From Ectothiorhodospiraceae bacterium (GTDB lineage Bacteria > Pseudomonadota > Gammaproteobacteria > Nitrococcales > Aquisalimonadaceae), in assembly GCA_007130525.1 (NCBI GenBank), contig SLSJ01000259.1:1-36488 (forward strand): a stretch of DNA of 36,488 nt, in the 5' to 3' direction. The translations under genes and the position numbers were made by a program. Positions 1 through 36,488 of the stretch are shown here, one piece after another (position 1 is the stretch's first letter; each line of letters starts with the position of its first letter). Under the pieces are notes generated by a model, which was not told the DNA's origin, ran no database searches, and saw only the letters and a list, made by a program, of their open reading frames with translations.

Positions 1-426
1 AGGGGAGGACTTGTTATTCTGCTCGTAAGATACAGCATGTTCGCGATAGTGGCCACGCTGGCCAATATCGGCTCACAGGAGGTGGTGGCGCGGCTCCATC
101 AGGGACCCCGGGAGCTGTGGGCATCGCTGCTGGTGGGCACGGTGGTGGGCTTGACCGTCAAGTATGTGCTCGACAAGAAGTACATTTTCGGCGTCACGGC
201 GCGTAACGTGGTGGATGACTCCCGGATGTTCCTGCTGTATTCCCTCATGGGTGTGGTGACCACGCTGGTCTTCTGGGGCTTCGAGTTCTCCTTCGACCTG
301 GTATTCGACAACCGGCCCATGCGCTACGTCGGTGGTGTGATCGGTCTTGCAATCGGTTATGCGCTCAAGTACCGGCTGGACCGGCGTTACGTGTTTCCTG
401 CCGGTGCCCGCGCGGCAGGGGCCTGA
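1..426 (+). CDS. GtrA-like small polytopic membrane protein (possibly 5'-truncated by the window edge)
   Basis: Frame 1 is open from base 1; the first ATG is at 37. Four hydrophobic segments with 'VKYVLDKKYIF' and 'LKYRLDRRYVF' motifs typical of GtrA-family proteins. Confidence 0.8.
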   Translation, partial: RGGLVILLVRYSMFAIVATLANIGSQEVVARLHQGPRELWASLLVGTVVGLTVKYVLDKKYIFGVTARNVVDDSRMFLLYSLMGVVTTLVFWGFEFSFDLVFDNRPMRYVGGVIGLAIGYALKYRLDRRYVFPAGARAAGA

Positions 427-1758
427 GTGGTCGTGGCGGGCATGACCAACGGAGAGTTCAGCGGCTGGGGGCGCTACCCGCGGGCAACCGGTGCGCTCGT
501 CTGTCCAGCGGCTCCGGACCGGGTCCATTCCGCACTGCAGGCCGCCGGGGACGGCGACATCATTGCCCGCGGCATGGGCCGTTCCTATGGTGACAGCGCG
601 CTTGCTGCGACCATGCTCGACAGCGGCTTGCTGGACCATTACATCCATTTCGATCCGGACACCGGCGTGCTGGACTGCGAAGCTGGCGTGTCGCTGGATC
701 AGATCCTGCGGCTGCTGGTGCCGCAGGGCTGGTTTCCGCCCGTGACGCCGGGAACACGCTTCGTCACCGTGGGCGGCGCCATCGCCGCCGACGTGCATGG
801 CAAGAATCATCACCGTGACGGCTGCTTCAGCGCCCATGTTCCGGCACTGGAACTGGTGCTCGCCGACGGGTCCAGTGTTTGCTGTTCGCCGCGGGATAAC
901 AGCGACCTGTTCCGGGCCACATGCGGTGGCATGGGCCTTACAGGGATGATCACGCGGGCGACACTGCAAATGCGACGGATCCCCTCCAGCGTGTTGCGCG
1001 AGACGGTGATCCGGACCACCGATCTTGCCCAGACCCTGGCCCTTTTCGACGAGCATCATGATGCCGGCTACTCGGTTGCCTGGCTGGACTGCCTGGCGCC
1101 GACGGGTCGGCTGGGGCGGTCGCTGGTCATGCTGGGCGAGCACGACGACACCACGGACGTGCTGGATCTGCACCGCGTACCGCGACTGCGCGTGCCGCTG
1201 GATGCGCCGGCGGGATTGCTGAACAGGTACACCCTGCGGCTGTTCAATGCCCTCTACTATGCGCGCGGGCCCGGCCAGCCGACCACGAGGCGAGTGCATT
1301 ACGGAAGTTTCTTCTATCCGCTGGACGCCATACGCGAATGGAACCGCCTATATGGCCGCCGCGGCTTCGTCCAGTACCAGTTCGTGCTGCCGCGGGAAGC
1401 CGGAATGGCCGGGTTGACCCTGGTGTTGGAGCGCATCGCACGGTCCGGCCATGGTTCATTCCTGTCGGTGCTCAAGGCGCTGGGGCCGGCCAACGACAAC
1501 CATCTGTCGTTTCCAATGGAGGGCTACACGCTCGCCCTCGATTTCCGGGTCGAGCCGGCGTTGTTTGCGTTGCTCGATGAACTCGACGCCATCGTTCATG
1601 ACCACGGCGGCCGAATCTATCTCGCCAAGGACGCGCGCATGCAGCGCGAGTACGTACATCGGGGATACCCGTATCTGGATGTTTTCCGCGAGGTCAGGAT
1701 GCGCTATGGTGCGCACCGCCGATTTCATTCCCACCAATCCAGGCGCCTGGGGATCTAG
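427..1758 (+). CDS. FAD-binding oxidase, decaprenylphosphoryl-beta-D-ribose 2'-oxidase (DprE1)-like
   Basis: 443 aa. VAO-type FAD domain ('IARGMGRSYGDSAL', 'TPGTRFVTVGGAIAADVHGKNHH'). C-terminal 'LSFPMEGYTLALDFRV...GGRIYLAKDAR...' aligns from memory with mycobacterial DprE1 'FPMPGWNICVDFPI...GGRLYTAKDSR'. Confidence 0.88.
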   Translation: MVVAGMTNGEFSGWGRYPRATGALVCPAAPDRVHSALQAAGDGDIIARGMGRSYGDSALAATMLDSGLLDHYIHFDPDTGVLDCEAGVSLDQILRLLVPQGWFPPVTPGTRFVTVGGAIAADVHGKNHHRDGCFSAHVPALELVLADGSSVCCSPRDNSDLFRATCGGMGLTGMITRATLQMRRIPSSVLRETVIRTTDLAQTLALFDEHHDAGYSVAWLDCLAPTGRLGRSLVMLGEHDDTTDVLDLHRVPRLRVPLDAPAGLLNRYTLRLFNALYYARGPGQPTTRRVHYGSFFYPLDAIREWNRLYGRRGFVQYQFVLPREAGMAGLTLVLERIARSGHGSFLSVLKALGPANDNHLSFPMEGYTLALDFRVEPALFALLDELDAIVHDHGGRIYLAKDARMQREYVHRGYPYLDVFREVRMRYGAHRRFHSHQSRRLGI

Positions 1759-1867
1759 CCCGCATATCTCGCCGCCGCCCGTCCCGGCGCTCTCGCGAGG
1801 CGGGTGGGCGCGCGCGTGGTTGTTCCCACGTCCAGTGAGCCCAAAGCGCCGAGAGCGCGGGGACGGG
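1755..1867. repeat. Partial or divergent copy of the CTAGCCCGCATATCTC-ended element, followed by a long hairpin
   Basis: ctagcccgcatatctcgccgcc at 1755-1776 (21/22 match to the TIR of the 22457-22640 copy). 18-nt inverted arms cccgtcccggcgctctcg (1778-1795) / cgagagcgcggggacggg (1850-1867) with one mismatch. No opposite TIR found. Confidence 0.65.
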
Positions 1868-2007
1868 GGCCGTGGGGGATCCGCAGCGGGCGCTGCACTG
1901 CGTTATGCTGCCTGGCTGGAGAGTGACTACAGCACGGCGCAGCATGCCTTGTTCAGTGCTCGCGGCGGCTCTCAGAGAGGCAACGAACTTCTGTCAAGGG
2001 ACACCGG

Positions 2008-2742
2008 ATGAGCACACTGATCATCGGCGCGACCTCGCGTATCGCGCTGGCCACGGCCCGCGAACTGGCTTCCGCCGGTGATCGTCTGTATCTGGTGGCC
2101 CGGGATGCCGACGCCCTGGACCGGCTGGCACGGGATCTCCGTACCCGCGGCGCCCAGGTGGATACCGCCGTGCACGACGTCAATGACACTGCATCGCAGG
2201 ACTCCATGCTGGAAACGGCCTGGTCCACTCTGGGCCGGGTCGATACCGTGCTCATCGCCCACGGTACCCTTCCGGACCAGGCTGCCTGCGAGCGGGATAT
2301 CCCCCGGGCGCTTGCCGAGTTCACCACCAACGCCGTGGCCGGTCTCGGCCTGGCGCTGGACATCGCCAACCGCCTGGAGCGTCAGGGGGAGGGCACGCTT
2401 GCGATGATCACATCTGTGGCGGGTGAGCGGGGACGGCAGTCCAACTACCTGTATGGCGCCGCCAAGGCCGCCGTCAGCCGATTGCTCGAAGGCTTGGCAC
2501 ACAGGTTTTCCGGGTCGGGGGTCCGCGTGCTGGATATCCGGCCGGGGCTGGTGGATACGCCCATGACGGCCAACTTTCCCAAGGGGCCCCTTTGGGCGTC
2601 GGCGGAGCAGGTCGGTGGCCGTATTGCGAACCTGTTGCAGGTCGGGGCGGAGGGTGTGCGCTATGTTCCCCGGCGGTGGTTCTGGATCATGCTGATCATC
2701 CGCAGTCTTCCCCGTGCCCTCCTTCACCGGACGCGCTTGTGA
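2008..2742 (+). CDS. Short-chain dehydrogenase, decaprenylphosphoryl-2-keto-erythro-pentose reductase (DprE2)-like
   Basis: 244 aa SDR: 'LIIGATSRIALATARELA', 'SVAGERGRQSNYLYGAAKAAVSRLLEGL', 'VLDIRPGLVDTPMT'; next to the DprE1-like gene. Confidence 0.85.
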   Translation: MSTLIIGATSRIALATARELASAGDRLYLVARDADALDRLARDLRTRGAQVDTAVHDVNDTASQDSMLETAWSTLGRVDTVLIAHGTLPDQAACERDIPRALAEFTTNAVAGLGLALDIANRLERQGEGTLAMITSVAGERGRQSNYLYGAAKAAVSRLLEGLAHRFSGSGVRVLDIRPGLVDTPMTANFPKGPLWASAEQVGGRIANLLQVGAEGVRYVPRRWFWIMLIIRSLPRALLHRTRL

Positions 2743-2806
2743 CCGGGCACGGCGTATTCAGCCGTCCCGGATGCATGAAGCGAACGTGGCGAGCGGGGGC
2801 CGGATA

Positions 2807-4327
2807 ATGCGGTTTGTCACCACGGCAGCGGACGATTCGCGCCGGTTCTGGGTGCTCTTCCTGGCCGCAGCGGCCATCAAGGTGCTGATTGCGGCAGCGC
2901 TGCCGCTGACCGGGGACGAGGCATATTTCGCGCTCTATGCCCGAAATCCCGACTGGGGCGGATTCTACGACCACCCGCCCATGGTGGGATGGATGCTTTG
3001 GCTGATGGGGCATGCCGGGTCCCACGAAGCCATACTTCGTTTGCCCGCCGTGGCGTTGGGGCTGCTGCTGCCGCTGGCCCTCTACTGGTGCCTGCGGGAT
3101 GTGGACGAGCGCAAGGCGCGACTCGTTGCCCTGCTCCTGTTGCTTACCCCCATATACCTGGTTGGCGTGCTGATCACCACAGATACCGGGTTGATCCTGT
3201 TTGGCTTCCTCTCGGTGGTGGCACTGTATCGTGCCGAAGCAGGAGGTCGCAGGTCGGCCTATGCGCTGGCCGGTCTGCTGCTCGGTCTTGCCATCTACTC
3301 GAAGTATTTTGCGCTCTTGCTCGCTTTTTCCTACGTCGTGTATTTCCTGCTCCGGGCGCGCCACCGCTGGCCGGGGTTTCTGTTGCTGTTCGCGGTCGCG
3401 GGCGTGTTCGTGGGTCTCAACCTGCTCTGGAACTACCTGAACTGCTGGAACCACATCATGTTCAACGTGGTCAACCGGCACCCCGGAAACGGCTCCCTGG
3501 ATCTCCGCAATCTCGTCGTCTACGTGCTCATGCTGGGGTACCTGTTCGCGTTGCCGGCGTGGTTCCTGCTTCGCGACCGTGACCGCGTTGTTGGGGCAGT
3601 CAGAAGCACGCCCTGGCTGGTATTCGTGATCGCAGGCGCCGTGCCTTTGGGCGTCTTTCTGCTGCTTTCCCCGCTTCGCTCCATCGGACTGCACTGGGTG
3701 TTGCTGTTTGTGCCGCTGCTCTACGTGTTGTACGTGTTTCTGCCGCGCCGCAGCCTGGAACGGTCGTTGGCGTTCATGACAGTATTCGCCGGCCTGCATC
3801 TTGCCGTCATAGCAAGCGTACTGATGTATCCGCCGCACTGGCTGGAAGAACGGGATATCCACAGGGACGCCGTGTTCTATGGTGACCCGCGCAACGTGGC
3901 GCAGGCGTTGGAGCCGTTCGAAGCGGATCACTACGCCATTGGCAGTTATGCGCGTGCCGGCGTGCTCAGCCATTACACGGACGAGTACTGGTCCGTGTTC
4001 GGTACCGGCTCGCAGTATGCCCGGGAAGATGACCGGATTACGGACTGGACTGCCCGGGACGGCGATTCCGTGCTCGTCTTCGGCAAGCGTTATCCGATTC
4101 GGCCCGAGGACGTTGAGCCGTACTTCGAGCGGGTCGAGTATACCGAACTGGAGGTCGGCGGCGTTCCTTTCCAGATTGCCCTGGGCCGGGGTTTCCGCTA
4201 TCAGGTCTACCACGAGGAGGTCCTGCAAGACGTGCGTAAACTCTACTACCGCATTCCTGAGTGGCTGCCCGTGGGCGGTTGCCGTTTTCTCGCCCGCTAT
4301 TTTGGCGACATGCCGGAAAACCGGTGA
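2807..4327 (+). CDS. GT39 / PMT_2-type (ArnT-like) polyprenyl-phosphate-sugar glycosyltransferase
   Basis: Multi-TM protein with '[32 protein letters not shown]', an N-terminal motif of the ArnT/PMT_2 superfamily. Start at 2807 chosen over 2714 to avoid overlap with the SDR gene. Confidence 0.8.
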
Positions 4328-4367
4328 GGCGGCCCGCACCGGCATTCGACGACCGCACGGGAGGCAC

Positions 4368-5312
4368 ATGAGCGATCAACCCAGACTCGTGTTTGCGGGC
4401 ACGCCCGCCTTTGCTGTTCCCGCCCTGCGTGAACTGGTGGCGGCCGGCTACCCGCCCGTGACCGTTTACACGCAGCCGGACCGGCCTGCCGGGCGCGGCC
4501 GCAAGGCCCGGCCTTCGCCGGTTAAACTGGCTGCGCTGGATTACGGACTGCCGGTGGAGCAGCCCGCAAGCCTGCGCGACCCGGCGGCCCGTGAGCGCCT
4601 GGCCGGCCTGCGCCCCGATCTTATGATTGTCGCCGCCTACGGCCTGATCCTGCCGCAGTCCGTGCTCGACCTGCCGCGTCTGGGCTGCGTCAATATCCAT
4701 GCATCGCTCCTGCCCCGCTGGCGCGGTGCCGCACCCATACAGCGGGCCATTCTCGCCGGAGACACCGAGACCGGCGTCTGCCTGATGCGGATGGAAGCGG
4801 GCCTGGACACCGGACCGGTGCTGGCATGTGCGACCACGCCCATTCATGCCGAAGACACCGGCGGCACACTCCATGACCGTCTGGCCGACATTGGTGCCGG
4901 ATTGCTGATTGGCAGTCTGCCGGACCTGCTGGAGGGGAAACTGCGGGCACAGCCCCAGGATCACGATGCCGCCACTTATGCCTCCAAGGTGAGCAAGGCC
5001 GAGGCGTTGCTCGACTGGCGGAAACCCGCCCGGCAATTGCAACGGCAGGTGGCCGCCTTCAATCCGTGGCCGGTGGCACACACACGCTGGCACGGTGAAC
5101 CACTGCGTATCTGGCGGGCGACGGTGATTTGCGAGTCAGCCGATGCCGCCCCGGGGACGGTCCTCGCCGCCGGCCGCGGGGGGATCGACGTGGCCACCGG
5201 CGAGGGCTGTCTGCGGCTTCTGGAACTGCAGCTGCCCGGTGGCCGGGTTCTGGCGGCCGGGGCGTTTCTAAGCGGGCACAGCCTGAGACCCGGGGAGCGG
5301 TTGGGCGAATGA
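4368..5312 (+). CDS. fmt: Methionyl-tRNA formyltransferase
   Basis: '[24 protein letters not shown]', '[27 protein letters not shown]', '[18 protein letters not shown]'. ATG at 4368 preceded by gggagg. Confidence 0.97.
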
Positions 5313-5375
5313 ACCTGTACCGGTGTTGCGTTGCCGAAGGTGACGGATTCTCTTCGTCTCCGCCAGGAGTCCGTG

Positions 5376-6671
5376 ATGCCGGTGCGTGAAGCGGCGGCAC
5401 GCAGCCTGGCGCTGGTTCTTCGCGACGGCAGGTCCGTGTCGGATGTATTGCCGACAGCGCTTGCCTCGCTGTCCGACGCCGACCGCGGGCTGGTGCGGGA
5501 ACTGGTCTCGGGAACCCTGCGCTGGTATCCGCGGCTGGACGTACTGCTGGAGCGGCTGTTGCAGCGGCCTTTGCGGCGCAAGGACTCCGATGTCCGGGCC
5601 CTGGCCTTGATCGGACTCTATCAGTGCCTGGAAACTCGGGTGCCTGACCATGCCGCCGTGTCCGCCACCGTGGAAGCGGCAAGAGGATTGGGCAAACCAT
5701 GGGCTGCGGGACTGGTCAATGCCGTGCTCCGACGATTCCTGCGGGAACGCGATTCACTGCTCGCAGCACTCGACGACTCGGAAGCGGCTCGCCATGCCCA
5801 CCCGCAATGGCTGATTGACTGGCTTCGGCACGATTGGCCGGAGCACTGGAGGTCGATCCTTGCCGCCAACAACCAGCGCCCGCCCATGACCGTGCGCGTC
5901 AACAGCTTGCGCTGCACCAGGGAGGAGTGGCTGCAACGTCTGCAGGCGGCGGGCCTGGGTGGCAAGGCCCATCCAATGGCCGCCGATGCCGTGGTCTTGT
6001 CCGACCCCGTCGGCGTTGAGAGGCTTCCGGGCTTTGCGGAGGGCGAGGTCTCGGTTCAGGATGCCGCCGGCCAACTGGCCGCCGATCTGCTCGCTCCTGC
6101 CGCCGGCGACAGGGTGCTGGACCTCTGTGCGGCGCCCGGCAGCAAGACCTGCCATATTCTTGAGCGCTATCCAAAGATCGGTGATCTGACCGCAGTGGAC
6201 ATCGACTCGGACCGGCTGCAGCGGCTGCGGGATAATCTGCGACGGCTGGGGCTGTCTGCCGGCATCGTTGTCGCCGACGGCACGAACCCGAAGAGCTGGT
6301 GGGATGGCCGACTCTACCAGCGTATCCTGCTCGATGCCCCGTGTTCAGCCACCGGTGTGATTCGCCGCCATCCGGATATCAAGGTACTGCGCCGGGCAGA
6401 AGATATCGCCCCGCTGGTGGCCATGCAGAAACGCCTGCTGGACGCGGTATGGCCCATGCTGGCCCCCGGCGGTATGCTAGTTTACGCCACCTGCTCCGTA
6501 CTGCAGGCGGAGAATGAGACGCTCATTGCACACTTTATCGACAACGCGCCGGACGCCTCGGCGCCATCCATGGACCAAGGCTGGGGAATTGCCCGGCCCC
6601 GCGGCCGCCAAATTCCAACCGGAGAAGCGGGCATGGACGGCTTTTTTTACGCGTGCCTGCGCAAACGGTGA
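5376..6671 (+). CDS. rsmB: 16S rRNA (cytosine-967-C5)-methyltransferase RsmB
   Basis: N-terminal NusB-like domain, 'VLDLCAAPGSKTCHILE', 'ILLDAPCSATGVIRRHPDIK', 'LVYATCSVLQAENE'. ATG at 5376 with an upstream AGGAG-like site; the ORF track starts at a TTG at 5331. Confidence 0.95.
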   Translation: MPVREAAARSLALVLRDGRSVSDVLPTALASLSDADRGLVRELVSGTLRWYPRLDVLLERLLQRPLRRKDSDVRALALIGLYQCLETRVPDHAAVSATVEAARGLGKPWAAGLVNAVLRRFLRERDSLLAALDDSEAARHAHPQWLIDWLRHDWPEHWRSILAANNQRPPMTVRVNSLRCTREEWLQRLQAAGLGGKAHPMAADAVVLSDPVGVERLPGFAEGEVSVQDAAGQLAADLLAPAAGDRVLDLCAAPGSKTCHILERYPKIGDLTAVDIDSDRLQRLRDNLRRLGLSAGIVVADGTNPKSWWDGRLYQRILLDAPCSATGVIRRHPDIKVLRRAEDIAPLVAMQKRLLDAVWPMLAPGGMLVYATCSVLQAENETLIAHFIDNAPDASAPSMDQGWGIARPRGRQIPTGEAGMDGFFYACLRKR

Positions 6672-6679
6672 CTGTCCTG

Positions 6680-7270
6680 ATGCGGCATATTCCGGCTACC
6701 GTTTCCTGGTTAGCTTTACTCGGCCTGTCGATGCTGATGGCGGCGTGGCCGGTGTCGGTGCTGTCGGAAAACTCGGGAAGGGCCGGCTTCACGCTGGTCA
6801 GTGGCAATATCCGGACGGGTACGGATGTGCATTATCTGGATGCCCGTTACGATGCCACGCTGACTGCGGATGCCAACGACGCGCTGGACAATGGCGTGCC
6901 CCTCACCCTGGAACTTCAGGTGCGGGTGACTCGGCCCCGGCGCTGGTGGTGGGACGCGGAACTGGTGGAGTTCAGTCAGCGCCAGGAACTTCGCTATCAC
7001 GCCTTGAGCCGGCGCTACGTGGTTCATAATCACGCCACTGGCGATCGCAGGATTTTCTTCCGCAGGGATGTCGCGGTTGCCGCCTGGAGCACGCTGGAAT
7101 CGGTACCGCTGCTGCAGCGACGGCAACTCGAACACGGCCAGCGCTACGAGGTGGAGGCGCGGGTTCGACTCGATCTCGATGCACTGCCTCATCCGCTGCG
7201 CACGGTGGCTTTCGTATCGCCCGAGTGGCGCCTGGTAAGCGATTGGTACAAATGGCCGCTCGAAGGTTGA
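6680..7270 (+). CDS. DUF4390 domain-containing protein, predicted exported
   Basis: Signal-peptide-like N-terminus. 'YLDARYDATLTADANDALDNGVPLTLELQVRVTRPRRWWWD' and '...LVSDWYKWPLEG' characteristic of DUF4390 proteins encoded between rsmB and ntrY. Confidence 0.8.
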   Translation: MRHIPATVSWLALLGLSMLMAAWPVSVLSENSGRAGFTLVSGNIRTGTDVHYLDARYDATLTADANDALDNGVPLTLELQVRVTRPRRWWWDAELVEFSQRQELRYHALSRRYVVHNHATGDRRIFFRRDVAVAAWSTLESVPLLQRRQLEHGQRYEVEARVRLDLDALPHPLRTVAFVSPEWRLVSDWYKWPLEG

Positions 7271-9471
7271 AACGTCTTCCGGGAGAAGTCTTGGCCCGGG
7301 TGCTGTTGTGTCTCCTGCTGCTGGTGTCGCTTTACCTGCTCAGCGTCGCCACGCAGGATTCCGCGGTCTTCGGCCGTCTGCATCCCTGGCTGCTGTTCTT
7401 CAACACGATCTGCCTAGCGGGTCTGCTGGGGCTGATTGTCTGGAATCTCACCCGCCTGATACTGCAGCGCAGGCGTGGTCAGCCCGGCAGCCGCATCACC
7501 GTGCGGCTGGTGACCATGTTCGTGATTCTGGCGCTGGTTCCGGTGAGTGTCGTCTATTACTTCTCGGTGCAGTTTCTCAACCGCGGCATCGAGAGTTGGT
7601 TCGATGCCCGCCTGGAGCAGCAGGTCATCGAGGATGCGCTCAATCTCTCCCAGGCTTCCTTTGACATGCGCATGCGCGAACTGCTGAGCCGTATGGAATC
7701 GGCGGCCTTCAATCTGGGGCGGATGAGCGACGCCATGGCACCGGTCAGCCTCAGCCAGTTGCGCGAGGAACTGGGCGCCGCGGAACTCACGCTGATGGCC
7801 AGCAGTGGCCGCATCATCGCAACCAGCGCCCAGGAACCCTCCGCCATGCTGCCGCAAAGGCCGGAGGAAGACATCCTGCTGCAACTGCGCCAGGGTCGCC
7901 CCTACGTGGGTCTGGATCCTGTCGGCGAGGCCGGGATTCAGATCCGCGTGCTCGTGCCCGCGCCCGGCGGTGACGGTCGTCCCGACCAGCGCCTGCTGCA
8001 GGGGCTTTTCCCGGTGTCTCCACGGGTCAATGCGCTGGCTGACAGCGTCCAGGAGGCGTACGCGCGGCACCAGGAGGTTGGCTATCTGAGCAGACCCCTG
8101 CAGGAGACCTTTACGCTGACCCTGTCCCTGGTGCTTCTGCTCAGTGTGCTCTTCGCCGTCTGGTCGGCTTTCTATGCCGCGCGACGGCTGGTGGAGCCCA
8201 TCCGTTATCTCGCCGAGGGCACCGAGGCGGTGGCGGCCGGCGATTACGGGAAGCAGCTGCCGCCGGCGGGTCGTGACGAACTGGGCTTCCTGGTCAGGTC
8301 GTTCAACGACATGAGTCGCCGTGTTGCCCAGGCCAGGGATGACGCGCGCAGCAGTCAGGTCCAGGTGGAGAGCCAGCGGGCCTATCTGGAGACGGTGCTG
8401 GGCCGACTTTCCTCGGGCGTGGTGGCGCTGGACATGGACGGCAACCTTCGTACCTGGAACCGGGCGGCGGACCAGATTCTCGGTGTGCCGCTGCGATCTT
8501 TCACGGGCAAGCCGCTGAAAACACTCCTTGGTCGGCAGACCGGTCTCGAGGCTTTCGTTGCGATGGTGGAAAGGCGGCTGGCCAACCGTTCCCAGGAATG
8601 GCGCGAGCAGGTCTCAGTGACGGGTCCGGCTGGCCGCCAGGTATTGATGTGCAGTGGCGCCAGCCTGCCGGGAGGCACCGGCACCGGTGGCTACGTGATT
8701 GTTTTCGATGACGTTACCGCGCTGATTCAAGCCCAGCGCGACGCCGCCTGGGGTGAGGTTGCCAGGCGGCTTGCACACGAGATCAAGAATCCGCTCACGC
8801 CCATTCAGTTGTCGGCCGAACGCCTGCGCCGCAAGTGTCTGAACGTATTGGAGGGGCGGGAGCGCGAGGTGCTGGATCGTGGTACCCAGACAATCATCGA
8901 GCAGGTGGACGCCATGAAGGCGATGGTGAACGCCTTTACTGAGTATGCGCACACACCGCAGCTCGAGCTTGTGCCCGTTGACCTCAACGGCCTGGTGAAG
9001 CAGGTCGTGGAACTCTACCGTGCCGGATCCGAGCGGCCCTCACTGCGACTGGCGCTGGACGAGGATCTGCCGCTGCTGCGCGCGGATGCCGGGCGCCTGC
9101 GCCAATTGCTGCACAATCTGATCAAGAATGCCCTGGAGGCGACATTGCCAGGCGAGCGTTGTGAGCTGGAGATTTCCAGCCGCTGCGTTGACGACGAACG
9201 CTTCCGCGGTGTGGAGTTGCGTCTTCGGGACTTCGGTCCCGGTTTTTCCGAGGATGTGATGAATCACCTGTTCGAGCCCTATGTCACCACGAAGGCACGC
9301 GGCACCGGGCTGGGCATGCCGATCGTCAAGAAGATCGTGGAAGAGCACCACGGCATCATCAGCGCCGAGAATCTCGCCGACGGAGCCCAGGTGACGGTTC
9401 GCCTGCCAGTGCCTGAACTGCCGGTCCAATCCTATGCCCTGGAGGCACGCACTGACGGGGAAGACCGATGA
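7252..9471 (+). CDS. ntrY: NtrY-like membrane sensor histidine kinase (HAMP, PAS, HisKA, HATPase)
   Basis: N-terminal TM segments, HAMP-like region, PAS ('YLETVLGRLSSGVVALDMDGNLRTWNRAA'), H-box 'RRLAHEIKNPLTPIQLSAERLRRK', G-boxes 'RDFGPGFSEDVMNHLFEPYVTTKARGTGLGMPIVKKIVEEHHG'. Confidence 0.93.
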   Translation: MAARRLKRLPGEVLARVLLCLLLLVSLYLLSVATQDSAVFGRLHPWLLFFNTICLAGLLGLIVWNLTRLILQRRRGQPGSRITVRLVTMFVILALVPVSVVYYFSVQFLNRGIESWFDARLEQQVIEDALNLSQASFDMRMRELLSRMESAAFNLGRMSDAMAPVSLSQLREELGAAELTLMASSGRIIATSAQEPSAMLPQRPEEDILLQLRQGRPYVGLDPVGEAGIQIRVLVPAPGGDGRPDQRLLQGLFPVSPRVNALADSVQEAYARHQEVGYLSRPLQETFTLTLSLVLLLSVLFAVWSAFYAARRLVEPIRYLAEGTEAVAAGDYGKQLPPAGRDELGFLVRSFNDMSRRVAQARDDARSSQVQVESQRAYLETVLGRLSSGVVALDMDGNLRTWNRAADQILGVPLRSFTGKPLKTLLGRQTGLEAFVAMVERRLANRSQEWREQVSVTGPAGRQVLMCSGASLPGGTGTGGYVIVFDDVTALIQAQRDAAWGEVARRLAHEIKNPLTPIQLSAERLRRKCLNVLEGREREVLDRGTQTIIEQVDAMKAMVNAFTEYAHTPQLELVPVDLNGLVKQVVELYRAGSERPSLRLALDEDLPLLRADAGRLRQLLHNLIKNALEATLPGERCELEISSRCVDDERFRGVELRLRDFGPGFSEDVMNHLFEPYVTTKARGTGLGMPIVKKIVEEHHGIISAENLADGAQVTVRLPVPELPVQSYALEARTDGEDR

Positions 9472-10838
9472 CTGTATCCCATATCCTGGTCGTTGATGAC
9501 GAGCCCGATATCCGCACCCTGGTGCAGGAGATCCTCGAGGACGAGGATTACACCGTCCAGGTGGCCGAGGACGCAGCGAGCGCGAGGCAGGCCCTGCGGA
9601 TACGTCGACCCGATCTGGTGCTGCTGGATATCTGGATGCCCGACCTGGACGGCATCTCACTGCTCAAGGAATGGTCGGAGGGGCCGGGTCTGCCATGCCC
9701 GGTGGTCATGATTTCCGGTCACGGAAACGTGGAAACCGCGGTGGAGGCAACGCGCCTGGGCGCCTACGACTTCATCGAGAAACCGCTGTCACTGGCGAAG
9801 CTCCTGCTGGTGGTCGAGCGCGCCCTGGACGCCGATCGACTGCGGCGTGAAAACCTGGGGCTGCGCGAGCAGGCGGGTGCCCTGATCGAGCCGGTTGCCG
9901 TCAGTCGCACCATGCGCGGACTGCACGAACAGGTGCATCGCATCGCCAGCCATGACACCTGGGTGCTGATCGTCGGCGAGGCTGGCAGCGGCAAGCGCAC
10001 CTATGGCCGCTACCTGCACCGGTGCAGTGGGCGTCGTGACGGTCCTTTCGTCGAAGTTTCGGCGGGATCCATCGCCGGCACCGGGGCTGCCCAGGAACTT
10101 TTCGGTAGCGAAGAGGGCGGACGCCTGGTCTATGGACGACTGGAGCAGGCCAACAACGGCAGCCTGTTTGTCGACGAGGTGGCGGATCTGGATCTGCCGG
10201 CTCAGGCTCGTCTGCTCAGTGCCCTGAACACCCAGGCCTTTCACCGGGTGGGTGGAGCGGAACCGGTTCAGGTGGACGTGCGTGTGCTGGCGGCAACGCG
10301 GATGGACCTGGAACAGGAAGTCCTGGAAGGCCGCTTCCGGGAAGACCTGTATTACCATCTGAACGTGTTGCCCCTGCGTATTCCGCCGCTGCGGGAGCAT
10401 GTCGAGGATGTGCCGGCGCTGCTGGATTTCTATCTCCAGCACTATCTTGCCCAGGAGGGGCTGTCGGCACGGCGTTTCACTTCCGGGGCAATATCCCGAC
10501 TCTCCCAGTATCATTGGCCGGGCAACGTGCGGGAGCTGAAGAATCTGGTGCAACGCCTGCTGATTCTCGGCGAAGGGGCGGAGATAGAGAACGCGGAGGT
10601 TGAGGCCGCACTGGGGGGTGCGGTGGGGCGCGGTGCATCGTCCCTGCCGTCGGGCCTCGCTATGCCGTTCGATCGTCCATTGCGGGAGGCGCGAGAGGAA
10701 TTCGAGCGGCGTTACCTGCAACACCAGTTACGCGAGGCCGGCGGCAGTGTCGGCGAACTCGCCAAGCTCGCGGGGATGGAGCGCACTCACCTGTATCGCA
10801 AACTCAAGGCGCTGGGCATTGACCCCAACGACTACTGA
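9468..10838 (+). CDS. ntrX: NtrX-like response regulator (REC, AAA+, Fis-type HTH)
   Basis: REC 'ILVVDDEPDIRTLVQEILEDEDY...DLVLLDIWMPDLDG', Walker A-like 'GEAGSGKRT', Walker B 'GSLFVDEVADL', C-terminal HTH 'SVGELAKLAGMERTHLYRKLKALGI'. ATGA overlap with ntrY. Confidence 0.92.
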   Translation: MTVSHILVVDDEPDIRTLVQEILEDEDYTVQVAEDAASARQALRIRRPDLVLLDIWMPDLDGISLLKEWSEGPGLPCPVVMISGHGNVETAVEATRLGAYDFIEKPLSLAKLLLVVERALDADRLRRENLGLREQAGALIEPVAVSRTMRGLHEQVHRIASHDTWVLIVGEAGSGKRTYGRYLHRCSGRRDGPFVEVSAGSIAGTGAAQELFGSEEGGRLVYGRLEQANNGSLFVDEVADLDLPAQARLLSALNTQAFHRVGGAEPVQVDVRVLAATRMDLEQEVLEGRFREDLYYHLNVLPLRIPPLREHVEDVPALLDFYLQHYLAQEGLSARRFTSGAISRLSQYHWPGNVRELKNLVQRLLILGEGAEIENAEVEAALGGAVGRGASSLPSGLAMPFDRPLREAREEFERRYLQHQLREAGGSVGELAKLAGMERTHLYRKLKALGIDPNDY

Positions 10839-10932
10839 TTTCCCCTGTCGTGCGCCCCGCGTGGTCCTCCCCTCAAGCGGGTGACGCCGCTCAGGGTCGG
10901 GCATTCATGACGAACGACACCAGGCCGCATTC

Positions 10933-12309
10933 ATGAAAATCATAATACTCGGGGCGGGACAGGTAGGTGGTTCGCTGGCCCAGAATCTGGCCAGCGAGGC
11001 GCACGACGTCACCTTGGTGGACATCAACAGACGGCTGCTGTCCGAACTGCAGGATCGGTTTGACCTGCGCACAGTCCACGGCAACGCCACGCACCCCCCG
11101 ATACTGATGCGCGCCGGTGCCGACGACGCCGACATGATCATAGCGGTTACCGCCAGCGATGAGGCCAACATGGTCGCCTGCCAGGTGGCGTACTCGCTGT
11201 TCCACACGCCCACCAAGATCGCCCGCGTGCGGGCCCAGGCGTACCTCAGTCATCCGCAGCTGTTTTCACCCGAGGCCATACCCATCGACGTGCTGATCAG
11301 TCCCGAGCAGCTGGTCACCCAGGACATCAAGCGGTTGATAGAGCATCCCGGTGCACTTCAGGTGCTGGACTTCGCCGGCGGCAAGGTCCGACTGGTGGGT
11401 GTGCGCGCGTACTACGGCGGCCCGCTTGTGGGTCATGAACTGCGTACATTGCGCGACCACATGCCCGGCGACCAGGCCCGGGTCGCGGCCATCTTTCGGC
11501 GGGGCAAGCCGCTGCTTCCGGAGGGCAGCACCGTAATCGAGGTCGGCGACGAAGTGTTCTTCGTTGCGGCGCGCAAGAATATCCGCGCCGTCATGGGTGA
11601 GCTGCGAAAGCTGGAGAAGCCGGTCAAGCGCATCATAATCGCGGGCGGCGGCAACATCGGGACGCGGCTCGCGCAATCGCTGGAAGCGCGCTACCAGGTG
11701 AAGATCATAGAGCGGTCCAAGGACAGGGCCCGAAATATCACCGAATACTTGCACAAGTCCATTGTGCTGCTCGGCGATGCCGCCGACGGCGAATTGCTGC
11801 TCGAGGAAAACGTCGAGAATACGGATGTTTTCTGTGCCCTGACCAACGACGACGAGTCCAACATTCTCTCCGGCATGCTCGCCAAGCGCATGGGCGCGCG
11901 CATGGTGATGGCACTGATCAACCGGCCCGCCTACGTGGACCTGGTTCAGGGAAGCGAGGATATCGACATCGCGGTTTCGCCGCAGCAGGCCACAATCGGT
12001 ACCTTGCTGGCCCATGTCCGGCGGGGTGACGTGGTCATGGTCCACAGCCTGCGCCGGGGTGCGGCCGAAGCCATAGAGGCCGTTGCCCATGGCAGCAGTG
12101 AGTCGTCGCGGGTAGTGGGCCGGGCAATCGAGGACATACCCCTGCCGCGCGGCACTACCATCGGCTGCATCGTGCGCGGCGACGAGGTTCTCATGGCCCA
12201 TCACGATACCGTGGTGCAGTCGGAGGACCATGTGATCCTGTTTCTGGTGGACAAGCGCAGGATTCGCGAAGTCGAGCGCCTGTTCCAGGTGGGTGTGACG
12301 TTCATCTGA
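10933..12309 (+). CDS. trkA: Trk potassium uptake system peripheral subunit TrkA
   Basis: '[30 protein letters not shown]' and second RCK domain '[19 protein letters not shown]'; 458 aa; followed by trkH. Confidence 0.97.
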
Positions 12310-12381
12310 GTTTGATCCGGGCAAGGGCTGGTCGATTCGAGCCACTGCGTCGGGAAGCGCGTTTCCAGAAGGATGCTGTAG

Positions 12382-13833
12382 ATGCACATGTCCGCGGTGC
12401 AACGGATCCTGGGGCTGCTGCTGGTCCTGTTCAGCAGCACCATGCTGCCGCCGGTGCTGGTGGCGCTCATATATGCCGATGGGGGGCTGGTTCCCTTCGC
12501 GGTGTCCTTCGTGGCCATCCTGGTCGCCGGCGGCCTGCTCTGGTTTCCGGTCCGCGACGATCAGCACGATCTGAGAATCCGGGACGGCTTTCTCATCGTG
12601 GTCCTGTTCTGGACCGTGCTCGGCCTGACTGGAGCACTCCCGCTGCTGCTCGCGGCCGACCCCTATGTGTCGATTACCGACGCCGTCTTCGAGAGCCTCT
12701 CCGGGCTGACCACCACCGGGGCCACGGTGCTCACCGGTATCGATGAACTACCGCATTCGATCCGCTTCTATCGCCAGCAACTGCAATGGCTGGGTGGTAT
12801 GGGCATCATCGTGCTGGCCGTGGCCATTCTGCCCATGCTGGGGGTTGGCGGCATGCAGCTATACCGGGCGGAGACGCCGGGCCCGGTCAAGGATGCCAAG
12901 CTCACGCCCCGGATTGCCGAAACCGCGAAGGCGCTCTGGTATATCTACCTGAGCCTGACCATCGCTTGTGCCATGGCCTACTGGTTCGCGGGAATGGGCC
13001 TGTTCGACGCCATCGGTCACAGCTTCTCCACCGTGGCCCTGGGCGGCTATTCCACCTATGACGCCAGCATGGGCCACTTCGAAAACCCGCTGATCTCCAT
13101 GATCTGCGTGGTCTTCATGCTGATTGCCGGAATCAACTTCGCCATGCATTTCGTGGCCTGGCGAAGTCGTTCAGCCAAGCACTACCTGCGCGATACGGAG
13201 GTGCGCTGGTTCATCGGCATCCTGATTACGGTCGGTGTGACGGTCACCGTCACCCTGATAGTCACAGACCACCTCGGTGGCTGGGGCGAGACGCTGCACC
13301 ACGCCATCTTCCAGGCGGTGTCCATCGGTACCACTGCCGGATTCTCCACCGCGGAGTTCGACCAGTGGCCGCTGTTCCTGCCCGTATTGCTGGTGATGAC
13401 GGCGTTCATTGGCGGCTGCGCTATGTCCACAGGTGGCGGCATCAAGGTGATCCGTTTCCTGCTATTGCTCAAGCAGGGTTACCGGGAGATTCTGCGCCTC
13501 GTACATCCCCAGGCGCAGGTGCTGGTCAAGGTTGGCGCCCGGGCGGTGGACGAGCGAGTGATCGATGCTGTCTGGGGGTTTTTTGCGGCCTATATCGCGC
13601 TGTTTGCGCTCATGTTGCTGATCCTGATGGCCACCGGCCTCGATCAGGTAACGGCGTTCTCCGCCGTGGCGGCAAACATCACCAATCTCGGCCCGGGCCT
13701 GGGTGGGGTAGCCAGCCACTACGGCGATATAAGTTCCCTGGCGAAGTGGGTCCTTATGTTCGCCATGCTGCTGGGGCGCCTGGAGGTATTCACCCTGCTG
13801 GTACTGTTCACGCCGGCATTCTGGCGGCGCTAA
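12382..13833 (+). CDS. trkH: Trk potassium uptake system membrane subunit TrkH
   Basis: 483 aa; 'ESLSGLTTTGATVLTGIDELPHSIRFYRQQLQWLGGMGIIVLAVAILPMLGVGGMQLYRAE' and 'GGCAMSTGGGIKVIRFLLLLKQ'. Confidence 0.97.
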   Translation: MHMSAVQRILGLLLVLFSSTMLPPVLVALIYADGGLVPFAVSFVAILVAGGLLWFPVRDDQHDLRIRDGFLIVVLFWTVLGLTGALPLLLAADPYVSITDAVFESLSGLTTTGATVLTGIDELPHSIRFYRQQLQWLGGMGIIVLAVAILPMLGVGGMQLYRAETPGPVKDAKLTPRIAETAKALWYIYLSLTIACAMAYWFAGMGLFDAIGHSFSTVALGGYSTYDASMGHFENPLISMICVVFMLIAGINFAMHFVAWRSRSAKHYLRDTEVRWFIGILITVGVTVTVTLIVTDHLGGWGETLHHAIFQAVSIGTTAGFSTAEFDQWPLFLPVLLVMTAFIGGCAMSTGGGIKVIRFLLLLKQGYREILRLVHPQAQVLVKVGARAVDERVIDAVWGFFAAYIALFALMLLILMATGLDQVTAFSAVAANITNLGPGLGGVASHYGDISSLAKWVLMFAMLLGRLEVFTLLVLFTPAFWRR

Positions 13834-13885
13834 CCGACCGGACACTGCCTGAAAAGTGATGTTGATCTCCCTTGCCCCTCGTCCC

Positions 13886-14068
13886 CCAGCCCGCATTTCT
13901 CGCCGCCCTTTTACTGCGGACGCCGATCCGCTCGCTGTGACGGGGCGTACTCCCTTTAGCCGGCTCGACGTAGTGTCAGCTACGCCTTCGCCGTCTTCCG
14001 GTCCGTGCCCCCGTCACAGCGGCATCTCGACGCCCTCGCGACGAACGGCGGTGAGATATGCGGGCTAG
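13886..14068 (-). repeat. MITE-like dispersed element, copy A (183 bp, opposite orientation to the 22457-22640 copy)
   Basis: Reverse complement of 22457-22640, about 92% identical by hand alignment (roughly 14 differences in 184). Ends ccagcccgcatttctcgccgcc ... ggcggtgagatatgcgggctag. Confidence 0.9.
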
Positions 14069-14078
14069 AATTCATCCT

Positions 14079-14396
14079 ATGCTCGAGCAACTCGAAAAAA
14101 TGCTGGCCGCCGGCCGGGACTCCGCCATGCTGCGCTTGACACTGGGCAACGGCTATCTGAAGGAGGGGCGGCCCGAGGAGGCGGTGCGGCACCTGCGTGA
14201 GGCCGTGCGCCAGCAGCCGGATTATTCTGCCGCCTGGAAGGCTCTGGGACGGGCGCTTGGGGAAGTTGGCGAGGTGGAGGAAGCTCTCTGCGCGTACGAC
14301 GATGGCATTCGGATTGCCCGGGAAAAAGGCGACCTGCAGGCCGCAAAGGAAATGGAGGTCTTTCGCCGCCGCCTTGAAAAGCGTCGCTCGGAGTAA
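14079..14396 (+). CDS. Small tetratricopeptide-repeat protein
   Basis: ~105 aa, TPR-like 'LTLGNGYLKEGRPEEAVRHLREAVRQQPDYSAAWKALGRALGEVGEVEEALCAYDDGIRIA'. The ORF-track start at 14058 lies inside the repeat; ATG 14079 (MLEQLEKML) preferred. Confidence 0.75.
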   Translation: MLEQLEKMLAAGRDSAMLRLTLGNGYLKEGRPEEAVRHLREAVRQQPDYSAAWKALGRALGEVGEVEEALCAYDDGIRIAREKGDLQAAKEMEVFRRRLEKRRSE

Positions 14397-14446
14397 GGAA
14401 TCCCGGCTGACCGGTGCGCGTGGCCACGGCGGCGGCGCATGGCGGC

Positions 14447-15409
14447 TCACGCCGACGCGTGCCTGGTCTTGTACGGATTCGGTTTGCCGTCGGGCTGCTG
14501 CCGGAAGCGCTTGTAGCTCCACTGGTACTGGTGCGGCGCCATACGCACGCACTGTTCGACGCCCTTATTGAGCGCGGCGGTGGCCACTGCCGCATCCGGG
14601 TCGTCGATACCCGCCGGCGCAGGCACCACATGCAGGCGGAAGCCGCGTCCCCAGGGCAGGCGTTCCATGAATGTGAACAACACCGGCGCTCCGGTTCTCG
14701 ATGCCATCTGGCAGAGCAGCGTCATGGTCTTTGCCTGCATGGCGAAAAACGGTGCGAAGTGGCCGCTGTCCTTCGGTTCCTGGTCCGGGAGAATACCCAC
14801 CAGTCCGCCTTCCTTCAGCGCCCGGTAGAGAGTGCGGATGCCATTGGGCGTGGCCGGTAGTGACCTTGCACCCGTGCGCTCCCGCACCTCAACCAGTAGC
14901 GGCTCCAGGTCACGCTGGCGGGGCGGCCGGTACAGGTTGTGGACACGGAAACGGCGATTGACGTAGAGGCTCACGAGCTCCCAGTTTCCAAGGTGCGGTC
15001 CGGCAAGCAGCAGGCCGCGGCCGGGCGGCCAATGGCTGGCGATCCTGTCCAGTGAGTCCGGGTTCACCACCAGCCTTTGCAGCCTTTTCTCGCCGCAATA
15101 CCAGACGATTCCTGTCTCCAGGAGCTGCTTGCCCATCTCCCGCAGGCTCGCGGTCGCCAGCCTGCGTCGCTGTGCAGACGGCATCTCGGGAAAGCACAGT
15201 GCGAGATTGGTATCGGTCACCCGCCGCAGCTCCGTCGGCAGCCAGGCCACCAACTGGCCAACCATGGCGCCCAGGCCATGCGCCACCGGCAGCGGCAGCA
15301 AGGCCAGGGTGCGGAGAATTCCGCGAAGTATTGCTGCTCGACTCAATGTCTTGCTCTCGTAAACGGCATCCCGGTATTGGCTGCTACTATTAAGGATGCG
15401 CCCGACCAT
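14447..15409 (-). CDS. Lipid A biosynthesis acyltransferase (LpxL/HtrB family)
   Basis: HX4E motif in 'GPHLGNWELVSLYV', 'LYRPPRQRDLEPLL', 'LKEGGLVGILPDQEPKDSGHFAPFFAMQAKTMTLLCQMASRTGAPV'. Start placed at M of 'MVGRILNSSSQY'. Confidence 0.9.
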   Translation of the reverse strand: MVGRILNSSSQYRDAVYESKTLSRAAILRGILRTLALLPLPVAHGLGAMVGQLVAWLPTELRRVTDTNLALCFPEMPSAQRRRLATASLREMGKQLLETGIVWYCGEKRLQRLVVNPDSLDRIASHWPPGRGLLLAGPHLGNWELVSLYVNRRFRVHNLYRPPRQRDLEPLLVEVRERTGARSLPATPNGIRTLYRALKEGGLVGILPDQEPKDSGHFAPFFAMQAKTMTLLCQMASRTGAPVLFTFMERLPWGRGFRLHVVPAPAGIDDPDAAVATAALNKGVEQCVRMAPHQYQWSYKRFRQQPDGKPNPYKTRHASA

Positions 15410-15645
15410 TCTCGCGGCTCCGATCCCGGAGGCCCCTGGTCGGTATACTCCCGCGCCGGTGTCGCGGGCGACCCGGATGCTGACCGGATGCCCGTGGTGC
15501 CGGCATGCGACCAGCATGGGAAGCTGACATATCGTGGCCGCGTGAACAAATCGGCGCTTCCTTGAGGTGAGCGGCAATTGTATCCATTTCGCACGCGCAG
15601 GTGGTCGACCCCGCACCGGCATGTGACAGAACAGGAGAGTGCCAG

Positions 15646-16188
15646 ATGACTTGGAACAAGCAGATGGAAGAAATGGTGAATTCCTGGACCGAGATGCAGC
15701 GCAAGCTCTGGGACAACTGGGTGGATTCGGTGAAGCGCTTTGGTGTCGATGCCCAGGGAGGCGGTGGTGACTGGCAGCAGGAGTACCAGCGGAACCTGGA
15801 GGCATGGGAAAAATCGGTGAAGGAAGCGCTTGAAGCGCAGTCGACGTGGGCCAGGAAACTGTCCGAGCAGGCCGGCTCTGACATGCAGGCGCCCGAGGCC
15901 ATGACGGAATGGACGTCCAAGCTGCAGGAGATGATGAAGGGCTGGACCGAGTCGCAGCAGCAACTCTGGACGGCGTGGTTCGAGAGCGTGCGCAGCATGG
16001 ATCCCGCCAAGGCAACGACGCAGTGGGAAAAGGAAGGCCGACAGGTCATGGAGGCCTGGCAGCAGGCGGCTGAACGGGCTCAGCAGACACTGCAGGAATG
16101 GAGCGCGAGCGTCCAGCGGATGGGTGAAAGCGCGGCGCCGAAGCCCTCCGGCGGTCGCGCCAAGCCGCAGGGCGGAAAGAAATCCTAG
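15646..16188 (+). CDS. Phasin-like (PHA granule-associated type) Trp-rich helical protein with two internal repeats
   Basis: 180 aa from 'MTWNKQMEEMVNSWTEMQRKLWDNWVDSVKRF'; amphipathic helical and Trp/Gln-rich with a basic tail 'KPSGGRAKPQGGKKS'. AGGAG upstream of ATG 15646. Confidence 0.65.
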   Translation: MTWNKQMEEMVNSWTEMQRKLWDNWVDSVKRFGVDAQGGGGDWQQEYQRNLEAWEKSVKEALEAQSTWARKLSEQAGSDMQAPEAMTEWTSKLQEMMKGWTESQQQLWTAWFESVRSMDPAKATTQWEKEGRQVMEAWQQAAERAQQTLQEWSASVQRMGESAAPKPSGGRAKPQGGKKS

Positions 16189-16209
16189 GTTTCGGGCCGG
16201 CACAAGCTA

Positions 16210-16254
16210 GCCGGGGCCGCGGCTGCGTCTCCTTGAAGCAGGTGCGGCCCCGGC
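16210..16254 (+). other. GC-rich perfect inverted repeat downstream of the phasin-like gene
   Basis: gccggggccgc (16210-16220) / gcggccccggc (16244-16254), 11/11 paired, no U-tract. Confidence 0.55.
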
Positions 16255-16383
16255 GATTCGGGCACGTGCGCGTTTCAGCCCCGGGAGTGGCTGCACTTGT
16301 CAGGCTGCGCCGTTGTCGCTCCGGAAATCTCTTGCCGGTCGCCAACGGCGCCGATCCGCCCGCACACCATCAATGCGCAAGAC

Positions 16384-16412
16384 AAAAAAAGCCGGCACAT
16401 CCGATGTGCCGG
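16384..16412 (-). terminator. Rho-independent terminator reading on the minus strand
   Basis: aaaaaaa-g-ccggcacat-ccg-atgtgccgg: perfect 9-bp stem with a 3-nt loop. On the minus strand it ends in a run of seven T. Confidence 0.75.
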
Positions 16413-16690
16413 TGTTTCAGCTCCACCTGGCTGTAGGTGATCCGCGCTGTGGTTCGTCCCTGAAGCGTTGCTGATCATCCCTGACCCCAGTCGCACCCAT
16501 CCCTGTTATTGTCGTTATTTCCGCCAACCCTGGCCGCGTATGCTCCCTGCATTCGGATGGTGAGTACAGATAATGCCACCGAACCGGTAAAAATTGAGTC
16601 AGTAAAAGACGATAGAATGTGTAGGAAGTTTCTGACTTACCTTCAGGCTCAATGCGATGCGGCTGCCGACGCCCTTGTCGCGGGGGGGCC

Positions 16691-17143
16691 ATGATCGCGT
16701 TGATCCAACGGGTTCTGACGGCTTCCGTGCACGTGGATGATGCTTGCGTTGCCGGCATCGATTCAGGATTGCTGGCACTGATCGGGGTGCAGCGGGGGGA
16801 TTCCGAGGCCAGCGCTCGTCGTCTGCTGGAACGGTTGCTCGGCTATCGGGTGTTCAACGACAGGGAGGGTCGCATGAACCTCTCCCTGCGCGACACCGGT
16901 GGGGGATTGCTGCTGGTTCCCCAGTTCACACTGGCGGCGGATACCCGCAAGGGCATGCGGCCCAGTTTCACGCCCGCGGCCGAATCCGGCGAGGCGCAGC
17001 GTCTGTTCGACTACCTGGCCGTGCAGGCTGCCGCCAGGCACGTGCCCGTGGGTGCCGGACGCTTCGGCGCTGACATGCGGGTGGAGCTGATCAACGACGG
17101 TCCGGTAACTTTCTGGCTGGAAGTCCCGGCGAATCGGGGATGA
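16691..17143 (+). CDS. dtd: D-aminoacyl-tRNA (D-Tyr-tRNA) deacylase
   Basis: '[17 protein letters not shown]', '[35 protein letters not shown]', C-terminal '[18 protein letters not shown]'. Confidence 0.96.
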
Positions 17144-17155
17144 TGGACGACGACC

Positions 17156-17185
17156 CGGCCCGGCACCGGGTCGGGTGCCGGGCCG
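17156..17185 (+). terminator. Strong hairpin after dtd, possible terminator or attenuating structure
   Basis: cggcccggcacc / ggtgccgggccg, 12-bp perfect stem with a 6-nt loop; only a weak T-rich tract follows (tgggtattcttgttg). Confidence 0.5.
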
Positions 17186-17284
17186 TGGGTATTCTTGTTG
17201 TTGGCGTTTTCATGATGCCGGCACGGACACCGGCTGTGCTATGATGCGCGTCCGTTTGCGAACAGTCACAGGGCACCCGAAGTC

Positions 17285-17878
17285 ATGGCCGAGCGTACTG
17301 GCGAGGTGGAGCGCAATACACTTGAAACCCGGGTTCACGTTCTGCTCAACCTGGATGGCACCGGTCGATCCGAGATCGACATCGGAGTGCCGTTCCTCGA
17401 GCACATGCTGGACCAGGTCGCCCGTCACGGGCTGATCGATCTTACCATCCGCGCCACCGGCGACACGCACATCGACGACCACCACACGGTGGAGGATGTG
17501 GGGATTACATTCGGCCAGGCTCTGGCCAGGGCTCTGGGCGACAAGAAGGGAATCCGTCGCTTCGGCCACGCGTACTGCCCCCTGGATGAGGCGCTCTCCC
17601 GCGTGGTGGTGGACTTCTCCGGGCGGCCCGGGCTCGAGTATCACGTGGACTACACCCGTGCCCAGGTCGGCGGTTTCGACGTCGACCTTTTCCGGGAGTT
17701 CTTCCAGGGCATGGTGAACCATGCTTTCATGACACTGCACGTGGACTGCATTCGCGGCCGCAACTCACATCACATGATCGAGACCGTATTCAAGGCAACC
17801 GGACGCGCGCTTCGGATGGCGGCCGAACCCGACCCACGCATGGCGGAGACACTGCCGTCCACCAAGGGCGCACTCTGA
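17285..17878 (+). CDS. hisB: Imidazoleglycerol-phosphate dehydratase
   Basis: '[47 protein letters not shown]' and '[29 protein letters not shown]'. Confidence 0.97.
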
Positions 17879-17890
17879 AGCAGACGGTTC

Positions 17891-18562
17891 ATGGGCAGTA
17901 TCGCAGTCGTCGACTATGGCATGGGTAATCTGCGTTCCGTGGCCAAGGCCCTGGAGCATGTGGATGTTCGTGGCAGAGTGGAAGTAACACAGAACGCGGC
18001 GCGGATCCGGCGTGCCGATCGCGTGGTTTTCCCCGGGCAGGGAGCAATTCGGGACTGCATGGGTGAATTGCGGCGCCTTGAGCTTGACGAAGCCGTGCGC
18101 GAGGCAGCCCGCAACAAGCCGTTTCTGGGAATCTGCATGGGTATGCAGGCCCTGCTCGAGTTCAGTGACGAGAACGGTGGTGTCGAGTGTCTGGGGCTGC
18201 TCCCCGGGCGGGTGCGGCATTTTCGCGACGGGTTCGCCGAAGCGGGCGTGCCCGCGCCCGGTAAGGTGCCGCACATGGGCTGGAACGCGGTCCGGCAGAC
18301 GCGAACGCACCCGCTATGGGAAGGCATCGCCGACACCACGTCATTTTATTTCGTGCACAGTTATTTCGTGGAGCTGCTGCCCGATGACCTGACCGTGGGC
18401 GAAGCGGATTACGGTGTGACCTTTACCGCCGCTGTTGCGCAGGCGAATATATTCGCGGCACAGTTTCATCCCGAGAAGAGTCAACAAGCCGGTCTGGCAT
18501 TGCTGGCCAACTTCAGCCGCTGGGATGGCCAGATGCAGGTCCCGTTGGACCAGGCCCGTTAA
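17891..18562 (+). CDS. hisH: Imidazole glycerol phosphate synthase, glutaminase subunit
   Basis: '[21 protein letters not shown]', '[19 protein letters not shown]', '[20 protein letters not shown]'. Confidence 0.97.
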
Positions 18563-18592
18563 AGGCAAACAACACGTGCGCGAGACGAACTT

Positions 18593-19333
18593 ATGCTCCT
18601 GATCCCCGCCATTGACCTCAAAGACGGCAGATGTGTCCGACTTCGCCAGGGCAACATGGACCAGGAGACCGTGTTCTCCGATGATCCACTGGCCATTGCC
18701 CAGCGCTGGATCGATGCCGGCAGCAGCCGGATCCACATCGTTGATCTGGACGGGGCGGTGCAGGGATTCCCGGTCAATGCCGACATAATCGGGCGCATCG
18801 CCGAGGCGTTCCCGGGGGTCGAGATACAGGTGGGTGGCGGCATCCGCGGCTTCGATACCATCCAGACATATCTGGATGTGGGCGTGGATTACGTCATCAT
18901 CGGAACCCAGGCTGTCAGGGCTCCGCACTTTGTCGATGACGCCTGCCTCGAATTCCCCGGCCACATCATCGGCGGCCTGGACGCCCGTGAGGGCAAGGTG
19001 GCCGTGGAAGGGTGGTCGAAGCTGTCCCGGCATGACGCCGTGGACATGGCGAAGCGTTTCGAGGAAGCCGGCGTCGAGGCACTGGTGTTCACGGATATCG
19101 GTCGTGACGGAATGATGCTTGGCGTCAACACGGGTGAAACCCGGAGTCTCGCGAAACAGGTGAACATTCCGGTGATCGCCTCCGGCGGAGTCTCCACACT
19201 GGACGACGTGCGCGACCTCTGTGATGCAGCCGGCGACGGCGTTTCCGGCGCCATCGTCGGCCGTGCGCTTTACGAGGGAAAACTCGATCTCCGCGAGGCC
19301 CAGAAAATTGCCAATGGTCTGTGTGCGTCCTGA
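18593..19333 (+). CDS. hisA: ProFAR isomerase
   Basis: '[39 protein letters not shown]', 'IQVGGGIR', '[16 protein letters not shown]'. Confidence 0.97.
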
Positions 19334-19402
19334 CGATCCGGCCACCGTGTATTCGCATGCATCGGCGCCCGCCGGCGCCCGCGCCCCGGGTTCCCGGTTC
19401 CC

Positions 19403-20212
19403 ATGAGCAGCGCACCCCAGCGTTCCGGCCTCACGCGACGCATCATCCCCTGCCTGGACGTGGACCGCGGCCGCGTGGTGAAGGGCGTGAAGTTTGTCGA
19501 CATCCGTGATGCCGGTGACCCGGTGGAGGTGGCCCGGCGTTATGACGCCGCCGGCGCCGACGAGTTGACATTTCTTGATATCACCGCCAGTTCCGATGAT
19601 CGCGAGACGATGGTGCACGTGGTGGAGGCGGTTGCCGGCGAGGTTTTCATCCCGCTGACCGTTGGAGGCGGTATCCGTGTCGCGGCGGATATCCGTAGAA
19701 TGCTCAACGCCGGCGCCGACAAGGTGGCCATCAATACCGCCGCCATCCACAATCCGGAACTGGTCCGGGAGGTGAGCGAGCGTTTCGGCTCCCAGTGTAT
19801 CGTGGTTGCCATCGATGCCAAGCGCGTATCCGGGGCCGACAAGCCGCCCCGTTGGGAAGTGTTCACCCATGGCGGCCGTCGTGGCACGGGGCTGGACGCA
19901 GTGGAGTGGGCGGTGCGCATGGCGGACCATGGCGCCGGCGAAATCCTGCTTACCAGCATGGACAGGGACGGCACCAAGGAAGGTTTCGATATCGCGTTGA
20001 CCCGCGCGGTTTCCGACGCGGTGCCGGTGCCGGTGATCGCATCCGGTGGCGTTGGCACCCTCCAGCACCTGGTGGACGGAGTGCTGCAGGGCGGTGCCGA
20101 CGCCGTGCTGGCGGCAAGCATTTTTCATTTCGGCACCTTCACCGTGGCCGAGGCCAAGGACTACATGGCGGCGAAGGGCGTGCCCGTGCGACGCCTGCAG
20201 GAGGCGCGATGA
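19403..20212 (+). CDS. hisF: Imidazole glycerol phosphate synthase, cyclase subunit
   Basis: '[51 protein letters not shown]', '[32 protein letters not shown]'. Confidence 0.97.
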
Positions 20213-20598
20213 ACCCGACCGACTGGCTGGACGAGATCGCCTGGGGCGTGGACGGCCTGCTTCCTGCAATCGCCCAGGACGCGAACAGCGGTGAGATACT
20301 CATGGTGGCATGGATGACACGCGAGGCGCTGGCGCAGACCGTGGAGCGCGGCGAGACGGTCTATTGGTCGCGTTCGCGCGGTCGCCTCTGGCACAAGGGG
20401 GAGTCGTCCGGGCACGTCCAGCGGGTTCGGGAGATCCGGATCGACTGTGACGGCGACGTTATTCTGCTGCGGGTCGAACAGATTGGGGGCATCGCCTGTC
20501 ATACCGGCAGGCGGAGCTGCTTTTTCCGCCGCCTGGAAGGGGATGGCTGGGCCGCCGTTGATCCCGTGCTCAAGGATCCGGAGGATATCTATGGCTGA
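20209..20598 (+). CDS. hisI: Phosphoribosyl-AMP cyclohydrolase
   Basis: '[54 protein letters not shown]' and '[14 protein letters not shown]'. ATGA overlap with hisF. Confidence 0.96.
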
Positions 20599-20923
20599 TC
20601 ACGACACGGACGCGGTACTGACTCGCCTGCACGCGATCCTCGAGCAAAGGAAACAGGCGGACCCCGGCAGTTCCTATGTCGCCGGCCTCTATTCACGGGG
20701 GCTCGACGCCATACTGAAGAAGGTGGGCGAGGAAGCGGTCGAGGTGGTTCTGGCGGCAAAAGCCGGTGAACGCGATCAGCTTGTTTATGAAACAGCGGAT
20801 CTGTGGTTCCATAGTCTGGTGATGCTGTCGGCCTGTGATTTGTCGCCTGCCGACGTGCTTGCCGAGCTGGATCGCCGATTCGGCCGGTCGGGACTGGACG
20901 AGAAAGCGTCCCGTCCCCGCTAA
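20591..20923 (+). CDS. hisE: Phosphoribosyl-ATP pyrophosphatase
   Basis: '[53 protein letters not shown]'. Confidence 0.95.
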
Positions 20924-20956
20924 TCGCAGGGTTTGCCCTGCCGGAGGATTCGTTTA

Positions 20957-21223
20957 ATGGGTATTGGTGGAATCAGCGTCGGCTCTCTGCTGATCATTCT
21001 GGTCATTGTTCTGTTGCTGTTCGGCACCAAGAAGCTGCGCAATGTCGGCACCGATCTTGGAGGCGCCATCAAGGGCTTCCGCAGTGCCATGAAGGAAGGC
21101 GAGAAGGGTGAACAGGACGATGACGCGTCCGTCGACGGCTCGGAAGCGAACCTGGAAGACAAGTCGGGCGAGACGGAAACCCGCGAAAAGTCGGCCAAGA
21201 CCCGCGATCAATCAACCTCCTGA
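20957..21223 (+). CDS. tatA: Sec-independent translocase TatA
   Basis: '[47 protein letters not shown]'; AGGA upstream. Confidence 0.93.
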
Positions 21224-21249
21224 CGCCGCCGACGGGTCCGTGATCCCAT

Positions 21250-21702
21250 ATGTTTGACGCCAGCTTCCTGGAGATTGTCCTGATCCTGCTGGTGGCGCTT
21301 ATCGTGATTGGTCCCGAGCGCTTGCCCAGAGTTGCCCGTACCATCGGGCTGTGGGTGGGGCGTGCCCGCGCCATGTTCAACACCATGCGTGACGAGGTGG
21401 AGCGGGAAATCCAGATCGATGAATTGCGCAAGGCCGAACGGGATCTGAAAGAGGATCTCGACCTGGGCCTGGACAAGGACGTGATGGCCGACGATCCGGC
21501 AGGCAAGCGCCGATCATCCGGCACGTCATCGGGCAAGGGCCGGTCGGGCGCGGCCCGGCCGACGGGCACGCGTGAGTCGAAGAAGACCGAGTCGGAGAAG
21601 ACCGGGGCGGACGAGGCCGGAAGGCGTCCTGCGTCGACCGCGGCCGCCGGTCATGATCAGTCGCAGGGTGAGTCCTCGGGTGGGGATGATGGAAAAGCCT
21701 GA
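21250..21702 (+). CDS. tatB: Sec-independent translocase TatB
   Basis: '[62 protein letters not shown]'. Confidence 0.95.
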
Positions 21703-22456
21703 TCTTGATCAGGACAAGCCGTTCCTGAGCCACCTTCTGGAAATGCGCACCCGGCTGATGCGCTCGCTGCTGGTTGTGCTGGTCGCCTTTCTGTTCATCT
21801 ATCCGTTCTACGACCAGCTGTTCACCCTGGTCTCGGAGCCGTTGCGCGCCGTGTTGCCCACCGGTGAATTGACGGCAATCAAGGTTGCCGGGCCGTTCCT
21901 CATACCCATGAAGCTGTCACTGGTGGCGGCGATTTTCGTCACGATCCCCTACCTGCTCTACCAGATATGGGCTTTCGTCGCGCCCGGCCTCTATCGACAC
22001 GAGCGGCAACTGGTTTGGCCGCTGATGATCTCCAGTTCGGCGCTGTTCTATCTCGGCGCCGCGTTCGCCTACTTCATCGTGCTGCCGCTGGTCTACGCCT
22101 TCTTTGCCGGGGTGACGCCGCTTGGCGTTCAATACCAGCCGGACATCGGCGAATACCTGAGCTTCGTGCTCACCATGCTGGTGGTCTTCGGCATAGCATT
22201 CGAGGTACCGATCGCCACCCTCTTGTTGATCCGTACCGGGGCGACCACCCGCGACGCGTTGGCCGCAAAACGTCCCTACGTGATCGTGGCGGCCTTCGCC
22301 GTGGGCATGCTTTTGACGCCGCCGGATATCATCTCCCAGGTCATGCTGGCGATTCCGGTGTGGTTGCTGTTCGAACTGGGGCTGGTTTTGTCGCGCTGGT
22401 ATCGGGTTTCGGGGCGGGAAGCCACGGAGAACTCTGTCGACCCGACGGACACGTGA
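21686..22456 (+). CDS. tatC: Sec-independent translocase TatC
   Basis: '[34 protein letters not shown]', '[37 protein letters not shown]', '[30 protein letters not shown]'. Confidence 0.96.
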
Positions 22457-22640
22457 CTAGCCCGCATATCTCACCGCCGTTCGTCACGCGGGCGTCGAGA
22501 TGCCGCTGTGACGGGGGGCACGGACCGGAGGACGGCGAAGGCGTAGCTGACACTACGTCGAGCCGGCTGCAGGGAGTACGCCCCGACACGGCGAGCAGAT
22601 CGGCGTACGCAGTAGAAGGGCGGTGAGATATGCGGGCTAG
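22457..22640 (+). repeat. MITE-like dispersed element, copy B (184 bp, perfect 22-bp terminal inverted repeats)
   Basis: Left end CTAGCCCGCATATCTCACCGCC, right end GGCGGTGAGATATGCGGGCTAG (exact reverse complement). Same sequence family as 13886-14068. Confidence 0.92.
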
Positions 22641-22672
22641 CCGGGGTGACCTTGTCAGCGCATCCTCGGCGG

Positions 22673-24442
22673 CTATGATTTTCCGCGCTTCGAAGGCGCC
22701 GCGATCGTCGGCGGGAGTTTTCTGATGCTGTAGCGGAAGCGGGCAAAGAAGCGCGTCGCATCCAGCAATTCCTCGAGTTCCACGTGCAGCGTCTTGCCGC
22801 CAACCGTGAGTCGAAGCAGGTTGCCAACGTCGCAGCTTCCCGGTGGAGTGACCAGGCTTGCAGCAGTGTTTTCCGGTTTCGGAGCCCTGGGCGTGATCAG
22901 GGCGCAGAGTGGGCTCGAGGCTGCGGTGTCAACGTCGGAACCGTTCACTTGCCACGCGGTTGCCGCGTAACCGCTGTCGGCCAGATGCTGGATGCCAATC
23001 TCAACACCGTCCTGCGCCCGTGTGCGCATCCACCGGATTACCCCCACCGCCCAACTCTTCCCCGGGGCGTCGCCGATCGTGGTCTGCGTGTACGCCACCA
23101 GTTCGCCGACACGCGTCCGCGATGGTATGCCCTGCGGGCAGAACAGCGCCATGCCGCCGTCACTCTCGTTCTTGCGGCTCCACAGCATGGAACGGAATGA
23201 CTTCGCCGCTGCCGGCTCAGCGGAAGAGCCGATCCCGGGACCCTCGGCGGTGGCTGTCAGCGCGGACGCGCGGCCGGCTGCGACGCCATTGCCATTCGTC
23301 GCCGTCGGCATTGGGTTCGTGTTGTCGGAGCATCCGTGCGTACAGGGTTCGGCCTGGCCAGGGGAGAACGGCACACGTTCATTGAGGAAGTAATGACAGG
23401 CGGCAAGTCCGTCGGTCATGCGCACCCGCGCCACCGATGGACGGCGCGGCGACTTGCGTTCGTTGCGGCCGGCCAGCGCCGTGTACAGGCGGTTGTACAT
23501 GTCGAGCTGCATGCGTTCCGCCAGCAGGGTTCTACAGGGCTGTCGCCGCAGCGTCGACTCCAGATTGCGGATGTTTCCCGCCAGCGTGCGAAGCAGATCC
23601 TCCACACCGAAAACGCGCGGGTTCGCCGGCGGCGGCAGTCGATGCTGGCGCGATGCGTAACGCGGCGGCAGGTGGGAGTCCAGATCGACCACGAAGCGTC
23701 CATCCAGTGCGTCCTCCGGGCTCGGGGTGATCACCCGCACGAAATGGACCCAGCGGCCGAGGCGCCGGTAGATTTCCTCGGCTTCGCCCTGCATCAGGTG
23801 GTACGGGTTCGCCAACGCAAGAAGAACGAGGCGCATGTAGGCCTGCTTGATGGATAACGCGGTTTCGTCGGAATCGCGCGTGCCCTCGATGGGCTGTGCC
23901 TGCAGGCGCAGCGCCTCCGCGTTGCGGTAGAGCATGTGTACGGCACGCCAGATGTGTTCGGGTTCGGGGGCATATGTCCGATAGGCCTCGAGCAGGCAGC
24001 GACCGTGTGCCAGCAGCGAGCGCTGCATGGCTATCTGCATGCTCAGGCGATCATCGCGACTGAGCGAGGATCTTCCCAGCATGTCGTTGACCGCGAGCTT
24101 GAAGCCGATCGCCAGTTCTTCCAGCAACTGGCTGACCAGCAGGGCCACCTTTGCGGTTTCCTCGCTCAACGGCAGCGGCGCGACATGGTAGCGCCTGATC
24201 AATCGATCAGCAGTGTCGTATATAACCGGTCGTAACGCTTCCGCCAGTTCGAATCGGCTCATCCTTGTCAGCGGCGCCCTGTTTGCCGACCACAGTGAAT
24301 CCAGAAGTCGCCCGCCGCAGATTCGGGGATCGCCGCGGGGCAGTTCCTCCAGCCAGGCCTCGAGGTGGGCCGGGGTGCCCCCCGAGAAGGGTGAGCGGTC
24401 CCGATTCTGGGCAGGAACCATGAGCTGCATCGGCGTAGTCAT
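22673..24442 (-). CDS. Conserved hypothetical protein: helical N-terminal region, low-complexity linker, possible PilZ-like C-terminal domain
   Basis: 589 aa. N-terminus 'HLEAWLEELPRGDPRICGGRLLDSLW...'. C-terminus 'SRTRVGELVAYTQTTIGDAPGKSWAVGVIRWMRTRAQDGVEIGIQHLADSGYAATAW' resembles beta-barrel/PilZ-like domains. Confidence 0.7.
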   Translation of the reverse strand: MTTPMQLMVPAQNRDRSPFSGGTPAHLEAWLEELPRGDPRICGGRLLDSLWSANRAPLTRMSRFELAEALRPVIYDTADRLIRRYHVAPLPLSEETAKVALLVSQLLEELAIGFKLAVNDMLGRSSLSRDDRLSMQIAMQRSLLAHGRCLLEAYRTYAPEPEHIWRAVHMLYRNAEALRLQAQPIEGTRDSDETALSIKQAYMRLVLLALANPYHLMQGEAEEIYRRLGRWVHFVRVITPSPEDALDGRFVVDLDSHLPPRYASRQHRLPPPANPRVFGVEDLLRTLAGNIRNLESTLRRQPCRTLLAERMQLDMYNRLYTALAGRNERKSPRRPSVARVRMTDGLAACHYFLNERVPFSPGQAEPCTHGCSDNTNPMPTATNGNGVAAGRASALTATAEGPGIGSSAEPAAAKSFRSMLWSRKNESDGGMALFCPQGIPSRTRVGELVAYTQTTIGDAPGKSWAVGVIRWMRTRAQDGVEIGIQHLADSGYAATAWQVNGSDVDTAASSPLCALITPRAPKPENTAASLVTPPGSCDVGNLLRLTVGGKTLHVELEELLDATRFFARFRYSIRKLPPTIAAPSKRGKS

Positions 24443-25108
24443 GTTGTTGTTCCGAACGCTTCGGGGTGTTGCTGGAACTGATCCGGCACCCTGGTTACAG
24501 GTTCAGGCCGCTGCGGACATGACTCCGGAACCACCTCCCGGAGGTGACGGCTCGCATGGTAGACTGTCACGGTATCGTCGCTTCAGCGTTCCACTTCGGC
24601 ACAGTACCACAGCCGCGGTTCGTTGTGTGGCGGTCAGCCCGCTCGTGGCGCGGCCTCGCGCTTGCGCCGGTGACGCCCTAGGCGTTACTTTAGTGCACAG
24701 CAGCAATTCGTGATCAGTGCAGTGTCGTGCATGTGCGCCGGATTGGTGCATGGTGGTCGCGGAAGCCTCTGGACGGCCTGTATTACCGGCTACTTCCTAT
24801 GGCCTCATGCGGTCGCGGAATGCAGGCAGCGCACAGACAGTCACTCTGCCAAAGAGGCTGGAATCGTTCATGACTGAACCCGGCCCATCGGCTCTCGCCC
24901 TTAGGGGCGGGTGTCGGATGCCTGTACCAGCAAGCGCGCCAGCGGCTCGTAGCGTATGCCGTGCTTCCTGCTCCTGTAATCATTGCCCTCATCCGACCGT
25001 GCCCCGGGGCTACCGCCCAGGTGGGCGGGAACCCGTCCCGTACTTCTGTGGCGGGGTCGCCGGCTGGCGATGCCTGTCCCCAATATCCAGATTCCCGGGT
25101 GAAAATCG

Positions 25109-27949
25109 ATGAAAGCGTCCTTTGAAGAACTCCTGCGCAACTCTTACCTGGCCGGCGCCAATGCGGCGTTCATAGAGGATCTCTACGAGCAGTATCTTCA
25201 TGATGCCGCCGAGGTGCCGGAGAAGTGGAGAGCGTACTTCCAGGGGCTGGAAACCGCTGCCCCCAGAGGGATGCCCGAAATTCCTCACAGTGAGGTCCGC
25301 AAGGAATTCATACGCCTCGCCCGTCGCAACGGCAGGGGCAACGGTGCAGCCGCAGCCGCCGGTGTCGCCGTCGGCGGTCTTTCTCCCGAGGCCGCCCAGA
25401 AACAGGCCGCTGTGCTGCGCCTGATCAATGCATGGCGGGTTCGGGGCCACCAGGCGGCGGATCTCGATCCGCTGGACCTGCGTGAGCCCATGCGCGTGCC
25501 GGATCTGGATCCCGCCCATCACGGCCTCACCGAGGGCGACATGGTCGAGGAATTCAACACCGGTTCCCTGTTCGCCCCGGACAGGATGAAGCTTGCGGAC
25601 ATTGTCCGGTTCCTGCGCACCACCTACGGCTCCACCATCGGCTGCGAGTACATGCATATCACTGATACCCGGGAAAAGCGCTGGATCCAGGAGCGTATCG
25701 AGCGGCCGCGCGCCAAGCCGGTGCTCCCGCCGGAGAAGCGCAGGGAGATCCTGGAACGGCTGACGGCGGCGGAGGGAATCGAAAAGTACCTGCACAGCAA
25801 GTACGTGGGCCAGAAGCGTTTCTCCCTGGAAGGCGGCGAATCACTGATCCCGCTACTTGACGAGTTGATCCAGCGAGCCGGCAGTCACGGTGTGAAGGAG
25901 ATGGTTCTGGGTATGGCCCACCGTGGCCGACTCAACGTGTTGATCAACATTCTGGGCAAATCACCGGGAGACCTGTTCCAGGAGTTCGAGGGCAATTTCA
26001 ACGTCGAGAACGCCGGGGCCGGCGACGTCAAGTACCATCTGGGTTATTCCTCCGATATCCAGACCAGGCAAGGGCCGCTGCATCTGGCGCTGGCGTTCAA
26101 CCCCTCGCACCTGGAGATTGTCGACCCGGTGGTGGTTGGCTCCGTCCGGGGTCGCATGCACCGTCGGCGCGACCACAAGGGCGAGGAAGTGCTGCCGGTG
26201 CTGATCCATGGCGATGCGGCCTTCGCGGGCCAGGGCGTGGTCATGGAGACGTTCCAGCTATCGCAGGCACGCGGCTTCTACACCGGGGGTACCGTGCATC
26301 TGGTGGTGAACAATCAGATCGGATTTACCACGTCGCATCCGCTGGACACGCGCTCCACGCTGTACTGCACCGAAGTGGCGAAAATGGTTCAGGCGCCGAT
26401 CTTCCACGTCAACGGCGATGATCCGGACGCGGTGATATTCGTCACCCAGCTGGCCATGGATTACCGCCAGGAGTTCAAGAGGGACGTCGTGGTGGACCTC
26501 ATCTGCTACCGCCGTCACGGCCATAACGAGGCCGATGAGCCTGCGGCCACGCAGCCCATGATGTACGCCAAGATCAAGAAGCGGAAAACCACCCGCAAGC
26601 TCTATGCCGGACGCCTGGTGCGGTCGGGGCTGATGAGCGAGGAAGACACCGACTCGCTGGTGCAGGAGTACCGGGACGCGCTTGACAATCATCGCGTTGT
26701 CGCGCGCAACATCCTGACCGGCGTGCGCAACGAGTTCGCCGTGGACTGGAAGCCCTATTTCCAGGGCCGCTGGGACGATCCCGTCGACACCTCGGTGCCC
26801 ATTGCGGTGATACGCGAGCTTGCCGAAACCCTGCAGACGCTGCCCGAACGCTTTGAGCTGAATCCACGCGTCGCCGGTATCATGGGGAGTCGGCGCAAGA
26901 TGGGCGCCGGCGCGCTGCCGCTGGACTGGGGCTATGCCGAGACCATGGCGTACGCGACGCTGCTGCACGACGGACACCGGGTGCGCCTGACGGGTCAGGA
27001 CAGCGGTCGGGGGACGTTCTCGCACCGGCACGCGGTGCTGCACAACGCCCTGGACGGCAGCGTGTTCGTGCCCCTGAAGAATGTCACCACCGAGCAGGAT
27101 GATTTCGTCGTCATTGATTCCCTGCTCTCGGAAGAGGCGGTGCTTGGCTTCGAGTACGGCTATGCAACCAACGATCCCCAGACGCTGGTGATCTGGGAGG
27201 CCCAGTTCGGCGATTTCGCCAACGGCGCCCAGGTGGTCATTGATCAGTTCATCACCTCCGGCGAAACCAAATGGGGCCGCCTCAGCGGGCTCACCCTGTT
27301 CCTGCCCCACGGTTACGAGGGGCAGGGGCCCGAGCATTCCTCGGCACGACTCGAGCGGTTTCTGCAGTTGTGCGCGGACGCCAACATCCAGGTCTGCGTA
27401 CCCACTACACCGGCGCAGTTCTTTCACATGCTCCGGCGGCAACAGCTACGCTATTACCGCAAGCCGCTGGTGGTGATGACACCGAAGAGCCTGCTTCGGC
27501 ACAAACTGTCCACATCGTCGCTGGATGATCTTAGCGGTGGCCGCTGGCAGAACGTGATCGACGAGGTGGATGAGATCAAGGCGAAGGACGTGGAACGCGT
27601 CATCATGTGCAGCGGCAAGGTCTACTACGATCTGCTCACCGAACGGCGCAAGCGCGAGCTGACCAACACGGCGATCATCCGTATCGAGCAGCTCTATCCG
27701 TTCCCTGAAAAGGATGTGAGCCAGTTGCTGCGTCGACGTTACAGCAAGGCGCGAAAAGTGATCTGGTGCCAGGAAGAGCACAAGAACCAGGGTGCTTGGT
27801 ACTCCAGCCAGCATCACTTCCGTCACTGCATGCGGGAAGACCAGGAACTGTGTTATGCGGGCCGCGAAGGGGCCGCATCGCCTGCCGTGGGCTATCCCAA
27901 GCTGCATCACGAGCAGCAGCGTCAGCTGGTGGACGACGCACTGAGTTGA
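25109..27949 (+). CDS. sucA: 2-oxoglutarate dehydrogenase E1 component
   Basis: 946 aa; '[36 protein letters not shown]', '[28 protein letters not shown]', '[46 protein letters not shown]'. Confidence 0.98.
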
Positions 27950-28016
27950 TGGGCACACCGTCGCCGGGCCGGCTGGGTCCGCTCCGCGACACGACCAACC
28001 AATAAGCGAGGATCTG

Positions 28017-30778
<2,762 letters not shown>

Positions 30779-30996
30779 ACTGAGGCTGGATTGCCGCCCA
30801 TGTTGGGGATCTGCCGCCGCTTGCAGTCGGCGGTGATTATTGAATTCGTCAATGCATGACGTTCTTCGTGCCCAAGAAACCGCAATGCTTCATGCCCCTT
30901 GTTGAGCATGTAACAGATTGATGTAAAAGAGGTTTGGGAACGCGTAACCGAGTAGGTTAGACTGACCGCCGCACACGCACCTGATGGGGGTTGACC

Positions 30997-31986
30997 ATGA
31001 GTTCCTTCAAGGCTCTTCGTGTTCACCAGGCAGACAAAGGCGTAGAAGCGCGTATCGAGGATATGCGTGTCGAGGATCTCTCCGAAGGCAGTGTGGTGAT
31101 CCGCGCGGCCTGGTCCGGAATCAACTACAAGGATGCCCTCGCAGTCACCGGCAAGGGCAAGATCATGCGGACGCTGCCGCTGAATGCGGGTATTGACGTT
31201 TCGGGGACCGTGGAAACGTCCGAGGACCCCCGGTTCCTCCCCGGCCACGAGGTGCTTGTCACTGGCTGTGGCCTGGGCGAAGTCCATGACGGCGGTTTCG
31301 CGGGCATGGTTCGGGTTCCCGGTGACTGGGTCGTGCCCATGCCGGATGGGCTTGATCTGCGTCGCGCCATGGCGGTGGGTACCGCAGGATTCACTGCCGG
31401 CATGGCGCTGGTGCGCATGGAACAGAATGGACAGGAGCCGGGCCATGGGCCGATCCTGATCACCGGCGCCAGCGGCGGCGTCGGCAGTTTTGCCACCCGG
31501 CTGTTCAGCCGCGCCGGATACAGCGTGACCGCCTTCACCGGCAAGACCGATGCCGCTGACTACCTGCAGTCACTGGGCGCGGCGGATATTCTCGACGCCT
31601 CCCAGGTGGACTACGGCAAGCGGCCGTTGGAGAAGGCCATATGGGGTGGCGCCGTAGACAGTCTCGGCGGAGACGCGCTCACCTGGCTGACTCGCACGGT
31701 CAAGCCCTGGGGCAACATCGGTGCCATAGGGCTTGCCGCCGGCATCGAACTCAACACCACCGTGATGCCGTTCATCCTTCGGGGCGTGAGCCTGCTCGGG
31801 ATCAATTCCGTGGAATGCTCGCGTGATCTCCGCCTGGCGGTCTGGCAGCGGATATCGGAGCTACTCCAGCCCGACGATTGTGACGCAATCATAAGCGGCG
31901 AGGTTGGCCTTGACGACGTGCTCGAGAGCGCGGAGTCCTTGCTGGCGCGGAAGGCCCGGGGACGTACCCTGGTCCGTCTCGCCTGA
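30997..31986 (+). CDS. acuI: AcuI/YhdH-type acrylyl-CoA reductase-like MDR oxidoreductase
   Basis: '[15 protein letters not shown]...[40 protein letters not shown]', '[33 protein letters not shown]', '[25 protein letters not shown]'. Confidence 0.88.
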
Positions 31987-32003
31987 GCTGCGGAGGTTTC
32001 GCC

Positions 32004-32885
32004 ATGGGTATTGAAAGTGCCGGCCTGCGATTCCGTCAGGCCCTGACGCACGAAAAGCCCTTGCAGATCGCCGGCACCATAAACGCCTACACGGCGCTGA
32101 TGGCGGAGCGTGCCGGCTTCAGCGCCATCTATCTCTCCGGTGCCGGCGTCGCCAATGCTTCCTATGGTCTGCCGGATCTGGGTATTACCCAATTATCGGA
32201 TGTGCTGGTGGATGCCTCCCGCCTAACCGCGACAACCGATCTTCCCTTGCTGGTGGATGTTGACACCGGTTGGGGCGGCGCCTTCAACATCGCCCGGACC
32301 GTTCGCGAGATGGAGCGTGCCGGAGTGGCAGCCATTCACCTCGAGGACCAGGTCCAGGCAAAGCGTTGCGGACACCGGCCGGGAAAGGCCCTGGTTTCCG
32401 CCGCCGAGATGGCCGACCGCGTGAAGGCTGCGGTCGACGCGCGCCGCGACCCCGACTTCGTGTTCATGGCGCGCACGGACGCCTTCGCCTCAGAGGGCAT
32501 GCAGGGTGCCCTCGATCGCGCCGGCCTTTATGTCGAAGCTGGCGCCGACATGATCTTTGCCGAGGCGCTGCACACCCTGGATGATTTCCGAACATTCACG
32601 GCAGCCATCGAGGTGCCTGTGCTGGCCAATATCACGGAATTCGGAAAGACCCCCCTGTTCACGGTGACCGAACTGGGGCAGGCGGGTGCCGCGATGGTGC
32701 TTTATCCGTTGTCCGCGTTCCGGGCCATGAGCCGGGCGGCGGAGCGCGTTTATGCGGCCATTCGTGAAGATGGCACGCAGCAGGCGGTGGTGGACAGCAT
32801 GCAGACTCGGACCGAGCTCTATGAAGTGCTGGGCTATCACGAGTACGAAGACAAGCTGGACGCCCTCTTCAGCAGGGATCAGTAA
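32004..32885 (+). CDS. prpB: 2-methylisocitrate lyase
   Basis: '[47 protein letters not shown]', '[25 protein letters not shown]', '[34 protein letters not shown]'. Confidence 0.96.
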
Positions 32886-32964
32886 ACCCGGGTTGGGCAT
32901 TGCGGGTATAACCGTCTCCGCCCCCTGAGGCGCGGAAGGCCTTGATGACTGGAGTGAGACCGAG

Positions 32965-34095
32965 ATGAGCGACAAGAAATCCACTGCGGCCGCGGGGCTG
33001 CGCGGACAGAGTGCCGGCGAGACAGCATTGTGTACCGTGGGCAAGGAAGGCACGGGCCTTACCTACCGAGGTTATGATGTTCGTGATCTTGCGGAACACG
33101 TAACGTTCGAGGAAGTGGCCTACCTGCTGCTTCACGGTGAGCTGCCCACCCGCAGCGAACTCGACGCCTACGTGAGCCATCTGCAGGGGCTGCGTGACCT
33201 GCCCCGAGCCCTGAAGGCCGTGCTGGAGCAGATTCCCGCAGACGCCCACCCCATGGATGTCATGCGCACCGGCTGCTCCATGCTCGGCAACCTGGAAACG
33301 GAAACGGATTTCGCCCAGCAGCTAGACTTGGCTGACCGGCTGCTGGCGGTGTTTCCATCAATCATCACCTACTGGTATCGCTATTCCCATGATCGCGTCC
33401 GGATCGAACCGGTGACCGACGATGCCTCGATCGGCGGTCATTTTCTCAATCTGCTGCATGGAAAGCCCGCGTCGCAGCTGCATGCAGACGTGATGAACGT
33501 GTCGCTTATCCTATACGCGGAGCACGAGTTCAATGCCTCCACGTTCACCGCACGCGTCTGCGCCTCCACACTCTCGGACATGCATTCCTGTATCACCGGC
33601 GCCATCGGCTCGCTGCGCGGACCGCTCCATGGCGGTGCCAACGAGGCCGCCATGGCCATGCTCGAGCAGTGGAGCGATCCGGACCAGGCGGAGCGCGAAC
33701 TGCTGGCCATGCTCGAGCGCAAGGAAAAGGTCATGGGCTTCGGCCATGCCATTTACACCGAGTCCGACCCGCGCAATGCCGTGATCAAGGCCTGGTCGAG
33801 GAAGCTTGCCGACGACGTCGGGGATACCACGCTTTTCCCTGTTTCGGAGCGGGTGGACGAGGTGATGTGGCGGGAGAAGAAGCTCTTCCCCAATGCAGAC
33901 TTCTACCACGCCTCCGCCTATCACTTCATGGGCATCCCCACCAAGCTGTTTACGCCCATCTTCGTGATGTCGCGGCTGACGGGCTGGGCGGCGCACGTGA
34001 TGGAGCAGCGCGCCAACAACCGCATCATCCGCCCCAGTGCCGATTACACCGGGCCGGAGTTGCGCAAGGTGGTGCCCATCGAGGAGCGGGGCTGA
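32965..34095 (+). CDS. prpC: 2-methylcitrate synthase
   Basis: 'AGLRGQSAGETALCTVGKEGTGLTYRGYDVRDLAEHVTFEEVAYLLLHGELPT', 'GFGHAIYTESDPRNAVIKAWSRKLA'; between prpB and acnD. Confidence 0.95.
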   Translation: MSDKKSTAAAGLRGQSAGETALCTVGKEGTGLTYRGYDVRDLAEHVTFEEVAYLLLHGELPTRSELDAYVSHLQGLRDLPRALKAVLEQIPADAHPMDVMRTGCSMLGNLETETDFAQQLDLADRLLAVFPSIITYWYRYSHDRVRIEPVTDDASIGGHFLNLLHGKPASQLHADVMNVSLILYAEHEFNASTFTARVCASTLSDMHSCITGAIGSLRGPLHGGANEAAMAMLEQWSDPDQAERELLAMLERKEKVMGFGHAIYTESDPRNAVIKAWSRKLADDVGDTTLFPVSERVDEVMWREKKLFPNADFYHASAYHFMGIPTKLFTPIFVMSRLTGWAAHVMEQRANNRIIRPSADYTGPELRKVVPIEERG

Positions 34096-34125
34096 CCGGC
34101 ACCGCCGCCGTCCGAACCCGGGAGC

Positions 34126-36488
34126 ATGGCCATGTCCGAATCCGTCAATCGCGACTTCCGCAAGTCGCTGTCCTGCGGTGGGCTCGACTACTTCGACGCG
34201 CGCGCCGCGGTCGATGCCATGCGGCCCGGCGCCTACGCGAGCCTGCCGTTCACCGCCCGCGTTCTGGCCGAGAACCTGGTGCGGCGCTGTCCGCCGGCGG
34301 AACTGGAGGACTGCCTGCGGCAGATCGTGGAGCGACGCCGGGACCGGGACTTCCCGTGGTTTCCGGCTCGCGTGGTCTGTCACGACATCCTGGGCCAGAC
34401 CGCGTTCGTCGACCTGGCCGGACTGCGGGACGCCATCGCCGAACAGGGCGGCGATCCGGCCCGGGTGAATCCGGTGGTACCCACCCAGCTCATCGTTGAC
34501 CACTCGCTGGCGGTGGAGCATGCGGGCTTCGAAAAGGACGCCTTCGAGAAAAACAGGGCCATCGAGGAGCGGCGCAACGCCGACCGCTTCCACTTCATCA
34601 ACTGGACCAGGCAGGCCTTCCGCAACGTGGACGTGATACCGCCTGGCAACGGCATCATGCACCAGATCAACCTGGAGCGGATGTCAACGGTGGTGGAATC
34701 GCGGGACGGGGTGGCCTTCCCCGACACCCTGGTGGGCACCGACAGTCACACTCCGCACGTGGACGCGCTGGGTGTGCTGGCCATCGGCGTCGGCGGCCTG
34801 GAGGCGGAGAGCGTGATGCTGGGACGGCCGTCCTACATGCGCCTGCCGGACATGGTGGGCGTGGAGCTCACCGGCAGGCCCGGGCCGGGCATCACCTGCA
34901 CGGACATCGTGCTCGCGCTCACCGAGTTCCTCCGCCGCGAGCGGGTGGTATCCGCCTACCTGGAATTCTTCGGTGAGGGGGCGGCGGCGCTGTCCGTGGG
35001 CGACCGCGCCACCATCTCCAACATGACCCCGGAGTTCGGCGCCACCGCCGCCATGTTCCACATCGATCAGCAGACCCTCGACTACCTGAGCCTCACGGGG
35101 CGCGATCCGGAGCAGGTGAAGCTGGTGGAGACCTACGCGAAGACCGTGGGTCTGTGGGCGGATGACCTGAACACAGCGGAATACGAGCGGACGCTGCGCT
35201 TCGACCTGTCCACGGTGGTGCGCAACATGGCCGGCCCATCCAGCCCCCACAAGCGGGTGGCCACCACGGATCTGGCCAAGGCCGGCATCGCCGGCACCGT
35301 GGAGCAGCCGGGCGACGGCCGCATGCCGGACGGCGCGGTGATCATCGCGGCCATTACCAGCTGCACCAACACCAGCAATCCGCGCAACGTGATCGCCGCC
35401 GCTCTGCTGGCGAAGAAGGCCAATGCCCTGGGGCTCGCCCGCAAGCCCTGGGTAAAGACCTCGCTCGCGCCCGGCTCCCGGGCGGTGCAGCTCTACCTGG
35501 AAGAGTCGGGCCTGCTCCCGGAACTGGAACGGCTGGGATTCGGCATCGTCGGCTTCGCCTGCACCACCTGCAACGGCATGAGCGGCGCCCTTGACCCGGC
35601 GATCCAGCAGGAGATCATCGACCGCGACCTCTACGCCACGGCGGTGCTCTCCGGCAACCGCAATTTCGACGGCCGCATCCACCCTTACGCGAAGCAGGCC
35701 TTCCTGGCCTCTCCGGCACTGGTGGTGGCCTATGCCATTGCCGGCACGGTGCGTTTCGACATCGAGAAGGATGCCCTGGGCACCGATGCCAACGGCCGCC
35801 CCATCACCCTGAAGGAGCTCTGGCCCACGGATGCCGAGATCGACGCGGTGGCGGCCGAACACGTGAAGCCGGATCACTTCCGCCGGGTCTACACTCCCAT
35901 GTTCCGGCCGCGGGCCGAGAACGCCGAGCCCGTATCGCCGCTGTACGACTGGCGGCCCCGGAGCACCTATATCCGCCGGCCGCCCTACTGGGAAGGCGCG
36001 CTGGCCGCGCCGCGCACGCTCACCGGCATGCGGCCGCTGGCAGTGCTGGGTGACAACATCACCACCGATCACCTCTCGCCGTCCAACGCCATTCTGCGGG
36101 ACAGCGCCGCCGGGGAGTATCTGGCGTCCATGGGCCTGCCGGAGGAGGACTTCAACTCCTACGCCACCCACCGTGGTGACCACCTCACCGCCCAGCGCGC
36201 GACGCTGGCCAACCCCAAGTTACTGAACGAGATGGTGCGCGACGAACGCGGCGCCATCCGCCAGGGCTCGCTCACACGGCTGGAGCCGGACGGCACGGTC
36301 ATGCGCATGTGGGAGGCCATCGAGACCTACATGGAGCGCGGCCAGCCGCTGATCATCATCGCCGGTGCCGATTACGGTCAGGGTTCCTCCCGGGACTGGG
36401 CGGCCAAGGGTGTGCGGCTGGCCGGTGTCGAGGCCATCGTGGCCGAGGGCTTCGAGCGCATCCACCGCACCAACCTGGTGGGCATGGG
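34126..36488 (+). CDS. acnD: Fe/S-dependent 2-methylisocitrate dehydratase AcnD (3'-truncated by window end)
   Basis: Manual translation: 'MAMSESVNRDFRKSLSCGGLDYFDARAAVDAM...PTQLIVDHSLAVEHAGF...GTDSHTPHVDALGVLAIGVGGLEAESVMLGRPSYMRLPD...ITSCTNTSNPRN...GADYGQGSSRDWAAKG'. Frame open to the last base, so absent from the ORF track. Confidence 0.94.
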   Translation, partial: MAMSESVNRDFRKSLSCGGLDYFDARAAVDAMRPGAYASLPFTARVLAENLVRRCPPAELEDCLRQIVERRRDRDFPWFPARVVCHDILGQTAFVDLAGLRDAIAEQGGDPARVNPVVPTQLIVDHSLAVEHAGFEKDAFEKNRAIEERRNADRFHFINWTRQAFRNVDVIPPGNGIMHQINLERMSTVVESRDGVAFPDTLVGTDSHTPHVDALGVLAIGVGGLEAESVMLGRPSYMRLPDMVGVELTGRPGPGITCTDIVLALTEFLRRERVVSAYLEFFGEGAAALSVGDRATISNMTPEFGATAAMFHIDQQTLDYLSLTGRDPEQVKLVETYAKTVGLWADDLNTAEYERTLRFDLSTVVRNMAGPSSPHKRVATTDLAKAGIAGTVEQPGDGRMPDGAVIIAAITSCTNTSNPRNVIAAALLAKKANALGLARKPWVKTSLAPGSRAVQLYLEESGLLPELERLGFGIVGFACTTCNGMSGALDPAIQQEIIDRDLYATAVLSGNRNFDGRIHPYAKQAFLASPALVVAYAIAGTVRFDIEKDALGTDANGRPITLKELWPTDAEIDAVAAEHVKPDHFRRVYTPMFRPRAENAEPVSPLYDWRPRSTYIRRPPYWEGALAAPRTLTGMRPLAVLGDNITTDHLSPSNAILRDSAAGEYLASMGLPEEDFNSYATHRGDHLTAQRATLANPKLLNEMVRDERGAIRQGSLTRLEPDGTVMRMWEAIETYMERGQPLIIIAGADYGQGSSRDWAAKGVRLAGVEAIVAEGFERIHRTNLVGM

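Follow-up and report, generated by a model that had tools for sequence, protein, structure and literature searches.

A high-copy hairpin repeat in an Ectothiorhodospiraceae genome is very probably a non-autonomous element of the IS1380 family

What kind of element occurs twice, in opposite orientations, in the 36,488-nucleotide stretch of DNA analysed here (the window), which is the entire contig C65 of the 2.65-Mb, 287-contig assembly of an Ectothiorhodospiraceae bacterium (the host)? The element is 184 bp long and carries no gene. Its two copies, A (13886-14068) and B (22457-22640), are reverse complements of each other at 92.9% identity (BLASTN, 182 columns, 1 gap, E 1.4e-73; aligned span 22457-22638 to 14068-13888, reverse orientation), in agreement with the roughly 92% given in the initial annotation. 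The match stops at CTAG-type ends and the flanks are unrelated, which excludes segmental duplication as the origin of the pair. The 22-bp terminal inverted repeats (TIRs) described earlier are perfect in copy B, with 22 uninterrupted terminal pairs, but the left arm of copy A carries three mismatches (CCAGCCCGCATTTCTCGCCGCC versus CTAGCCCGCATATCTCACCGCC). The coordinates are collected in Table 1.

Table 1. Coordinates of the two putative MITE copies, their target-site copies and an element remnant in the window
Feature	Position	Strand	Remark
Left target-site copy of copy A, CCAG (mutated CTAG)	13886..13889	.	CTAG/TTAG duplication seen on IS1380 copies
Core of the putative MITE, copy A, 175 bp, CCCGC...GCGGG	13890..14064	-	Orientation opposite to copy B
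Right target-site copy of copy A, CTAG	14065..14068	.	
Left target-site copy of copy B, CTAG	22457..22460	.	Directly 3' of tatC TGA (ORF 21572-22456)
Core of the putative MITE, copy B, 176 bp, full-length imperfect hairpin	22461..22636	+	Apical stem GCGTAG/CTACGT
Right target-site copy of copy B, CTAG	22637..22640	.	
One-ended element remnant (CTAGCCCGCATATCTCGCCGCC...)	1755..1786	+	Similarity to element

Copy A lies between a trkH-type gene (ending at 13833) and a TPR-protein gene (starting at 14058 or 14079). Its right TIR (window 14050-14081) holds GGTGAG-AT-ATG, with the ATG at 14058 in frame with the TPR gene, and copy A may, to judge by this arrangement, supply the start codon of that gene (the next ATG is at 14079). 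At the remnant, the TAG stop of the upstream oxidase-type ORF (427-1758) falls within the CTAG. A further end-like match at 34509 is weak, lies within coding sequence and looks like chance.

The two copies belong to a large population. The 19-bp end occurs 546 times in the host assembly with up to two mismatches (274 forward and 272 reverse), against 0+0 for a reversed-pattern control, and chance matches are therefore excluded. These ends correspond to ~270 elements, or ~1.9% of the assembly, which disposes of the possibility, raised at the outset, that no additional genomic copies exist. At least 43 copies are near full length, with 40 of 448 candidates scored. A sample of 620 kb of host stretches, selected partly for carrying copies, holds 72 complete elements, 50 of them exactly 184 bp, plus 39 unpaired ends. 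All but 17 of the latter lie within 200 bp of the end of a fetched stretch, usually a contig end, and the element has probably fragmented much of the host assembly. Seventy host copies differ from their consensus by a median of 3.8%.

Host copies are mostly intergenic: with coding-like ORFs called by a hexamer model (trained on the host's own long ORFs), 8 of 69 insertion junctions fall within them, compared with 444 of 600 random positions. No element ends were found in three genomes of the host's genus. Aligned with the host at the trkH-TPR junction, two family members (G011 and G009) show an empty site in place of copy A, albeit with a spacer too diverged to reveal the target word. The suggestion that the pair could invert the 8.4-kb segment between its copies finds no evidence. 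The two are members of a family of ~270, each 184 bp long and 93% identical to the other, and the two family members without the element have kept the gene order seen at copy A.

The true ends of the element can be read from an IS1380 insertion sequence in an Arenicellales genome. Its 1784-bp cores are 100% identical in three copies (read at loci L120, L147, L187 and L198, of which L147 is the same place as L198); the flanking words are TTAG..TTAG in one copy and CTAG..CTAG in the others. Because identical cores sit between either pair of words, the four outermost bases are a duplication of the target, and CTAG as a part of the TIR is ruled out. The element proper is therefore ~176 bp long (CCCGC..GCGGG; CCCGCATATCTCACC...GGTGAGATATGCGGG), with a YTAR/CTAG tetranucleotide as its target. 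IS1380 copies elsewhere are flanked by TTAA..TTAA (G163) and TTAG..TTAG (G155). Thirty of the 72 host copies have CTAG on both sides, TTAG..TTAG and CTAA..CTAA are also seen, and most of the others are mutated at one end. Where elements abut they have one 4-bp word in common, at four host loci (L007, L012, L048 and L062) as well as in a Holophagae MAG (L135) and a Myxococcales MAG (L180), as expected if the second copy enters the duplicated CTAG of the first.

Per-site change in the host target words, at 11.3%, is about three times that in the TIR (3.3%); CCAG at 13886-13889 is one example. The change is mainly T to C on either strand (CCAG or CTGG), as very-short-patch repair would produce, and CTAG occurs in the sampled host genome at 0.5 of its Markov expectation.

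Both IS1380 and piggyBac elements have 4-bp target-site duplications and 5'-CC..GG-3' ends (PMC10045372), and the element, with CCCGC..GCGGG termini beside CTAG, has the same organisation. Judged by the ends, its parent family is IS1380. An intact 1.78-kb IS1380 on the Arenicellales chromosome has the ends CCCGCATATgTCACC / GGTGAGATATGCGGG, and its right end together with CTAG is exactly the 19 bp of the MITE. IS1380 elements with intact transposase genes on Stutzerimonas and P. putida plasmids end in CTAG adjoining CCCGCATTTCTCACAG, and an intact IS1380 transposase gene in G163 lies between matching ends, CCCGGATATCTCACC. Two further genomes (G348 and G364) hold intact IS1380 elements with TTT-variant ends (CCCGCATTTCTCACC; the right end in G364 is off by one base), and their TIR matches, among those listed, are mostly of the TTT variant, like the resident IS. 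In the host itself, contig C260 holds a relict IS1380 transposase, truncated and with an internal TAA (PF13701, E 3.4e-16), which starts ~100 bp inside the end CTGGCCCGCATATCTCACCG. The terminal 15-16 bp of this C260 end, CTGGCCCGCATATCTCACCGATAGG, are the same as those of the MITE, and its subterminal sequence GATAGGATRGAAATAGGCCTC is also found at an IS1380 in G156, a genome in which a 184-bp hairpin MITE is also present. The host assembly, 86.8% complete and in 287 contigs, yielded no intact IS1380 transposase. An autonomous IS with the same TIR, which the initial annotation had proposed to look for, thus exists intact in other genomes, whilst the host has only the decayed relict.

Transposase and TIR also tend to occur together. 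Among 369 Gammaproteobacteria genomes spread evenly over the class, PF13701 is present in 16 of 34 TIR-bearing genomes and in 43 of 335 others (Fisher p 6e-6, a statistic which ignores relatedness); with above-cut-off matches and the host left out, the figures are 13 of 33 and 30 of 335 (p 1e-5). The match is missing in 18 of the 34, and PF13701 was not found in seven relatives or in G038. The latter, a complete genome of the same order, nonetheless has 158 ends, or ~79 copies, and MITEs therefore outlive their transposase. Derivation by internal deletion from the IS1380 elements compared was rejected, as the MITE interior is unlike them beyond the terminal ~19-30 bp. No relevant description of IS1380 MITEs, their CTAG targets or covariation in their hairpin was found in the open-access literature searched.

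Relatives of the element are widely scattered. The exact string CTAGCCCGCATATCTCACC occurs, among the matches listed, in more than 80 contig stretches from Thioalkalivibrio, Arenicellales, Halieaceae and other Gammaproteobacteria, Alphaproteobacteria, Acidobacteriota/Holophagae/Thermoanaerobaculales, Gemmatimonadetes and Myxococcales; many of these contigs belong to MAGs and may be misbinned, though the elements are very unlike one another. Elements of exactly 184 bp, some pairs of them only ~48% identical, recur in Gammaproteobacteria, Acidobacteriota and Gemmatimonadota MAGs, and others with the TTT end variant are 184 bp long in G283, G369, G320 and G210 and 183 bp in G253. The window element is 88% identical to one of T. 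sulfidiphilus, and that of G038 is 89% identical to one from another gammaproteobacterium. Close relatives are without them, and horizontal transfer is the likely explanation. Myxococcales and Gammaproteobacteria also hold a second class, 167/168 bp long, which shares the TIR but differs in its interior (L107, L114, L132, L146, L148, L165, L180 and L291-L295). In G062 (L079 and L082) a shifted end type, CCCGGAATTCTCACC / GGTAAGAAATCCGGG, recurs at ~177-bp spacing, and these elements are possibly, from the look of their ends, a sister TIR group.

From end to end, each window copy forms an imperfect palindrome, ~71% identical to its own reverse complement. Folded as RNA, copy B reaches -124.9 kcal/mol (z -13.2 against shuffles) and copy A has a z of -8.3. 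When 15 elements of 184/185 bp, drawn from ten genomes, are aligned, standard pairs fill 94.0% of the cells of the predicted full-length hairpin, against 31-42% when the pairing is slid by 1-3 columns, and the covariation score is 0.359, compared with 0.132+-0.012 for shuffles and at most 0.100 for slid pairings. The hairpin was predicted from the alignment on which it is scored, a slight bias toward it which the size of the slide effect makes unimportant. Two-sided changes are present in 27 of 52 pairs, the apical stem occurring as GTAG/CTAC, GTAC/GTAC, GTGC/GCAC and ATAG/CTAT, and in 30 of 62 pairs of the 167/168-bp hairpin. Longer elements with the same TIR (~214-335 bp) mostly lack an end-to-end fold, so the hairpin is not a trivial outcome of the TIRs. 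An asymmetric internal loop (columns 27-36 with 153-161) is kept in the ten genomes of the alignment, its unpaired bases being invariant or nearly so.

Within the host, both partners of a pair have changed in 15 cases, 6 of which disrupt the pairing, where independent change would give 11.7; paired interior sites change at 3.4% and unpaired ones at 5.2%. Host copies drift almost neutrally, the hairpin being needed, it seems, for spreading rather than by each copy. As single copies drift while jumping lineages keep the hairpin, the constraint is placed on propagation. It is a tentative suggestion, and one we would sooner doubt than accept, that these elements form a lineage of IS1380-type MITEs spanning several phyla and dependent for their mobility on a full-length hairpin of fixed length (184 bp and, separately, 167/168 bp).

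Three other accounts of these observations deserve consideration. The covariation could be a mutational by-product, with intra-arm template switching correcting quasi-palindromes during replication or transposition and no selection acting on the hairpin. Such switching is a well-established source of mutation at quasi-palindromes and would yield two-sided changes; however, it should also erase bulges, yet the asymmetric internal loop is kept, and host copies have little excess of two-sided changes. This explanation, which concerns the hairpin and leaves the MITE and IS1380 assignments untouched, is unlikely, albeit a serious contender. Host selection for a structured RNA or regulatory DNA acting in mRNA stability, termination or protein binding would account for the extreme stability of the fold (z -13.2), the strong covariation between genomes and the way in which copies hug gene ends (tatC, trkH-TPR). 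Such selection is hard to reconcile with two-sided changes in the host that are near independence, often breaking the pair, with paired interior sites that change only slightly less than unpaired ones, or with the orthologous junctions and the three same-genus genomes which lack the element; an Rfam scan of the window gave no match. Maintenance by host selection is thus very improbable, although single copies may have been exapted secondarily.

Scarcely more credible, and if anything less so, is the REP/BIME-like alternative of the initial annotation, a repeat moved on single-stranded hairpins by a RAYT (Y1 tyrosine transposase). The element does resemble REP/BIME sequences as a high-copy intergenic palindrome, sometimes in abutting groups, with CTAG near the hairpin foot, and Y1_Tnp proteins are present in 11 of 13 TIR-bearing genomes tested. 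Two TIR-bearing genomes are nevertheless without a RAYT, including the Arenicellales genome which holds the intact IS, and none of the eight RAYT loci examined is flanked by element ends (one weak match has four mismatches). The lone RAYT-type (Y1_Tnp) gene of the host (L249, G000:C286) has none of these repeats nearby. REP units are defined as palindromes of 20-40 bp with a GTAG-type tag (PMC3733652), whereas the elements here are 184 bp long, carry a CTAG target duplication and have exactly the ends of IS1380, whose transposase is of the DDE type.

The element is very probably a non-autonomous IS1380-family MITE with a ~176-bp core, a 4-bp target duplication and a hairpin that seems to be required for propagation. 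This rests on in silico evidence: ends shared with intact IS1380 elements, the target duplication of the IS, copy number, intergenic bias, empty orthologous sites and compensatory changes in the hairpin. The MITE class named in the initial annotation is thereby retained, for a short, TIR-bounded, dispersed element with discrete ends and no transposase gene. An IS1380 transposase acting in trans would recognise the TIRs and move the element, which would enter a YTAR/CTAG tetranucleotide and duplicate it. Copies may have multiplied in a burst while an active IS1380, now only a relict in the assembly, was present, and their median divergence of 3.8% suggests that the burst has since slowed. The full-length hairpin would be required for propagation and not for the function of each resident copy, possibly serving when the element is cut, replicated or protected while single-stranded.

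A number of parallels can be drawn with known systems. IS1380-family elements (e.g. IS1380A, ISPme1 and ISEcp1; PF13701) have the same CCCGC.. termini and 4-bp duplications (CTAG/TTAG/TTAA), and in some members 15-19 bp of the TIR are identical to the MITE's. The MITE differs from them in lacking a transposase gene, in its length (184 bp versus ~1.8 kb), in forming one hairpin and in an interior unrelated to the IS compared. Among bacterial MITEs, RUP, NEMIS, Nezha, ERIC and YPAL have IS parents that are known or suspected (PMC3733652). These are likewise non-coding, 70-300 bp long, bounded by TIRs, hairpin-forming and often beside genes; unlike them, the present element has an IS1380 parent and keeps its length classes and hairpin across several phyla. 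The piggyBac elements share with it a 4-bp duplication, CCC.. termini and kinship with IS1380 (PMC10045372), their TTAA target having reported variants TTAG and CTAA (PMC10813416), but they are eukaryotic and tied to the MITE through the parent transposase only.

A high-copy repeat is thus tied to a definite transposase family, and with its true ends and target site fixed, copies can be annotated correctly. The constraint on these MITEs is unusual, combining hairpins of constant length and compensatory changes between phyla with drift once inserted, and the need for a folded intermediate in IS1380-type transposition becomes testable. If mobility does depend on the hairpin, selection during transposition would preserve structure while sequence diverges, and this would imply a single-stranded or cruciform step, or recognition of the hairpin, in a piggyBac-related system thought to act on double-stranded DNA.
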